This document shows, in pieces, positions 1 to 64,000 of a stretch of DNA of 64,000 nt (position 1 is the first letter of the stretch; the number at the start of each line of letters is the position of its first letter). This DNA comes from Methylovirgula sp. 4M-Z18. GTDB taxonomy: Bacteria; Pseudomonadota; Alphaproteobacteria; Rhizobiales; Beijerinckiaceae. Where the stretch lies: contig NZ_CP149574.1 of assembly GCF_037890675.1 (NCBI RefSeq), positions 2,766,874 through 2,830,873 of the forward strand, in the 5' to 3' direction. The notes under the pieces were generated by a model that did not search any database, was not told the DNA's origin, and saw nothing but the letters and a program-made list of their open reading frames with translations. The position numbers and the translations under genes were made by a program.

Positions 1-276
1 AAACTATTGGTCTTGGACGAGCCGACCAACGGCCTTGATGTTGAATCGACAAATCTTTTTTATGAAATCATCGATGAACAGGTGCGTGCTGGTACGACTG
101 TGCTGTTTTCCACCCATTTGATGGATCATGTCGCACGCTTATGCTCTCACGTCGTGATTATCAATGCGGGCTCCGTTGTTGCCAGCGGGCTACTAGAGGA
201 TTTGCAACACCGTTATCGCGGCGCGAGCCTTGAAGACGTTTTTCTCAAGCTGACGCAGCACCAGGCACGGTCATGA
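1..276 (+). CDS. ABC transporter ATP-binding protein, 3' fragment
   Basis: The window opens inside this gene, so only the last 91 codons are seen. They include a Walker B segment followed by the D-loop (LVLDEPTNGLD) and the H-loop histidine (FSTHLMDH), the usual C-terminal half of an ABC ATPase domain. The short tail after it (SLEDVFLKLT) is typical of ABC-2 type exporters of the NatA/CcmA kind. The stop overlaps the start of the next gene by ATGA, so the two are translationally coupled and this ATPase very likely powers the downstream permease. The substrate cannot be told. Family assignment is secure; specific function is not. Confidence 0.9.
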   Translation, partial: KLLVLDEPTNGLDVESTNLFYEIIDEQVRAGTTVLFSTHLMDHVARLCSHVVIINAGSVVASGLLEDLQHRYRGASLEDVFLKLTQHQARS

Positions 277-2840
277 ACGACATCGTCTCCAGAAAGCCTG
301 GCTTTTGGGCAACTCTAATCCTGCTCTTGCGTATATCTTATGTCCGATCCTTGGGCAGACGGAGCCGCCAGCAGCAGCTTTTTCGGCAGCGAACAAAGAA
401 GCAATCCGATGATTGGTCCGGAATTCTTTATCTCGTGCCCGTGATTATCTTTGCGGGAATAAACATCAGCGCGGCATATGTTGTGTTAGGTGGCGTATCG
501 ATCGGGCAGCGCCTTGAAGCTGAGCAAAAGGGCAAAGTTGTTGTCGAGAGCTGGTTCCTTGCCGAAGTGCGCAATGCCGAAAAGCGCACGCCAGACGCGT
601 CCTCAAAATTGAACGATATCGATAAATCCTTGGCGCAGGATTATCGAACCGAGGCTGCCAGCCTCGCGCGGGATTTTGGCGTGAACGAAACTGTGACAGT
701 GGCCAAACTCAGCGCCACTGTGCGCGCGCACGGCAGCGCAGACTTAATCGACGAGCGAAACGCGGCGCAAGGAATCGTGTCGCTTGGCGCATCCGGTCGA
801 ATAGCCGCCATGCTCGGTTCGCTCGCGCTCATTTTCTGGGCAACGATGCTCGTTTTTCAAGGCGAGGGCATGGAGCTTGACACGCAGCGTCGTCGGCATC
901 CGGCTTGGGAATGGTTGCTGAGCCACCCTGTGCCACCAGGGGCGGTTTTCTTGGCAGAGATGCTCGCCGCAATGGCGTCCAATCCTGCTTATTACAGTGC
1001 CCCGGTGGTTCCAGGAATTCTGTTTGGAATGGCCTACGGATGGTCGGTCGGAATTGCGGCAGTGCCGTTGATCGGCGTTCCTTTGACCATTGCGACGGCC
1101 TGCCTCGGCAAGGCTTTGGAAATAGCGGTCATGTTGCACTTTGCACCGCGCACGCGTGGCGGGATCATCGGCCTTATGAGCTGGTTTGGCTCTTGGGCCC
1201 TTTTAGCCTTCCCGGCGCTGAGCGCTGTGACGCACAATGCGATACCCGTGGCGCAATTCTTGTCGCCGCTTGCCACCGTTTCGTGGCCATGGCTCGGTCT
1301 TTTCCTTGGGGTCCGATCAGACGGAAGTCTGTCTTTCATTGCTGGCATCATCGCGTGTTGGATCGCGGCGATCATCACCATCGGCGCCGCGGTCGGCTTT
1401 GGCGTTTGGGGCGCGCGTAAGGGCTTGGCTGGGAATTTTGACGCCGCCGGTATTCCGTCTCGGTCAAATGCGGCCAAGTTCGCCTTTTTTGGCAAGGACC
1501 CTGCCTACAGCAAAGAGTTGATGTGGCTGATGCGCGACCGCGGCGCGATCATCCAAGCTTTTTTGATTCCCTTGAGCATGGCTGCCGTGCAGCTCTTCAA
1601 TATGCGTGGGCTCATCAGTTCTGCGGCGAATTCCTGGAACATGTTGTGCGGGGGAGCCGCTATCTTTGGCGCGTATTTTCTGATGGTTCTGGGACCGAAG
1701 TCGTTGGCTTCCGACGGTACTGCGCTCTGGGTCGCTCTCACTTGGCCACGTGGGCTCGAGAGCCTCCTGCAGGCCAAAGCGCGCCTCTGGAGCATGATTG
1801 CCTCGTGCGTTGTCCTCCCTTTCCTTTTCTATGCCGCTTGGCTCTATCCAGCCAATAGCTGGCAGGTTGGCCTAGCAGGTTTAGGATGGTTTTTCTTCGC
1901 CCGCAGCCAAGCCCAAAAAGCTGTGACGCTCGCAAAGGTGACTCCCGAATCCGGCGAGATAACCAAGACCCCGACGGGGCGCCAGATGGCGACGATGCTA
2001 GGAACATTCAGCTTTGCCGTTGGCGTCTTCACGCAGCAATGGGTGATAGCGGTAGCTGGAATCGTCTATTCCTATCTGACGGCGGCGGCGATGTGGCAAA
2101 ACTTCCGCGCACGCTTGCCATTTCTCTACGATCCCTGGTCGGAGAAACTGCCTCAGCCACCGACGCTGATGCATGCGATGATTGCGATCAGCGCGCTGGT
2201 GGAAATAGGCGCCATGATTGCGGCGATGTTCGTCGTGTTTCTTGGTCATGACGGCTCAGGCGTGGCTTTGGCCTTCGGTTATGGCGTTTCGTCTGTAAGT
2301 GTCGCGCTTGCGATGGGTCGGTTTTTGAGTAAGCGCGGTATAGCGCAACGTGACATCTGGTTCTGGCCGAAAGATAACCGCGCCCCGGCGCATATTCGGT
2401 GGACAATCCTGACGGCGCAATCTGCTCTGGGAATCATGATCGGCGCTCTACTAGGATCGGTTTTGGGCCTCGCGGCGCTTGGTTATTTGGATGTGCTGCA
2501 ACACATCCCCTTTACCGCCGACATATTGGCCGAAGCACAAAAGCGCGCCGCCGAAATTCCGCATCTTCGCATGGCCTATGTATTCGTGGGCGTATTCTTC
2601 GCGCCTTTTGCGGAGGAGTATCTCTTCCGAGGACTGCTGTTTCGTGCGCTCGACAAGGAATGGGGCGGGTGGCGCGCGATTCTCGGTAGTGCCGCTTTTT
2701 TCGCGATCTATCATCCGGCGCTATCATGGATACCTGTGGGCGCAGTCGGCATTGCCAACGCTATTATTTTCAAACGAACCGGTTCTCTTGCTCCGGCAGT
2801 CATCCTTCACATGATTTACAACGCAATCGTGTTGAGTTGA
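273..2840 (+). CDS. ABC-2 type permease fused to a CPBP intramembrane protease domain
   Basis: An 855-residue multi-pass membrane protein. The first ~650 residues resemble an ABC-2 permease with a large extracytoplasmic loop after the first membrane segment. The last ~200 residues form a CPBP (Abi/CAAX protease-like) domain with all three motifs: EEYLFR at 781-786, FAIYH at 810-814, and HMIYN at 846-850. These glutamates and histidines are the predicted catalytic or metal-binding residues of the family. The start codon overlaps the stop of the ATPase gene, so ATPase and permease form one exporter operon. The protease domain may process the exported substrate or confer self-immunity, as proposed for other CPBP proteins; this is inference. 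No substrate gene is visible. Confidence 0.85.
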   Translation: MNDIVSRKPGFWATLILLLRISYVRSLGRRSRQQQLFRQRTKKQSDDWSGILYLVPVIIFAGINISAAYVVLGGVSIGQRLEAEQKGKVVVESWFLAEVRNAEKRTPDASSKLNDIDKSLAQDYRTEAASLARDFGVNETVTVAKLSATVRAHGSADLIDERNAAQGIVSLGASGRIAAMLGSLALIFWATMLVFQGEGMELDTQRRRHPAWEWLLSHPVPPGAVFLAEMLAAMASNPAYYSAPVVPGILFGMAYGWSVGIAAVPLIGVPLTIATACLGKALEIAVMLHFAPRTRGGIIGLMSWFGSWALLAFPALSAVTHNAIPVAQFLSPLATVSWPWLGLFLGVRSDGSLSFIAGIIACWIAAIITIGAAVGFGVWGARKGLAGNFDAAGIPSRSNAAKFAFFGKDPAYSKELMWLMRDRGAIIQAFLIPLSMAAVQLFNMRGLISSAANSWNMLCGGAAIFGAYFLMVLGPKSLASDGTALWVALTWPRGLESLLQAKARLWSMIASCVVLPFLFYAAWLYPANSWQVGLAGLGWFFFARSQAQKAVTLAKVTPESGEITKTPTGRQMATMLGTFSFAVGVFTQQWVIAVAGIVYSYLTAAAMWQNFRARLPFLYDPWSEKLPQPPTLMHAMIAISALVEIGAMIAAMFVVFLGHDGSGVALAFGYGVSSVSVALAMGRFLSKRGIAQRDIWFWPKDNRAPAHIRWTILTAQSALGIMIGALLGSVLGLAALGYLDVLQHIPFTADILAEAQKRAAEIPHLRMAYVFVGVFFAPFAEEYLFRGLLFRALDKEWGGWRAILGSAAFFAIYHPALSWIPVGAVGIANAIIFKRTGSLAPAVILHMIYNAIVLS

Positions 2841-3268
2841 TTGCTCTCGACGGAAAAATTGGTGCGATCGCCGACTTGCCCTGCGACGGCCGCGGCGTTC
2901 GCGTTCTATGGTTCTAAGCCCAAGTTTCGGCAGCGATCCCGCGACACAGACCAGGCAAACAATTTCCACATTGCCTCGACAAAGACGCGCCGCCGGGTCG
3001 AGGTCGCCCTTTCGGCCAATCAATAGACAGCATCAACCGACCTCCTGGTTTGTCCCGGCACGACCGGCGGTGTCCGCCTTTTTCCAAATGTTATCAAAGG
3101 AATAAACGCGTTTGTCCACGTGGCGAAGCGCGCCCGCCGGACAGACCGGTTATGGGGCAACAGACCCAAGCGAACGGCACTGTGGCCGAAATTGCCCGAT
3201 TTATCAGCAAATCCGGTGGATTTTTCAGGCTCGCCAGCCGCGTTTCGTTGCGTTATAGGCCCTCCCCT
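2841..3268. other. Intergenic region, no gene recognised
   Basis: This gap between the ABC permease and rnd shows no ORF with a convincing protein sequence on either strand. In-frame upstream extensions of rnd (to about 3050) have low-complexity, arginine-rich translations unlike RNase D, so they are treated as non-coding. It probably holds the rnd promoter, but no clear -35/-10 pair could be assigned. Confidence 0.4.
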
Positions 3269-4441
3269 ATGACCATGATCACCACCACCCAAGACCTCGC
3301 CGCGGTTTGCGACCGGCTGGCGGGCCACGCCTTCGTCACCGTCGATACGGAATTTTTGCGCGAAACGACCTTTTGGCCGAAGGTCTGCGTCATCCAGCTT
3401 GCCTCCGATGCGGAGGCCGTCGCGGTCGACACATTGGCCGAAGGCCTCGATCTCGCCCCGTTTTTCGCGCTGATGGCCAACCGCAACGTGGTGAAAGTGT
3501 TCCATGCGGCGCGGCAGGATCTGGAGATCATCTGGAATTTGGCGAAGATCATTCCGGCGCCGCTGTTCGACACGCAGGTCGCCGCCTCGGTCTGCGGATT
3601 TGGCGAACAAGTGTCCTATGGCGAACTCGCTCAGACGATCTGTCACGTCAGCCTGGACAAGAGCTCGCGCTTTACCGACTGGTCGCGGAGGCCGTTGTCC
3701 GAGGCGCAGATCAGCTACGCCATCAAGGACGTCACCCATTTGCGCGACATCTATGTGGCGCTGCTCGGGCAATTGCAGAAGACTGGCCGCATGGGCTGGC
3801 TGGTCGACGAGATGCGGACCCTGACCTCGCCGGCAACCTACGAACAGCATCCGGAAAAAGCCTGGGAACGGTTCCGCAACCGCATCCGCCGCCCGCGCGA
3901 TCTGGCGATGTTCATGGAACTCGCCGCCTGGCGCGAGTCCGAGGCGCAGAGCCGCGACGTGCCGCGCTCCCGCATTTTGAAGGACGACATTCTGGTGGAA
4001 ATCGCGCTGGCCGCGCCGCAAACGGAAGAGGCTTTGGGCGCGCTGCGCGCCTTTCCGCGCGGTATGGAGCGCTCCAAGACGGGCACCGATATTCTGGAGG
4101 CAATCCACCGGGCGCTGGCGATCGATCCGAAGAGCTTGCCGAAGATCGAGCGGGAGCGGCGCAACAATGCGACGGGCGCGACCGTTGAATTGCTGAAGGT
4201 GCTGCTGCGGCAGGTCGCCGATAAGCATGGCGTCGCCGCCAAGATGATCGCAACGACCGACGATCTCGAAGACATCGCGCAAAGCGACGACGCCGACGTG
4301 CCGGCGCTCAAGGGCTGGCGCCGCGAGCTGTTCGGCCAGGCGGCGCTGGAACTCAAGCACGGACGCCTGGCGCTCACGGTGGAACGCGGCAAGGTCGTGA
4401 CGTTGCAATGGCAGGAGCACCAGGGCGAGGACGCGGCTTGA
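3269..4441 (+). CDS. rnd: Ribonuclease D
   Basis: A 3'-5' exoribonuclease of the DEDD family that trims tRNA precursors and other small RNAs. Visible motifs are VDTE (Asp26, Glu28) for Exo I, HAARQDLE (Asp84) for Exo II and YAIKD (Tyr150, Asp154) for Exo III, so this is a DEDDy enzyme. An HRDC-like helical region follows from about residue 200 ([17 protein letters not shown]). Length of 390 residues fits the family. The ATG at 3269 was chosen because homology begins a few residues later, although the frame is open further upstream; the ATG at 3275 is an alternative. The gene stands alone and converges with the aminotransferase operon. Confidence 0.93.
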
Positions 4442-4487
4442 GCCGAAAGGACAGCAGCATCGCTGGACTACGGGCTCTTGGCTCGCA

Positions 4488-4597
4488 TTCAACTCGGGCT
4501 TGCACGAGTTGAACATTCAAGATGTTGCGAACCCGCGCGAGCGCGGTTCGCAATGGCGCGATAGCGCCGTACCGGCGCTTGCGAGCTAAAAGCTCGC
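4488..4597. terminator. Cluster of hairpins between convergent genes
   Basis: Three stem-loops lie in the gap between rnd and the convergent aminotransferase. A 9-bp stem is at 4488-4496/4505-4513. An imperfect GC-rich stem covers about 4525-4552. A 7-bp stem with an AAA loop is at 4581-4587/4591-4597. No long T-run follows any of them, so termination in both directions is plausible but not proven. Confidence 0.35.
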
Positions 4598-4647
4598 GGT
4601 CCAGATCCTTACCCGGAGCCGTCAGATCCCACGGCAGCGGACCCCCT

Positions 4648-5844
4648 TTATCCGCTCTGAAACAACCGCACGATCCGCTCAACATGCTCGTCGGTCAGAA
4701 AGGGCGTGGTGGTGATCGTTAGCGTGCGTTCAACCAGGGCTGCCGCCTGCGGGACGGGCATGTCTGGCACGATACCCTTCAGCGCCGGATAATCCGTCAA
4801 GGTCAGCGCGAAGAGTTTGGAAACGCCGAGCGCCTGCGCGTCCTCATGAAAGAAAATCCGCTCCGCCATCGCCTTGTCGGCGCAGGTGACGAAGAGGAAG
4901 GTTGCGGCCGTCTCATCCCCCTCCTCCGGCGTGTGGACCTTGATGGCTGAAACCGCTTGCAGCGCTTGCTTAAGCCGCTGCGCCGCGCCGCGCGCCATGG
5001 CACGGCTGGCTTCGTAGCGTTCCGAGGCGCAGGCCGCGACGCGCTGGCGCCAGGCACCGACCTGGTGCATCGGAATGTCGGACAAATCGTCGCCGAGCGC
5101 GCCGATGACATCACCGCGCGCCAATTTGCGCCGGCGCGGCCAGCCGTAGACGTAAGGCAAGGTGGCCGGAGTGTAGAACAGGTAATAGCCGATCAGCTCG
5201 GCGATCCGCCGCGCCTCCATGCGCTTGTCGACAGGCTGCAGGCGTGCCGCCAGCGCCGCCAATGCCTGCCGATGCCGCGCCGACGGGCTGACGAGGCAGC
5301 CGCCTTCATACAGAGTCAGCCCCTTGCCGGCGGCGAAGCTGAACAAGCCGATATCGCCGGCAAAGCCGACCGGCGCGCCTTGTGCGCTCGCGCCAAAGGC
5401 CTGGGCCGCATCCTCGATGACGAAGGTTTCCGCCGCATGGGTGTCGCGCCAGGCGCATAGCTCCGAAACCTGCGTGACATGGCCGCCGAAATGGGTCGGG
5501 ATGAGCGCGAGCGTGTCATCATTCGCGACGTGGCGAAGTTGATCGAGGTCGAGATCGAATCGGTCCGCCAATGTGTCGCAGACCGCGACCTTCAATCCCG
5601 CCCTCGCGACGGCGAAGGCGACCAGCGGGCAGGTATAGGCCGGCAAAATCACCGTGCGGCGGGCGGACAGGGTTTTCAGATATTCGAAGGCGATGACCAG
5701 GGCGGCCGAACCGGATGTGGTCAGGATGACCTCCGGCGTGCGCAGCCGCTGCGCCACCCAGGCGGTGAAGGCCTGCCGCGGCCGCGCGAACAAGTCGCGC
5801 AAATGCGGCGGCACGCCGGCCGTGGGCGGCAGTTCGCGCTTCAT
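4648..5844 (-). CDS. DegT/DnrJ/EryC1/StrS family aminotransferase
   Basis: A PLP-dependent sugar aminotransferase-like protein of 398 residues. The fold is supported by the substrate-loop region (TTSGSAALVIAFEYL), the PLP-ring segment VIEDAAQAFGA and the Schiff-base lysine in SFAAGKGLTLYEGG. Family members usually aminate nucleotide-linked keto-sugars. The ATG overlaps the stop of the upstream EmrE-like gene by ATGA, so three genes (6580 to 4648) appear to form one operon. The pairing with two small flippase-like membrane proteins recalls ArnB with ArnE/ArnF, suggesting modification and translocation of a lipid-linked amino sugar, but the substrate is unknown. Confidence 0.82.
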   Translation of the reverse strand: MKRELPPTAGVPPHLRDLFARPRQAFTAWVAQRLRTPEVILTTSGSAALVIAFEYLKTLSARRTVILPAYTCPLVAFAVARAGLKVAVCDTLADRFDLDLDQLRHVANDDTLALIPTHFGGHVTQVSELCAWRDTHAAETFVIEDAAQAFGASAQGAPVGFAGDIGLFSFAAGKGLTLYEGGCLVSPSARHRQALAALAARLQPVDKRMEARRIAELIGYYLFYTPATLPYVYGWPRRRKLARGDVIGALGDDLSDIPMHQVGAWRQRVAACASERYEASRAMARGAAQRLKQALQAVSAIKVHTPEEGDETAATFLFVTCADKAMAERIFFHEDAQALGVSKLFALTLTDYPALKGIVPDMPVPQAAALVERTLTITTTPFLTDEHVERIVRLFQSG

Positions 5845-6218
5845 GAATTGTCCGGCTTTTCAGTCAGCCCAAGGATGACGACCCCGGCGACGATCAAGCC
5901 GCAGCCCAGAAACTGCATGGTCCCGAGCGTTTCGTGAAACAGATAGATCGAAATGAAACTGACCGTCACCAATTCGAGATGCGACGCGGCGAACAACGGC
6001 CCGATCGGCGCCTCCTTGAGCAGGCTCATATAGGTGAAGAAGGCGAGGAGATAGGCCGCGACAATCATCCAGAACGTGGGCTGCCTCAGCACGAGGCCAA
6101 ACCAATCCAGGCTGAAGCGGATGGGCCCACTCGCCTCGCCGGTCAATTTGAAGCCGACCTGCCCCATCGTATCGAAGACGACGAGTGCGAAGAAGCCGAT
6201 GAGAAAGAACTTTCTCAT
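5841..6218 (-). CDS. EmrE-like small membrane transporter, second of a pair
   Basis: A 125-residue protein with four predicted membrane helices, of the drug/metabolite transporter superfamily (EamA/SMR-like). The end of the last helix contains GCGLIVAGVVILG, typical of these half-size proteins. The start was set at 6218 because that ATG overlaps the stop of the preceding paralogous gene by ATGA; an upstream in-frame codon would extend it by five residues. It overlaps the aminotransferase gene in the same way. Small paired DMT proteins often work as heterodimers (ArnE/ArnF, paired SMR proteins), and this pair is likely to do so. Substrate unknown. Confidence 0.75.
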   Translation of the reverse strand: MRKFFLIGFFALVVFDTMGQVGFKLTGEASGPIRFSLDWFGLVLRQPTFWMIVAAYLLAFFTYMSLLKEAPIGPLFAASHLELVTVSFISIYLFHETLGTMQFLGCGLIVAGVVILGLTEKPDNS

Positions 6219-6580
6219 GCCTGCCCTCCCCACCCGACGAGCATGACGCCGACGGCGATGAGGCCGATGGCGCCCGCGCGCTGCGGCGTGATCGTCTCAC
6301 CGAACAAAAGCCGCCCGCCGATCATCACGCCGATCATATTGGCGCAGCCGACGAACAGGCCCATCGCCAACGGCACGAGCGAGAGAAACGACAGCCAGAA
6401 CACGAACTCCAGCACGAAGGAGGCGATGCCGAGCCACAGCCACGGGCTGCGGAGCAGCAGCTTCCAATGCGCCCAACCATCGAGATGATCCGCCGAGCTC
6501 GAGGCAGCCTTGAACGACAATTGCCCGACCGTGTCAAAGAACAGGTTGAGCAGCCAATAGATGATCGCTTCGCCGGTCAC
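6215..6580 (-). CDS. EmrE-like small membrane transporter, first of a pair
   Basis: Four hydrophobic helices in about 121 residues, related to the downstream partner (both have a GQLSFK/GQVGFK-type motif in helix 1). I placed the start at a GTG (6580) that leaves a short cytoplasmic tail before helix 1, as in the partner; a TTG at 6622 is also in frame and would add 14 residues. It is the promoter-proximal gene of a tightly overlapping three-gene operon with the second half-transporter and a DegT aminotransferase. The arrangement suggests a heterodimeric translocator for a modified glycolipid, an inference by analogy with Arn systems. Confidence 0.68.
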   Translation of the reverse strand: MTGEAIIYWLLNLFFDTVGQLSFKAASSSADHLDGWAHWKLLLRSPWLWLGIASFVLEFVFWLSFLSLVPLAMGLFVGCANMIGVMIGGRLLFGETITPQRAGAIGLIAVGVMLVGWGGQA

Positions 6581-6672
6581 GTCCCGCCGCAGGTTGGAGA
6601 ATGAGGATGCGAGGGCGCGCAACCGTCGCTGTCGGCCGTACTATCGTTGCTTTAACCGGCCTTGCCAACCTC

Positions 6673-8244
6673 TCACACGATCTTGACCTCAGACTCGTCG
6701 CCGATCACCCGCGCCAATTGCTTCAGGCGATTGTTCAGGCGCTCGTTGGCGAGATCGCGCAACTCCTGCGGCAAGGTGAGGACGAGCCTGCGGCCGTGCA
6801 GTGATTTCATCGGCGTGCGCGGCAGGATATGGGGCATGGCGGCAGAGATGATATAGGCGACGCGCATCGCCGCGCCGATGATGCGCGAGCGATCCAATTG
6901 CCGCGCCGAGAGCAGGCTGCGGAAGCGTGGATTGATATCGTTCTCCAACCCCATATGCCGATAGGCCGTGGTGAGCGCGAGAAAGGCGCGGCCCGGATGA
7001 TCGACCCCGGTGAAGTCCGCGTTGGCGATGATGTTGATCGATTGTTCGCCGCGATAATCGGGATGGGCGCGCCAGCCGATATCGGCGAGCAGGCAGGCGG
7101 CGTGGCGCAGGCGCTTTTCGTCCGGCGTCTCCGAGAACGGCAAGGAGCGCATGAACGAATCGGTCCAATGGCACAGATCCTCGCCATGTTGCGGCGAGCG
7201 CGAGCGCAGGATGTTGAGCTCCCGTGCGCCGGAAATCAGCGGATCCTGATGGCGCTCCGGCTCCTTCAGACGCTCGTACAGCAAGCCTTCGCGCACGCCA
7301 TTGGCCGAAATCACCACTTCCTTCGGCTTGGCCTTGCGAATCAGCTCCTCGAGCACGACCGCACCATAAGCAAGCAGCGGCCGGCGGGCGGAGTTAACCG
7401 ATTCGATCGCAATGAGCTGATCGGCGCTGACGCGCTCCACCAGCGAGGCGAAATCGGCCGCATCCTCGGCCGGAATCACGTAATTTTGCATCACATGCAG
7501 CGGATAATTGCGCTGCATCATGTGCAGCCGGCCAAGCGCGCGCCACGTGCCGCCGACCGCGTAGAACGTGCGGCCGCGCAATCTTTCCAGCGGGATGGCT
7601 TTGGCGAAGGCGGAACGGGCGATGCGCTGGGCCTTTTCCACCGACCCGCCCGAAGCGTCGGCGAGTGCGAGGCCACCGAGCGGCAAAGTGACGCCGCGCC
7701 CGAGCTTGTGCCCCTTCACGTCGATCAGCTCCAGCGAGCCGCCGCCCAAATCGCCGACGACCCCGTCCGCGCGCCAGATCGAGGAGACGACGCCAAGCGC
7801 CGACAAATGCGCTTCCCGCGCGCCCGAAAGCAATTCCGCTTTCACGCCGGCGGCGGCTTCCGCCGCTTGCAAAAATTCCTTGCCGTTCTTGGCGTCGCGC
7901 GCGGCGGCGGTCGCGAGCATATGCACGTCGTCGCAGCCGAGCGTCTCGCACAGGACGCGGAACCGCCGCAGCGCGTTCAACGCCTTCTCCATACTGTCTT
8001 TCGGCAATTTGCCGGATGTCGCGAGCCCCTTGCCGAGGCCGCACAGTACCTTCTCGTTGAAGATCGGCGTCGGCGAGCGCGTGAGGCCTTCATAGGCGAC
8101 GAGACGGACCGAGTTGGAGCCCACATCAATGATCGCCACCGGCTTACCCACATTGAGCCGGCCCGGCGCCTCGTGATGGGTCAGCCGCGAGGGCTTGTGG
8201 ATCTGCGGTTTTACGGAACTGCTTTTTTTTGTGCGTGCTGCCAC
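6673..8244 (-). CDS. ppx: Ppx/GppA family exopolyphosphatase
   Basis: A 523-residue member of the ASKHA superfamily. The N-terminal phosphate-binding segment is seen as IIDVGSNSVRLVAYEG near residue 38, and the second glycine-rich loop as VVGDLGGGSLELIDV. An HD-like helical C-terminal region follows. The family hydrolyses inorganic polyphosphate or pppGpp. The first ~30 residues are basic and poorly conserved. The start is GTG. ppk1 lies about 1.3 kb away on the same strand with one gene between, so polyphosphate synthesis and breakdown are encoded close together. Confidence 0.9.
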   Translation of the reverse strand: MAARTKKSSSVKPQIHKPSRLTHHEAPGRLNVGKPVAIIDVGSNSVRLVAYEGLTRSPTPIFNEKVLCGLGKGLATSGKLPKDSMEKALNALRRFRVLCETLGCDDVHMLATAAARDAKNGKEFLQAAEAAAGVKAELLSGAREAHLSALGVVSSIWRADGVVGDLGGGSLELIDVKGHKLGRGVTLPLGGLALADASGGSVEKAQRIARSAFAKAIPLERLRGRTFYAVGGTWRALGRLHMMQRNYPLHVMQNYVIPAEDAADFASLVERVSADQLIAIESVNSARRPLLAYGAVVLEELIRKAKPKEVVISANGVREGLLYERLKEPERHQDPLISGARELNILRSRSPQHGEDLCHWTDSFMRSLPFSETPDEKRLRHAACLLADIGWRAHPDYRGEQSINIIANADFTGVDHPGRAFLALTTAYRHMGLENDINPRFRSLLSARQLDRSRIIGAAMRVAYIISAAMPHILPRTPMKSLHGRRLVLTLPQELRDLANERLNNRLKQLARVIGDESEVKIV

Positions 8245-8346
8245 GTGAGGCTCATGTTGATAAAAACGCGGCTATTTACCGCATCGAATCAGTCACGAGC
8301 AAGGGCCGCTGCGCATTTCATTATGGATAAACGATGGAATGGCGCA

Positions 8347-9321
8347 TTATGTCTGTAGCAAATCCGCGCGCTCGGCCGGAACGAAGACCGCATTCGCATC
8401 CGAACGCGTCGGCACGGCGGAATCCTGCAAGGGAACAAGCGTTCCTGCGTCATCAAAGACAAAAGCGCGATAATTTTGCTTGGAAAAGAACGAATGCAGC
8501 GCGTCGGGCGTTGCATTCGAGACTTTTTGCAACAATGGCGCGACGATTTCGAGCATGATCAGCGGCCGGCAGCGGGCAATTGTCGTTGCCGCGCCGCGCA
8601 GCACCAGCAATTCGGCGCCCTCGGTATCGATTTTCATCACATCCACATGCGCGTCGGGCAGAAGCGCATCGAGTGTCGCGAGCGTGACCTCGTTCAGCGT
8701 GGTGCGCGCCTCGTCGCCGGCGCTTGCGAGCCAGGCGCGGCCCATATTGGCGCCGTGCCGGTCCCACACGATTCGCTGCGTGCCGGCGCGATCGGAGAGC
8801 GCACAATCGTATGTCGTGATGATGTCATTGAGGTCATTGGCCGCAACGGTGCGCGCGAGATAGGCGGAGATACGTTGCTGCGGTTCGAAGGCATGGACGC
8901 GGCCTTGCCGTCCGACGCATTCGGCTGCGACGAGCGAGAACCAACCGATATTGGCGCCGACATCGACGAACACATGTCCCAGCCGCAGCATGCGGCGCAG
9001 GAATTGCGTCTCCGTCTCTTCCCACATGCCACTCAAGGCACCCATCGACACATGGCGGTCGCACAGATTGAGCCACAGGATCTTGCCATCGAGCACTTCG
9101 GCGGCAACCCATTTTGCCTCCCCGAAGCGCGCGGCGAGCGCCGCATGGACAGCGGCTTTCGTGCGCAGGAGTTTTGCGCGCAGATCGCGACGGGTAGGCT
9201 TCGCGTCGCGCGAAATTTCACGGGCCAAGGACGCTTTCGGCTCACGTCCCGTAAGCCAAAGATGCGCTTCGCGGATATCATCCGGATTCGCCGGCTGATC
9301 GAGAAAATCTTCTGATACCAA
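8347..9321 (-). CDS. FkbM family methyltransferase
   Basis: A 324-residue protein with the SAM-binding motif FVDVGANIGWFS near residue 118 and the acidic post-motif MKIDTEGAELLVL, diagnostic of the FkbM family. These enzymes O-methylate hydroxyls on sugars, polyketides and surface glycans. The start is a TTG preceded by an AAGG-containing ribosome site; the next good in-frame ATG would remove much of the N-terminal region. It sits between ppx and ppk1, which are usually closer together, so it looks like a later insertion. Its acceptor is unknown. Confidence 0.85.
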   Translation of the reverse strand: MVSEDFLDQPANPDDIREAHLWLTGREPKASLAREISRDAKPTRRDLRAKLLRTKAAVHAALAARFGEAKWVAAEVLDGKILWLNLCDRHVSMGALSGMWEETETQFLRRMLRLGHVFVDVGANIGWFSLVAAECVGRQGRVHAFEPQQRISAYLARTVAANDLNDIITTYDCALSDRAGTQRIVWDRHGANMGRAWLASAGDEARTTLNEVTLATLDALLPDAHVDVMKIDTEGAELLVLRGAATTIARCRPLIMLEIVAPLLQKVSNATPDALHSFFSKQNYRAFVFDDAGTLVPLQDSAVPTRSDANAVFVPAERADLLQT

Positions 9322-9358
9322 TCGCCCTTACCTCGGACTCTTTGTGACACCCGCGATT

Positions 9359-9484
9359 GTCATCCCGGGCTTGACCCGGGATCCAAGACCACCGCGCCAT
9401 CCTTGCGAGAAGGGGCTGTCTCACAGCACCCAAGATGATTCATCCGTCGCGCGACTCTCGATCCCGGTTCAAGCCTGGGATGAA
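9359..9484. repeat. Dispersed inverted-repeat intergenic element
   Basis: The left arm at 9359-9384 is itself palindromic (TCCCGGGCTTGACCCGGGA). A diverged reverse-complement copy lies at 9460-9484, so the pair could form a long hairpin across about 125 bp. A third related copy occurs at 16878-16900. This CCCGGGCTTGACCCGGG-type sequence is a common intergenic palindrome in Rhizobiales genomes (from general knowledge). It may act as a terminator or a MITE-like repeat. Confidence 0.6.
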
Positions 9485-9522
9485 AGTGTGGCCTTGTTAT
9501 AGGCTACGGCTTTCCGCCAAGC

Positions 9523-11724
9523 TCACCCCTTCGCCACCGAGCGCTTCGACAGGCTCTTCGGGCTCGATTCCTTCAGCGATTTGCCGCGCCCCGACAGGCT
9601 CGGGTTGGTCATGAAATAGGAATGCGCGTTGAACGGCTCTTCGCCATCGGCCGGCGTAATGCGCTCCGACCCGCCATCCGGTAGCACGCGGTAGCTTTGC
9701 TGATTATCGATCATATTGGCGACCATGATCTGCTCGAGAACCTGCTCGTGCACAGTCGGATTCAGGATCGGCAGCAGCGTTTCGACACGGCGGTCCAAAT
9801 TGCGTGGCATCAGATCGGCCGAGGAAATGTACACGCGCGACTTGGCATGCGGCAGGCCATAACCCGCGCCGAAACAATAGATGCGCGAATGCTCCAGGAA
9901 CCGGCCGATGATCGATTTGGCGCGGATGTTTTCCGAGAGACCCGGCACGCCCGGGCGCAAACAGCAGATGCCGCGCACGACGAGCTCGATTTTGACGCCA
10001 GCATTGCTGGCGACATAAAGCGCATCGATGATTTCCGGATCGACCAGCGAATTGCATTTCAGCCAGATCGCCGCCGGCTTGTTCGCCTTGGCGAATTTGG
10101 TCTCTTCGGCAATATGGTCGAGCAGGCGCTGCTTCAGCGAGATCGGCGACACCGCCATATTCTCCAATTCCTGCGGCTCGGCATAGCCGGTGATGAAATT
10201 GAAGATGCGCGCGACATCGCGTCCGATCGAGGGATCGGCGGTGAAGAACGAAATATCGGTGTAAATGCGCGCGGTCTGCGGATGATAATTGCCGGTGCCG
10301 ACATGGCAATAGGTGACGAGCCCCGCACCCTCGCGCCGCACCGCCATCGACAATTTGCCATGCGTCTTCAGCTCGATGAAGCCGAAGACCACCTGCGCGC
10401 CGGCGCGCTCCAAATCGCGCGCCCAGCGGATATTGGCCTCTTCGTCGAAGCGTGCCTTGAGTTCGACCAGCGCCGTCACGGACTTGCCCGCCTCCGCCGC
10501 CTCGATCAGGGCGCGGATGATCGGACTGTCGCTCGACGTGCGGTAAAGCGTCTGCTTGATCGCGACCACATTGGGATCGCGCGCGGCCTGCGCCAAAAAC
10601 TGCACCACCACGTCGAACGATTCATACGGATGGTGCACGACGAGATCCTTTTGCCGGATCGCGGCAAAACACGAGCCGCCGTTGTCGCGCACACGTTCGG
10701 GGAAACGCGGATTGTAGGGCTTGAATTTCAGCTCCGGCCGGTCGAGGCCGACGAGATAGGATAATTCGTTCAACGCCAGCATGCCTTCGACAAGGAAGAT
10801 TTCGTCGGCCAAAACTTCGAGTTCTTCGGCGACGAATCCACGCAAGGCTTCCGGCATATTCGCATCCACTTCGAGGCGGATCACCGTGCCGCGGCGGCGG
10901 CGCTTCAAGGCCGTCTCGAACTGCAGCACGAGATCTTCCGCCTCTTCCTCCACCTCGATATCGCTGTCGCGAATGATGCGGAACGCGCCGGAGCCGCGCA
11001 TGTCATAGCCCGGGAAGAGCTTGTTGACGAACATCAGGATCAGCGTTTCGAGCGCGACGAAGCGCCCGCCGCCCGTGCCGAACGCATCCGGCAGTTTCAC
11101 GAAACGGTCGATCTTGGTCGGCAAGCGCACGAGTGCATTCATCCGCCGTCCATCGCTCGAATGGACGAGTTCAAGCGCCAGACTGAAACCGAGATTCGGG
11201 ATGAACGGGAACGGATGCGCCGGATCGACGGCGAGCGGCGTCAGGATCGGGAAAATATTGAGCAGGAAATGGTCCTTCAACCATTCCTGTTCGGCCTTGC
11301 TCAAGTCGCGCGGCTCGACGAGGACGATGCCGTTGCTGTGCAGGACCTGGCGCAATTCGCCCCAACGCTGCTGCTGGTCGTTCGCGAGAATCTGCACACG
11401 CTCGCCGATGCGCACGAGCTGCTCCGCCGGCGACAGGCCGTCTTCGGATGGCGTCTGCACATTGTCGCGCACCTGCGCGCGCAAGCCCGCGACGCGCACC
11501 ATGAAAAATTCGTCGAGATTGTTGGCCGAAATCGACAGGAAGCGGAGCTGTTCCAGCAACGGATGGCTGCGGTTGGAGGCCTCCTCAAGCACGCGCCGGT
11601 TGAATTCCAGCCACGACAATTCGCGGTTGATGAAGCGTTGCGGCGATGCAAACGGATCCGGCGCCATCTGCTTATCGGCATCGAGATCAAGGGTGTCGTG
11701 TTTCACCAACTCGTTCACTGCCAT
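9523..11724 (-). CDS. ppk1: Polyphosphate kinase 1
   Basis: Makes long-chain polyphosphate from ATP. The 733-residue length and domain order (N-terminal helical domain with [19 protein letters not shown] near residue 31, head domain, two C-terminal catalytic domains) match PPK1. The HVGTGNYH segment near residue 474 corresponds to the region of the autophosphorylated histidine. An AAGGAG ribosome site directly abuts the ATG and lies 6 nt before a GTG two codons downstream, so the GTG at 11718 may be the true start. A Pho-box-like direct repeat about 53 bp upstream suggests induction by phosphate starvation. Confidence 0.96.
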
Positions 11725-11776
11725 CTCCTTGGAAAGACGCTGTAGTCATGTACCTATATGACACTAGTATAACATT

Positions 11777-11794
11777 GTGACAGCGGACTGACAG
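11777..11794 (-). promoter_or_regulatory. Pho box upstream of ppk1
   Basis: Read on the minus strand, this is CTGTCAG, a four-base spacer, then CTGTCAC: two 7-bp repeats with the 11-bp period of PhoB sites (consensus CTGTCAT-N4-CTGTCAT). Each repeat differs only at its last, least conserved base. It lies in the hdaA-ppk1 gap in the right orientation, followed by an AT-rich stretch that includes TATACT. PhoB binding is inferred from the pattern. Confidence 0.7.
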
Positions 11795-11875
11795 CATACA
11801 GCTCTATGCAACTGCGACGCAAACTTAGATCGGAATTGTGACCAACTTTTATTCGGCGGCATCGGCCTCCGACTG

Positions 11876-12562
11876 TTAGGATTCGTGCATCGCTTCCGCC
11901 GCATCGAGCCGACGCAGCACCTCTGCCGCCATCGGCCGGGTGATCGCGCGGCCGCGCGTGAGCGCTTCCTTGTCGAGGGCATCGATGACGGCGCGGGCGG
12001 CATCGAGCGAGCGCGCGATGCGAAGCGCGACATAATCGACCACCGGCGTATCGACACTCAATTGTCTGTCGTCGAACAGTTTGACCAGCACGGCTCGCAT
12101 CAAGGCCTCGTCGGGCTCATGCAATTCCACCGCAGGCGCCTGCCGCAGGCGGGAGAGAAGATCGGCGGTACGCAAGCCCCAATGGTCGGGCCGCGAACGG
12201 GCGGTCACCAGCACGAATGTGTCGTGCTCCTTGGCCAGGTTGAGCAGATGGAACAGTTCCGCCTCGGCCGCGCCGATCCTGTCGGCATCCTCGATCAGCA
12301 CGGCGCCGGGCGCGATCAGGCGCGGCAGATCCGCTTCGGCCAGCGTGGCGGCAGCCGTCCGTTCAGCGTGGGCGCGCAACGCCCAGATATGGGCAAGATG
12401 GGTCTTGCCCGATCCGCCCGGCCCCACCAGCAACAGGACGCGCGCCGCCCAATCGGGCCAGCGCAAGATCATATCGAGCGCGGCCTCATTCGATTGGGAG
12501 CGCAGAAAATCCTCGAGGCCGAAGCGCGGTTCAATCGGCAAATCAAAGGTGAGCTGGGTCAT
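11876..12562 (-). CDS. hdaA: DnaA-related regulator HdaA
   Basis: A 228-residue AAA+ protein of the DnaA/Hda family lacking the DNA-binding domain IV of DnaA. It starts with a clamp-binding-like segment (QLTFDLP). It carries Walker A GPGGSGKTH near residue 52 and Walker B VLIEDADRI. In alphaproteobacteria HdaA, with the sliding clamp, stimulates ATP hydrolysis by DnaA and so limits replication initiation. The ATG at 12562 was chosen over an upstream in-frame codon because it places QLTFDLP at the N terminus. It overlaps the end of the AI-2E family permease gene by 20 bp, implying one transcript. Confidence 0.87.
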   Translation of the reverse strand: MTQLTFDLPIEPRFGLEDFLRSQSNEAALDMILRWPDWAARVLLLVGPGGSGKTHLAHIWALRAHAERTAAATLAEADLPRLIAPGAVLIEDADRIGAAEAELFHLLNLAKEHDTFVLVTARSRPDHWGLRTADLLSRLRQAPAVELHEPDEALMRAVLVKLFDDRQLSVDTPVVDYVALRIARSLDAARAVIDALDKEALTRGRAITRPMAAEVLRRLDAAEAMHES

Positions 12563-13661
12563 GGCTGCCGGAATGCCCGCGATAGACGGGGCTTTCAAGA
12601 TAGCGCGAGACGGCGAAACGGATCAACACGCCAATGGTCGCCGCGAGCGGTACCGCGATCAGGAGGCCGGTAAAGCCGAGCAGCGACCCGAAGGCGAAAA
12701 GCGCGAACATCAGCCAGACCGGATGCAGGCCGACGGCATCGCCGACGAATTTCGGCGACAGCACATTGCCTTCGAGAAATTGGCCACTGCCGACGACGGC
12801 CAACGCCAAGAGCAACAAGGTCCAATCCGGCCAGCCCTGGACGATGGCGACGGCGGAGCCGAGCAGCAGGGCCGTCAGCGAGCCGACATAGGGCACGAAA
12901 CTCAGAACGCCGGCGGATACGCCGATCAGGAAACCGAAATTCAAGCCGATGACCGAGAAGCCGATGCCGTACCACAGGCCTAAGAACAAGCAGACCAGCG
13001 ATTGCCCGCGGATGAAGCCAGACAGGGCGGTGTTGATATCGTTGCACAATTGATGAATCGTCGCGCGGTGGTCGCGCGGCAGGCAATCGTCGATGGTCTT
13101 GATCATGTGATCCCAGTCGAGCAGGATGTAGAAGGCGACGACCGGGGTCACGATGAACAGCGAGATCAACCCGACCACCGCCGCGCCGCCGGTGACGAGC
13201 GAGGTCGCGAAGGCGCCGAGCCATTTGGCCGCCTGGCTGGTGAAATCGCCGATGTAGCGCTGTATCTCATCCGGCGAAATCGCATTGGCGAAACCGAACT
13301 TCTTCAGAAACTCGCCGCCCAGGAGATCGGTCAGTTTGCCGCCCTCGTTGGAGGCGAGCGCTTGCAGGCGCACGGCATAATCCGGCATGCGGTCGATGAA
13401 AGCGGACAGCTGATGGGCGAGGATCGGCAGCACGAGAATGAACGCCAGGACGACGACGATGGTGAACAGCAGCAGCATCACCAGGGTCGCGCCGAGACGG
13501 TTCAGGCCGAGCCTCTGCAGCCGCGTCACGATCGGATCGAGCAGATAGCCGAGCACGAGGCCCGCGGCAAAGGGGGTCAGCACTCCGTGCAGAATATAGA
13601 CCAGCAACACCGCGATCCCGAGTGCGGTGAGCCAGAAGATGATCTGACGCTGGCTAATCAT
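12543..13661 (-). CDS. AI-2E family transporter (PerM/YdgG-like)
   Basis: A 372-residue integral membrane protein with about seven hydrophobic segments and a large loop after the second, the layout of the PerM/AI-2E exporter family. The C-terminal half shows the family pattern (FVPYVGSLTALL, then EGNVLSPKFVGDAVGLHPVW). The ATG at 13661 has an AAGGA site 9 nt upstream and is preferred to a TTG three codons earlier. It is followed by hdaA with a short overlap, a gene order common in Rhizobiales. The transported substrate is unknown; AI-2 export should not be assumed. Confidence 0.85.
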   Translation of the reverse strand: MISQRQIIFWLTALGIAVLLVYILHGVLTPFAAGLVLGYLLDPIVTRLQRLGLNRLGATLVMLLLFTIVVVLAFILVLPILAHQLSAFIDRMPDYAVRLQALASNEGGKLTDLLGGEFLKKFGFANAISPDEIQRYIGDFTSQAAKWLGAFATSLVTGGAAVVGLISLFIVTPVVAFYILLDWDHMIKTIDDCLPRDHRATIHQLCNDINTALSGFIRGQSLVCLFLGLWYGIGFSVIGLNFGFLIGVSAGVLSFVPYVGSLTALLLGSAVAIVQGWPDWTLLLLALAVVGSGQFLEGNVLSPKFVGDAVGLHPVWLMFALFAFGSLLGFTGLLIAVPLAATIGVLIRFAVSRYLESPVYRGHSGSHDPAHL

Positions 13662-13796
13662 GCGGCGCAATCCTTATTGAAATATCCGCTTCCTATCCCA
13701 ATGTCTCATGACAGGCGCAAGAGCGGCAAATATCGGATGTAAAATCAATAGATTAAACGAAGCGCCCGCGGACGCTGAGGCGCGGTATCGCCCGCA

Positions 13797-14321
13797 TCAA
13801 GCCACGTCTCCCTTCAGATCGCGGCTCATCACGATCGTTTCGGCGCGGCAGGCCGGGATCATGTCGACGAAGGAAAAGCGCAAATCCCGGAAGCCCAGTT
13901 TGCGGTAGAAGCGATAGGCATGGGTGCTGGTCTTCAGCACGTGCAATTCCAGCCGGCGGCAGCCGACGACGTCGGCGCACACCCGTTCGATCAGCTGCGA
14001 TCCGAGGCCAAGCCGTTGAAAAGACGGATGAACATACATGCCCCAGAGATAGGCGAGCGGCGGCCGTTCGCGATAGATGACCGTGCCGACGATCCCCGGT
14101 TCGCCTTCAATGACGAGCGCGATGTCAGATTTGTGCGGCAGCAGGCCGGCAAGATCGTGCGAGCCGAGCGCGTCGACCATGTCGCCGACGACCCGCTCGC
14201 CGAACACCGGCTCGTAAGTCGCCCACCAGGCGGCCGACAGAACCTCCCGCATCGCCGGGAAATCGGCGCTGGACGCCGCGCGGACCGACCAGATCGTCTC
14301 GGGATGTACCGCCGCCGTCAC
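13797..14321 (-). CDS. GNAT family N-acetyltransferase
   Basis: A 174-residue protein with a GNAT fold. The acetyl-CoA binding loop is visible as SFQRLGLGSQLIE, preceded by the beta-strand LWGMYVHP, and the C-terminal part (YRFYRKLGFRD) is the classical end of the domain. Acceptor unknown. The start is a GTG that overlaps the stop of the upstream CDP-alcohol transferase (GTGA), so it is translationally coupled to it. Confidence 0.8.
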   Translation of the reverse strand: MTAAVHPETIWSVRAASSADFPAMREVLSAAWWATYEPVFGERVVGDMVDALGSHDLAGLLPHKSDIALVIEGEPGIVGTVIYRERPPLAYLWGMYVHPSFQRLGLGSQLIERVCADVVGCRRLELHVLKTSTHAYRFYRKLGFRDLRFSFVDMIPACRAETIVMSRDLKGDVA

Positions 14322-14872
14322 ATCACCCCCATGTGTTTAAGCCATTGCGCAAAATAGACACCGGCGGAAGCCACTGTCAAAGCCGCGACCGTATAGATCG
14401 ACCAATCGAACCAGGCCCCAAGATCAATACCGAAGGCCTTGGCCGCCAGGACCGACGCCGCAAAGACGATTTGTGCCGTGGTGTTCAGCTTGGAGACGAT
14501 GAGCGGGCGGATCTGCACCGGCTGGTCAAGCAGCCAGGAGATGACCACAGCCCCGACGATCATGACATCGCGCGACACAGCCAGAATCGCGATCCACGGC
14601 GGCAGCACGCCGATCACCGCCAGGGTCACATAGATGGAGACAAGCAGCGCTTTGTCGGCCACCGGATCGAGATAGGCGCCGAGTTCGGTGCGCAGATCGA
14701 AGCGCTTGGCCAGGAACCCGTCGACCCCATCCGAGATGCCTGCGATCAGGAAAATGGCGAAGGCTTCGACCCAGCGCTGCGCGACGATCATGTCGACGAT
14801 CAGCGGCACCAGGACGAGGCGCCCGAGCGTGATGAGATTGGGGAGAGCCGAAAACAGGGCGTAAAGGGTCAT
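14318..14872 (-). CDS. CDP-alcohol phosphatidyltransferase family protein (PgsA-like)
   Basis: A 184-residue membrane protein with about five to six hydrophobic helices. The CDP-alcohol phosphotransferase motif is seen as DGVDGFLAKRF followed by LGAYLDPVADK, carrying the metal-binding aspartates. The family transfers phosphatidyl groups from CDP-diacylglycerol to an alcohol such as glycerol-3-phosphate. A second pgsA-type gene at this position is common in rhizobia, so it may make phosphatidylglycerol phosphate or cardiolipin. It is transcribed divergently from purM across a 195-bp gap. Confidence 0.82.
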   Translation of the reverse strand: MTLYALFSALPNLITLGRLVLVPLIVDMIVAQRWVEAFAIFLIAGISDGVDGFLAKRFDLRTELGAYLDPVADKALLVSIYVTLAVIGVLPPWIAILAVSRDVMIVGAVVISWLLDQPVQIRPLIVSKLNTTAQIVFAASVLAAKAFGIDLGAWFDWSIYTVAALTVASAGVYFAQWLKHMGVM

Positions 14873-14892
14873 GCGGACGCATAAATTGAGAG

Positions 14893-14925
14893 TTAACCGG
14901 CTCTATATGGAGCCGATTCGGTTAA
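14893..14925. promoter_or_regulatory. Nested palindrome in the pgsA-like/purM divergent promoter
   Basis: Outer arms TTAACCG (14893-14899) and CGGTTAA (14919-14925) enclose an inner GGCTC/GAGCC stem (899-903 and 910-914 of the same block). The near-symmetric 33-bp site lies between the divergent start codons. It could be an operator or an RNA hairpin in the purM leader. No known binding consensus was recognised. Confidence 0.4.
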
Positions 14926-15067
14926 ATAGTATGCAAAATTGCGGCTTTTTGCCCTGCACATCGTGCTCCCTTTCTCCTGTGCGAAAGCGCGGCATAACGG
15001 TTTTCCCCGGATTCACTTGCCAGAGCGTTACGTTTATTGCACATCGCAAGGCCAGAAAGGTTCCCCC

Positions 15068-16141
15068 ATGTCTGCCTCCGAACCCAAGAAAAACCGCCTG
15101 ACCTATGCCGACGCCGGCGTCGACATCGACGCGGGCAATACCATGGTCGATCAGATCAAACCGCTGGTGCGCGCGACGCGCCGGCCCGGTGCGGATGCGG
15201 AAATCGGCGGATTCGGCGGCCTGTTCGATCTCAAGGCCGCCGGCTTTACCGATCCGATCCTGGTCGCCGCCAATGACGGGGTCGGCACCAAGGTCAAGAT
15301 CGCGATCGACAGCGGCATTCACCACACGGTCGGCATCGATCTCGTCGCCATGTGCGTGAACGACCTCGTCGTTCAGGGTGCAGAACCGCTGTTCTTTCTG
15401 GATTATTACGCCACCGGCAAATTGGAGCCCAAGGCCGGCGTCGATATCGTCCGCGGCATTGCCGAGGGCTGCCGGCAGGCGGGCTGTGCCCTGATCGGCG
15501 GCGAGACCGCGGAAATGCCCGGCCTTTACGCCGAAAAAGATTACGATCTTGCCGGCTTTTCGGTCGGCGCGGCAGAGCGCGGCAAGCTGCTGCCGAAGGG
15601 TGAGGTTGCCGCGGGCGACGTGGTGTTCGGCCTGCCCTCGTCGGGCGTGCATTCCAATGGCTTCTCGCTGGTGCGTAAGATCGTCGCGCTCTCCGGCCTC
15701 GGCTGGCGTGACCCAGCCCCCTTCGCGCCCGGCAAGACCCTGGCCGAGGCGCTGCTGGAGCCGACGCGGATCTATGTAAAGTCTCTGCTACAGGCCCTCA
15801 AAGCGACCGATGGCATCGTCGCGCTCGCCCATATCACCGGCGGCGGCTTCCCCGACAATATCCCGCGCGTGTTGCCCGAGGGACGCGGCGTCGCGCTCGA
15901 TCTCAACGCCATAACCGTTCCGCCCGTCTTCTGCTGGCTGGCACAAACCGGCGGCGTCGCCATGCATGAAATGCTGCGCACGTTCAATTGCGGCATCGGC
16001 ATGATCGTCGTCGCCGAAGCGGGCAAGGCCAATGAGGTGGAGGCTGCCCTGCGGCAGGCCGGCGAAGCGCCGGCGCGGCTCGGCCGCGTCACCGTGACTG
16101 ACGGCGCGCAAGTGACTTACGAGGGTGCGCTTGCGCTTTAA
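15068..16141 (+). CDS. purM: Phosphoribosylformylglycinamidine cyclo-ligase
   Basis: Fifth step of purine synthesis: converts FGAM to AIR with ATP. The 357-residue product has the PurM pattern: [13 protein letters not shown] near the N terminus, the ATP/Mg region [13 protein letters not shown] and the glycine-rich [10 protein letters not shown]. The ATG at 15068 was chosen because homology starts there and a GAAAGG site precedes it; the frame is open further upstream but codes for nothing family-like. purN follows 46 bp downstream and must be co-transcribed. Confidence 0.96.
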
Positions 16142-16187
16142 AACGACCTAAGGCAACTCCGATCATTCCAACCATTCGCGGCATTCG

Positions 16188-16832
16188 ATGACCCAACGCC
16201 TGCGCACCGCCGTCTTCATCTCGGGCCGCGGCTCGAATATGCAATCGCTGATTCTGGCGGCGCGCGCGCCGGACTTTCCGGCCGAGATCGCGCTCGTTCT
16301 GTCGAACCGGCCGGATGCGGCGGGCTTGCGCTTCGCGGCCGACCATGGCATCGCGACCGCCGCCGTCGATCACAAGATCTACGCTGGGCGCGAAGCTTTC
16401 GAGGCTTCCGTGCAAGCGCTGCTCGACGTGCATCGGATCGAGCTCATCTGCCTCGCCGGTTTCATGCGCCTGCTCACCGCCGGTTTCGTCGCGCGCTGGC
16501 AGAACCGCATGATCAACATCCACCCTGCCCTGCTGCCGGCTTACAGAGGTCTGCACACGCATGAGCGCGCGCTGCAGGACGGCGTGAAGATTCACGGCTG
16601 CACCGTGCATTTCGTCGTGCCAGCGATGGACGAAGGCCCGATCATCGCCCAGGCCGCGGTGCCGGTGCTCGACGAGGATACGCCGGACAGTCTCGGCAAG
16701 CGCGTCCTTGAGCAAGAGCACAAGATCTATCCGCTGGCGCTGCAGCTTGTCGCGCAAGGGCGGCTCACAATTGACGGCAACCGGGTGAAGTCAGGGAGCG
16801 GGGCGAGTGTGGCACCGCTGATCGTGTCGTAA
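16188..16832 (+). CDS. purN: Phosphoribosylglycinamide formyltransferase
   Basis: Transfers the formyl group of 10-formyl-THF to GAR in purine synthesis. The 214-residue protein has the phosphate loop ISGRGSN at the N terminus. The catalytic Asn and His are in NIHPALLPAYRG, and the catalytic Asp in VPAMDEGPII. It lies directly after purM on the same strand. The last ~15 residues are variable, as usual. Confidence 0.96.
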   Translation: MTQRLRTAVFISGRGSNMQSLILAARAPDFPAEIALVLSNRPDAAGLRFAADHGIATAAVDHKIYAGREAFEASVQALLDVHRIELICLAGFMRLLTAGFVARWQNRMINIHPALLPAYRGLHTHERALQDGVKIHGCTVHFVVPAMDEGPIIAQAAVPVLDEDTPDSLGKRVLEQEHKIYPLALQLVAQGRLTIDGNRVKSGSGASVAPLIVS

Positions 16833-16877
16833 AAGCCCTATTGTCCGCGATCATCGCGCAAATGTTCTCTGACAGCC

Positions 16878-16900
16878 ATGGCTCAAGCCCGGGATGACAT
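16878..16900. repeat. Third copy of the CCCGGG-type intergenic palindrome
   Basis: This segment downstream of purN (GGCTCAAGCCCGGGATGAC at its core) matches the arm of the element at 9359-9484 in reverse orientation. It could help terminate purMN transcription. Confidence 0.45.
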
Positions 16901-16946
16901 CGGGGCCTTCATGCAGTGCGATACTTACGCCTGCGGCCCAAGCCCT

Positions 16947-18140
16947 TCATGCGCGGAGCCAGTTTTTCACGCCGCGTAGCGGCGCGGTCACGCGCCAGGA
17001 TGTCGATTGCAACACCGACTGCATCTCGCGATTCAACTGCTGCCACTCGTTGTCGAATTCCTGCGCCAACATGCCGTCGGGCGCGGCATAGTTCGCGAGC
17101 GCGCCGGCGTAGAACATGTAGCGCTCATATTCGTCGAGCAGTTCGCCAAGCGCCTTCTGCACGAAAGCGCGCCCCGCCGCAGACGGTGCGTGCGCAAGGA
17201 TGTCGTCGACCATTGCGCTCAGACGCGTCGAAACCGATTCCACTGAACCGAGCGGCGTGAACGAGAAGGCGATGGATTTCTTCACATCGGCAAAATCGAT
17301 GTTCACGCCGGATTTGTCGACGATCTGCCCCTCGACCGCACGGCGATAGGAGCGGTCGCACTCCAGCGCATTCACATCGATCACCATGTCGGCGGCTTCG
17401 GCCACCTGGGCATAGAGGTAGAGATGCAGGAGAACGAAACAATAGAAATAATTGGCGTCGGTGAGCGACGGCCTGCCAAGCGGAAATATCTGGCGCAGCA
17501 GCTTGAAAAAGCGGTCCTCCGGACTGCTCTCGATCGTGCGCTTGATCGTCTCCATGAAGTATGGATTGTGATGGGCCAATTGCTCGCTGTATGAGCACCA
17601 TTGCTGGAAGAGGTTGCGGTACAGCACGATATGCAACCCGGGAAAATCAGCCTTGATCGCGATCACGCGGCCCAGGCTGCGCGTATCAGCTAGCACCGGC
17701 GTTCTAGCAAGATTCTGCGCGTGATCGATCAGCATGCGCACGTAAGTCCTCTCGTCCGACGTCAAAGACCCGGTAAAGCCGCCCTGCGGCACGAAGTTCT
17801 CGAATGCCATGGCGGGCGTAAAATGGGCGACACCGCCTTCGCTCTGAATGAGCGGTTCGAACTCCTCAAAATACGGCGCGCCATCGGGATGTTTCGAATG
17901 CCACGTGCGCGCCGTCAGTTCGGCGCAATTGGCCCGTGTCAGAGTGGCGAGAATCTCGTGGAAGATTTCATGGTAGGCAAGCACATCGTCCATGCGGCGA
18001 AACCGCGACCACACCCAGGTGCTGGAGGCGCGAAAGCTCGAATGCAGGAAGATCGCTTCAAGGCTGTTGCGCCGCTCGGCAGAAACACGGCATGGAGCGC
18101 TCGCATCGAAAGCTTGAGCGGAAGACATGGCTTGAAGCAT
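16947..18140 (-). CDS. Sulfotransferase-like protein
   Basis: A 397-residue protein whose N-terminal FLHSSFRASSTWVW (near residue 31) resembles the 5'-phosphosulfate-binding loop of PAPS-dependent sulfotransferases. A later segment around residues 155-180 (PVLADTRSLGR, IVLYRN) matches the family's second strand. The C-terminal STSWRVTAPLR is a tail often seen in glycosyltransferase-type proteins of surface-glycan clusters. The likely role is sulfation or another modification of a cell-surface glycan. The gene is flanked by unrelated housekeeping genes. An ATG four codons later (18128) is an alternative start. Catalytic competence is not certain. Confidence 0.6.
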   Translation of the reverse strand: MLQAMSSAQAFDASAPCRVSAERRNSLEAIFLHSSFRASSTWVWSRFRRMDDVLAYHEIFHEILATLTRANCAELTARTWHSKHPDGAPYFEEFEPLIQSEGGVAHFTPAMAFENFVPQGGFTGSLTSDERTYVRMLIDHAQNLARTPVLADTRSLGRVIAIKADFPGLHIVLYRNLFQQWCSYSEQLAHHNPYFMETIKRTIESSPEDRFFKLLRQIFPLGRPSLTDANYFYCFVLLHLYLYAQVAEAADMVIDVNALECDRSYRRAVEGQIVDKSGVNIDFADVKKSIAFSFTPLGSVESVSTRLSAMVDDILAHAPSAAGRAFVQKALGELLDEYERYMFYAGALANYAAPDGMLAQEFDNEWQQLNREMQSVLQSTSWRVTAPLRGVKNWLRA

Positions 18141-18326
18141 CTAATCGGTCCTTGAGATGCCTCAGATATGCGCGCCGAAACGCCTTAATACAAATGAAGT
18201 TTTCTTAATTCTGCGACAATAGTTTTGACACAAAAATGAACGATTTTTTAACTATAGAATAGTATAGATTGCTTCAAATTTGTCGCGACCTCCAAATATT
18301 GCGGCCGCACGATACGGTGCGCGAAT

Positions 18327-19016
18327 TCACCCCCCGCTGTCGGACATGATCCGTTTCCAATCGCGCAGCAAGGCTGTGCGGCGGCGCGGATAACGTTCGC
18401 GCAATTCGCTCATTTCCAAAATCCGATCGGTGCGGAAATGCCGAATATCGTTGCGCAACTCGCACCACGCCGCAACCATGCGCACGCGGTCGAGATAGGC
18501 GAGCGCGAAGGGCCAAATCGCGCGGGTGGTTTCCTCGCCCGCCTGGTCGGTGTAGCGGATCTGCACTTTGCGCTCTTCGCGAATCGCTTGGCGCACAAGG
18601 CTTTCATCGATCAGCGCCGCCTGCCTTTTGCCGAAATCCGGCGCGAAGAAGGCGCCGTCGGCGATGAGCGGCTTCAATTTTTCCGGCACCACCGCGGTCA
18701 GCTTGGCGATGACGCTGTCGGCCGACGTCGCAAGGCGCGGATCGCCGCGTTCCGCGACGAATTGCATGCCCAGAATAATCGCCTCGATTTCGTCGACCGA
18801 GAACATCAGCGGCGGCAGATCGAAGCCGGGATCGAGCACATAGCCGATGCCCGCCTCACCGCGCACCGGCACGCCATTGACGCTGAGCGCCTGCATGTCG
18901 CGGTAGACCGTACGCAGCGACACCTGCATGTCCTCGGCCATCGCCTCGGCCGTCACCGGCCGGCGGTGCCGCCGCAAATATTCCACGAGATTGAAAAGCC
19001 GTTCCGCGCGCCGCAC
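18327..19016 (-). CDS. HTH and WYL domain transcriptional regulator (YafY family)
   Basis: About 229 residues: an N-terminal winged HTH (RRAERLFNLVEYLRRHRRPVT, then VSLRTVYRDM) and a C-terminal WYL domain (VQIRYTDQAGEETTRAIWPFAL) that in other members senses small ligands or nucleic acid. The start is placed at a GTG (19016) with AAGGA 10 nt upstream, matching the usual N terminus of the family; a TTG at 19061 is also in frame but lies inside an inverted repeat. It is divergent from a GST gene, and regulators of this type often control the divergent neighbour. That pairing is inference. Confidence 0.85.
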   Translation of the reverse strand: MRRAERLFNLVEYLRRHRRPVTAEAMAEDMQVSLRTVYRDMQALSVNGVPVRGEAGIGYVLDPGFDLPPLMFSVDEIEAIILGMQFVAERGDPRLATSADSVIAKLTAVVPEKLKPLIADGAFFAPDFGKRQAALIDESLVRQAIREERKVQIRYTDQAGEETTRAIWPFALAYLDRVRMVAAWCELRNDIRHFRTDRILEMSELRERYPRRRTALLRDWKRIMSDSGG

Positions 19017-19056
19017 GTTTCTAAGTTCCTTGGCCACAACGATCGCTTGAATTAAT

Positions 19057-19166
19057 ACCAACGGTCACGAAGAGTGACCGTTGGTTCCTTTCTTCATTTT
19101 TCGCCTTTTCAAGGCGATAGCGAAAAATGAAGAGCGGTCCAAAGGTCGCTTCTCGCGACCTTTGGT
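19057..19166. repeat. Three consecutive perfect inverted repeats
   Basis: Three hairpins lie head to tail between the WYL regulator and the GST gene. The first has 12-bp arms at 19057-19068 and 19074-19085. The second has 13-bp arms at 19092-19104 and 19120-19132. The third has 11-bp arms at 19139-19149 and 19155-19165. The first and third resemble each other (ACCAACGGTCAC against TCCAAAGGTCGC). They may be a palindromic intergenic repeat cluster or binding sites for the adjacent regulator. Confidence 0.7.
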
Positions 19167-19180
19167 ATAAGCTCATTGTG

Positions 19181-19197
19181 CTGACAGCATCTGTCAG
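19181..19197. promoter_or_regulatory. Perfect 7-3-7 palindrome upstream of the GST gene
   Basis: CTGACAG, CAT, CTGTCAG is a perfect inverted repeat about 55 bp upstream of the GST start codon. Its position and symmetry suit an operator for a dimeric regulator such as the divergent WYL protein. The two half-sites point toward each other, so it is not a Pho box, which would be a direct repeat. Confidence 0.45.
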
Positions 19198-19252
19198 GAT
19201 CGTGGCAGTGGCAAGATATGCCCGAGGGCGGCGTTTCGGAGGGATCGACGGC

Positions 19253-19966
19253 ATGATCACGCTTCACACATTTGGCCCGGCTTTTGGCCTGCCCGACCCA
19301 AGCCCCTTCGTCATGAAGGCGGACCTTCTGCTGCAGCTGAGTGGCCTCGCCTATGAGCGCAAACCGACCAAGCCGAACAAAATGGGGCCCAAGGGCAAAA
19401 TGCCCTACATTTCGGACAACGGCAGGCTGATCCCGGATTCTACCTTCATCCGCTTCTATCTGGAAAAGACCTATGGCATCGACTTCGACAAGACCTTGAG
19501 CACGGAGCAGAAGGCACTCGCCTGGGCGGTCGAGAAAATGTGCGAAGAGCACCTTTACTTCGCGATCGTCTACGACCGCTGGATGAAGGAGCAGAATTTT
19601 GCCAATGGCCCGGCGCAATTCTTCAAGACGATTCCCGCCTTGGTACGCCCGCCGGTCATGGCGATGATCCGCAAGCGGGTGCGCACGGCGCTCTATAACC
19701 AGGGCATGGGACGCCATTCCGACGCGGAAATTTCAGAACTCGCCTGCCGGGATATCGATGCGCTCGCAACGATCCTGGGTGACAAGGATTGGATCGGCGG
19801 CACGGAGCCTTGCGGCGCCGACGCGACGGTCGGCGCCTTCGTACTCAGCACGCAATGCAAGACCTTCGATGCCGGTGCCCAGCGCGCGGCCGTGGCCCAC
19901 GCCAATCTCGCCGCATATGGCAACCGGGTGATGACGCGGTTTTATCCGGATTTCGTCAAGGCTTGA
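19253..19966 (+). CDS. Glutathione S-transferase family protein
   Basis: A 237-residue GST-fold protein. The N-terminal thioredoxin-like domain starts at MITLHTFGPAFGLPDPSPF. It contains the glutathione-binding cis-proline region (KGKMPYI) and then D-S-T-F-IRFYLE. The C-terminal helical domain follows. It resembles the Fax/metaxin-like GST group rather than classical detoxifying GSTs. The ATG at 19253 is preceded by GGAGGG and begins the domain precisely; the open frame upstream runs through the inverted repeats. It ends 10 bp before the convergent GT25 gene. Confidence 0.85.
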   Translation: MITLHTFGPAFGLPDPSPFVMKADLLLQLSGLAYERKPTKPNKMGPKGKMPYISDNGRLIPDSTFIRFYLEKTYGIDFDKTLSTEQKALAWAVEKMCEEHLYFAIVYDRWMKEQNFANGPAQFFKTIPALVRPPVMAMIRKRVRTALYNQGMGRHSDAEISELACRDIDALATILGDKDWIGGTEPCGADATVGAFVLSTQCKTFDAGAQRAAVAHANLAAYGNRVMTRFYPDFVKA

Positions 19967-19976
19967 GACGGTCTGA

Positions 19977-20753
19977 TCAGTGCCGGAACCGCAACGTCAA
20001 TGCGGCCCAGCGTTTCAGCAGCGAAGCCGGAATCTTAACCGCACTGCGCATGAGGCGCCACACGCGCGATGTGCTCTGGCTGTATTTCACCGGTCGTACG
20101 CCGATGCTGGTGGTCAGCGGATCGGTCGGATCGTAATCGGGCCGGTTGGCATCGAACACGCCCATCCCCTTCGCCGGATAGGGAATGACCGAATAGATCG
20201 GCACGCCGTGAATGTAGCAGCGATCCATCAGCACATCGATCGGCATCGCCAATTTGGCGCAATAGGCGAGCAGCCTTTTGGCGGCCGGCTTGTCGATCAC
20301 ATAGGCGCCCGCGTCGAGCGGACCATAGGCCATGCGGTAGAGCCCATGCGCGTCGTCAACCGCCTCCACGCGCTTCATCGGCCGCTCGTTCATGCCGCTC
20401 AATTTGACGATGCGCGAGGGCGCATGGGGATCGAGCCGCGCGACGATATCGCGGATGCCGGGCTCGATGCGGACGTCGTCTTCCAGAATGAAATAGCGGT
20501 CGACGTCTGGGTCGTCGAGCAATTGCTGCCACAGGCGCATGTGGCTCGCGGCGCAGGCGATCTCGGTCGGCATCAGCGGCCGCCCGGCATAGATCTCGGC
20601 ACGGCGCGCGGCGTAACGGTAGGGGTGCGCCGGCAATGTCGCAGGCGTGACGGCCTTGACGATGGTCGCGTCGAGCCCGGCCGCCGCGCATTGGCGCATC
20701 ATGAACTCGCGCCGCGCGACACTCGTCTCCACATTGATGACGAATGTCTTCAT
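19977..20753 (-). CDS. Glycosyltransferase family 25 protein
   Basis: A 258-residue LPS-type glycosyltransferase. The start (KTFVINVETSVARRE) and the donor-binding acidic motif FILEDDVRI near residue 97 are diagnostic for GT25, which usually adds galactose or glucose to the LPS core. AASHMRLW is another family signature. The ATG at 20753 is chosen because GT25 homology begins there; an in-frame ATG at 20795, five bases after the mnmA stop, would add 14 residues. Likely transcribed with mnmA. Confidence 0.85.
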   Translation of the reverse strand: MKTFVINVETSVARREFMMRQCAAAGLDATIVKAVTPATLPAHPYRYAARRAEIYAGRPLMPTEIACAASHMRLWQQLLDDPDVDRYFILEDDVRIEPGIRDIVARLDPHAPSRIVKLSGMNERPMKRVEAVDDAHGLYRMAYGPLDAGAYVIDKPAAKRLLAYCAKLAMPIDVLMDRCYIHGVPIYSVIPYPAKGMGVFDANRPDYDPTDPLTTSIGVRPVKYSQSTSRVWRLMRSAVKIPASLLKRWAALTLRFRH

Positions 20754-20799
20754 GCGCTCGAAGATAGTGGGCGCCGGCGCGCCGCTGGACGTCATCAGA

Positions 20800-21987
20800 T
20801 CAGGCGCTGACGCGCAAGCCGGGCGCCGCGCCCGTCAGAACCGGCTGCGTGGCGCGGATAAAGCCGCCGCCGAGGACGCGGGCGCGCGGCTCGGCCGACT
20901 CGTAGAATACGCAGGCCTGGCCCGGCGACACGCCCTCCTCGCCCTGAGCGAGTTCGACATAGAGCGCCGATCCGTCGCGGTGCAGGGTCGCCGGCACCGG
21001 CGCTCGAGTCGAGCGCACGCGCACGGCAATGTCGAGGCCTTGCGCCGCAATAGCCTCGATCTCGCCGGGGCCAATCCAATTGATTTCGCGCAAGTCGATC
21101 CGCCGCGTTTCGAGTGCCTCGCGCGGTCCGACGATCACGCGCTTCTGCACCGCGTCGAGACGGATGACGAACAAGGGCTCGCCGGTCGCGATGCCGAGGC
21201 CTTTCCGCTGGCCGATCGTGTAATGAATGATGCCGGCATGGGTGCCGAGCACCCGGCCGTCGACATGCACGATCTCGCCCGCCTCGGCCGCGCCGGGGCG
21301 CAGGCGCTCGATGATGTCGGTATATTTGCCGGCGGGCACGAAGCAGATGTCCTGACTGTCGGCCTTCTCGGCGACGGTCAGGCCGAACTCGCGCGCAAGC
21401 TCGCGCACCTCGGCCTTCGGCATGTCGCCGAGCGGGAAGCGCAACAGGTCGAGCTGCTCGCGCGTGGTCGCGAACAGGAAATAGCTCTGGTCGCGGCCGG
21501 CATCGAGCGCCCGATACAGGGCCCGGCCGTCCGCATCGGGCCGCGAGGCGATGTAATGGCCCGTGGCGAGGGCGTCGGCGCCCAGATCCTTGGCCGTCTC
21601 GAACAGGTCGTGGAACTTGATGTGTTGATTGCACGCGACGCAGGGGATCGGCGTCTCGCCGGCGACATAACTCTCGGCGAAGCGGTCGATCACTTTCTCG
21701 CGGAACCGGCTCTCGTAATCGAGCACGTAATGCGGAATGCCGAGCCGCGCCGCGACATCGCGGGCGTCGTGAATGTCCTGGCCGGCGCAGCACGCGCCCT
21801 TGCGGTGGATGGCGGCGCCATGGTCGTAAAGCTGCAGGGTGACGCCGACGACGTCATAGCCCTCGCGCTTGAGAAGCGCGGCCACGACCGACGAATCCAC
21901 GCCGCCCGACATAGCCACGACCACCCGCGTCTCGGCGGGCGGCCTGGCAATATCCAGAGAGTTCAACAGCGGGCGGTCGGTCATCAT
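20800..21987 (-). CDS. mnmA: tRNA-specific 2-thiouridylase
   Basis: Thiolates U34 of tRNAs for Lys, Glu and Gln. The 395-residue protein has the PP-loop SGGVDSSV near residue 26. The first catalytic cysteine is in [11 protein letters not shown] and the second in SQDICFV, so both active-site cysteines are present. The ATG at 21987 was chosen over an open frame 22 codons longer because that extension is not family-like. The GT25 gene follows closely. Confidence 0.95.
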
Positions 21988-22164
21988 GCACTCATTCAAC
22001 AAAACGCAAGGCCCCGGATTTAGGGCGCAAAAACGCAAAAACCAACGGCCCATATATAGTATTGCGGGTGAAATAACCAGGGTGGGCGCGTGCCCAAAAG
22101 CGCCGACGCCGCGGCGCCCGCCCTTCGCTCGCGGGAAAGCATGGGAGAAGGAAGCGCCGGGACG

Positions 22165-23685
22165 TCAGCCTTGCGCGTAAATCTCCCGATATTCGTCGCG
22201 CAGAACCTTCTTCTGCACCTTGCCCATGGCATTGCGCGGCAGGTCGGCGACGAAAATGACGCGTTTCGGCAGCTTGAACTTGGCGAGACGGTCCTGCAGC
22301 GCGCCAATCACCGTGGCCTCGTCGAGCGCGGTGTCCGGCCGCGTCACGACGACCGCCGTCACGCCCTCACCGAAATCCTTGTGCGGCACGCCGATCACGG
22401 CGCTCTCGACCACGCCCGGCAAGGCATCGATCTCGGTTTCGATTTCCTTCGGATAGACATTGAAACCGCCCGAGATGATCAGATCCTTGCCGCGCCCGAC
22501 GATATGGACATAGCCGCGCGCGTCGATCAGGCCGAGATCGCCGGTGATGAAAAATCCATCCGCGCGGAATTCCTCGGCCGTCTTTTCCGGCATGCGCCAA
22601 TAGCCGCGAAACACGTTCGGGCCCTTCACCTCGATCATGCCGATGTCGTTGGCGCGAAGCAGCTTTCCGGTCTCCGGCTCGACGACCCGCAGCGCCACGT
22701 CCGGCAGTGGCAAGCCCACCGTGCCGGCGATGCGGTCGCCGTCATAGGGGTTCGAGGTGTTCATATTGGTCTCGGTCATGCCATAGCGCTCCAGAATGGC
22801 GTGACCGGTGCGCGCCGCCCATTCGCGGTGGGTTTCGGCGAGCAAGGGCGCCGAACCGGAGATGAACAGGCGCATGTGCCGCGTCGCGTCCTGCGTCAGG
22901 CTCGGCTCGCCGAGGAGCCGCGTGTAGAAGGTCGGCACGCCCATCATGCTCGTCGCTCGCGGCATCGCCTGCAGCAGCGCTTTGGCGTCGAACCTGCCGA
23001 AGAAAAACATCGATGCCTGCGCGAGCAGCACGATGTTGGTCGCCACGAACAGCCCATGGGTGTGGTAGATCGGCAGCGCATGCAGCAGCACGTCGCTGTT
23101 CGTGAAGCGCCAGACGTCGATAAGCGTCAGCGCGTTGGAGGCGAGATTGGCGTGGCTCAGCATCGCGCCCTTCGACCGCCCCGTGGTGCCAGACGTGTAG
23201 AGGATCGCGGCAAGATCGTCCTTTGACCGCGGCGCGGTGGCGAAATCCGCACTCGCGTCGTGCGCCGTCTCGACCAGCGAACCGTCCTGCGCGATTCCCA
23301 ATGTCTCGAGCGCGGGCACACGATACTTTTCCGCCAGCGGCGCGATCGCCTCGCGCTTCGTCGGATCACACACGATCAGCGCGGGCTCGGCGTCGCCGAC
23401 GAAATAATCGACCTCATGCGGCGTATAGGCGGTGTTGAGCGGCAGAAACACCGCGCCGGTGCGCAGGCAGGCAAGGTAAAGCGCGATCACTTCGGGCGAT
23501 TTTTCCAGTTGCACCGCAACCCGATCCCCCGTCTTCACGCCGAGCGCGCTCAGCACATTAGCGAAGCGACCGGACTGGGCGAAGAGCGCGCCATAAGTGA
23601 GATCGCGGCCCTCGGGGGTCGTCAGGAAGATTTTCTGCGGGTCAGCCGTGCGCGATGCGATCAGATTGAAGAGATTGTCCGACAT
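22165..23685 (-). CDS. matB: Malonyl-CoA synthetase (AMP-dependent acid:CoA ligase)
   Basis: A 506-residue acyl-CoA synthetase with the AMP-binding P-loop ILYTSGTTGRSKG near residue 160, the aromatic core motif ERYGMTETNM and the C-terminal catalytic lysine in NAMGKVQKK. Assignment to malonyl-CoA synthetase rests on overall resemblance and on the adjacent malonyl-CoA decarboxylase gene 11 bp upstream. Together they would convert malonate to malonyl-CoA and then acetyl-CoA. No dedicated malonate transporter or MatR-type regulator is next to them. Confidence 0.87.
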   Translation of the reverse strand: MSDNLFNLIASRTADPQKIFLTTPEGRDLTYGALFAQSGRFANVLSALGVKTGDRVAVQLEKSPEVIALYLACLRTGAVFLPLNTAYTPHEVDYFVGDAEPALIVCDPTKREAIAPLAEKYRVPALETLGIAQDGSLVETAHDASADFATAPRSKDDLAAILYTSGTTGRSKGAMLSHANLASNALTLIDVWRFTNSDVLLHALPIYHTHGLFVATNIVLLAQASMFFFGRFDAKALLQAMPRATSMMGVPTFYTRLLGEPSLTQDATRHMRLFISGSAPLLAETHREWAARTGHAILERYGMTETNMNTSNPYDGDRIAGTVGLPLPDVALRVVEPETGKLLRANDIGMIEVKGPNVFRGYWRMPEKTAEEFRADGFFITGDLGLIDARGYVHIVGRGKDLIISGGFNVYPKEIETEIDALPGVVESAVIGVPHKDFGEGVTAVVVTRPDTALDEATVIGALQDRLAKFKLPKRVIFVADLPRNAMGKVQKKVLRDEYREIYAQG

Positions 23686-23696
23686 GAAGATCCTGG

Positions 23697-25034
23697 TCAG
23701 TTATTCTTGAACGCCGTGCGCGCCAGCTTGCGGACGGCCGGCGCGGTCACGACTTCATTCTTGTTGGCATAGGCTTCGTGATTCTTTTCGATATCGCCCA
23801 GCGCATAGAGATAATTGACCATCAAGCCGTGCGACTGCTGCAGGCCTTTCTTGGACATATCCCCAAGCATGTTCAGCCGCTCCAGCCGCGCACCGTTGCC
23901 GAGGTGGAACCGCGCGACGGGATCGATCACCCGGTCCCGGGCATCCCGCGCCTTGGTGAAGTAATGGGCGGCGAGCGGCAACAGAACGCGCGAGACCGCC
24001 TCGACCGCGCCGGATTTTTGCTGCCAGCCAGATTTGTCCATTAGGGCCAGGGCGCGACGGTCGGCTTTCGGCAGGTCCGTTTCGCCCTTCCGCACTGTCT
24101 CGAGCCATTTCGCGAAACCCGGCACGGGCGAGAGGGTGACGAATGTGTCGAGCTTCGGCAATTCGCGCTTCAACTCCTCGACCACCTGCTTGATCAGGAA
24201 ATTGCCGAAGGACACGCCGGCCAGGCCGCGCTGCGCGTTTGAGATCGAGTAAAAGACCGCGGTGGTCGCTTCGTTCATCGGCAATTCCGCGCGTTTCGGC
24301 GCCAGGAGCGGCGCGATCGCGGCTGGAATTTCGTCAGTGAGTGCGACTTCGACGAAGATCAGCGGCTCGTCGATCAGCGCCGGGTGAAAGAAGCCATAGA
24401 GACGCCGGTCCGGCGGCTCCAGGCGGCGGCGCAGGTCGTCCCAGCTCTCGATCGCGTGCACGGCTTCATAGCGGATGATTTTTTCCAGGATATTGGCGGG
24501 GGTCGACCAGTCAATACGCCGCAGCACAAGAAAGCCGCGATTGAACCAGGAAGAAAAGAGATGCACGAAATCCGCGTCCAAGGCCTTGAGGTCGGGCCGC
24601 TCGCCAAGTTGCGCCTGCACATCCTCGCGCATGCGCACCAGGGCCGGCGTCCCGCCGGGCGCGAGATTGAGCCGGCGGATCAGCTCCTGCCGCCGCGGCT
24701 CCGCCGCCGCGCTGAGCGCGCCGGCGCGCGTGAGGTCCGGCTCCGCCAGATAATCGGTCGCCGCCATGGTGAGCCGGGCGAGATCGGGCCCGAAGCGGCT
24801 GTTGAATTCGGTGAGAACCCGCATCTTGCCGGCGGCATCGAGATTGCCATAAGCGGCCAGCACATCGGCGGCGAGCGCAACGCCCGTCGCCTCGCCCCGC
24901 CCCGACACAAGCTGTTCAGCGCGGCGCAGAATCACCTCTGGCGAGGCGACCGATTCGCGCGCCAGCCCCACCAGCGCCCGGCCACGGTCGGCCACGGTTT
25001 GCAGCAACCCGCTCAAAAAGAAGGTCGTTTCCAA
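23697..25034 (-). CDS. matA: Malonyl-CoA decarboxylase
   Basis: Decarboxylates malonyl-CoA to acetyl-CoA. The 445-residue protein matches the MCD family, with the conserved segment FYSISNAQRGLAGVSFGNFLIK, VTLSPVPGF, and a C-terminal VARFHLGNGARLERLNMLGD that includes the acyl-CoA-binding region. The start is a TTG with a GGAGG site five bases upstream; an ATG four bases earlier is out of frame. It forms an operon with matB and is divergent from the aldolase-like gene. Confidence 0.92.
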   Translation of the reverse strand: METTFFLSGLLQTVADRGRALVGLARESVASPEVILRRAEQLVSGRGEATGVALAADVLAAYGNLDAAGKMRVLTEFNSRFGPDLARLTMAATDYLAEPDLTRAGALSAAAEPRRQELIRRLNLAPGGTPALVRMREDVQAQLGERPDLKALDADFVHLFSSWFNRGFLVLRRIDWSTPANILEKIIRYEAVHAIESWDDLRRRLEPPDRRLYGFFHPALIDEPLIFVEVALTDEIPAAIAPLLAPKRAELPMNEATTAVFYSISNAQRGLAGVSFGNFLIKQVVEELKRELPKLDTFVTLSPVPGFAKWLETVRKGETDLPKADRRALALMDKSGWQQKSGAVEAVSRVLLPLAAHYFTKARDARDRVIDPVARFHLGNGARLERLNMLGDMSKKGLQQSHGLMVNYLYALGDIEKNHEAYANKNEVVTAPAVRKLARTAFKNN

Positions 25035-25183
25035 TCATGCCTCCGTCGCGCGGTCCCGCACCGCCGGCGGCGACATCCGCCCGCCGATACGGATATTTAG
25101 ACGTGGGTGGAAGAGAGACTAGCCCAGGGTCCGACCGGACAAAACCGAAATTCGCACGGGGCGTACTGCGGTCATTTATCCCA

Positions 25184-25201
25184 TTGTCATAAAACTGTCA
25201 T
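25184..25201 (+). promoter_or_regulatory. Pho box upstream of the aldolase-like gene
   Basis: TTGTCAT, AAAA, CTGTCAT: a direct repeat with 11-bp period that differs from the PhoB consensus at one base of fourteen. It lies 43 bp before the ATG of the class II aldolase-like gene, on the same strand. The AT-rich CATAAAG downstream could serve as a -10 element. Confidence 0.75.
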
Positions 25202-25244
25202 CCAATCCATAAAGACATTTGATTTTTTTCGGGGGATGAACGGA

Positions 25245-26036
25245 ATGAAAGAACAAAACGCCCGGCTCGAGATCGTCACGCAATGCCGGGCAATAGCACG
25301 TTTGGGCCTTAGTCAGGGTGCGGTTGGCAGCCTTTCGCTCCGCCTGCTCGACGATTTGCTCATCACGCCGGCCGACGTCCCGCTCGAAAAGGTCGAGCCC
25401 AAAATGATCGCCGTCATGCCGCTCGCCGGGGAGTACGGCGCCTGGCACGGCACGATGAAGCCGACGAGCGAATGGCGCATGCATCTCGACATCGCCCGCG
25501 CCCGCAGCGATATCAGTGCCATAGTTCACACAGACGCGCTTTACGCGACCATTCTCGCCTGCCTGCGCAAACCCATCCCGGCGATCCACTACATGATCGC
25601 GCTGTTCGGCGGACCGGATGTCCGGTGCACCAATTATGCGCCCTTCGGCACCAAGCAATTGGCCGATCTCGTCCTTGCCGGCCTCAAGGACCGGCAGGGC
25701 GTGCTGCTGGCCAATCACGGCATGGTGGCGACCGGCGCCACGCTGGGCCAAGCCATGTGGCGCGCGGCGGAACTCGAGACCTTGGCGCGCATCTATCATC
25801 ACGCGCTGAGCGTCGGAAAACCCGCCACTCTGACCGACGCCGCCGTCCATGAGATCGTCGAGCGCTTCAAGGTCTCGGACCATCACGCGGCCAATCAGGC
25901 CCAAAGCGAAGCGCCCACCGCGCGCGCGGCCAAAGTCGCGGCGAAAAAGCCCCCCAAGAAAAAGAAGGTCGTTACCCGCCGGCGCTCTTCTGCACCCGAA
26001 CCAAAGAGTGATAAGAGAGTGGCGAAGAAGCGGTAA
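25245..26036 (+). CDS. Class II aldolase/adducin family protein with a lysine-rich tail
   Basis: About 263 residues. Residues 1-210 form an araD-type fold: LITPADVP, the catalytic-type glutamate in TSEWRMHL, the first metal histidine in VHTDALYAT and the third in LLANHGMV. The second histidine of the usual H-x-H pair is Asp here, so metal binding or activity may differ. Residues ~220-263 are a lysine/arginine/alanine-rich tail (AAKVAAKKPPKKKKVV and more). The ATG at 25245 is nine bases after a GGGGG site; an ATG at 25236 is alternative. A near-perfect Pho box precedes it. True substrate unknown. Confidence 0.75.
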   Translation: MKEQNARLEIVTQCRAIARLGLSQGAVGSLSLRLLDDLLITPADVPLEKVEPKMIAVMPLAGEYGAWHGTMKPTSEWRMHLDIARARSDISAIVHTDALYATILACLRKPIPAIHYMIALFGGPDVRCTNYAPFGTKQLADLVLAGLKDRQGVLLANHGMVATGATLGQAMWRAAELETLARIYHHALSVGKPATLTDAAVHEIVERFKVSDHHAANQAQSEAPTARAAKVAAKKPPKKKKVVTRRRSSAPEPKSDKRVAKKR

Positions 26037-26074
26037 CGAGTCCGCGCCGAATTGAATGAGAGCGCCTGCCCAAG

Positions 26075-26857
26075 ATGAATGTCATTCCGTTACGCAAGCC
26101 CCCCGTTCAAACGACACCCCATGTCAGCCTGAATTTCGTCTTTCTGCTCACGGTGCTGATCGTCGTGGGCGCGGCTTTGTACATGGACGTGTTTTCGAAC
26201 GCGCCGCTCGTCTTCGTCTTCGTCATCGTCGGCTGGATCGTCTCGATCTGCCTGCATGAATTCGGCCACGCCCTCATCGGCTTGATCGGCGGCGACAAGA
26301 CCGTCGTTGCCAAAGGCTATCTCGAGCTCGATCCGCTCCACTATATGGATCCGCTGCGCAGCCTCTTGTTTCCGCTGCTGTTTCTCCTCGTCGGCGGCTT
26401 TGCTTTCCCGGGCGCCAGCGTCTTCATCGAGACCCGTTATCTGCGCAGCAAATGGTGGGACAGCGCCGTCTCGGCGGCAGGCCCCTTCGCCAATCTCCTG
26501 GTCGCGCTCATCCTCGCCATGCCCTTCTGGCTCGGCCTGCCCCAATCTTTCGGCGCATCGGCCTTCTGGGGCGCGCTCGCTTATCTCGCCTATCTGCAGA
26601 TCATGGCGATCTTTTTCAACCTTCTGCCCATTCCGGGCTTTGACGGCTATGGCATCATCGAACCGTTCTTGCCGCGCCGGGTCGACGCCGCCCTGCGGCC
26701 GTTCGCATCAGGCGCGATGATCCTGGTCTTCATGGTTTTCTTTGTATCGCCGGTGCTCAGCGGCTATTTCCTGATCGGCGTCATCCGCACCCTCAGTGCG
26801 CTCGGCATCCCGCCGCAATATGTCATCCACGGCCTGCACGCGTTCCGTTTCTGGTGA
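26075..26857 (+). CDS. Site-2 protease family (M50) zinc metalloprotease
   Basis: A 260-residue polytopic membrane protein. The zinc-binding motif HEFGH (61-65) sits in a hydrophobic helix, and the second metal-site motif NLLPIPGFDG near residue 190 supplies the aspartate. This is the minimal group of M50 proteases without a PDZ domain. Members cleave membrane-spanning regulators, but no target is suggested by the neighbours. It starts 38 bp after the aldolase-like gene on the same strand and may share its transcript. Confidence 0.87.
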   Translation: MNVIPLRKPPVQTTPHVSLNFVFLLTVLIVVGAALYMDVFSNAPLVFVFVIVGWIVSICLHEFGHALIGLIGGDKTVVAKGYLELDPLHYMDPLRSLLFPLLFLLVGGFAFPGASVFIETRYLRSKWWDSAVSAAGPFANLLVALILAMPFWLGLPQSFGASAFWGALAYLAYLQIMAIFFNLLPIPGFDGYGIIEPFLPRRVDAALRPFASGAMILVFMVFFVSPVLSGYFLIGVIRTLSALGIPPQYVIHGLHAFRFW

Positions 26858-26873
26858 TCGCTCCCACGGCAAC

Positions 26874-28409
26874 CTAACGATCGCGCACCTGCGAAAACTT
26901 GAGCGTGAAGAAATAGACCGGCAGGCCGGACACCAGCACCAGCACGACGGCGAAAGGTGCCGCGGCGGCATAGGCGCGGTCGTTCGTATAGGACCAGAAT
27001 TCCGTCGCGAGGGTGACGACGCCGGTGGGCGCGAGCAGCAGCGTCGCGGTCAATTCGCGCATCAATTGCAGCACGACGAGCGACAGCGCCGAGCCGATGC
27101 CCGGCATGATATTCGGCAAGGTCACGGCAAAAAAAGCCGCCACGGGCTTACGGCCCAGGCTGCGCGCCACATATTCGAGCTCCCGCGGCACGAGCGCCAC
27201 CGAGGCTTTCACCGCCGATTGCGCCTGCGGCAGGAAGAGGATGACATAGGCGATCAGCACCAGCGGCGTCGTCTGGTAGATGAAGCCGCAATAATGGATC
27301 GCAAGATAAACGAGCGCCAGCGCGACGACGATGCCCGGCAGGCCATGCACGACATAGGGCAGACGGTCGGCGAACGCTGGCAGCCAGCCGCGATAGCGCG
27401 TACTCATCAGCACCAGGGGCACGGCCAGGACCGTCGTCAGCAGCGCGCCCGGGACGGCCAATGAGAGCGAGCCGAGCGCCGCCGGAAGCAGGGTATCGAC
27501 GCCCATGCCGGCCGAGGCGCCGCGCAACAGCCAGCTGAGCAAAGTGACGAGCGGCACCCCGAAGGCGACGATGCTCACCGCGACGAAGAGCAAGAAGATG
27601 GGCCAGCGCGCCCACCCGAGCCGCCGGACCGGCAGGCGCCGCGCGCTGCCGGGCCCGGTGCGCGCGAGCCGCAAATTGTCACGCAACAGCATCTCGGCCC
27701 AGACGATGGGCAGGCAGAGCAGAATGAGAATGCCCGACAGCATGGCCGCCGACGCATTGTCGAATTGCAATTCGTATTGATCGAAGATCGCCGTCGTGAA
27801 TGTGTTGACGCGGAGGAAGGCGAGCGCGCCGAATTCGGCGAACATGTGCGACATCACGAGCAGCGCGCCGCCGCCGAGCGCCGGCAAGGCTTGCGGCAAG
27901 GTGATGCGCCAAAAGCTGCGCCACGGCCCGATGCCGAGGGTGCGGGCGACATCCTCGAAGCTCGGGTCCATGCCACGCAGGGCGGCGGCGGCCGGCAGAT
28001 AGATGAGGGGCAGACAAGCAACGGTCAGCACGAGAATCGCGCCGAACATACCTTCGAAGACCTGCCCCAGCGACGACCAGGCGTAGCTCGCGACAAAGGC
28101 GGGAACAGCGAGCGGCAGGCCCGCGACCCGCCGCCAGCCGTGCCGCCACGGCAGATCGCACCGCTCGGTGCACCAGGCCGCGCCGAGTCCGAGGACGACG
28201 CAGCCCAACGTGACCGAGAAGGCCAGCGTCAGCGTGTTGACCAGAAGATCGAACGTGCGCGCCCGGAACACTTCGTCGACAATTTCGTGCCAGCCGGCCT
28301 GCCACGACCGGTCGGCGACATAGCCGACCGGCAGCAGCACAAGCGCGGCTGGGATCAGGCCCCAGAACGCGAGCCAGATTGGCGGACGTGAACTAGTTGC
28401 GCGTGTCAT
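26874..28409 (-). CDS. Iron(III) ABC transporter permease (FbpB/SfuB-like)
   Basis: A 511-residue permease with two homologous halves of about six helices each. Each half carries an ATPase-contacting EAA loop: EDVARTLGIGPWRSFWRITLP and EYVARSLGRKPVAAFFAVTLP. This two-in-one layout is typical of FbpB/SfuB iron permeases. The ATG at 28409 overlaps the stop of the upstream small gene by one base. The solute-binding protein is encoded two genes upstream. No ATP-binding partner (FbpC) is present here, since the downstream gene is convergent, so it must lie elsewhere. Confidence 0.88.
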   Translation of the reverse strand: MTRATSSRPPIWLAFWGLIPAALVLLPVGYVADRSWQAGWHEIVDEVFRARTFDLLVNTLTLAFSVTLGCVVLGLGAAWCTERCDLPWRHGWRRVAGLPLAVPAFVASYAWSSLGQVFEGMFGAILVLTVACLPLIYLPAAAALRGMDPSFEDVARTLGIGPWRSFWRITLPQALPALGGGALLVMSHMFAEFGALAFLRVNTFTTAIFDQYELQFDNASAAMLSGILILLCLPIVWAEMLLRDNLRLARTGPGSARRLPVRRLGWARWPIFLLFVAVSIVAFGVPLVTLLSWLLRGASAGMGVDTLLPAALGSLSLAVPGALLTTVLAVPLVLMSTRYRGWLPAFADRLPYVVHGLPGIVVALALVYLAIHYCGFIYQTTPLVLIAYVILFLPQAQSAVKASVALVPRELEYVARSLGRKPVAAFFAVTLPNIMPGIGSALSLVVLQLMRELTATLLLAPTGVVTLATEFWSYTNDRAYAAAAPFAVVLVLVSGLPVYFFTLKFSQVRDR

Positions 28410-28411
28410 CA

Positions 28412-28900
28412 AGCGCCTTGCGCATCGGTCCGCCCCCCCGCCGCTGCAATGATCCAGAACACGACGCCCGCTAGGGCTCCGGCCGATGCGATAGCACCGC
28501 TCACTTCAAAAAGCTCGATCCAACCCCAGAATGTCCGGACTCCGTGTTCGACTGTTACGTAGTCCCCGGTGGAACTTTCGATCGTATTGGCCCCCAAACC
28601 GAGAATGAGGATGAGCCACGGGATGCCAGCAACAACCGCTCCAGCAGCCGCACAGTTCAACGCGGACGCTCTTACACGTCCCATTAAACAAAGGAATATT
28701 GGAACGCCAAGGATGATGGCAGGCGGATAGCCGCCAATCGCGGCGTACAAAAGGTTTGTTCGTATGACGCGCTCACCCATTGGGAGACCGAAATACATAG
28801 GCGCAAGGCATGCCAACGGAAGCGTCGCGATGAATGGTGTCACAACAAATGCGGCGATTATTCTCCAAGTCGGGGGCATGGGAATAATCGCTTCCGGCAT
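28412..28900 (-). CDS. Hypothetical four-helix membrane protein in the iron transporter operon
   Basis: A 163-residue protein with four predicted membrane helices and a short loop after the third; the reading frame ends with the stop at 28409. An AAGGAA site precedes the ATG and the stop overlaps the permease start, so it is translated as part of the operon. I do not recognise a family. Position between the binding protein and permease suggests an accessory to iron uptake, but that is only contextual. Confidence 0.65.
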
Positions 28901-29002
28901 TTCCTTACCTCGATGACACGGCCTAATCCCTTATTCATCGTGCAATGAAGGAAAGCAACTCCAGCGTACGGCCCCTCCCCCTGCGAGGAGGAGCCGCCTC
29001 GC

Positions 29003-30058
29003 TCACACCAATCCGGCTTCGCGCGACAAAGCGAAGGCTTCCGTCGCGGCGCCGATATCGCCGGGCGTCACCTTGGACTGGCCGTAATCGCTCAAGGACA
29101 GCAGCTTGAACGGCGAGGTCACGCCGGGCCGCACGGGATATTCCGCGATCGAGGCGACGACCGCGCTCTGCCCTTCTTCGCTCACCAGATAGGCGAGGAA
29201 TTTCTGCGCGAGTTCCATCTTCTTCGTGCTCTTCAACACGCCGGCGGCGGTCACATTAACCAGCGCGCCCGAGTCGCCCTTGGCGACGAGATGCAGCGCC
29301 GTGTTGAGTGTGTCGGCGCCCTGCTCCTTTGCCATCGTGTCCCAGTAATAATTATTCGTGAGGCCGAACGCCATTTCGCCCGCTTCGACTGCCTTCACCA
29401 GCGCGCCGTTGCCGGGATATTGACGGCCGTTGTCCTTGAGCGCCTTGAGCCAGGCGAGCGCCTTGTCCTTGCCTTCCAGGATCATCAGCGCCGTCACCTG
29501 CTCCATGAAGCCGTCCTTGACGCAGAAGGCGATCTTATCCTTCCACTTCGCGTCCGCGTAATCCAGGATATGGACCGGCAGATCGGCGTCCGAAATCATC
29601 TTCTTGTTGTAAAGCACGGCGCGGTAGCGCGCGCTGCCAGCGACCCAGGTGCCGTCGGCGGCCTTGAAGCTCGGATAGACGGCGTTCAGCGTGTCGGCAT
29701 CGACCGGCGCCAGCAGGCCCTTGTCGGCGAGCGCGGCGATGTTCGGGCTCTGCTCGGACCAGAACAGATCGGCCGGCGAATTGGCGCCCTCTTCGGCAAG
29801 CTGGCTCGCAAGTTCCGAGCTTGAGCCGTTGCGGACCGTGACCTTGACGCCGCTCGCCTTGGTGAAGGCCGCCACGAGCTGTTCGGTCGTTTCGCGATGC
29901 TCGCCGCTGTAGAGCACGAGCGTCTCGTCCGCCGCCTGCGCATGGGCCATCGGCAGGGCGGACGCGGCGGCCGCGCCGCCGAGCAGCAGCGTCCGCTGCA
30001 GGATCTCGCGGCGGCTCATCGCCAGCTTCGCGGTGACGTCAAAAATCTTGTCGACCAT
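29003..30058 (-). CDS. Iron(III) ABC transporter substrate-binding protein (FbpA/AfuA-like)
   Basis: A 351-residue periplasmic binding protein. The signal peptide has a twin-arginine pair before the hydrophobic core (SRREILQRTLLLGG), suggesting Tat export, with cleavage near AHAQA. The mature protein begins with LVLYSGEHRE and contains the paired tyrosines of the iron site in LTNNYYWDT, matching ferric-binding proteins. GGAG lies six bases before the ATG. It heads an operon with the small membrane protein and the permease. Upstream DNA has a palindrome resembling iron-responsive sites and a possible Pho box. Confidence 0.9.
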   Translation of the reverse strand: MVDKIFDVTAKLAMSRREILQRTLLLGGAAAASALPMAHAQAADETLVLYSGEHRETTEQLVAAFTKASGVKVTVRNGSSSELASQLAEEGANSPADLFWSEQSPNIAALADKGLLAPVDADTLNAVYPSFKAADGTWVAGSARYRAVLYNKKMISDADLPVHILDYADAKWKDKIAFCVKDGFMEQVTALMILEGKDKALAWLKALKDNGRQYPGNGALVKAVEAGEMAFGLTNNYYWDTMAKEQGADTLNTALHLVAKGDSGALVNVTAAGVLKSTKKMELAQKFLAYLVSEEGQSAVVASIAEYPVRPGVTSPFKLLSLSDYGQSKVTPGDIGAATEAFALSREAGLV

Positions 30059-30232
30059 TCTAATCTCCAGAATCGGGGGTCAAAGCCCCGCCTTGGTTTT
30101 TTTAAGATCCGCCGGATCGCCGAAAGGGCGCCGACTACAAGTTACCGAGCCGGGTTAGCGGCTCACATGCGGCCAAGCCTGTACACGCCGCAAGCGCGTG
30201 TCGTCAAATAAAAAAATATTTAAAATCAATAG

Positions 30233-30249
30233 TTTATAAGATTTCTAAA
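30233..30249 (-). promoter_or_regulatory. Iron-box-like palindrome upstream of the iron operon
   Basis: TTTATAA, three bases, TTCTAAA is an imperfect inverted repeat resembling the Irr/Fur-type iron control element (TTTAGAA/TTCTAAA half-sites). It lies about 175 bp before the binding-protein gene in an AT-rich block. The match has one mismatch in the left half, and the spacing was not compared with a verified consensus. Confidence 0.3.
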
Positions 30250-30323
30250 CTAGGCCGAAAGGTTGAACCCTTCTCCCCCGGCAAGGCTGTGGAAGAAGGA
30301 ATCATCAAGGCGTGTGGAAACGC

Positions 30324-30353
30324 TTGACAGCGATATGACGGCCCGCCTATATC
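30324..30353 (+). promoter_or_regulatory. Promoter of tRNA-Met, overlapping a Pho-like repeat
   Basis: A perfect -35 TTGACA (30324-30329), an 18-bp spacer and a -10 TATATC (30348-30353) precede the tRNA by 34 bp, as expected for a strong stable-RNA promoter. On the opposite strand 30324-30341 reads CCGTCAT, ATCG, CTGTCAA, a Pho-box-like direct repeat facing the iron operon. Confidence 0.6.
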
Positions 30354-30387
30354 CCCGCTGCCCATCGCGCACCGCGTCGTGGCGTGT

Positions 30388-30464
30388 GGCGGAGTAGCTC
30401 AGCCGGCTAGAGCAGAGGAATCATAATCCTTGTGTCGGGGGTTCGAGTCCCTCCTCCGCTACCA
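30388..30464 (+). tRNA. tRNA-Met (CAT anticodon)
   Basis: A full 77-nt cloverleaf including the encoded CCA. The acceptor stem GGCGGAG pairs with CTCCGCT (one G-U). The anticodon stem is GAGGA/TCCTT with loop ATCATAA and anticodon CAU. The T arm is GGGGGTTCGAGTCCCTC. The sequence resembles alphaproteobacterial elongator tRNA-Met; the isoleucine tRNA with lysidine-modified CAU is the alternative and cannot be excluded by eye. It marks the border between the housekeeping half and the polysaccharide region. Confidence 0.93.
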
Positions 30465-30487
30465 TCACCCCAAATGTCCGACCTTGA

Positions 30488-30525
30488 GACATAGGTCACA
30501 GTTTGTACCTAAGACATGGGTGACA
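30488..30525. repeat. Imperfect direct repeats next to the transposase remnant
   Basis: GACATAGGTCACA (30488-30500) and GACATGGGTGACA (30513-30525) are 25 bp apart, just 3' of the tRNA. They resemble the terminal sequences of IS481-type elements and probably mark the end of a decayed insertion sequence. Confidence 0.4.
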
Positions 30526-30940
30526 ACCTCGAGCCGAACGGGTTGTCGATGGTTTGCAAGGTCTTCTGTTCCAGATCGATATATCCCAGATCATAATGCA
30601 TGAAGCTGACGAGCCAAATGCCGTCGTCGACTTCCTTGATACCGAGCCTCTGACCGGCGAGCACGGTTGAGACGTTGATTTTCTTTCGCATCATGCAGAT
30701 GCAGCCACAGGGGGCGTTTTCGGCTCGGCCTACCCCGATTGGGACAGGGCAAGTTTCTGATTCGGCACGGTATTCCGCCGGCGTCAGATTACCAAGAGCA
30801 GTGTTCGGAAGGCCATGATTGTATTCCGGTCTCCAGGCCTCGATCCGCCTTGCTTCGGGGACCGGGGAGAACCACGGCAAGTACAGGCATTTATCGCGGA
30901 ACGACCTGTCGAGCGTCTTGATGTAGGCGCTATTCGGCAT
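30509..30940 (-). pseudogene. Chimeric transposase remnant (IS3-like plus IS481-like C termini)
   Basis: The 143-codon frame joins two unrelated transposase ends. The first half (AYIKTLDRSFRDKCL, IEAWRPEYNHGLPNTALGNLTPAEY) is the C terminus of an IS3-family OrfB, with the last catalytic region partly preserved. The second half (AGQRLGIKEVDDGIWLVSFM, then DLGYIDLEQKTLQ and NPFG) is the tail typical of IS481-group transposases. Neither is complete and the DDE core is missing, so it cannot transpose. It lies 45 bp after tRNA-Met, a classic place for integration events. Confidence 0.75.
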
Positions 30941-31226
30941 GAGGGAGCCGGTGGTCGTCTCCCCTTTCGATCAAGTGCCCTGGGCTTGAGCGACCCGCGG
31001 CTCAGGATATCGGGAACGCGCAAGTATGGGCAGGTCGAGGATGAACCCGCGTTACGGCTCCAATGCGATACGCTCGCCTGAGGCCAAGCTCGAAGAATAT
31101 GCATAGTTGGCGCATCGAACCGGCGGCATAGTCCGAACGCAATGTTGGTCGGAGCACTGCGGGGCGAGCCTTTGTCGAAGAAGGATTTGGGCCTGAAGCC
31201 CCACGCCCTCGAGACCTACATCTCCT

Positions 31227-32342
31227 CTATTCTTGGAGCTTCAGCAGCTCCAACGCATAAGGAATCGGGTCCGCGAGAACAAACTTCAGCGCATTCCAGC
31301 TCTCCCGCTCCATTTTCCGAAACGATGCAGCTTGCAGTAAGAAGGCTTTTGGAAATCGTGCAATCTTGGCGCCCCAACCCGGCGACAAGCGGGCGTTCTG
31401 TCCGTCTGTCAAACCAAAAGCCACGAAATTGACTCCCACGACCATGGACATTGCCATTTTAAAATAAAATCTGGGGTTGCATTCAAGAAAGACCACCCGC
31501 CCCTTGGACGTGCGACGCATATCGAAATTAAAGACGCCGTTGGCCTTAGTGCGTGTCATAAGCGCTGCGAGACTGCGGTATATGTCGTGATCATAAAATG
31601 TAAAATAGGTGTCATGCTCAAATTTGTGAGCGATAAATGCTAGAATTTCGCCTTCCTTACAGAAAACACTTGCACCGATGTCCTCCCCTTCGACAAATTC
31701 CTGAAGCAGGATCGGCTCGTAGGTAATCTGCGCGAACTGCGCTTCGAACTCTTCGGGCGTGAGCTTGATACATCCCATTCCTCCGTCCATCGAGAGAGGC
31801 TTAGCCATCCAGGACGTATTAACCTCGCGCCCACTAAGCTCCTGACGCAACTCCCCGACGTTTGCAAACAGTTGACTTTTTGGATAGTCGATATCGAGAT
31901 CCTTGCACAGCAAGCCGAAGCGCCATTTATCATTCAATTCGTCGAACACGGACAGAGTGGGCATGGGGAAACATGGAGTATTGACCGCGCTTCGCAACTG
32001 GATGAGGCTTCGCGTGCTTGGTGCGTCTCCCGCCAAAACCAGGTCAATATTCAACCTTGCACAGTGAAAGTTAATCTCGTGGGCCAGATCTAAATCCATC
32101 CGGCCATCTATCTCTCGATCGGTCGTGATAAACTCCGCGCAAAATTTGGAATATTTTAACTTACGCGAGTTTTGCCGGCCAAGCACGAAAACCTTGGCGC
32201 CAGTGGCTTGAGCGCATCGCATGACGCGATAGGGCAATTTGAACCGGGTCGATATAATCAAGACGCGCAGAACTTCGCCTCTCGTGTGCGTATCAGGATT
32301 GTGTCGCGTCGACTCCAGAAGTTCCGGCAATAGCTGTTTCAT
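31227..32342 (-). CDS. ATP-grasp domain protein
   Basis: About 371 residues with a CPSase/PurK-like ATP-grasp fold. An N-terminal Rossmann-like part (VLIISTRFKLPYRVMRCAQATG) precedes it. The ATP lysine and flexible loop are in SWMAKPLSMDGGMG near residue 178, and the Mg-binding ECNPR is near 289. Such enzymes ligate a carboxylate to an amine or thiol. The ATG at 32342 overlaps the upstream FAD-oxidoreductase gene by 50 bp; a start 33 codons further up is open but unlike the family. The pair probably acts in one short pathway, substrate unknown. Confidence 0.78.
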   Translation of the reverse strand: MKQLLPELLESTRHNPDTHTRGEVLRVLIISTRFKLPYRVMRCAQATGAKVFVLGRQNSRKLKYSKFCAEFITTDREIDGRMDLDLAHEINFHCARLNIDLVLAGDAPSTRSLIQLRSAVNTPCFPMPTLSVFDELNDKWRFGLLCKDLDIDYPKSQLFANVGELRQELSGREVNTSWMAKPLSMDGGMGCIKLTPEEFEAQFAQITYEPILLQEFVEGEDIGASVFCKEGEILAFIAHKFEHDTYFTFYDHDIYRSLAALMTRTKANGVFNFDMRRTSKGRVVFLECNPRFYFKMAMSMVVGVNFVAFGLTDGQNARLSPGWGAKIARFPKAFLLQAASFRKMERESWNALKFVLADPIPYALELLKLQE

Positions 32343-33687
32343 TGCTCGTCTCATGATCCATCGTGAGGCCCTTAGGCTCAACCGTTTTGGTTCGCGATGT
32401 GATGGCCGGCTTCGTTTCCGTGGACGATGCCGCCCAAGCAACTTTACTTTCCGCCAAATACGCCGCGAGCCGGCGCGACGGATGAGAGGCGCCGAACACG
32501 AAACGCATCACAGGACCAAACGCGTTAGCGGCCACAGGTCCTATGAAATAAAGCCCCGGCGTGGTTGACTCATAGTTTGACGACAGAATAGGCGCGCCCT
32601 CTACCGTCGCGACGCGCGACAACAGGTTTTTGTCAAGAAATTCAAGCCGACGTAAATCAATCTTGTAACCGGTGGCGGCGATAACGTGACTTGCTGTGAC
32701 GATTTCTCGGCGGCCGGCGCATTTCAAATGCAGTGTCACGTTGCCGTCGAGATATTCTGCACGCTCCAACTCGCGCCCCAGGAAAAGCTGCGACTTCCCG
32801 ATAACGCGATCTTTCATACCGCTGTGACCGAGCGGCCCGAGCTGCGAGCCGACAACATATGTCCGCAAGCGCTGAGGAAGCAGATGAAATAGCCCTGGAG
32901 CGTCGGCACAAAATTTCAGTAGCCAGCCCGACCCTATCCCAGAGCCAGGCCGAATGATCGGCTTGATCACGGAAGCCACGTGGTGAAAAGTCGATTTTCG
33001 CTGTCGCGACTTTTCCGCGAATTTGAGTTCTTGGGTCCGAGCGATGAGTGAAACGGACGCACCCTTTTCGACCAACAGGCCTGCTAAATCTGTCGCGGAC
33101 GCTCCCGCGCCGATAACCGCAACAGTCCGGCCTTCGAGCCCTCCCAAAGCGCCATAATCGCCACTATGGGACACCACTTCTTTCGGCAACCCGCCGAGAG
33201 CGCGAGGAACATGTTTGAACGGGTGCACGCCGACCGCAACAATGACCTGCTTAGCCAAGACCAGTTCGCCGTCATCGAATTCTGCAATAAATCCTTTTGG
33301 ATCGCTTCTCAGATGCGTCAGCAATTTACCCTCAACGTTAGGTACGACGCGCTGCTGGAAGGCCTCGGCGTAGGCAACAAATTGTTCAAGCGGCGGCGTA
33401 TCCGAGTCTGCGAGGGGGAAGTTTATCTCCTTACAAAACGCGCCCAGCGTATACTTCTCGGCCGGGTCGCTGAGGCTCGAGGACCACACGTGAGATTTCA
33501 AATACATGCCAGGAGGCATGCGGCTTTTCCAGGACTCCATGAGCCGGCCAAAGATGCGAAAGCGCACGCCCTTGGCGTGGAGATGGCTGGCCAAAGACAA
33601 GCCGTAGGGGCCCGCACCTACAATAATGACGTCGATGGCGTCCAACACCTCCACCTCCTCGTCAATATTCCGCCTGTCACGGCGCAT
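32293..33687 (-). CDS. FAD-dependent, NAD(P)H-binding monooxygenase-like oxidoreductase
   Basis: A 464-residue flavoprotein with two dinucleotide folds. FAD binds at VGAGPYGLS (residues 23-31) and NAD(P)H at VIGAGASATDLA near 200; ATGYK is the usual third motif. It resembles flavin-containing monooxygenases and amino-acid N-hydroxylases. It is followed, with overlap, by the ATP-grasp gene. AT-rich DNA upstream (33690-33790) probably contains the promoter. It could hydroxylate an amine or oxidise a side chain of a glycan substituent, but nothing in the sequence fixes the substrate. Confidence 0.8.
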   Translation of the reverse strand: MRRDRRNIDEEVEVLDAIDVIIVGAGPYGLSLASHLHAKGVRFRIFGRLMESWKSRMPPGMYLKSHVWSSSLSDPAEKYTLGAFCKEINFPLADSDTPPLEQFVAYAEAFQQRVVPNVEGKLLTHLRSDPKGFIAEFDDGELVLAKQVIVAVGVHPFKHVPRALGGLPKEVVSHSGDYGALGGLEGRTVAVIGAGASATDLAGLLVEKGASVSLIARTQELKFAEKSRQRKSTFHHVASVIKPIIRPGSGIGSGWLLKFCADAPGLFHLLPQRLRTYVVGSQLGPLGHSGMKDRVIGKSQLFLGRELERAEYLDGNVTLHLKCAGRREIVTASHVIAATGYKIDLRRLEFLDKNLLSRVATVEGAPILSSNYESTTPGLYFIGPVAANAFGPVMRFVFGASHPSRRLAAYLAESKVAWAASSTETKPAITSRTKTVEPKGLTMDHETSNETAIAGTSGVDATQS

Positions 33688-34227
33688 TAAATAACATGAT
33701 GCCTCATATTAAAACGAAAAACGATATCCGTAAAATATACTTTTTGTTTAATACTCGACGCCAGCTCGAATATTAATGATTAACCCGACCACCCCGGCAC
33801 CTTCATCAAACGTCATAGATTTCCGGATGAAGCGGGATGGCCCCGCCCGCTTAAATATTCAGAATCAACCCGCGCGGATTGTTTAAAATAAGCGCCCTGC
33901 GCAATTTAACCGACAAAGCTGATGGAGAAGGCCTTAATTGTCTAAGAGCGAAGCGTCGATAAATACCGACCATCGGCACGACCTCTCAGTAATTTTGAGG
34001 GTTTATACACCTGCGCCTTGTCGCATACACTTCCTGTTCGGTCGAACTAGTTTCGCCTTCCCTACTCAACCTTGTGGATCTCTTTACCGACTTCCGTGGC
34101 TCGTTCCAATCAGCAGGCGGATCTCAGTACCAGATAATATGTGGGGTCCCGGGCCAAATCTGGCGATAGGCCGCAGAGAAAATCGGCGGGAGTCGAGAAG
34201 CGGCGGGGGGCTCTTCCCCTCGACCCC
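33688..34227. other. AT-rich intergenic region
   Basis: No convincing gene. The first ~100 bp are strongly AT-rich and fit the promoter of the FAD-oxidoreductase gene. The rest has only short frames with random-looking translations. Confidence 0.4.
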
Positions 34228-34620
34228 CTACCTCGGAAGTGCCTTCTTTGGGCCCGAGGATAATATAGAATGCCGCTCCGCCCGTGAGCGTACGGGTAAA
34301 GTTTCCGAAACTTGTTCGGGTCTGGCAGATACCTGTCGGGAGCTGGCGGACTTCGCGGCGCAGATTCGATAAACGAACTTCTCACTAATCCGTATCGTAC
34401 GGTTCCGCCGGTTACTGCGAACGACCACCGGGCAGCCGTATATCTCCGTCAACAATGCGGCGAGTCGCGGCTTCACATTAGCCAAGACCTCATTTGGGTC
34501 GCTGTCGGACAGGACGAAATCTGGAAACCCCAAACAGAAGGCCCGCAATCCCCCATCTGCACGCGGGAGGAATGTCACGTTCATTTTGCCAGCCAGATCG
34601 ATGGGTTCGCAGGATGCCAT
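34228..34620 (-). CDS. Small hypothetical protein, HicB/DUF1902-like N terminus
   Basis: A 130-codon frame. Residues ~12-65 (NVTFLPRADGGLRAFCLGFPDFVL, read as an outline, then DPNEVLANVKPRLAALL) look like the small alpha/beta fold of HicB or DUF1902 proteins. The remaining ~60 residues look random, so the gene may be frameshifted or truncated. No HicA-type toxin gene is next to it and the ribosome site is weak. It may be a relic of a toxin-antitoxin or regulatory protein. Confidence 0.4.
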   Translation of the reverse strand: MASCEPIDLAGKMNVTFLPRADGGLRAFCLGFPDFVLSDSDPNEVLANVKPRLAALLTEIYGCPVVVRSNRRNRTIRISEKFVYRICAAKSASSRQVSARPEQVSETLPVRSRAERHSILSSGPKKALPR

Positions 34621-34911
34621 GACTTGTCATCCGATCATACGAGGTACTCAATGTAAGAAAAGTTGACTAAATTGTGACGCGAGGTCAATTCCTCCAATGG
34701 GTGTAAGGCGAAAGAATGCGCAGCGTGGCTCGAATCGCGCACTTAATGCGCAAAATTGCCCAACATTGCGCGTCAGAGGTCCTCTTGCGACCTCAATCCT
34801 CAACTTCCCGCGTCCAATGTATCGGGGCATGCTGAGAGTTCTCTATCGCTCTTCGACGCATCTCGTCCGATGCATCCATATCAGTGCCCAATATTTCCGG
34901 CGTGTCTCATC

Positions 34912-37062
34912 TTACGCAAAATGGAAGTCATGGCTGTTGAGCGCCCCGAGCTGAGTATTCTTCAGGGTAAGTACATCGTTCGCTGTTGCGATAGTGACGT
35001 CCTGACCAACCTGCGCGGCATGCGAGAGCACGCTAGCAAAGCTGTCGAACTCGCTGGCGCTAAACTGGATAACATCATGCGTTGCGCCTGCCGGAACGAA
35101 ATCCTTGATCGATTCATGTCCGAAGTTTTGCGCAAACACGAACGTATCCGGATGGCCTCTCCCAAAGAAATAATCATTACCCGACACACCCGCCAGAACA
35201 CTGCCGCCTGTCGAGCCAACAATCACGTTTGCCGAGCTTGGTGCCCCGGCGCCGATATCATCAGCCCTGAAGGTATGCATATCATCGGACAGAACAGAGG
35301 GCGTGACAAACGTCCAATGACCATCAGCGCTCGCAGTTACTGTACCGATATAGGTTTGGCCGTCATACATCTGAATATGACTGTCCGCGGTAGCCATCCC
35401 TTTGATGATGAGCTTATGAGGATCATGACTCGGCGCGCCGATGGTTTCGCTGAGCGTCGCACTGGGCGCGCTGGTCGTGCCCGCGATATCGGTCGCCGCC
35501 GCCGTGAAGTTGTGAAGTCCATTTGCGAGCTGGCCGGTGTCGAAACTCCATTTACCAGTGCCATCCACGACCGCGCTGCCAAGGGGCTTGCCGGAATCGA
35601 AAACATTAACGGTGCTGTTCACCTCGGCAGTGCCCTGAAGGACAATATCCTTAAGAGTGGTCGTGCTGCCAACGGCATACCCGTCCTGCGATTGGGCCAT
35701 CATCGTTGGTGCGCCGGGGACATGCGTGTCTATCGTGACTGCAAAGTCTGCGGATGGCGCACTGGTTCCCGACGCCGTCGTATCCGTTGCGGTCAGATGG
35801 TGATTACCATCGCTCAGTGTTTGGGTGGTGAACGTCCACTGGCCGTTTGCATCCGCCGTTGTTGTGCCAACCTGCGTCGTCCCATCAAAAACTGCGAGCG
35901 TGCTGTTCGCTGCAGCCGTCCCGGTAAGAGTCAGCTGATTGGCATTGGTGATGTGATCACCAACGATTCCCGTATCTGGCGAAAATCCGCCGATCACGGG
36001 CGGACTCAACGGTGAACCGCCAACAATCGGGGGAGAACCGGCGCCAAGCGGGGTTTCGGTATTGTCTCCCGCAATGAGATAGCCGTCACTCATATCGACA
36101 TTATGAGTATAGGTTGCCTGAACGACACCCGACGAGCCGGTATAAAATGCGCCGTATGCACCGCTATTTGCATTGTTGAAGCCGTTTACGGATGCAACGA
36201 AATTATTCTCAACGACACCGCCTGTCGCGCTATGTCCTGAACCGACATAAAAGCCTATCAAATATGATGAACCTCCCGGCAAAGCGGAGATCACCGTATT
36301 GTTGGCCACCGTACTGTGATAGAAATTCCCGCCGTCATCAAAAAAGGCGATCGCAGCGCCCAACCCAATCGGAAATCCTTGGGCATTTTGCGTCGCGCCA
36401 CTGTATATGGTGTTGTAAGCGATCAGGGTCGTGGCGGACGGGTTATTACCGCCCGTTACGTAGATCGCATTCGCATGCGCGCCAGGGGACCAAGCGAACC
36501 CTTCCATTTCGTTGTAAAGCACAGTCAAAGGGGCTCCGCCACCCGCATAGATGGCGGCGGGTGCATTCTTGATCACGCTGTATTCGACAGTGAGTGGTGT
36601 CCAAACCTTAATCAATTGAAAATTAGGATCTGACGCCATCCCGCCGCCGTCAAACGTGCAATTTTGGACAACCAAATTGGCGGTCGCGTCCACCGTGCTT
36701 CGGATATTCACGCCGGTGGTCGCGGCACAATTACTGATCGTGACCGTGCCAGTTGCGTCACTGTTGACCATGACCGTGTAGTTCGTCAGGTCGTAACCGT
36801 TCAGTGTAACGTTATTGCCGTCGACATAGATCACACCTTGTCCTAACGTCACTCCTGCCGGCAGGTCATTCACCGTTGGTGTTTGGAGGACTGTGTTGGG
36901 AGTCACGCCGACAGCGTAGTCTACGCCCGCAACTTGCCACGCCGGGCGGCTCGCATAATTGTTCAGAAGACCAGGCTCCTGCAGGACACCTCCGGCTGCT
37001 CCTATAGATCCATCACCATTCGGCAAACCGAGCGGATCAGTGTAAGCAGTGTTTACCGACAT
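34912..37062 (-). CDS. Secreted right-handed beta-helix protein with Ig-like repeats and RTX-like tail
   Basis: A 716-residue protein without a Sec signal. Residues ~1-330 form a right-handed beta-helix of the pectate-lyase/NosD type (STVDATAN, DGGGMASDPNFQ, EGFAWSPGAHANAIY). Residues ~375-610 hold three bacterial Ig-like repeats (LTGTAAANSTLAVFDGTTQ and variants). The last ~100 residues contain GNDYFFGRGHPDTFVF and VLTLKNT, typical of the C-terminal RTX secretion region. Export by the type I system at 58949-62589 is inferred. GGAGG lies five bases before the ATG. A paralogue of the beta-helix lies at 42334-43443. It may be a glycan lyase or epimerase. Confidence 0.85.
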   Translation of the reverse strand: MSVNTAYTDPLGLPNGDGSIGAAGGVLQEPGLLNNYASRPAWQVAGVDYAVGVTPNTVLQTPTVNDLPAGVTLGQGVIYVDGNNVTLNGYDLTNYTVMVNSDATGTVTISNCAATTGVNIRSTVDATANLVVQNCTFDGGGMASDPNFQLIKVWTPLTVEYSVIKNAPAAIYAGGGAPLTVLYNEMEGFAWSPGAHANAIYVTGGNNPSATTLIAYNTIYSGATQNAQGFPIGLGAAIAFFDDGGNFYHSTVANNTVISALPGGSSYLIGFYVGSGHSATGGVVENNFVASVNGFNNANSGAYGAFYTGSSGVVQATYTHNVDMSDGYLIAGDNTETPLGAGSPPIVGGSPLSPPVIGGFSPDTGIVGDHITNANQLTLTGTAAANSTLAVFDGTTQVGTTTADANGQWTFTTQTLSDGNHHLTATDTTASGTSAPSADFAVTIDTHVPGAPTMMAQSQDGYAVGSTTTLKDIVLQGTAEVNSTVNVFDSGKPLGSAVVDGTGKWSFDTGQLANGLHNFTAAATDIAGTTSAPSATLSETIGAPSHDPHKLIIKGMATADSHIQMYDGQTYIGTVTASADGHWTFVTPSVLSDDMHTFRADDIGAGAPSSANVIVGSTGGSVLAGVSGNDYFFGRGHPDTFVFAQNFGHESIKDFVPAGATHDVIQFSASEFDSFASVLSHAAQVGQDVTIATANDVLTLKNTQLGALNSHDFHFA

Positions 37063-38206
37063 TGGCGCCTCCGTTGCGTTAAGTGAGATCTTGGGTTGGG
37101 GCAAAACTGCAAGCGCTCATCATATCTTTTTGTTTTCTTCCGTGCGCACGATTGCCAGCAACGTGTGAAAACGCTGGCGAAGCACGCGCTTCGCTTCTTG
37201 TGGCTTTCGAGCCAAGGATATTCCATTTTTGTGGGATCGTACCGCCGTCATTTCGTGCAGAGCGCGCGCAGCCTGAGAAGGCGTCACTTAAGAAATAAGC
37301 TGATGTTTCGACGCGGTAAGTATCGTTCCGCCCATTGGACGCGCATAGGTAGCAATCTGCAAGATCCGTGAAAATTTGCCAACCGCCAACGCCCATCACA
37401 ACACGCCTCAGAAAATATTCCACTCTGCGCGCGACCCTTATATCGGCACAACTGTCGAGTCGTTGAAGGGATATAAATGCTTTTGGTTCGTCCGCGCTCG
37501 ATGTGACAACGGATGCTATACTGAATTTTGAACTCTTCACGGCGACCGTCCCGCTTCTCGACGTGATGCCGAAAAAACCGCCCATTCCAAACAGCTTGTG
37601 CCACCGCCTTGGCGACCTATTGGTTGCCTGAGTCAATTCGGGCCCCGCTCGTTGCGTGTTTCGCAAGCGACACTCATCAATTTTATCGAAAGTGCACCCG
37701 CGCGGAATCTGATCGCTACAATACCCGTCAAGTTGGCAATAGCGACATTTGCGGCGGCGTTTTTAGGGCGATTTTTTGGTTTCTTCAAGGCGAGCCCTCG
37801 CTTCGCCATCCGGGACGATGGATGAGAGAGCGAGATTTCCCCTCCGCTCCACGACTATAGTACCACTTTATCAATAGGCTACGTGCGGCCGATGACACAT
37901 CGCCCGATTAGCGCGACTGAGCAAATATTTGGAGCGCGATTGTACCGATCAGCCAGAATGTTCGACGTATGTTCAATCTGCCGGTTGCCCGAATCACTCG
38001 ACGCCGATCGTGGACGGCCTAAACTTTTCATTCTCCCAGTGGGCATTTTGCAATTTCGCAAAAGCGGCCGACGTATACTTCCACGTAGGCAGGACGTGTC
38101 TGGCAATGGCTCCGTGTGTCGACCAGAGGCGCAGCGATGGCTCACGCACCAACAGAGCTTTGTTGTCCGCGTGTTTCGGGCCAAACGGCAGGACAGAGCA
38201 ATGGGA
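37063..38206. other. Intergenic region of about 1.1 kb, no gene recognised
   Basis: Several overlapping open frames exist on both strands (for example 37079-37666 minus and 37883-38338 plus). Their translations are compositionally odd and resemble no family known to me, and none has a good ribosome site. The part near 37062 must hold the beta-helix gene promoter. The part near 38206 contains an in-frame open stretch after the glycosyltransferase stop, noted as a finding. Confidence 0.4.
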
Positions 38207-39157
38207 CTAGCCATGAATGCTGCGCGCGCAAATGTCTTTGAGACCGGCCCAATGATTTGCGATCTTTCTTTTATCGACTTCATCTGCGCTTACAACGCGC
38301 TTGGGCAACAGTGCAGCCAGCCGGATGACATAAAATAATAGAAGCATGTAGATCCCAACCAGCGCCTTGGGCTTCGACCAATGCTTTCGCATATATCGCA
38401 CAAACGATGCATTCGCGATTTGAGCGCGGCGGGCGCCGAGCTTAACGGCGCTAGCTCCGCCAAAGTGGATGATCTGCGCATCGGGCATGAATCGATTCTT
38501 CCAACCCTTCGCCCGAAATCGATAGCACCAATCTGTCTCCTCTGCATACATAAAGAATCCGTCGTCTAACACACCGGCTTCGTCAATCGCCTCCCGTCGA
38601 ACCAGCATATAGCACCCTGTGACGACATCGACCTCTCGTGCATCGTCTCTTGGCCACCACGTCATTTGTTCACGCCCAAAGAAACGGCTCTTTGGAAACA
38701 GCTTGTATAAGTATGTCGAGAACAGAAACGCGTTCAGCAACGATGGAAACATAAAACAGCTGCACTGCAGACTTAAATCGGGATTCAAGACGCGGCACCC
38801 AAGGGCCGCGGTATCCGGATGAGCGTCGGAATATGCCACGGTTTTTTGAATTGCCCCATCCAATACAATCGTGTCGCTGTTGAGCAGCAGGATATGACGC
38901 CCCAATGCGATCGCGAAGCCCTGATTGTTCGCTGCTGCAAATCCGACATTCCGAGTGTTTGCGATGAGGATCACGTCAGGAAATTCACGACGCACCATCG
39001 CGACAGAGCCATCAGTAGAGCCATTGTCGATGACGACGATCTCAAATTTTACATCGCTGATGGTGGAATAAACTGAGTCGATGCAATCGCGTAGCAGGTC
39101 AATTGTATTCCAATTGACGATAACGACAGAGACATCGATCTGCGATGCATTCATCAT
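38207..39157 (-). CDS. Family 2 glycosyltransferase (rhamnosyltransferase-like)
   Basis: A 316-residue GT-A enzyme. The N terminus (VSVVIVNWNTIDLLRDC) and the nucleotide-binding acidic region (VIDNGSTDGS, then LLLNSDTIV) are GT2 hallmarks. FMYAEETDWCYRFRAKGW is the acceptor/base region of the WbbL-like subgroup. It likely adds one sugar to the repeat unit at the cytoplasmic membrane. Its start overlaps the stop of the upstream GT4 gene, so the two glycosyltransferases are coupled. The stop is TAG. Confidence 0.88.
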   Translation of the reverse strand: MMNASQIDVSVVIVNWNTIDLLRDCIDSVYSTISDVKFEIVVIDNGSTDGSVAMVRREFPDVILIANTRNVGFAAANNQGFAIALGRHILLLNSDTIVLDGAIQKTVAYSDAHPDTAALGCRVLNPDLSLQCSCFMFPSLLNAFLFSTYLYKLFPKSRFFGREQMTWWPRDDAREVDVVTGCYMLVRREAIDEAGVLDDGFFMYAEETDWCYRFRAKGWKNRFMPDAQIIHFGGASAVKLGARRAQIANASFVRYMRKHWSKPKALVGIYMLLLFYVIRLAALLPKRVVSADEVDKRKIANHWAGLKDICARSIHG

Positions 39158-40428
39158 TGCAACCTCTGACGTTCATTGAGCCCAAGATCGCAGTTGTTTG
39201 ATTGGGCTTCGACGTCGCTCAATGTCGCTTCGTCCGAAAGCTTGAGGTAGAGTTCCTCCATGCGGCGGACCTTTTGAGTCCAAAGCGCAACGGTAGCGGC
39301 ACGAAGGCGCGCACCATCACCGAGCATCAGCCGGAGTGCCCGATTCATGGCAAGATGCCGGATGGCGTCTGAGATTGCATGCGCGAACTGATTTGGGTCT
39401 ACCGGCGTTATAAGTATCCCACTTGTCTCGTCCACAGCAGCCCCCGGCCCGCCGCGATCGCAGGTCACGATCGGTAAGCCCCAGCCCATCGCCTCGAAGA
39501 CGGCATTCCCCCCAGGCTCGCGATAGCTTGGAAAGACAAAAATGTCGGCCGATTGATAGAAGCGATCGACATCTGCGCGTGCCAGGCGCCCATGAAAGAT
39601 CACGCGTTCTGCGAGCCCCAGTTTTGCCACGAGATCTTCGCATATGGCCCGGTCAAATCCGTCCCCGACAACGTCGAGCACCAAAGGCAAATCTTTCAAT
39701 AGCGCCATGGCCCTGATCGCGTCACGGATCCCCTTGGTGCGGATAACTCGGCCCACATAAAGAAGTCGGAGCGGGCCAACGCGACCTGAGCGATCGACGG
39801 CGTCAGGAAGCGCCTCGAGACCCGTTTCGCTTAGAATTTCAAACCTGCGGACGGGTAGACCTGATAGGAATGACCGAACATATGGCGCTATGCCAACGAC
39901 GCAAGACGCATCCGTATAGGTTTGCCGCAGCCATGGGTCGAACCGCATTCTCAGCCTATCAAGCCGACGCAGTCCGACGTACCAGGGAGCCGTGTCGCGG
40001 TCACCTTTGAACCCTTCTGGGGAATCAAGACTTCCGCCCACTGGCCCTATAAGATATCGAAGACCCAATCCCGCGAGGGGGGAAGGGTAACGCATGGCAA
40101 CGGGAAGGATCTGATGGGCCAGATCAAATTTCTCACCTTGGGCCAATGCGCGCCGAATCCAGCCGCGCGCTTTGATATAGAATGGAATATAACCCGGCTT
40201 GAGCAGGCTATTGAATCGCTCTACCCTGCTGAATAGTGACGGTTCTGTCCACTCCACAACGCGCAGCCCCGGAAGCTGGACTGATGCCGGGAGCTTGCTG
40301 CGTTTATTGTATGTCAGGAGAGTAACATCGTTACGAACAGCAAGCCGCTTGACCCACTGATATGCAACCCAGGCCTCCCCCACATCCTGGCCGTCGCACG
40401 TTGGTGCAATCAGTAGCAATTTCCGCAC
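39154..40428 (-). CDS. Family 4 glycosyltransferase
   Basis: A 424-residue GT-B enzyme. The C-terminal donor domain shows LLYVGRVIRTKGI, VGDGFDR and the EX7E motif EPGGNAVFE, all characteristic of retaining GT4 enzymes. The start is a GTG at 40428 with GGGAGG seven bases upstream; an in-frame TTG 20 codons further up has a poorer context. It forms a coupled pair with the downstream GT2 gene. Donor and acceptor are unknown. Confidence 0.87.
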   Translation of the reverse strand: MRKLLLIAPTCDGQDVGEAWVAYQWVKRLAVRNDVTLLTYNKRSKLPASVQLPGLRVVEWTEPSLFSRVERFNSLLKPGYIPFYIKARGWIRRALAQGEKFDLAHQILPVAMRYPSPLAGLGLRYLIGPVGGSLDSPEGFKGDRDTAPWYVGLRRLDRLRMRFDPWLRQTYTDASCVVGIAPYVRSFLSGLPVRRFEILSETGLEALPDAVDRSGRVGPLRLLYVGRVIRTKGIRDAIRAMALLKDLPLVLDVVGDGFDRAICEDLVAKLGLAERVIFHGRLARADVDRFYQSADIFVFPSYREPGGNAVFEAMGWGLPIVTCDRGGPGAAVDETSGILITPVDPNQFAHAISDAIRHLAMNRALRLMLGDGARLRAATVALWTQKVRRMEELYLKLSDEATLSDVEAQSNNCDLGLNERQRLQ

Positions 40429-41017
40429 AGACCGACCTCCCGAACCGTCTTCACATCGAGGCCTCTCCCGCCGTTCAAAGGGTCGCAAAGCGGCGACCGT
40501 CGTGGCATTTGCGGCGCATTTAATCTAATAATAAATCCCCTGGAACTCAATATATAATTGCAATTCTTTATTTGACCATTTATTTGAAAGGATTAATTTC
40601 CTCCTACGGGCTCACGTGCGCGCCGGAAAGTGGCAACCGCGGGCCAGACGGCGCTGCACAAGCGTTCGTGCCGATGCGGGTCGGATTATGAACGTGGTCC
40701 GGCACCGACAATGGCAGCGCCTAGGAACAAGGGAATATCTTCGGCGCGATTTGGGTTTGATCGGTGACGGCGGCCTCAGGGGCGCTATTCGTGACATTAC
40801 TCCTCATTGGCGATACGCCGCGCGAACTCAATAGGCGTCACCCGCCAGAGCTTCCCCCTGACCAATCCGCGCCTCAACTTCCACTTTTGGATATGCAGGC
40901 ATCCGCCGAAATATATGTATCTCGACGAGATTGGAGTATATTAATTTAAATTCAATAGTGATATTTTAAATCGCTCCCGATATTTTCACGCCCGATTTCG
41001 GCCTGCGAGGCGCCGTC
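40429..41017. other. Divergent promoter region between the GT4 and polymerase genes
   Basis: Two AT-rich blocks (about 40505-40600 and 40905-40990) flank a GC-richer centre. Each block probably supplies the promoter for the gene it faces. No gene was recognised in the centre. Confidence 0.45.
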
Positions 41018-42301
41018 GTGATCAATAGTACAAATCGTTCTGGGCTAACTTTACCGCCCACAGCCGGATTAACGACTGACAGCCCACTACTCGGCCCACG
41101 CTATTCCATCGTAGCCTGGCTCGCCCTAGTCCCCGTGCTTTTGCCGCCACGAGAATTGCATATAGACGCCGGAGTCAATTTTACTCCCGGTCGCATATGC
41201 GTGATCGTTTTGTTAATTCCGGCCCTTGTCAATTTATTGTTCAGCGGTCAGCGCACCTCCTGGGCCGATTTCTTTGCTCTCGCGACCGCGGTGTGGATAC
41301 CGGTGGCGGCTATGTTCTCGAAGGGCACCGACGCACTTTTCACGGCCGCAGGGGGCGAAAGTCTTGAGTTTCTGGGAGCCTATATGGTGGGCCGAGCTTT
41401 TCTTTGGCATCCAGCAGCTCTTCGAAATTTCCTTAACGTATTGAAGTTCGTTATCATTGTTCTGTTCTTCTGCGCACTGGCCGATCGGATTTCGGGACAG
41501 TGGATCATCGAAAATTCGCTCGCATCCTTCGTCAATATTGTGCCCGCCGGTGCAAATTATAGAGAGGGTGTCGTACGAGCGACTGCGACACTCGACCATC
41601 CGATCCTGCTTGGTGCGTTCTTCGCCTTGGCTTCGGCGCTATTCATCTATTCGAACATGAGTACGCTCAGCCGGGCATTCTTTCTCCTCGTCTGCTTATT
41701 TGGAAGTTATCTGTCACTATCCTCAGTTTCGCTGATGGTGTGGTGCATGATTTTGGGCGTGTACCTCTATGATCAGTTCTTGAGCGCCGTCTCTCGCCGT
41801 TGGACCTTGTTCTGGGGCGCGACATTCATGTTCATCTGTTTGATCGTTGCGACCACGAACGCGCCCCTCGGGTGGATCATTACACATATGACGTGGGATC
41901 CCGAAAGCGGCTATTTTCGTTATTTAATTTGGAATGCCGCTTTGGAGCGAATTCACGAATCGCCATACATCGGTTTTGCGTTCAGCCCCCTGAACGACGA
42001 CATCCTCGACACGACCATCGACAGCGTGTGGTTGGCTTCTGCGCTCAGGTTTGGGGTCCCAATGATTGTGTGGCTATTTCTGACCAATCTTGCTGCGATT
42101 TGGCCAACACGTAAGATACGGCCTGATCTTGATGATGCAGCCTTCCTCAAACGAATGAACACTGGCTTCGCAGTTATGCTGCTCATGTTCATGTTCATCG
42201 GCCTGACTGTCCATTTTTGGAATTATATGTGGGTTTATTGGGCCTTATGTCTCGGGATAAAAACGTCACTCAGGCAAAATCTTGCCGGGAACAAGGGGTA
42301 A
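41018..42301 (+). CDS. Wzy-like O-antigen/exopolysaccharide polymerase
   Basis: A 427-residue protein with about ten to eleven membrane helices and one larger periplasmic loop (residues ~150-190 and ~285-310), the layout of Wzy/WaaL family proteins. The late segment YFRYLIWNAALERIHESPYIGFAF resembles the conserved loop of polymerases (R-x-W-x-A, outline). Start is GTG with GAGG about nine bases upstream. A Wzx flippase, several glycosyltransferases and sugar-nucleotide genes nearby support a Wzx/Wzy pathway. Ligase function is a less likely alternative. Confidence 0.8.
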   Translation: MINSTNRSGLTLPPTAGLTTDSPLLGPRYSIVAWLALVPVLLPPRELHIDAGVNFTPGRICVIVLLIPALVNLLFSGQRTSWADFFALATAVWIPVAAMFSKGTDALFTAAGGESLEFLGAYMVGRAFLWHPAALRNFLNVLKFVIIVLFFCALADRISGQWIIENSLASFVNIVPAGANYREGVVRATATLDHPILLGAFFALASALFIYSNMSTLSRAFFLLVCLFGSYLSLSSVSLMVWCMILGVYLYDQFLSAVSRRWTLFWGATFMFICLIVATTNAPLGWIITHMTWDPESGYFRYLIWNAALERIHESPYIGFAFSPLNDDILDTTIDSVWLASALRFGVPMIVWLFLTNLAAIWPTRKIRPDLDDAAFLKRMNTGFAVMLLMFMFIGLTVHFWNYMWVYWALCLGIKTSLRQNLAGNKG

Positions 42302-42330
42302 ATCGCGCACTGCAACTTTCATCAGTCCGC

Positions 42331-42351
42331 ACATCACCGGGACGGTGATGT
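42331..42351. terminator. Hairpin at the convergent ends of the polymerase and beta-helix genes
   Basis: A perfect 8-bp stem (ACATCACC/GGTGATGT) with a GGGAC loop covers the stop codon of the beta-helix gene and lies 30 bp after the polymerase stop. The T-run is short on both sides, so efficiency is doubtful. Confidence 0.35.
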
Positions 42352-43443
42352 CGTCCGTTTGTGACTTTGCAGCCCCGCAATCGTCCGCCCAGTATTCATA
42401 TCAACGTTGGCGCTGTAGTCTGCTTGTTCCAACCCTGGCGACCTTGGATAGAATGCACCAAACGCGCCGCTGTCCGTGCGGTTAAACCCGTTGACCGACG
42501 CCAAGTAATTGTAAGTGATCTTGCCGCCCGTTGCACTCGCATGAGTTGGCACATAAAATCCAATGAGATAAGAGGCAGCGCCCGGCAGTGCCGCGATGAC
42601 AACGTTGCGGGAGACCGTGCTGTTGTAGAAATTTCCGCCATCACCAAAGAAAGCGATAGCGGCGCCGATCCCAACGGGAAGGTTCTCCTCGTTTCGGGCT
42701 GATTGTGAGTAGATCGTATTGTATTCAATGATAGCGCGATCGGCCTTGTTATGCGTCCCCCGGATATAAATGGCGTTGGCGTGTGCCCCAGGCGACCAGG
42801 CGAAGCCTTCCAGGAGATTGTAGCGCGCGATCAAGGAAGCACTGCTCTGGATCCCCCCTGGCCCGTTCTTGATCCAGGAATATGTGACGGTTAGCGGACA
42901 CCACACCTTGATGATCTGGAAATTGGGATCGCTCGCCATTCCTCCTCCGTCCAGCGTGCAGTGGCTGACAATGACCTGAGCTGTCGCATCGACGGTGCTT
43001 CTAATGACAACACCTTTGGACGCTCCACAATTCTTAATGGTTACGGTCCCGGATGCTGAGTCGTCGATCATGACTGTAAGATCGGTGAGATCATAGCCAT
43101 CGAGCGTGACATCCGGACCGATGATGTGAATTGCCTCGGGACGCAATGCTGTGCCCTTGGGAAGATTTTCCGCATTTGGGGCCTTGAGCAAGACTTGCGG
43201 AGGAACCCCGACCGGATAGTCAACGCCTGCCACCTGCCATGGGGGACGCGCCACAAAGCCTGCCAAAAGTGCCGGATGTTGCGGAGCACTGTGAAATGCG
43301 CGTTGCGAACCTTCACCAGCGTCGCCAGCCCAAGGGGCGGGGCCTGGAACGGTGCTGACCCAAACAGCGATTGCAATGATCGCGAGAGCGGCGCGCATGA
43401 ATGGGCTCATCGGGATCTGCCGTCGTCTCAAGCGGCGTGACAT
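42334..43443 (-). CDS. Sec-exported right-handed beta-helix protein
   Basis: A 369-residue protein with a basic N-region and a hydrophobic core (MRAALAIIAIAVWVS) ending near GPAPWA, a Sec signal peptide. The mature part is a paralogue of the N-terminal domain of the protein at 34912-37062, sharing RSTVDATA, DGGGMASDPNFQ, EGFAWSPGAHANAIY and GAAIAFF-DGGNFY, but it lacks the Ig-like and RTX regions. GGAG sits eight bases before the ATG; an ATG 11 codons later is possible. It follows the bifunctional transferase with a 16-bp overlap. It is probably a periplasmic or outer-membrane glycan-active or glycan-binding protein. Confidence 0.83.
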   Translation of the reverse strand: MSRRLRRRQIPMSPFMRAALAIIAIAVWVSTVPGPAPWAGDAGEGSQRAFHSAPQHPALLAGFVARPPWQVAGVDYPVGVPPQVLLKAPNAENLPKGTALRPEAIHIIGPDVTLDGYDLTDLTVMIDDSASGTVTIKNCGASKGVVIRSTVDATAQVIVSHCTLDGGGMASDPNFQIIKVWCPLTVTYSWIKNGPGGIQSSASLIARYNLLEGFAWSPGAHANAIYIRGTHNKADRAIIEYNTIYSQSARNEENLPVGIGAAIAFFGDGGNFYNSTVSRNVVIAALPGAASYLIGFYVPTHASATGGKITYNYLASVNGFNRTDSGAFGAFYPRSPGLEQADYSANVDMNTGRTIAGLQSHKRTTSPSR

Positions 43444-44912
43444 GCCCCCTGCTCCACGCGTGTCGCCTCAACAATGATCGAAGCGGCGAGCGGAAGTGAC
43501 AGTGATGCAGGTAGATAGCCGCCGATTCCTGACGTCATCAGGTCTCTCCCCTCTTTAGGGTCTGTCGCAATTCCGAACGCCTTGTCAACCCTGAACCCCA
43601 CTTCGGCACACCAGTTTCGAATGGTTCTGGCCGAGCTGAAGTGCATTCCAGTGGATTTGTAATCATTCAGCAGCGGCAGCCGCGAACCGTTTCTGAATCG
43701 GCGCCAAAGCGCCCGAAGCGACATCATATTGGGTGTTTGGACGATGAGCGTCGCGTTTGGATCCATCAGCGCATGCGATAAGGAGAGAAGCTGTTGCGGC
43801 CTCGGCGCAAGATGCAAAACGTTCAGGCAAAGAACGCAGTCAAAGCGCTCATTGCAACGTGACACGACGCACGCGATCTCGTCGTAAATCATCTCGACAC
43901 CGTCGGCCTCTGCCCCACCCGCAATGATCGGGTCCAGGGGAATCGCGACAACATGCAGACCCCTGTCTTTCGCGATCCATCGTTCGGTCGCCCCGGCGGC
44001 GCAGCCAATGGAAAGGATGTTCCGTGCCGTCTTGGGAATGCGCGCGGTCACCTGCTCGTCCACGGGCTCGTAGTAGTCCTTTGAATACGCACCGCGCCAA
44101 AGCCGTGTCTCGGTAGGAAGCAGCGGCTTGGCCTGAGAACCGTTCCCGGCGATATGCAACAAGGCGTTCGTTTGGTGGCTGAATTCCTCCGCTGTCACGC
44201 CCATCTTTCCCACATAACGGTTGGACATGTGATGGACCGTGAATAGGTCCAAGTGCGAAACGGGGATCAATTTTGTTAAGCCGCACTGGGTATAAGGATC
44301 GGTCGCGGCCGTGCATAGCAGATCGTATCTTCCCTCGTGCGGAGCGACATCGAATCCGCCAGACTCCAGTACTTTCTTAAGTTGCGTTCGGCTCAAGACG
44401 TAGCAAGCGGCATGCTCGTTGGTGAAATGGGCAAGTGTATAGTCGCCCCGTCGTCTGACCGATAATGGGGTCCAGTGAAAATGCCCGTGCACATCGGGAT
44501 AGCTTCGCGCGCCGTCACCTCCAAACTCAACGCGTAGAAAGCCTGCTATTTCGTCCTCTTCCAGGCTCGTGGTCACCTCCAACCAAGCCCGAAGACTCGG
44601 CTCAGCGATCAGAATGTCGTCTTCCGAATAAATGAACAGATCATAGTCATCCCGCCGATCGACAAAAAGTTTCTTGTGGCCGAAGGGTAACGACCACGGA
44701 TTCTTGGCGGGCAGCCCAACAAGACATTCCACACCCGGTGCGGATTTGTAGATGTTAGACAGAACCACAATATCAATATCAAACGACATCGAGCGATACT
44801 CGCGAATGATTCGCTCGAGAAAGCGATCGTTCGACGTCCCGTAGCTTGCGATCGCCACCAAGACACGGAGCGATTCCGCCCGAACGTCTTTGGCTTTCAA
44901 ACCCAGCTGCAT
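43428..44912 (-). CDS. Two-domain glycosyltransferase-like/SAM methyltransferase fusion
   Basis: A 494-residue protein. The first ~270 residues begin VLVAIASYGTSNDRFLERII and carry an acidic FIYSEDDILI, like GT-A glycosyltransferases of the DUF-type found in glycan clusters. From about residue 295 there is a class I methyltransferase: SIGCAAGATERW (motif I), then CVLCLNVLHLA and the family loop. It could both add and methylate a sugar, or cap the chain with a methyl group. The ATG at 44912 is used; a TTG seven codons upstream is also in frame. It is coupled to the downstream beta-helix gene. Confidence 0.75.
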   Translation of the reverse strand: MQLGLKAKDVRAESLRVLVAIASYGTSNDRFLERIIREYRSMSFDIDIVVLSNIYKSAPGVECLVGLPAKNPWSLPFGHKKLFVDRRDDYDLFIYSEDDILIAEPSLRAWLEVTTSLEEDEIAGFLRVEFGGDGARSYPDVHGHFHWTPLSVRRRGDYTLAHFTNEHAACYVLSRTQLKKVLESGGFDVAPHEGRYDLLCTAATDPYTQCGLTKLIPVSHLDLFTVHHMSNRYVGKMGVTAEEFSHQTNALLHIAGNGSQAKPLLPTETRLWRGAYSKDYYEPVDEQVTARIPKTARNILSIGCAAGATERWIAKDRGLHVVAIPLDPIIAGGAEADGVEMIYDEIACVVSRCNERFDCVLCLNVLHLAPRPQQLLSLSHALMDPNATLIVQTPNMMSLRALWRRFRNGSRLPLLNDYKSTGMHFSSARTIRNWCAEVGFRVDKAFGIATDPKEGRDLMTSGIGGYLPASLSLPLAASIIVEATRVEQGACHAA

Positions 44913-45127
44913 AGCGCTTTTCCCTTGGCCCAAGGGCTCCTTATTGAATGGAACAATATAAAATAATTTATTTGCATTTTAAATCGTTATCATTGAAAAT
45001 TGACTATTATTTAAATAGTTGGGTTTTCCAGACTTTGTCTGGTCTGTGTCGAGCGAAGGGTCCCCTTGGAGCACTGGCAGGCCAAGCGCTCGAAGCAGCA
45101 AGAAGCATCTTTGGCAACGGTGCCCGC

Positions 45128-46405
45128 ATGAACGTTCTCGTTTACCCGCATTCCATGGAAATCGGCGGTTCGCAACTCAACGCCGTGCAGATCGCCGGCG
45201 CTGTGCGCGACCGAGGTCACCAGGTTATCGTCGTTTCGGAGCGCGGCCCCCTGGTGGCGCGCGTGGCGGCGCTCGGGCTCGAACATATTGAAATTCCACG
45301 CGACCGGGCACGCCCGTCGCCGCATGTCATTCGACTGCTTCGCGACGTGGTCAAACGACGAGCCGTGGACGTAGTGCACGGGCACGAATGGCCGCCCATC
45401 GTTGAAGGGTTTCTTGGTGCGGGGCTTCTTGGCAATGCCGCTCTGGTTGGAACCGTTATGTCGATGTCGGTCGTCTCTTTCCTGCCACGCAGCAGTCCGT
45501 TGACCGTTGGCACCGAGATGATCCGCAGCGCCGCGACCAGGGCGGGATATCAATCGGTCACGTTGCTTGAGCCGCCGGTCGATACGCTTGCGGATAATCC
45601 ATCGGTTGATGGGTATGCGTTTCGCATTGGACACGGGATTGCTCCGAACGACATCTTGGGCGTCATGGTGTGCCGGCTGGTCCCTGATCTCAAACTCGAA
45701 GGGCTGCTGAGTGCATGCAGCGCAGCTGGCCAAATGGCATTCAACGGAGCCCCCTTTCGCCTGATGATTATCGGTGATGGGCCAGCAAAAGGGCAAGTCG
45801 TGGCCCGCGCAAACGAGGTCAATGTCGCTGCAGGGCGTAAAATCATTGAACTTGCGGGCGAGATGCCGGATCCCCGCCCCGGCTATGCTGCCGCCGACAT
45901 TGTCATCGGCCAGGGCGGCTCGGCATTGCGCGGCATGGCTTTCGGCAAACCACTCATTGTCATCGGCGAGGAGGGTTTCAGTGAACTCCTGACGCCGGAG
46001 AGTGCGCCAACCTTCCTTCGCCAGGGCTGGTACGGGCTCGGATCGGGTTCGCGCGGTGCCGGCGTCGCGGCGTTGCACGCGGCTCTCGAAGCGACCGTTC
46101 CTTCTTCGGCCTACCGCCGATCACTGGGATTGTTTGGCCGGACGTTGGTCGAGGAGCGCTTCAGCCTCATCAATGCGGCTCAGAAGATGGAGGAGACATA
46201 CCTGTTGGCCATGCGCAACAAACCTTCCGTCGGTCAACGGCTGATCGACGGCGCACGGTCGGTCCACCTCCTGACCGGCTACAAGCTGCACCGAAGGTTT
46301 CAGAGATGGATTGGGACCGCCAGCCGTGATGATAGCAACGCCCGCGGCCGAATCTCGACCATTCTTGCTTCTGGTCAAATTGGTGGAACGACACGTAATA
46401 GCTGA
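45128..46405 (+). CDS. GT-B (family 4-like) glycosyltransferase
   Basis: About 425 residues. The N terminus (MNVLVYPHSMEIGGSQLNAVQIA) is the classical GT4 acceptor-domain start, with IIGDGP in the donor domain. The usual EX7E is not present: the corresponding segment reads GQGGSALRGMAFGKP, so catalysis or donor choice may differ. The frame is open back to 44948, but the first ~34 codons there are AT-rich and unlike protein; the stretch from about codon 35 is GC-rich and could belong to the gene if an upstream TTG is used. It is divergent from the fusion gene at 43428. Confidence 0.8.
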   Translation: MNVLVYPHSMEIGGSQLNAVQIAGAVRDRGHQVIVVSERGPLVARVAALGLEHIEIPRDRARPSPHVIRLLRDVVKRRAVDVVHGHEWPPIVEGFLGAGLLGNAALVGTVMSMSVVSFLPRSSPLTVGTEMIRSAATRAGYQSVTLLEPPVDTLADNPSVDGYAFRIGHGIAPNDILGVMVCRLVPDLKLEGLLSACSAAGQMAFNGAPFRLMIIGDGPAKGQVVARANEVNVAAGRKIIELAGEMPDPRPGYAAADIVIGQGGSALRGMAFGKPLIVIGEEGFSELLTPESAPTFLRQGWYGLGSGSRGAGVAALHAALEATVPSSAYRRSLGLFGRTLVEERFSLINAAQKMEETYLLAMRNKPSVGQRLIDGARSVHLLTGYKLHRRFQRWIGTASRDDSNARGRISTILASGQIGGTTRNS

Positions 46406-46555
46406 TCGTCAGCAAAGAAAAAGCTGCCATGGTATCTGGCCATTGTCAGCCCTTTGCAGACGGGTGGATTTATATCTGAAGTCGATCTACGCTTTGTGAG
46501 TGCAGGAACACAGGCATCGCACGACCATCGTCCCATTTCGCGCACCGCGAATGAC

Positions 46556-47689
46556 TTAGATTTCGTCCCGCAACGCTTGTGCAACCCGTTCAATATCCTC
46601 CTCCTTCATTTGCGCATAGATCGGCAACAGGATCGAATGATCCTGCGCGTGTTCCGAGCGTTGAAGGCCATGGCGCGGTCTGTTTCCCGCGTAAGCTGGC
46701 TCGCGATGTGCACACATGATGCCACGCCGCGTCGCAATCCCCTTATCCAGCAGATTTTGCATGACGCGACCTTGGTCCAGGCGATCTGAGAGTCGTACGC
46801 AAAAGCTTTGCCAATTCGATCGCGCCCACTCCGGTTCCTCCGGCAGGCGCAGACCCTCTATGTTGCCCAGAAGTTCGGCGTAGCGTGCTGCAATCGCTCG
46901 GCGCCGCAAAACAATATCAGAGAGTCGTTCGAGTTGCTTCCGCCCGATCGCCGCCTGGATATCTGTCATTCGATAATTATATCCCACCATCAGATAGTCT
47001 TCGAAGATCACCTGCGATGAACCATGTCGTACGGTATCTGGAACGCTCATGCCGTGTTGGCGCAGAAGTCGAAATTTGTGATCCAGATCAGCGTCGGCGG
47101 TGGTCAACATTCCCCCCTCGCCGGTCGTAATCACCTTGCGTGGATGGAAGGAAAAGCACGCGATCCGTCCGTGCGGCTTACCGACCAATTTCCAAGTTCC
47201 GTTTATGCAAATCTGACTACCGACCGCGCAGGCGGCGTCTTCGATCAAGTCAATCGCGTGCCGATCGGCAAGAGCAACCAAAGCCGCAAGATCGCACGGC
47301 ATTCCCATTTGATGGACTGCGAGAATTGCGCGCGTGCGGGGCGTGATCGCCTCCGCCACCCGCTGCGGATCGATATTGTAGGTTGCGGGATCGATGTCCA
47401 CGAGAACCGGGATCGCTCCACAATAGCGAATACAGTTGACGGTGGCGATAAAGGAGTGACTGACCGTGATGACCTCATCGCCAGGGCCGATGCCGAGAGC
47501 AGCCAAGGCAACATGCAGCGCCGTGGTGCAATTCGAAACAGCGCAGGCGTAATGTGCGCCCATGTACGAGGCGAAATCCCGCTCGAATGCTGCCACTTGG
47601 GGACCTTGGGACACCCAACCGGACAAAACCGCCTCGCGGGCAGCATCGGCTTCGTCAGCCGCAAGCAATGGCAAAGCAATAGGAATCAC
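46556..47689 (-). CDS. DegT family sugar aminotransferase
   Basis: A 377-residue PLP enzyme: VSNCTTALHVALAALGIGPGDEV, VHQMGMPCDL, the PLP aspartate in LIEDAACAVG and the lysine in SFHPRKVITTGEGG. It resembles aminotransferases making 4-amino sugars (perosamine/PseC group). The start is a GTG at 47689 that overlaps the upstream SDR stop (GTGA) and has GGAGG ten bases earlier. A longer frame to 47749 exists only inside the SDR gene. SDR and aminotransferase probably act in sequence on one nucleotide sugar. Confidence 0.85.
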   Translation of the reverse strand: MIPIALPLLAADEADAAREAVLSGWVSQGPQVAAFERDFASYMGAHYACAVSNCTTALHVALAALGIGPGDEVITVSHSFIATVNCIRYCGAIPVLVDIDPATYNIDPQRVAEAITPRTRAILAVHQMGMPCDLAALVALADRHAIDLIEDAACAVGSQICINGTWKLVGKPHGRIACFSFHPRKVITTGEGGMLTTADADLDHKFRLLRQHGMSVPDTVRHGSSQVIFEDYLMVGYNYRMTDIQAAIGRKQLERLSDIVLRRRAIAARYAELLGNIEGLRLPEEPEWARSNWQSFCVRLSDRLDQGRVMQNLLDKGIATRRGIMCAHREPAYAGNRPRHGLQRSEHAQDHSILLPIYAQMKEEDIERVAQALRDEI

Positions 47690-48690
47690 GGCGCGATCGC
47701 CTCCCTCTCGGAAGTTGCAGGGAGCGACCCGCGTTTTGCGCGCCACCATTTCACGAGATCTTTGAGTCCCTGTTCGAGTGGCACCGTCGCCCGAAAGCCT
47801 AACAGGCGCTCCGCCTTTCCGGTTGATGCCAACCGGCGCGGCACCGGATTGACCGACCGTTCGGGTGCAAATTCCGGCGTCATCCCACGATGACCCATCG
47901 CCGAAGCGAGCAATGTCGCGAGCTGTGCCAAACTCGTCTCTTTCCCGCTGGCAATATTGAACGCTTCGTCCGTTACCTTGGATTTTGCCCCCAGAATATT
48001 GGCGCGCGCGACATCGCGCACGTGAACGAAATCCATTGTTTGCTGACCATCTCCGAAAATGATCGGCGGCAACCCGGCTTCCAGACGCTCCATCCAGCGG
48101 ATGAGGACTTCGGTATAGCGGCCATGAATATCCATCCGGTCGCCATAGACGTTAAAATATCGGAAGGTTACGTAGTCGAGGCCATACATGTCGTTGAAGG
48201 AGCGCAACAGACCTTCATTAAACGCCTTTGCTGCCCCATACAGCGTTCGGTTGCCATAGGGGTTTTGTCGCTCCGTCGTCGGGAACTCCTCCGCCAACCC
48301 ATATACCGAAGCCGATGATGCTGCGACGACTTTCTCGATATCATACTTGATGCACAATTCTAGAAGCTCGAATGTTGCATCGACCATGACCCCCATCGCC
48401 TCCCGCGGCTCGGCAGCGCAGTGGGTAATGCGCAAAGCCGCTTGGTGAAAGACGATATCGGCTGTTCGGATAAGCTGCGCCATCAGTTTCCTGTCACGAA
48501 TATCGCCCTGCACCAGCCGCACGGGTCCCCGCTCGAGGGTGCGCTGAAGATTCTCCGCACGGCCTCTGATCATATTGTCGAGGCAGATGATTTCTGAGCA
48601 GCCCTCGTCACACAACAGATCAGCAATATGTGAGCCTATAAAACCGGCTCCTCCGGTCACGAGAATGCGTTTTCCTTTAAGATCAGCCAA
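47686..48690 (-). CDS. NAD-dependent epimerase/dehydratase (extended SDR)
   Basis: A 334-residue sugar-nucleotide SDR with the Rossmann motif TGGAGFIGSH near residue 12, the active-site serine region SSASVYG and catalytic YGAAK. The fold matches UDP-glucose 4-epimerase and related epimerase/dehydratases; the specific reaction cannot be fixed. Start is a TTG with GAGGAG six bases upstream. It is coupled to the downstream aminotransferase and follows the second aminotransferase gene by 68 bp. Confidence 0.85.
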   Translation of the reverse strand: MADLKGKRILVTGGAGFIGSHIADLLCDEGCSEIICLDNMIRGRAENLQRTLERGPVRLVQGDIRDRKLMAQLIRTADIVFHQAALRITHCAAEPREAMGVMVDATFELLELCIKYDIEKVVAASSASVYGLAEEFPTTERQNPYGNRTLYGAAKAFNEGLLRSFNDMYGLDYVTFRYFNVYGDRMDIHGRYTEVLIRWMERLEAGLPPIIFGDGQQTMDFVHVRDVARANILGAKSKVTDEAFNIASGKETSLAQLATLLASAMGHRGMTPEFAPERSVNPVPRRLASTGKAERLLGFRATVPLEQGLKDLVKWWRAKRGSLPATSEREAIAP

Positions 48691-48758
48691 GACGCTCTCC
48701 TCTCGTTCGGTTTTGCCGAAATCACGTGCTGCCAGACTGTCCGTGATCGCGGCCAGAT

Positions 48759-49868
48759 CTAAGCCGCATCAGCGAACGCAATCTTTTCGAGTTGTGTAAC
48801 GACCTCGACGACGTCCTCCGGTGCAAGCTCGGCATAAACCGGCAAAGACAGGAATTGGTGGGCCAGCGCCTCGGTCAATGGCAGATCGCCCACTCGATAG
48901 CCAAGGGTCGCATAGGCCTTTTGGAGGTGAACCGGAACGGGATAGTGAATCGCCGCTCCTATCCCTGCCTCTTGCAATCGCCTCAATGTCTCGTTGCGAT
49001 GCGACAAAGCAATGGCGTAGACATGGTAGACATGGCGGCAATGGGCTGGCGGCTGTGGCCGCACAAAGGGCAGCTTTGCGAGCAAATCATCATAGCGTGC
49101 TGCCACGGCACGACGCGCTTCGGTCCATTCCTCAATATAATCCATTTTTATGTTGAGCACGGCGCCCTGGATCCCGTCCATTCGGTAATTGTACCCCGGA
49201 ACGACGTGGTTATATTTGGTCTCTTGGCCCCAGTCGCGCAGCAACGACACTTTCCGCGCGAAGTCCGCTCGATTGGTGACGACAGCCCCGCCCTCCCCAT
49301 AGGCTCCGAGGTTTTTGCCTGGATAAAAGCTGAAGCAGCCCAGATCGCCGATCGATCCGGCCGCGCGTCCTTTGTATGCGGCCCCATGGGCCTGGGCCGC
49401 GTCCTCGATCACCACCAGTCCGTGGCGCTCCGCGATCGCCATGATCGGATCCATGTCTGCCATCAGCCCGTGCAAGTGCACAGGCATGATGGCTCTCGTC
49501 CGCAGCGTGATCGCAGCCTCGATATTGGCCGGGTTGATCGTCCAGGTCACTGGATCAATGTCGACAAAAACCGGCTTCGCACCGCTATAGAGTATCGCTG
49601 CGGTCGTTGCGACGAACGTCATTGATACCGTAATGACTTCATCACCAGGGCCAACTCCGGCGGCGAGCAACGCCAGATGGAGTGCTGAGGTTCCGCTGTT
49701 GACCGCCCGGCAATGGCTGACATTGCAATAGGCGGCAAAACGCTCCTCAAAACTCGCGACCTCCGGTCCCAGGACAAATTGGGTGCTGGCAACGGCGCGC
49801 AAGATCGCCTCGTCGACCCTCGGCTTGATCTGCTGATATTGAGCCTTCAAATCCGTGAGAGGTATCAA
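48759..49868 (-). CDS. DegT family aminotransferase, WbpE-like
   Basis: A 369-residue PLP aminotransferase. Visible are VNSGTSALHLALLAAGVGPGDEV, PVHLHGLMADM, VIEDAAQAHGA and the lysine in CFSFYPGKNLGAYGEGG. The sequence resembles WbpE/WlbC, which aminates C3 of UDP-3-keto-GlcNAcA. The nearby WbpB-like oxidoreductase and WbpD-like acetyltransferase support that role. Start is TTG with AAGGG eight bases upstream. The acetyltransferase gene lies 121 bp upstream. Confidence 0.85.
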   Translation of the reverse strand: MIPLTDLKAQYQQIKPRVDEAILRAVASTQFVLGPEVASFEERFAAYCNVSHCRAVNSGTSALHLALLAAGVGPGDEVITVSMTFVATTAAILYSGAKPVFVDIDPVTWTINPANIEAAITLRTRAIMPVHLHGLMADMDPIMAIAERHGLVVIEDAAQAHGAAYKGRAAGSIGDLGCFSFYPGKNLGAYGEGGAVVTNRADFARKVSLLRDWGQETKYNHVVPGYNYRMDGIQGAVLNIKMDYIEEWTEARRAVAARYDDLLAKLPFVRPQPPAHCRHVYHVYAIALSHRNETLRRLQEAGIGAAIHYPVPVHLQKAYATLGYRVGDLPLTEALAHQFLSLPVYAELAPEDVVEVVTQLEKIAFADAA

Positions 49869-49989
49869 GACGTTCGCCCTTCTCGTAATGCCGGCGCATC
49901 TATTTAATTTTTACACCCACATTTAATCACAAACATTAATTATTGAAAAGCTTTAAGAACAGCGAATTAAATATTTTCTACGGTATCAA

Positions 49990-50505
49990 TCACGATAAAT
50001 CGTCGCAATCTTCCCTCGCGCGCGCAGGGCCTGGCTGCTGGCCAGGCGACAACACGCGTGCAGGTACGCCGGCGACCACAGCACCCGGCGGCACGTCTCG
50101 CGTTACGACGGCGCCGGCGCCGACCGTTGCTCCCGCACCGATTGTGATACCGCACAATATCGTGGCGTTGGACCCAATTGACGCCTTACAACCGACACGG
50201 GTCCGTTCAAGCGTCCAATCGGCGGCACTTTGCGGACGCCCGTCAACCGTTGTCGCTCTTGGATATCGATCGTTGGTGAACATGACACCGTGACCGATGA
50301 AAACCTCGTCCTCGATCATCACCCCCTCGCAGATGAAACTATGCGACGATATTTTACAGCGTGCCCCAATTGTCGCCCCGCTCTGAATTTCGACGAAAGT
50401 TCCAATTTTCGTCTCGTCTCCGATATCGCAGCCGTAGAGATTGACGAGATCCGGGTGGAAGATCCTAACGTTGCTCCCAAGACGAACATCCTTCGTTATT
50501 GGCAT
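49990..50505 (-). CDS. Hexapeptide-repeat acyltransferase, WbpD-like
   Basis: A 171-residue left-handed beta-helix acyltransferase with hexapeptide turns throughout (IGDETKIGTFVEI, ATIGARCKIS, IGSNATILCGITIGAGATVGAGAVVTRDVPPGAVVAG in outline). The segment HSFICEGVMIEDEVFIGHGVMFTND is characteristic of WbpD/WlbB, which N-acetylates C3 of UDP-GlcNAc3NA. Start is the ATG at 50505, with AGGTGG upstream, one base after the Wzx stop. Confidence 0.86.
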   Translation of the reverse strand: MPITKDVRLGSNVRIFHPDLVNLYGCDIGDETKIGTFVEIQSGATIGARCKISSHSFICEGVMIEDEVFIGHGVMFTNDRYPRATTVDGRPQSAADWTLERTRVGCKASIGSNATILCGITIGAGATVGAGAVVTRDVPPGAVVAGVPARVLSPGQQPGPARAREDCDDLS

Positions 50506-50506
50506 A

Positions 50507-52012
50507 TTACCACCTATCCTTTTGCACATAGTGGAACCACGCAGCCCAGCGTTCGGCAGTCACGCCAGGAACCACGAACGCCAAACTCTCGGCCGCCTCC
50601 CCTAGCCGGCGCAGGAGCGGATGCGCCGCGAGCATCAGCCCAAGGACCCAACACAGGGCCGCACTCACGCTTGCCGATATCAAGCCCAGGAGGGCTGTCA
50701 TTGTGCCGTTATCCACGAGCGTGGCACATACGACCGGTCCGACCGAGGTCAAAATCGTAACAACAACACTTTTGGTGAGCGAATGGACCAGTTGACTCAC
50801 CTTGATATTCAGAAGCCGCGCAAGATAGTAGATTGCAACGGCTGCCTGGAACGGCAGCGTCACCAGTGCCGAAGCCGCCACCATCTGGACGCCAAAAAAC
50901 GACGCAAGTAGAATGACCAGAAGAGAAGGCGGCAGCGAAATCAACGAGGTCACCAAAGCACTGCGCACGTTTCCAGTCGCGACGAACATTGGATAACTTA
51001 AACAGGCCGCGAACAAAGCGGTATTCGCGATACAGAGGAGACGGACGATCGGCACAATTTCCAACCACCCACTCCCCAGCCAAAGGAATATAATCGGTTG
51101 CGCCATCACGGCAATAAAGAGTAGGAACGGCCATTGCACCGCCGCAAGCAGCTGCATCGTTTCGAGATAGACCGCTTTAAGATCTGCGCCCACTTTTCGC
51201 TGGGCGACGACCGCTGGCATAAGTACGGGATTTACGACTTGCGTGATTAACTTGTCGAACACTTGCGTCAGGTTCACGGCTCGACTGTAGAGCCCCACCG
51301 AAGCGAAATCGAGCACTCTCGCCAAAAACAATTGTGGTGAAAGATTGTAGAACATATTGATGATACTGATCGCGCTTGAGTAGAGTCCGAAGCTGATGAT
51401 TTCGCGGCTGTCCACCAGCGATATCCGGAAGATGTCAAATGATGCATATCTGCTGAGCAGCATGATTGCGAGTGCCGCGGTATTCGTAACGGCGCCCCAC
51501 ACCGGCGCCATGTAACTAAAGTGGCACGCCGCAAGCACACACGACACAACGATGCCAGAGGCGTTCGCCACGAGATTGCAGACGGCGAGCTCGCGGAATT
51601 CCATATTTCGGCGAAACAAGGCCGATATAGTATTGGAAACGGGCAGGAGCAAAAAGCTCAGCGCCGACACAACGACACCGAAAGCCAATCCTTCTTGGCC
51701 GAAGAACCGGGACAAGGGCTGAGCCGCGGCAAGTAGGAGCACGCTGATAAATGCCGAAATAGCAACGGTAATGGTAAAGGTGGTATGAATATTCGCGCGC
51801 GACAAGTCTTGTTTCTGAATAAGGTAATTCGCTCCGCCGAGTTCCTGCGCCGATGCTGCGATGATGGAGGTAAGAGCGTTTATCACTGCGTAGACGCCAA
51901 ATTCGGCCGGTGTCAACAAGCGGGCCAGTACGGCGGTTCCCACAAAAAAGAGGACGAGGCTTACGTAGCGCTCGATGGCAGAGAACAGGATGGAACGTGG
52001 CACCGGTTTCAT
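50507..52012 (-). CDS. Wzx-like oligosaccharide flippase
   Basis: A 501-residue protein with about 14 hydrophobic helices of the MVF/polysaccharide transport family. The N-terminal AVLARLLTPAEFGVYAVINALTS and the arginine-rich loop around FRRNMEFRELAV are typical of LPS biosynthesis flippases. It would move the lipid-linked repeat unit across the inner membrane. It lies between the oxidoreductase and acetyltransferase genes of the sugar pathway on one strand. Confidence 0.86.
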   Translation of the reverse strand: MKPVPRSILFSAIERYVSLVLFFVGTAVLARLLTPAEFGVYAVINALTSIIAASAQELGGANYLIQKQDLSRANIHTTFTITVAISAFISVLLLAAAQPLSRFFGQEGLAFGVVVSALSFLLLPVSNTISALFRRNMEFRELAVCNLVANASGIVVSCVLAACHFSYMAPVWGAVTNTAALAIMLLSRYASFDIFRISLVDSREIISFGLYSSAISIINMFYNLSPQLFLARVLDFASVGLYSRAVNLTQVFDKLITQVVNPVLMPAVVAQRKVGADLKAVYLETMQLLAAVQWPFLLFIAVMAQPIIFLWLGSGWLEIVPIVRLLCIANTALFAACLSYPMFVATGNVRSALVTSLISLPPSLLVILLASFFGVQMVAASALVTLPFQAAVAIYYLARLLNIKVSQLVHSLTKSVVVTILTSVGPVVCATLVDNGTMTALLGLISASVSAALCWVLGLMLAAHPLLRRLGEAAESLAFVVPGVTAERWAAWFHYVQKDRW

Positions 52013-52066
52013 TGCGACTTCGCTACAGCTAGAGACGGGTTTTTGCGGAAACCCTCGTCGAGCGAT

Positions 52067-53128
52067 TTAGGCAACGGCCGCCACCCGCTTCAACGTCTGC
52101 TTCCTCAACTTCAATTGCACTGGCCGCCCATGATCGGCGATCGAACGACAGGCCGCCTCGAGCACGTCTGTTACCCACAACCCCGATAGGCCACTTGAAA
52201 TAGGTGTCGCCCCAGTGTTCACACATTCAAGGAAATGCTCAATTTCGATCTGAAGCGCCTCTGTCGCTGAAATGTGGGGTGCCCACATGTCCCCCGCCCG
52301 GTATCCGATACGCATTTGATGCGCGTTTTCTTCTGGTGCGTTTAGCGTAATCCCTTTGTCGTAGACCTTGATTTTTTCCGTCGGTTCGAGATCGTTATAG
52401 ACAATCATCTTTTTGCTCCCCCCGATAAATGTTTGCCGCACCTTGATGGGAGAGAGCCAATTGACATTCACATGGGCCACACATCGACTTTCAAAGAACA
52501 GAGTGATGTGTGCCATGTTTTCAGGAGAACCTGCCACATGCGATGATCCTGTCGCTGAAACAGCCACAGGAAGTTCATCCAGGATGTATTGGATAATAGC
52601 GACATCGTGGACCGCGAGATCCCAAATCACGTTCACGTCGCTCTGGAACAAGCCGAGACTCGAGCGCGTACTGTCGTAATAGTAGATCTCCCCAAGTTCA
52701 TCGCGGGACAAGAGATTCTGGATCTTTTGAACGGCGGGTGTATACAAGAAGGTATGGTCGACCATCAAGGTTAAGCCGCGTCGGTCGGCTTCGTCGATCA
52801 GACGGCGCACCAGATTCGTGCCCTGTGCCAACGGCTTTTCAACCAATACATGTTTTCCCGCTTTGAGCGCGGCAAGAGCGAGTCCGTAGTGGGTATGCAC
52901 TGGAGTGGCGATGGCAACTGCGTCGATTTTGGAATCCTTGAGCAGATCTTCATAATGATGTGTCGTCTCGACTCCGGGGTAAAGACGCTGACACGCCGCC
53001 AACTTTGCCGTATCAAGATCACTGACACGAACAACGCGTGCCGACGAATTGCTGACGAAATTGCGGACGAGGTTTGGCCCCCAATAGCCATATCCGACAA
53101 CGCCGACGCCTATCAGCCCATTTTGCAT
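52067..53128 (-). CDS. Gfo/Idh/MocA oxidoreductase, WbpB/WlbA-like
   Basis: A 353-residue NAD-dependent sugar-nucleotide dehydrogenase. The Rossmann start GVVGYGYWGPNLVRN, the EKP motif in HVLVEKPLA and the central strand regions with FIGGSKKMIVYNDLEP fit the family. WbpB-type members oxidise C3 of UDP-GlcNAc(A), the substrate of the aminotransferase and acetyltransferase encoded downstream. AGGTAGG precedes the ATG closely. Specificity is inferred from context. Confidence 0.84.
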   Translation of the reverse strand: MQNGLIGVGVVGYGYWGPNLVRNFVSNSSARVVRVSDLDTAKLAACQRLYPGVETTHHYEDLLKDSKIDAVAIATPVHTHYGLALAALKAGKHVLVEKPLAQGTNLVRRLIDEADRRGLTLMVDHTFLYTPAVQKIQNLLSRDELGEIYYYDSTRSSLGLFQSDVNVIWDLAVHDVAIIQYILDELPVAVSATGSSHVAGSPENMAHITLFFESRCVAHVNVNWLSPIKVRQTFIGGSKKMIVYNDLEPTEKIKVYDKGITLNAPEENAHQMRIGYRAGDMWAPHISATEALQIEIEHFLECVNTGATPISSGLSGLWVTDVLEAACRSIADHGRPVQLKLRKQTLKRVAAVA

Positions 53129-53216
53129 GTGCCTACCTCTCTTCTTTCGCGACCATTCGGCTTCGTCTCTTCTATGGGGCGACCCGAGGTAGCGCGGCGC
53201 TCAACCTTTTTGTTCG

Positions 53217-54479
53217 TTATGTTCGCGCTGGCATGTCCTGCCAAATTCCGCGTGTATCGATCACATCTAGGTGGCGGCGGCTCGCCAGTGGAATCATCCT
53301 AAACTCGTCATGGTCGACGAGGAGGATCGCAATCTCGCAAGCGTGGAGCGCCTCATCTATGGTCATGAAGCCAACCCCGTGCTTCGCCAATTTGTCGGGC
53401 AGTCGTTTCAAGTTCGGCTCGACGACCTTGATACGCTCTCCATATTTGGTCGCAAGATGTAATGCCACCTCCATAGCAGGACTTTCACGCAGATCGTCGA
53501 TATTGGCTTTGAACGTCAACCCACAACAGGCGATATTGGCGTAAGGGTGATCATCAATCAGCGCTTCGGCACGCTCAATGATCCTCACCGTCTTATTCGT
53601 ATTGACCTCGCGGCTCGTCCGCATGACACGCGCGAGATCTGGCGCCGAATCAATAATGAACCACGGATCGACCGCGATGCAGTGACCGCCCACACCTGGT
53701 CCGGGTCGAAGCACGTTCACACGTGGGTGGCGATTGGCGATATCGATGACTTCCCACACGTTGATGTCGAATCTGTCGCAGATCAGGGACAGCTCGTTGG
53801 CAAACGCAATATTGGTATCCCGAAATGCGTTTTCCGTCAGTTTTACTAGCTCTGCTGCGCGAGCCGTGGTCGCGACACATGCCCCGCGCACGAACATTTT
53901 ATAAAAGCGTTGAGCCATCCGCGTGCAGCTGGGCGTGATCCCGCCGATACAACGATCGTTGTTGATAAGTTCGGTCAGAATTTGCCCCGGCAAAACGCGC
54001 TCCGGGCAATAGGCAACGTGCACCGCGCTATTGTCCTTGCCATTCATGCCAACCTGCAGCTCGGGCCGCCGATCGCTGATCTTCTTTGCTATCGCCTCGG
54101 TTGTCCCTATCGGTGATGTCGATTCGAGAATAACAAGATTCCCGGGTGACAAAAGCTCAACGATACTGTCAACGGCGGCATTCACGCTCGACAAGTCGGG
54201 CCGGTTGTCCTCATCAATGGGCGTTGGCACAGCAATAATGAACACATCCGCGGGTCGCGGCGCGGTTGAGGTGGTCAGTGCGCCGCTTGACACAACCTTG
54301 GCGACCAGACCATCAAGATCGGGCTCAGAAATATGAATTGCCCCGGAGGCAACCGTCTTCACGACATCCTCCTTGGTGTCGACGCCAAGCACCTTCAGTC
54401 CGCGGCTCGCAATCAAGGCTGCAGTGGGTAATCCAATGTAGCCAAGCCCGAGTATCGTAATGTTTTGGATGTCAGGCAT
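53217..54479 (-). CDS. wecC: UDP-N-acetyl-D-mannosaminuronate dehydrogenase
   Basis: Oxidises UDP-ManNAc to UDP-ManNAcA. The 420-residue protein has GLGYIGLPTAA at the N terminus, the conserved YCPERVLPGQ segment and the catalytic cysteine in GPGVGGHCIAVDPW near residue 266. FRDTNIAFANELSLICD is strikingly WecC-like. It overlaps the wecB gene by 8 bp, as expected for consecutive enzymes. A WbpA-type role on UDP-GlcNAc is less likely from these motifs. Confidence 0.92.
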   Translation of the reverse strand: MPDIQNITILGLGYIGLPTAALIASRGLKVLGVDTKEDVVKTVASGAIHISEPDLDGLVAKVVSSGALTTSTAPRPADVFIIAVPTPIDEDNRPDLSSVNAAVDSIVELLSPGNLVILESTSPIGTTEAIAKKISDRRPELQVGMNGKDNSAVHVAYCPERVLPGQILTELINNDRCIGGITPSCTRMAQRFYKMFVRGACVATTARAAELVKLTENAFRDTNIAFANELSLICDRFDINVWEVIDIANRHPRVNVLRPGPGVGGHCIAVDPWFIIDSAPDLARVMRTSREVNTNKTVRIIERAEALIDDHPYANIACCGLTFKANIDDLRESPAMEVALHLATKYGERIKVVEPNLKRLPDKLAKHGVGFMTIDEALHACEIAILLVDHDEFRMIPLASRRHLDVIDTRGIWQDMPART

Positions 54480-55590
54480 CGAGTAGAACTTTCACTATCC
54501 GCTCGCTGGCGCGGCCGTCACCAAAGGGATTGTGGGAGCGCGACATCGCAGCGTATGTTTCATTGTCATCAAGCAAACGGCATGTTTCACCGACGATCTT
54601 GTCGTAGTCCGCTCCGACCAGGCGAGCTGTCCCTGCCTCCACACCTTCGGGGCGTTCGGTTGTCTCACGCATGACGAGGACGGGTTTTCCAAATGTCGGC
54701 GCCTCCTCCTGCACACCTCCTGAATCCGTCAGGACCAAGTAGGAGAGTGAAAGAAGGCTGACAAAGTCCGTGTATTCCTGCGGCGAAATGAGGAATGCAC
54801 GTGGATGATTCGCCAAATGCGCGGCGAAGACATCGCGAACATTGGGATTTGGATGGGTGGGCAAGACGATAACGACATCTTCGCGGTTAAGGATCGTCCG
54901 CAAGGCGCTGACAATATTGGTGACGCCGCTGCCGAAATTTTCACGGCGATGACATGTCACGAGGATGATCTTGCGGTTCCCGTAATGTTTCTTTATGCCA
55001 TCCCAGCGGGACGACAGGAGAGGATCCGCTTCGACCATGGCTTTCGTCAGGATCAAGGCGTCGACAACAGTATTTCCCGTCACATGGATTCGCTCGTTTG
55101 ACACATTTTCCGATCGCAGCGCCTGTGCCGCGCGCTCGGTCGGCGCAAAGTGCTGATCCGCAATTGAAGTAACGATCTTGCGGTTCACTTCTTCCGGCCA
55201 TGGTGCGTAAATATCGCCGCTTCGAAGTCCCGCCTCTACGTGAGAGACAGGGACGCGGTGGTAGTATGACGCGAGTGCACCTGCCACGGCCGTCGCCGTG
55301 TCGCCTTGAACGATCACCCGCGTCGGCTGCACTTCCTCAAGGACCTCGCCGATCCTACCCAGAAGCCGCGCAGTGAGATGATCCAAAGTTTGGTTTGCCG
55401 TCATGACATTAAGGTCGAAGTCCGGCACCACTTTTGCGAGCTTGAGCACCTGATCCAGAAGCTCGCGGTGCTGCGCAGTCGCGCAGACCGTGACATCAAC
55501 CTTCTGCTCTGCTTTAAGTTGGTGAATCACCGGAAACAATTTGATTGCCTCCGGACGGGTACCCAACAGGATGAGAAAGCGCTTACGCAT
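54472..55590 (-). CDS. wecB: UDP-N-acetylglucosamine 2-epimerase (non-hydrolysing)
   Basis: Interconverts UDP-GlcNAc and UDP-ManNAc. The 372-residue protein has GTRPEAIK at the start, ATAQHRELLDQVL, HVEAGLRSGD, VTCHRRENFG and the substrate-binding TDSGGVQEEAPTFGKP, all family hallmarks. It precedes wecC with a short overlap and follows the wecG-like gene by 3 bp. WbpI, which epimerises UDP-GlcNAc3NAcA, is the close alternative. Confidence 0.93.
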   Translation of the reverse strand: MRKRFLILLGTRPEAIKLFPVIHQLKAEQKVDVTVCATAQHRELLDQVLKLAKVVPDFDLNVMTANQTLDHLTARLLGRIGEVLEEVQPTRVIVQGDTATAVAGALASYYHRVPVSHVEAGLRSGDIYAPWPEEVNRKIVTSIADQHFAPTERAAQALRSENVSNERIHVTGNTVVDALILTKAMVEADPLLSSRWDGIKKHYGNRKIILVTCHRRENFGSGVTNIVSALRTILNREDVVIVLPTHPNPNVRDVFAAHLANHPRAFLISPQEYTDFVSLLSLSYLVLTDSGGVQEEAPTFGKPVLVMRETTERPEGVEAGTARLVGADYDKIVGETCRLLDDNETYAAMSRSHNPFGDGRASERIVKVLLDA

Positions 55591-55593
55591 GTC

Positions 55594-56388
55594 TCATCCT
55601 CCGATACGGTGTGCGTCAGGCGGCGTAACTCCACCAGGGCGAAACTTGGGCCCCGCGAGTCGGCTGAGGAGTGCTCGCGTCATAAGGCCGACAAAAATCG
55701 TGTTGGTCTTGGCGTACCGCCACCACATGCGTCGAGGCTCTTGGTAGATTCGATACAGCCATTCGAGCCCGCACTGCTGCAAAACCCAAGGTGCACGCCG
55801 CACATTGCCGCTCAGAATATCGAACGAGCCACCGACCCCCATCACAAAAGGAACACCCAACTCATCGCGGTAGGCCGCCAGAAAGCGCTCCTTTCGGGGA
55901 GTCGGCATGCCGATAAAAAGACAATCTGCCTCGCTCGCGCGTATGTCTTGGACAACCAACGCCTCCTCCTCCCGGGTGAAATACCCGTCCCGGAGGCCTG
56001 CAAAAACGAGATTCGGATACTTTTTCGAAACCTGTTGCGCTGCTTGCCGCAAAGCTGCCGGCGTCGCGCCCAGAAAATACGGCTTGAAGCCATCGCGCGC
56101 GCAAAGTGCGAGAAGCTCCGTCAGTAAATCAACCCCCGTTACACGCTTCGACACCGGCATCCCAAGCGCCTGCGCACCCCAAACAATGCCCATTCCATCG
56201 ATGCCGATGACATCGCTGTTTACAACATCGTTGGCCAACACCGGGTCGGACCGCATGTTGACCAGTTTCGCAACGTTCAAGGCGACGTGCTGGAGGCGTC
56301 GCCGGCTCCGCATCGCCTCGCGCGCAAGCTCGACGGTCTCCTTCATCGTCAGAATGTCGATGGGGCACCCAAGAAACGACGTACGCAT
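55594..56388 (-). CDS. WecG/TagA/CpsF family glycosyltransferase
   Basis: A 264-residue GT26 enzyme. NSDVIGIDGMGIVW is the conserved active-site region near residue 60, followed by RVTGVDLLTEL and GVGGSFDILSGNVRRAPW. Relatives transfer ManNAcA (WecG) or ManNAc (TagA). With wecB and wecC directly downstream, ManNAcA or its 3-acetamido form is a reasonable donor. It is the first gene of a long minus-strand operon reaching at least 53217. Confidence 0.88.
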   Translation of the reverse strand: MRTSFLGCPIDILTMKETVELAREAMRSRRRLQHVALNVAKLVNMRSDPVLANDVVNSDVIGIDGMGIVWGAQALGMPVSKRVTGVDLLTELLALCARDGFKPYFLGATPAALRQAAQQVSKKYPNLVFAGLRDGYFTREEEALVVQDIRASEADCLFIGMPTPRKERFLAAYRDELGVPFVMGVGGSFDILSGNVRRAPWVLQQCGLEWLYRIYQEPRRMWWRYAKTNTIFVGLMTRALLSRLAGPKFRPGGVTPPDAHRIGG

Positions 56389-56553
56389 TTTTTCAACCTC
56401 TACGTTTCATGTTGCGGCACCCCATGCATTTGGGGGACTTGTTATTTGATTTTATAATCCGATAATACGGGGCGCATATTTAATTTCAAGATTATTATGA
56501 TTTAAATTATACCCGCAAAAACTCTTTCATCAACTCGTCCGAAGGAGGTAAAC

Positions 56554-56607
56554 ATGAAAAATTTATCACGTAATAACAGCCAGTTAGAATATCTATGGAT
56601 TAAATGA
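56554..56607 (+). CDS. 17-residue leader ORF ahead of a GT2 gene
   Basis: A tiny ORF (MKNLSRNNSQLEYLWIK) has the strongest ribosome site in its surroundings: AGGAGGT at 56543-56549, five bases before the ATG. Its stop lies four bases before the ATG of the glycosyltransferase, whose own ribosome site is poor. It is likely a leader peptide that couples or regulates translation of the next gene. Too short to assign a function. Confidence 0.5.
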   Translation: MKNLSRNNSQLEYLWIK

Positions 56608-56611
56608 GAAC

Positions 56612-57499
56612 ATGATTTCGGTAATAATTCCGCATCTGAATCAAGCCGATCAGCTTGAGGCATGTTTGTGTAGCTTGGACGCGCAGAGTCTGCCGCGCCA
56701 GCTATTCAATATCGTCGTGGTCGACAATGGCTCCACGGCGCCACCGGTCGACGTCATCGCCCGTCACGAGGGTGTCCGGTTGCTGCACGAACCTAGGCCC
56801 GGACCTGGTCCGGCTCGAAACACCGGCGCCGCAGCGGTCAGGAGCGAAATCCTCGCCTTCATTGATGCCGATTGCCGGGCCCATCCCGATTGGTTGCGCT
56901 CGATACACCAAGCGCTTGAAGCGTATCCGCGGGGTACGATCCTTGGAGGCGACGTCCGGATCTGGGGCTCGGATCAGCGGCCGCTCAACGCCATAGCGGC
57001 CTATGAAAGTGTCTTCGCCTATCGCTTCAAGCTTTATATTGAGCAACACGGCTATGCCGGGACAGGAAATATGGCGATGTTTCGTCGCGATTTCGAAGCC
57101 GTTGGACCTTTTGCGGGGATTGAGGTCGCAGAAGACATGGATTGGGGCCGCGCCGCCCGTGCCGCAGGATTCACGTTTCGCTATGTTGAAGATATGATCG
57201 TCTTTCACCCGGCTCGTCGATCACTGCAAGAGCTTTACCAAAAATGGGACCGGCAAATCGTCCATTACAGAAATATGGCGGATGGCAAACCCCGATGGCG
57301 CCTGCGGTGGATCGCTCAAGCACTCGTCGTCTTCGTTTCTCCCGCACCCGGCGCCATTACTGTTTTAACCAGCGATCGGATCAAGGGCGTCGCCAACCGA
57401 CTCAAGGCAATCGCAGTACTCTGCGCCGTCCGGATGCATCGCGCGACGACGATGCTATCCGTGATACGCAAAGGACGGACCGTTAGCTGGAATCGGTAG
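56612..57499 (+). CDS. Family 2 glycosyltransferase
   Basis: A 295-residue GT-A enzyme with VIIPHLNQADQLEACL at the start, VVDNGSTAPP, and the metal-binding DAD in FIDADCRAHPDW near residue 93. AEDMDWGRAARAAGF supplies the catalytic acidic region. The C-terminal ~60 residues contain a hydrophobic patch that may tether it to the membrane. It is the only plus-strand gene here, divergent from the wecG operon, with very AT-rich DNA (56440-56600) between them. Confidence 0.86.
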   Translation: MISVIIPHLNQADQLEACLCSLDAQSLPRQLFNIVVVDNGSTAPPVDVIARHEGVRLLHEPRPGPGPARNTGAAAVRSEILAFIDADCRAHPDWLRSIHQALEAYPRGTILGGDVRIWGSDQRPLNAIAAYESVFAYRFKLYIEQHGYAGTGNMAMFRRDFEAVGPFAGIEVAEDMDWGRAARAAGFTFRYVEDMIVFHPARRSLQELYQKWDRQIVHYRNMADGKPRWRLRWIAQALVVFVSPAPGAITVLTSDRIKGVANRLKAIAVLCAVRMHRATTMLSVIRKGRTVSWNR

Positions 57500-57654
57500 C
57501 GCCAGGGCGCACATTTGCCTGGGGCCCGATACACTACGGCGCGTTTCTCAGAACATTTCCGGCGATTCCGATCGAAGAGGAGGCAATCGGCGCAATCTGG
57601 CGCGGTTTGCGCGTCACGGCGCCCAGCGCCCTGTCGGTTGCCCAGCCACGATCC

Positions 57655-58920
57655 TCAGGTTAGCCGCGCTTCACGTAAAGCAGCCACCCGCTCAGGCACG
57701 CTCATAGCGGCCGATGCAACGGCGTGAGGCAACTTCTCTTTGCATCCCGGCGCCTCGGCGAAAGCCGGATGCGCGGTAAGTTCGGGCAGATCGCTGCGAC
57801 GTCCGAACGACCATAAGATCCAGCCAAGTTCATAGCTCCGACATTCCAGTCGAAGTCCAATGCCGGAACTGTCGATCAGGCCAGATGAGCGCCTCAGTGC
57901 AGCATTCTTCAGGGCGCGCATGACCCTTGGAATTTTCGTCGTAAGTTCGTGCCGACGAATTTGGGAACGGATGCTCAAGGAGAGCTCTGGAACGAGCATC
58001 GATCGTCCGAGTTGATTGTCACCCAGCACCCATTGGAATCCGCGAACGAGAGCGTCATGGGCGCCTGGAACCCCATAACGTTCCGCCCACTCCAGCAGCG
58101 CCGGAGCCATGCCGTATTGATGAACGGAATAGATTTCGTAAAAGTCCAGCACGCGGCCGCTTGCCGCATCGAAAAACCATGGCCATTCGCCGTGCGGGCC
58201 CTGCAGCTTCAGCAGCCTGCGCACACACGTATTCGCCATGTGGAGGGCTCTTGTGTCGCCGATCGATGCGCCGTAGTGATAGCACGCGATCGATAGGTAG
58301 ACTTGGGTCGCAAAAGACGCAAACCGCCGACGTGAACCGAGTGCCGCATCATAGAACAACCCTGACGGGCTGTGGAAACTTTCTTTTAAAAATCGGAATA
58401 ATGGCCAGGAAAATCCGATCCACCCGCAGTTCCCACATCGATCCTGCGCGACTACACCGGTGAGCAGCATACCAAGGTCCTGCGCGCGGAGTGTGTTCCA
58501 TTGCAGTGGATCCGATAGAAGCTTTCTTATTTCGCCTGTGACATGCGCAGGCAAATCCAGCCCGAGCTCAGCGCCGGCCCAAAGAGCCATGCCGAACGCA
58601 TATTTCGGCACGGGGAGCTCCGATAAGCGAGCTACGTTACGATAAAACACCTCGGACAAGTCGATTTCGGATGGGCGTTCTGGAACACGTGACATCCCGA
58701 GCAAAACATTAAGTGTGTAGAAGACATCGCTCGGGGGCTGCGACTCATTCGGCGCCGCACGGCCGTCGAGGTGGTAGATATGTGACCAACAGCCGCGGTT
58801 TGGCAACCAGCATTGCCCCAATCCCCTAAGGGCATAGTTCACGAGATGCGAATTCATCATGGGCGCATTCTCATTGGCCGCCATCGCACGCCGTGCGGCA
58901 AAGCTGTAATGGATCTTCAT
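57655..58920 (-). CDS. Alpha/alpha-toroid protein of unknown function
   Basis: About 421 residues rich in helix pairs with aromatic and glycine turns (GLGQCWLPNRGCWSHIYHL, LQGPHGEWPWFFDAASGRVLDFYEIYSVHQYGMAPA, as outline). The pattern recalls (alpha/alpha)6 barrels of glycan-active enzymes or prenyltransferase/terpene-cyclase-like folds. No signal peptide is seen. The ATG at 58920 lies inside an open frame extending to 58971, which overlaps the HlyD gene end. It is the last gene of the type I secretion operon, so it may modify the secreted protein or the glycan. Function unassigned. Confidence 0.6.
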   Translation of the reverse strand: MKIHYSFAARRAMAANENAPMMNSHLVNYALRGLGQCWLPNRGCWSHIYHLDGRAAPNESQPPSDVFYTLNVLLGMSRVPERPSEIDLSEVFYRNVARLSELPVPKYAFGMALWAGAELGLDLPAHVTGEIRKLLSDPLQWNTLRAQDLGMLLTGVVAQDRCGNCGWIGFSWPLFRFLKESFHSPSGLFYDAALGSRRRFASFATQVYLSIACYHYGASIGDTRALHMANTCVRRLLKLQGPHGEWPWFFDAASGRVLDFYEIYSVHQYGMAPALLEWAERYGVPGAHDALVRGFQWVLGDNQLGRSMLVPELSLSIRSQIRRHELTTKIPRVMRALKNAALRRSSGLIDSSGIGLRLECRSYELGWILWSFGRRSDLPELTAHPAFAEAPGCKEKLPHAVASAAMSVPERVAALREARLT

Positions 58921-58948
58921 GGGGCCACCGCCATTTCCCGCTTCTCGA

Positions 58949-60379
58949 CTAATATTCGCGAATGCTCTCATCGAACCCGCGAAGTAGCGGGTAGAGAAAA
59001 TATGACATCACGCTGCGCCGACCGACTTTCACTTCGGCGGTGACTGCCATGCCTGCAATCAGCTGAACACGATCCTGCGGCAGCCGGAGCTTTGTGTCGG
59101 TTAAGTCGACCACGACACGATAATAGGGAGCCGTGGTGCGATGCATCGGATCAACCTTGGGATCCGGAGAAAAGGAATCCTGGCTGATCACACGCACAAC
59201 CCCCTTGCCCGTCCCATACTTCTGGAATGGAAAGGCTTCGAATTTAATCCGCACCGGTTCGTCGACCGCGAGTTGGCCAATGTCCTTGCCCTCGACATTG
59301 ACTTCGGCCTGCAGCGGCACATCGCGCGGCACCAGCACGAAAAGCGTTTCGGCTTCCCGCACCACCGAGCCGACAGTACGATCAGCAATCTCCAGCACGA
59401 CCGCATCGGCTGGAGCCTTCAACACGATAAGTTGGCGACGGAGTTCAACTTTTTTGAGATCTTCTGCTGCGCTATCTCGCTTGGCCAGGGTTTCGACCAA
59501 CTCCTGGTATGCGGTGCGCCGAAACTCCTCTACGAACACTTTTTGATCCGCGCGCGCCTTGTCAACGCGATGCTCGTCGTCGGCGATACTCCCGCGAACG
59601 CGAGCCAGATTGTTTTCGACGTCAAGACGGGCATCGCGCGAAAGCAATAAGTTGAGTCGCGAGCCCTCCTGCCGATCCATGAGTGTACTGCGCATCTCCT
59701 CGATCGCTTTCACAGTCTCCAATCTCTGGGCCAACACTGTCTGCTCATCCTGCGCGGTTTTGAGGTTGGCCTGCGCCGACGCGATTTGGGTATCGAAATT
59801 TTGCACTTGAGCGTCGTAAGCTGACTTACGTTGCAAAAAAACCTTGCGCTGAAGTAATTCGTCAGGCTTGGCATTTTCACCAACGACATACTCGCGATCA
59901 CCAAGTTCGGCCCTAAGACGACTAATTGCGGCATCGAAAGCGGCAACCTGATTTTCCAGCTGATCCAAATCAGCCTGGGAAAAGGTAGGGTCGAGGGTCG
60001 CAAGAAGGTCCCCTTTATTCACTCTGTCTCCGACTTTGACGTGGATTTCGCGAATGACCGATGTCTCGAGCGGTTGGACGACAAGATTTGGCCTGGTTGT
60101 GACCAACTTCCCCGGTGCTGTCACAACCGTGTCAATCTGTGCCCATGTCGCCCAAGTCACCGCAACGACGATCAAGGCGAGAACACAATAGAGCGTGGCA
60201 CGAGCCAAAAGCGGAGGTGCTTGCTGCTCGATTTCGCTTGCATCCGATTGGAACTCTCTAAGAGCCTGCCGTGCCCGTCCACTGGGTCCACGCAATGCGC
60301 GCGGCCGTCTTTCCATCTTCGGACCGCGGGGTCCATCGTCAACCTTCGCGTGGGGGCTTGGTCGCTCTGCCTTTGTCAT
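58949..60379 (-). CDS. HlyD family type I secretion adaptor
   Basis: A 476-residue membrane fusion protein. It has one N-terminal membrane helix (LYCVLALIVVAVTWATWAQI) after a ~60-residue cytoplasmic tail. A lipoyl-like half follows (VIREIHVKVGDRVNKGDLLATLDP), then a long coiled coil (residues ~130-310), the second lipoyl half (VLEIADRTVGSVV) and the beta-barrel. It joins the ABC exporter to an outer-membrane channel. Its ATG overlaps the exporter stop (ATGA), which decides the start. No TolC gene is visible here. Confidence 0.9.
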   Translation of the reverse strand: MTKAERPSPHAKVDDGPRGPKMERRPRALRGPSGRARQALREFQSDASEIEQQAPPLLARATLYCVLALIVVAVTWATWAQIDTVVTAPGKLVTTRPNLVVQPLETSVIREIHVKVGDRVNKGDLLATLDPTFSQADLDQLENQVAAFDAAISRLRAELGDREYVVGENAKPDELLQRKVFLQRKSAYDAQVQNFDTQIASAQANLKTAQDEQTVLAQRLETVKAIEEMRSTLMDRQEGSRLNLLLSRDARLDVENNLARVRGSIADDEHRVDKARADQKVFVEEFRRTAYQELVETLAKRDSAAEDLKKVELRRQLIVLKAPADAVVLEIADRTVGSVVREAETLFVLVPRDVPLQAEVNVEGKDIGQLAVDEPVRIKFEAFPFQKYGTGKGVVRVISQDSFSPDPKVDPMHRTTAPYYRVVVDLTDTKLRLPQDRVQLIAGMAVTAEVKVGRRSVMSYFLYPLLRGFDESIREY

Positions 60380-62589
60380 GCGATCTGCTTCGTTTGCTGG
60401 GTCCATAGATGCCGATAGATGGTGCACTTCGACAAGAGCCGATCGTGCCGATCCACATCAACAATCCTGCCCTGGTCGATAACCAGGATTTCCTTTGCGT
60501 CGGCCAACATTGACAAGCGATGCGAGACAATGATGACTGTTCGACCTTCTGACATCCGACGCAGATTGCGCCGAATGATCATTTCGCTCTCGGAGTCAAG
60601 GGCGCTCGTGGCTTCGTCCAAGATGAGGATTCTGGGGTTCACGATCAGCGCCCGGGCGATCGCCAGGCGCTGCCTCTGTCCTCCGGACAAATTTGATGCG
60701 TTTTCCTCAAGCAGAGTGTCGAACCCGCGCGGCAAGCGTTCAATGAACTCGTCCGCTCCTGCGAGTTGAGCTGCTCGCACGACCTCGGCAAAGGTTGCAT
60801 CACGCTTCACACATGCAATATTTTCGCGAACCGTTCCGCGGAACAGAAAATTGTCCTGTAGAACCAAACCGAGGTTTCGCCGCAAATGGACAAGATCGAG
60901 TTCGCGAGAATCAACGCCGTCGATGCGTAGTAAGCCCTGCTGGACCGGATACATTCCTGAGATGAGCCGCGTCAGTGTCGTCTTACCCGAGCCGCTTCGC
61001 CCCACAATTCCGACGATCGATCCCGGCGCGATCGAAAAGGATATATCATCCAGGGCCGGGGCACCTTCAGGTCCATACCGGAACGAGACATTTTCGAACT
61101 CGATCTTACCCGCGATTGCGGGCATTAGCCCGTCTCGATTCCCATCCCGCTCGGGCTTTTGGTTCATCACCTCGCCGAGCATTTTCACCGAGAGCGCCAC
61201 TTCTTGATATTCGTGCACCATGGTCACGAGTTGGACAAGCGGGCCGGAGACGCGTGCGGCCAACATGTTGAACGCAACCAGAGCGCCTATCGTCATGTCC
61301 CCGCTGAATACGTAGTGCGCACCAAGGGCGATGATCCCAAGCGTCATCATCTTTTCGAGAAATCCGGTGATCGCTTGCGCGCCTGCGGAGATCTTCTCCA
61401 CCCCGAAACGCATGGCAACCGACTGCGCGCAACGATCGTCCCAAACTTTGCACTGCCGCGGCTCCATCGCCAGCGATTTCACGGTGCGCATACCGTGTAC
61501 GCTCTCGACCAAGAGCGCCTGTCGCGCGCCCTCTGCCTGGTAGAGATCGTATAGGCGGCGGCGAAATGGCCCCATTAGCAGAGTGACCACTGCTCCACTC
61601 GCGGCGGTAAAAGCCAACACGACACACGTCAGCTTCACGCTATAAAGGGCCAGGATCGGCACGAAGACGACAAGCGATAAAGTATCAAGCGTCGTGAGAA
61701 ACAAGCGTCCGGTCAGGAATTCTCGAATTCGAGCGGACTGCTGCATATGCTTGACCAGAACGCCTGCAGATATGTGCTCAAAGAAGGTGACCGGCAAGCC
61801 AAGCAAGTGGCCGAATGTCTTGGTTGCGACGCGGATATCCACCTTATTGGTCGCGTACAGAAGCAAATATCGACGCAGGAAACCGAAGATCGCGTCGAAG
61901 GCGAGCACGACCGAAGCTCCACCCGTCAACACGTAAAGCGTGGTAAAACTCTCGTGCACCAAGACCTTGTCTATGACGAGCTGGAAGAAAATCGGCAGTC
62001 CGAGCCCAAGGGCGTAGAGCAGGATGGCAGCAACTGCAACATCGGCGAAGAGGCGCCATTGCCGAAGCAGTTCGGGCACAAACCAACGGAGTCCGAAAGG
62101 TCTGCGATCGCTCAATGCGGGCTGCGCGCATTTGATCAATATGACCTCGCCGCCCCATCGCGTGCAAAACGCGCTTCTGTCAACGATCAGTGGTTCATCA
62201 CGACGTACGGCAAGCGGATCGAAGATGCTGACGGCGTCGACGCCATCCGATCCTAGCACGACAACCCAATTGCCGTTGGTCAGCTGGGCAAGCACCGGAT
62301 AGGCCTCGTCAAGCCGAATCAGCGCTTTCCAATCGATACGCGTCTTTTGCGCGCGCAGGCCGGCGTCTCTTGCCATGCGTGACAGAAGCTTTGCCGAAAT
62401 AGCACTGCCATCGAGCGCGTAAGCGTGCCGAAGGCGCTCGACTGGCATATCGACGCCATGATGGGCCGCCACTTTCGATAGACAATCCAGCGCCGTACCC
62501 GAGACCGCCGCCGACGGGCCCTCCGAGGTCTCGGACGGCGGCACGGCGTCTTCGACGCGGTCTGCTTCAACGGAAATTGCTTGAGACAT
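60376..62589 (-). CDS. Type I secretion ABC exporter with degenerate C39-like domain
   Basis: A 737-residue HlyB-like protein. The N-terminal ~150 residues are a C39-like domain in which the position of the peptidase cysteine is Thr (TALDCLSKVAAHHG), so it should bind rather than cleave substrates, as in RTX exporters. Six membrane helices follow, then the ATPase with GRSGSGKTT near residue 530, LSGGQRQR and LILDEATSALD. The ATG at 62589 is preferred over a GTG 19 codons upstream. It probably exports the RTX-tailed beta-helix protein and the DUF4082 protein. Confidence 0.9.
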   Translation of the reverse strand: MSQAISVEADRVEDAVPPSETSEGPSAAVSGTALDCLSKVAAHHGVDMPVERLRHAYALDGSAISAKLLSRMARDAGLRAQKTRIDWKALIRLDEAYPVLAQLTNGNWVVVLGSDGVDAVSIFDPLAVRRDEPLIVDRSAFCTRWGGEVILIKCAQPALSDRRPFGLRWFVPELLRQWRLFADVAVAAILLYALGLGLPIFFQLVIDKVLVHESFTTLYVLTGGASVVLAFDAIFGFLRRYLLLYATNKVDIRVATKTFGHLLGLPVTFFEHISAGVLVKHMQQSARIREFLTGRLFLTTLDTLSLVVFVPILALYSVKLTCVVLAFTAASGAVVTLLMGPFRRRLYDLYQAEGARQALLVESVHGMRTVKSLAMEPRQCKVWDDRCAQSVAMRFGVEKISAGAQAITGFLEKMMTLGIIALGAHYVFSGDMTIGALVAFNMLAARVSGPLVQLVTMVHEYQEVALSVKMLGEVMNQKPERDGNRDGLMPAIAGKIEFENVSFRYGPEGAPALDDISFSIAPGSIVGIVGRSGSGKTTLTRLISGMYPVQQGLLRIDGVDSRELDLVHLRRNLGLVLQDNFLFRGTVRENIACVKRDATFAEVVRAAQLAGADEFIERLPRGFDTLLEENASNLSGGQRQRLAIARALIVNPRILILDEATSALDSESEMIIRRNLRRMSEGRTVIIVSHRLSMLADAKEILVIDQGRIVDVDRHDRLLSKCTIYRHLWTQQTKQIA

Positions 62590-62902
62590 TTGGTGACCGT
62601 GGCGAGGTGTTGGGAATTGCTGTGCGAAGCTCGTCCGATTTAGCACTCGCAGAGATATTGGTCACCGACGGCGCGTTGCGTCGTACCACGCCCGCATCCA
62701 CCAGGCTTTGCAGCGCATTCTGCATGACCTCTACGGAATTGGCGAATGCCTCAACCGAAAAGATGAGGCGTTGACGAAAGACGCGCACCGGGGCGTTGCT
62801 GGCGTCGCGCTCTGTCGGAGAAAGACTGACAAGATCGATACGTACGATCGATCCTCCGACCGTGATTTCCTCGACCCCATCGGTATAGAGTTCGGCGTGC
62901 AT
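62567..62902 (-). CDS. Small companion protein of the type I secretion operon
   Basis: A 111-residue protein with a compact N-terminal part (DGVEEITVGGSIVRIDLVSL, FRQRLIFSVEAFANSVEVMQNALQSLVDAGVV) and a disordered serine/asparagine-rich tail. Similar short proteins accompany type I exporter genes in other proteobacteria, in my recollection, but I know of no assigned function. AGGAG lies six bases before the ATG, and the stop overlaps the exporter gene by 23 bp. Confidence 0.65.
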   Translation of the reverse strand: MHAELYTDGVEEITVGGSIVRIDLVSLSPTERDASNAPVRVFRQRLIFSVEAFANSVEVMQNALQSLVDAGVVRRNAPSVTNISASAKSDELRTAIPNTSPRSPNVSSNFR

Positions 62903-62911
62903 TCTCTGCTC

Positions 62912-64000
62912 CTATGCTGCCAGCTGCGGCTTGAAAACCACGTCCACGCCATAACTCGTTGAGTTGTAGCTGTTCGTTGGAAACAGACTTGAACTCCCAT
63001 AAGCATAGACGCCATTGCCACCGCTGCTCGAGTTCGATGGGGCAGTCAGCGGGCCGCTCGTGAGCGCCGTCGCGAACAAATTCGGGCTCGCAGAATAGTC
63101 GCCGCTGTTTGTATGATACGATGCGACATAGGTAGTTCCCGCCGTGACAGAGACGGGCGTGGTGAAATTGACCTGCTGCCATCCAGTCGGGGTTTCGTTT
63201 GTAAAGGTCGCACTCGCCAATAACGTGCCACTCGAACTCCACACGTCGGCAACATGGGTTCCAGTATTCTGAGGCCCTTTATAGAAACGGAGCCCGGTGA
63301 TCTGCCCATTTGACGATGCCTGGAATTTCACACCAAGCTCTGCGGCGCTTGGATCGTTGACGCTCGTCACCGAGGGGGCCGTGGTGGGATTGAAAAGGCT
63401 CGCGGTTGTCGGATCCGAAACCATTAACGATGCCGTTGCTGAGGCGGAAAGTCCTGAGGTATCGGTGATCGTATAGGTGAAGCTTGCCGAACCGGTATAG
63501 TTGGCACTCGGCGTAAACGTGACGGTCTGATTTGTTGAGTTGTAGCTGACTGTTCCGTTGTTCGCGTTGCTCACACCGGTAACAGACAGTGCCAGACCGC
63601 TTGGATCGGTGTCGTTGGCAAGCAGGGCCGAGGCGGAAATCGTCGTTGCGGTATTCATGTTGGTTGCGAAACCGCTGTCGTTATTGGCGACTGGAAGCGG
63701 CGGAGCCTTCGCGTACACCACATCCACCCAATAGTTTCCTGCGTTGTACGAGGCGTTCGGAAATACGCTGCCGGTACCGTAGGCGTACACGCCATTCCCG
63801 CTCGCCGGCGCGGTCAGATCTCCGCTCACAACAGGGTTAGCAAAGTAATTGGATGTGACGGAGTAATTGCCGCTCGTATGGTAGGAAGCGATATAAGTCG
63901 TGCCTGCGGTAATCGCGACTGGGCTCGAGAAATTGACCTGCTGCCATCCGCTCGCCGTTTCACTGGTGAAGCTCGCGCTCGCCAACAATGTCCCGTTCGA
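62912..64000 (-). CDS. DUF4082/cadherin-like repeat protein, 3' part
   Basis: The gene runs off the window end, so the 5' part is missing; 362 residues are seen. They consist of a DUF4082 unit (part), a cadherin-like/tandem-95 beta-sandwich (ALLANDTDPSGLALSVTG, VTFTPSANYTGSASFTYT), then a full DUF4082 unit (LRFYKGPQNTGTHVADVW, GWQQVNF, GTTYVASYHT). Extracellular adhesins and carbohydrate-binding proteins carry such repeats. It ends directly upstream of the type I secretion operon and is its likely substrate. No Ca-binding GGxGxD repeats are visible in this part. Confidence 0.82.
   Translation of the reverse strand, partial: SNGTLLASASFTSETASGWQQVNFSSPVAITAGTTYIASYHTSGNYSVTSNYFANPVVSGDLTAPASGNGVYAYGTGSVFPNASYNAGNYWVDVVYAKAPPLPVANNDSGFATNMNTATTISASALLANDTDPSGLALSVTGVSNANNGTVSYNSTNQTVTFTPSANYTGSASFTYTITDTSGLSASATASLMVSDPTTASLFNPTTAPSVTSVNDPSAAELGVKFQASSNGQITGLRFYKGPQNTGTHVADVWSSSGTLLASATFTNETPTGWQQVNFTTPVSVTAGTTYVASYHTNSGDYSASPNLFATALTSGPLTAPSNSSSGGNGVYAYGSSSLFPTNSYNSTSYGVDVVFKPQLAA
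62918..63402 (-). repeat. DUF4082 repeat unit, last copy
   Basis: Encodes a unit with FYKGPQNTGTHVADVW, TPTGWQQVNFTTPVSV and GVYAYGSSSLFP. A second copy begins at about 63718 and continues past the window end, with matching TASGWQQVNFSSPVAI and GVYAYGTGSVFP. The two are separated by a cadherin-like unit. Confidence 0.75.
63718..64000 (-). repeat. DUF4082 repeat unit, upstream copy (partial)
   Basis: Part of a second DUF4082 unit, closely similar at DNA and protein level to the one at 62918-63402. It is cut by the window edge. Confidence 0.7.

Follow-up and report, generated by a model that had tools for sequence, protein, structure and literature searches.

A putative PhoB-controlled gene for a class II aldolase-fold protein with an altered active site in Methylovirgula sp. 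4M-Z18

The gene studied here encodes a FucA-like class II aldolase-fold protein and lies in a 64,000-nucleotide stretch of the Methylovirgula sp. 4M-Z18 genome, hereafter the window, between a malonyl-CoA decarboxylase gene and a gene for an M50 (site-2-protease type) peptidase with which it is perhaps co-transcribed (Table 1). No match to the peptidase was found at the homologue loci examined, where flanks were mostly of 1.5 kb and reached at most 5 kb on named contigs, some being cut by contig ends. Translation likely begins at the ATG at 25245, which gives the N-terminus MKEQN, matching the MKEK/MSEK starts of homologues (MKEKELR, MKEKDLR), and leaves space for GGGGGA, by our own reading a putative ribosome site; residue numbers of the protein (P0001) are counted from the ATG at 25236. 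PF00596 was the sole Pfam match (154.8 bits vs a cut-off of 22.2; E 2.9e-45), and this score, together with the same fold in the predicted structure, places the protein in the class II aldolase/adducin superfamily. For the model, predicted with an alignment (A1) of 54 sequences, pLDDT averaged per block of ten residues was 91-98 as far as residue 210, fell to 73 in the block that follows and was 57-68 across the tail. Its best structure matches were chains of E. coli FucA (PDB 1fua and mutants), with a Foldseek TM of 0.95 and 37-38% identity, and a similar core fold and length; the matches also included 6btd/6btg, a phosphate-sugar aldolase going by the PDB title. The protein scored below the curated FucA cut-offs (PRK08087, 183.3 vs 264; TIGR01086, 168.9 vs 400.25), and among the 25 listed of the 27 NCBIfam families matched, none scored above its own cut-off.

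Table 1. Features at the aldolase-like gene and related sites (window positions unless a locus is named; FucA numbering in brackets).
Feature	Position	Strand	Remarks
Malonyl-CoA decarboxylase gene	23697..25034	-	Divergent neighbour; adjoins the homologues in G025 and G027 too
Pho box, TTGTCATAAAACTGTCAT	25184-25201	+	TTGTCAT-N4-CTGTCAT; two TGTCAT direct repeats 11 bases apart
FucA-like class II aldolase-fold gene	25245..26036	+	Alternative in-frame ATG at 25236
Codon Ser32 (FucA Asn29, phosphate grip)	25329..25331	+	N in 126/126 homologues
Codons Ala46-Asp47 (FucA Thr43-Gly44, phosphate grip)	25371..25376	+	Ala in 2/126, Asp in 0/126
Codon Thr77 (FucA Ser71, phosphate grip)	25464..25466	+	Ser in 125/126
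Codon Asp100 (FucA His94, zinc ligand)	25533..25535	+	His in 126/126
Codons Ser214-Asp215 (FucA Tyr209-Gly210)	25875..25880	+	Tyr in 121/126, Gly in 122/126
Basic tail, 39 residues, predicted disordered	25917..26033	+	Read from translation; low pLDDT
M50 (site-2-protease type) peptidase gene	26075-26857		38 bases after the aldolase-like gene
Pho site before ppk1 (PPK1)	11758-11774	-	One mismatch
Exact Pho box before Na/Pi-cotransporter gene with PhoU domain	L146 1501-1517		17-mer identical to that of the aldolase-like gene, spacer included
Exact Pho box (third in genome) before long ABC permease gene	L144 1501-1517		
Pho site beside PPK2 gene			PHO4 transporter gene on the opposite flank
Pho site beside type I phosphodiesterase gene			
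Pho site beside gene for calcineurin-like phosphoesterase resembling PlcP			Followed by apparent glycosyltransferase gene (both names our own reading)
Match in L023	1501-2226	Reverse	See text

Analysis of the region 5' of the aldolase-like gene revealed a Pho box in the orientation of the gene, 43 bases before the ATG at 25245 and 34 bases before the alternative ATG, in agreement with the original prediction of a near-perfect box 43 bp upstream of the start. The pattern TGTCAT-N5-TGTCAT occurs exactly at this one place in the window, and sites with up to two mismatches numbered nine vs a mean of 3.2 in shuffled windows, none of 100 shuffles reaching nine. When the 200 bases preceding position 25236 were shuffled 300 times, no shuffle gave an equally good site. 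In the whole genome (5.03 Mb, two contigs) we found 3 exact and 16 one-mismatch sites, 19 in total, vs a single site for the reversed control pattern. A chance origin of the box was ruled out by the window shuffles, the genome enrichment and the upstream-region shuffles. A scan for sigma-70 promoters in the upstream region of the gene found none; the lack of such a match is not decisive for a PhoB-dependent promoter. We also considered that the box might serve the divergent malonyl-CoA decarboxylase gene, which is less likely because the repeats read towards the aldolase-like gene and lie 149 bases from the called start of the decarboxylase.

The open frames adjoining all 19 genomic sites were listed, and a Pfam scan was run on nine proteins adjoining eight of the sites and on that of ppk1. 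Plain phosphate-role genes adjoin five of the 19 sites, and the L146 site falls inside the longest open frame of the Na/Pi-cotransporter, upstream of its likely start. Pho-boxed PlcP genes adjoining a glycosyltransferase gene are already known (PMC4796936). No clear phosphate gene was recognised at 12 of the sites (three by Pfam scan, L148, L159 and L161, and nine as open frames alone), and some of these are probably chance matches. Since the genome is enriched in such sites (19 vs 1) and five of them precede plain phosphate-role genes, the box of the aldolase-like gene looks like a true PhoB site. The presence in the window of ppk1 with a Pho box of its own, also foreseen, was confirmed; the two genes do not form one operon, as they are about 13 kb apart. 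Upstream of ppk1, two adjacent Pho-box-like sites, with one and two mismatches, span positions 11758-11793.

To compare the active site with those of relatives, 137 homologues were collected, and removal of identical proteins left 132; from an alignment of those 180-420 aa long, the 127 with at least 38% identity, window protein included, were counted. A column was taken as near-invariant if 80% or more of the 126 homologues filled it and its identity was 95% or more (n = 45). The window protein keeps 40 of these positions and departs from the family at five, N29S, S71T, H94D, Y209S and G210D in FucA numbering, where the equation of Ser214-Asp215 with positions 209 and 210 is putative and based on the adjoining columns. 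Five departures are the highest number among the 127 proteins, the next being four and the median zero. FucA active-site residues occupy nine of the 45 columns and account for four of the five departures (hypergeometric P 0.0038, a descriptive value, as the residue list was compiled from the literature once the departures were known). N29, T43, G44, S71 and S72 have been assigned to substrate recognition and E73, Y113 and G132 to the active centre (PMC5216522), and a role in epimerisation has been proposed for Y209 (PMC5434028). S72 alone is kept among the five phosphate residues, and two of the three zinc histidines, H92 and H155, are retained, with Asp at H94. The remaining two phosphate positions, T43A and G44D, are variable in the homologues also (of the 126, two have Ala at 43, and 42 have either Ala or Ser at 44). 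In the alignment, E73, H92, Y113, G132 and H155 are common to FucA and the window protein, which differs from FucA in the substitutions N29S, T43A, G44D, S71T, H94D and Y209S, in its basic tail and in its Pho box. It had been assumed earlier that the gene encodes a working aldolase, and the active site speaks against a reaction of the FucA type: because the phosphate grip is changed, a zinc histidine is replaced by Asp and Tyr209 is lost, function as a FucA-type sugar-phosphate aldolase appears unlikely. Asp is able to bind metals, and H94D may leave activity.

The lysine/arginine/alanine-rich end of about 40 residues that had been described for this protein was borne out: its last 39 residues are rich in K, R, A and P, and the last 45 contain 38% K+R and 7% D+E, a net basic fraction matched by none of 327 genes sampled from its own genome. 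The sample comprised 400 kb, about 8% of the genome, in which genes encoding 100 aa or more were called with a home-made script. Direct reading of the tail revealed no KPAA repeats of the AlgP type. The nearest family homologues, with 49-57% identity, bear K/R-rich tails of 22-61 residues. Twelve distinct tail-bearing proteins from four genera were identified (L010, L011, L012, L013, L039, L120, L121, L122, L123, L125, L126 and L127), a lower bound, as tails were read at fetched loci among 69 family matches; the identical pairs L124/L039 and L040/L013 were counted once each, and L142 and L128 stand outside the count. Further matches extending past residue 235 (e.g. G177, G216 and G118) may carry tails. 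In genera g17, g18 and g29, the homologues read end shortly after the core and have no tail. Because tailed and tail-less rows fall together in a single clade of 31 in the tree, the tail is, judging from this topology, either old in that clade with subsequent losses or of repeated origin. Outside the twelve, L023, a more distant FucA-like protein from another genus of the family, ends in a long stretch rich in lysine, alanine and proline, similar to the tails of histone H1.

The tailed homologues share the basic tail with the window protein, and two of them (L010 and L011) also the malonyl-CoA decarboxylase neighbour; unlike it, they keep the active-site residues named above, and in none of the twelve do the 200 bases upstream on the gene strand contain a Pho box. 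Within these limits, the window gene matches the pattern at 12 of 12 positions, vs 8 of 12 in the best tail-bearer (n = 12) and 9 of 12 in the best of the 114 other homologues with at least 38% identity, none of which reaches 10 of 12. Extension of the scan to 250 bases and both strands revealed 10/12 sites on the gene strand at L012 (-219) and L125 (-206) and a 9/12 site on the opposite strand at L011 (-110), which were left out of the box count for distance or strand, although they may be boxes. The homologue searches covered samples of larger groups: among 397 family genomes, 16 besides the source had a match at 1e-72, and among 397 order genomes none besides the source had one at 1e-75. 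As far as can be seen from these samples, the box is private to the lineage of the aldolase-like gene, and an altered active site with apparent phosphate control is seen in one genome. Because the tail occurs without the box in all twelve tailed homologues read (best match 8/12 over those 200 bases), we rejected the two as a single module, and the link between them suggested in the original prediction is not supported; this suggests that the tail serves something apart from phosphate control.

The reading we prefer, to which we give about an even chance, is that the gene encodes a PhoB-activated aldolase-fold protein, formerly a FucA-type sugar-phosphate aldolase, whose active site has been reworked. 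According to this proposal, a FucA-type aldolase gene would have come under PhoB control in this lineage and its active site would have been altered; under low phosphate, PhoB would bind at the box and transcription would start. The product is predicted to fold as a class II aldolase, and the changes aligned with the phosphate grip, the zinc histidine and Tyr209 suggest that phosphate binding has been lost. The basic tail, a trait common to related homologues, would probably anchor the protein to a polyanion, be it nucleic acid, polyphosphate or an anionic membrane. Taken alone, the likeliest outcome for the active site, with a probability somewhat short of even, would be a metal site in which two His are joined by two carboxylates, with a substrate that carries no phosphate. 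A precedent by analogy for changed chemistry on the aldolase fold is pyruvic oxime dioxygenase, a class II aldolase homologue described as lacking the FucA substrate residues and having its metal chemistry changed to Fe (PMC5216522); it differs from the window protein in keeping all three histidines, and its identity to the window protein model is 21%. If the preferred reading holds, an enzyme fold would have lost its hold on phosphate in the lineage that placed the gene under the phosphate-starvation regulator, with both regulation and catalysis rewired in a single gene, and an aldolase-fold protein would be added to the Pho regulon. In the open-licence literature we found no paper joining the Pho regulon or PhoB phosphate starvation with class II or fuculose aldolases, and the word aldolase is absent from the main text of a Pho review (PMC4415409).

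The next likeliest outcome, although rather improbable, is a non-catalytic binding protein, in which the fold would act as a scaffold and the oligomer would present several basic tails to polyanions. The altered zinc ligand and phosphate site and the predicted disorder of the tail are consistent with such a role. The MARCKS-homology region of adducin is rich in lysine. By analogy, adducin offers a precedent for an aldolase fold turned into a binding module, since it belongs to the same superfamily and its aldolase domain is reported to be without catalysis (PMC12599920), and it has a basic region of its own, the MARCKS-homology region (PMC4265757). Two of the three histidines have diverged in the placozoan adducin domain vs one in the window protein (PMC12599920). 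Adducin is, however, a long multidomain eukaryotic protein, and no homology of the tails is claimed. A bacterial counterpart of adducin, that is, a silenced class II aldolase induced by phosphate starvation whose oligomer's basic tails organise polyphosphate, the nucleoid or an anionic membrane, is a speculative idea that we consider improbable. Against a dead scaffold stands the retention of E73, H92, Y113, G132 and H155, and since the residues for proton transfer and the other metal residues are intact, we favour a re-tuned metalloenzyme over it.

Less probable than the scaffold is that the gene is decaying, as a duplicate freed by an intact paralogue and drifting to a pseudogene, in which case the box would be fortuitous or a remnant. 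In a tree of 70 rows with at least 44% identity, built on core columns alone (one long row, L009, was flagged as of unsure place), the window protein has the second longest end branch, with 0.79 changes per column vs a median of 0.17. Identity of the aldolase core is 61% and 60% between the window protein and its homologues in G025 and G027, respectively, and 72% between the latter two; the corresponding values for malonyl-CoA decarboxylase in the same three genomes are 64%, 70% and 66%. Tajima tests gave chi-square values of 7.4 and 3.9 (P 0.007 and 0.048). By these comparisons, the aldolase-like gene is fast-evolving and its conserved neighbour is not, which we count, together with the intact paralogue, in favour of the preferred reading as well. 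The long branch and the loss of catalytic residues would fit decay, and the genome contains a FucA-like paralogue (L001; 52% identity, HTH kept, no tail) that could have freed the tailed copy. Nevertheless, the frame is open over 266 codons with a coding base pattern (GC3 0.73 vs GC2 0.46), 40 of the 45 near-invariant positions are kept with the losses concentrated in the active site, and the box is exact.

Slightly below decay we place the view taken in the original prediction, that of a polyphosphate-associated protein using its tail in phosphate starvation. The co-occurrence of box and basic tail in the same gene and the boxes of ppk1 and ppk2 are in line with it, and polyphosphate binding by the tail is possible from its composition, by analogy with AlgP/PhaF: these proteins have a lysine-rich disordered C-terminus, and AlgP has been localised to polyphosphate granules (PMC9239181). 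That C-terminus is, however, described there as a 154-residue KPAA array on an alpha-helical domain, whereas the window protein has 39 residues without such an array on an aldolase fold, and in all twelve tailed homologues the box is missing from the 200 upstream bases of the gene strand. The least probable alternative is an ordinary aldolase (FucA or 5-deoxyribulose-1-phosphate type) that remains active despite the changes and whose induction would let the cell salvage the carbon or the phosphate of sugar phosphates. It would accord with the predicted fold, the several catalytic residues kept and the structure matches to 6btd/6btg, but H94D and N29S occur in none of the 126 homologues and G44D places a negative charge at a phosphate position.
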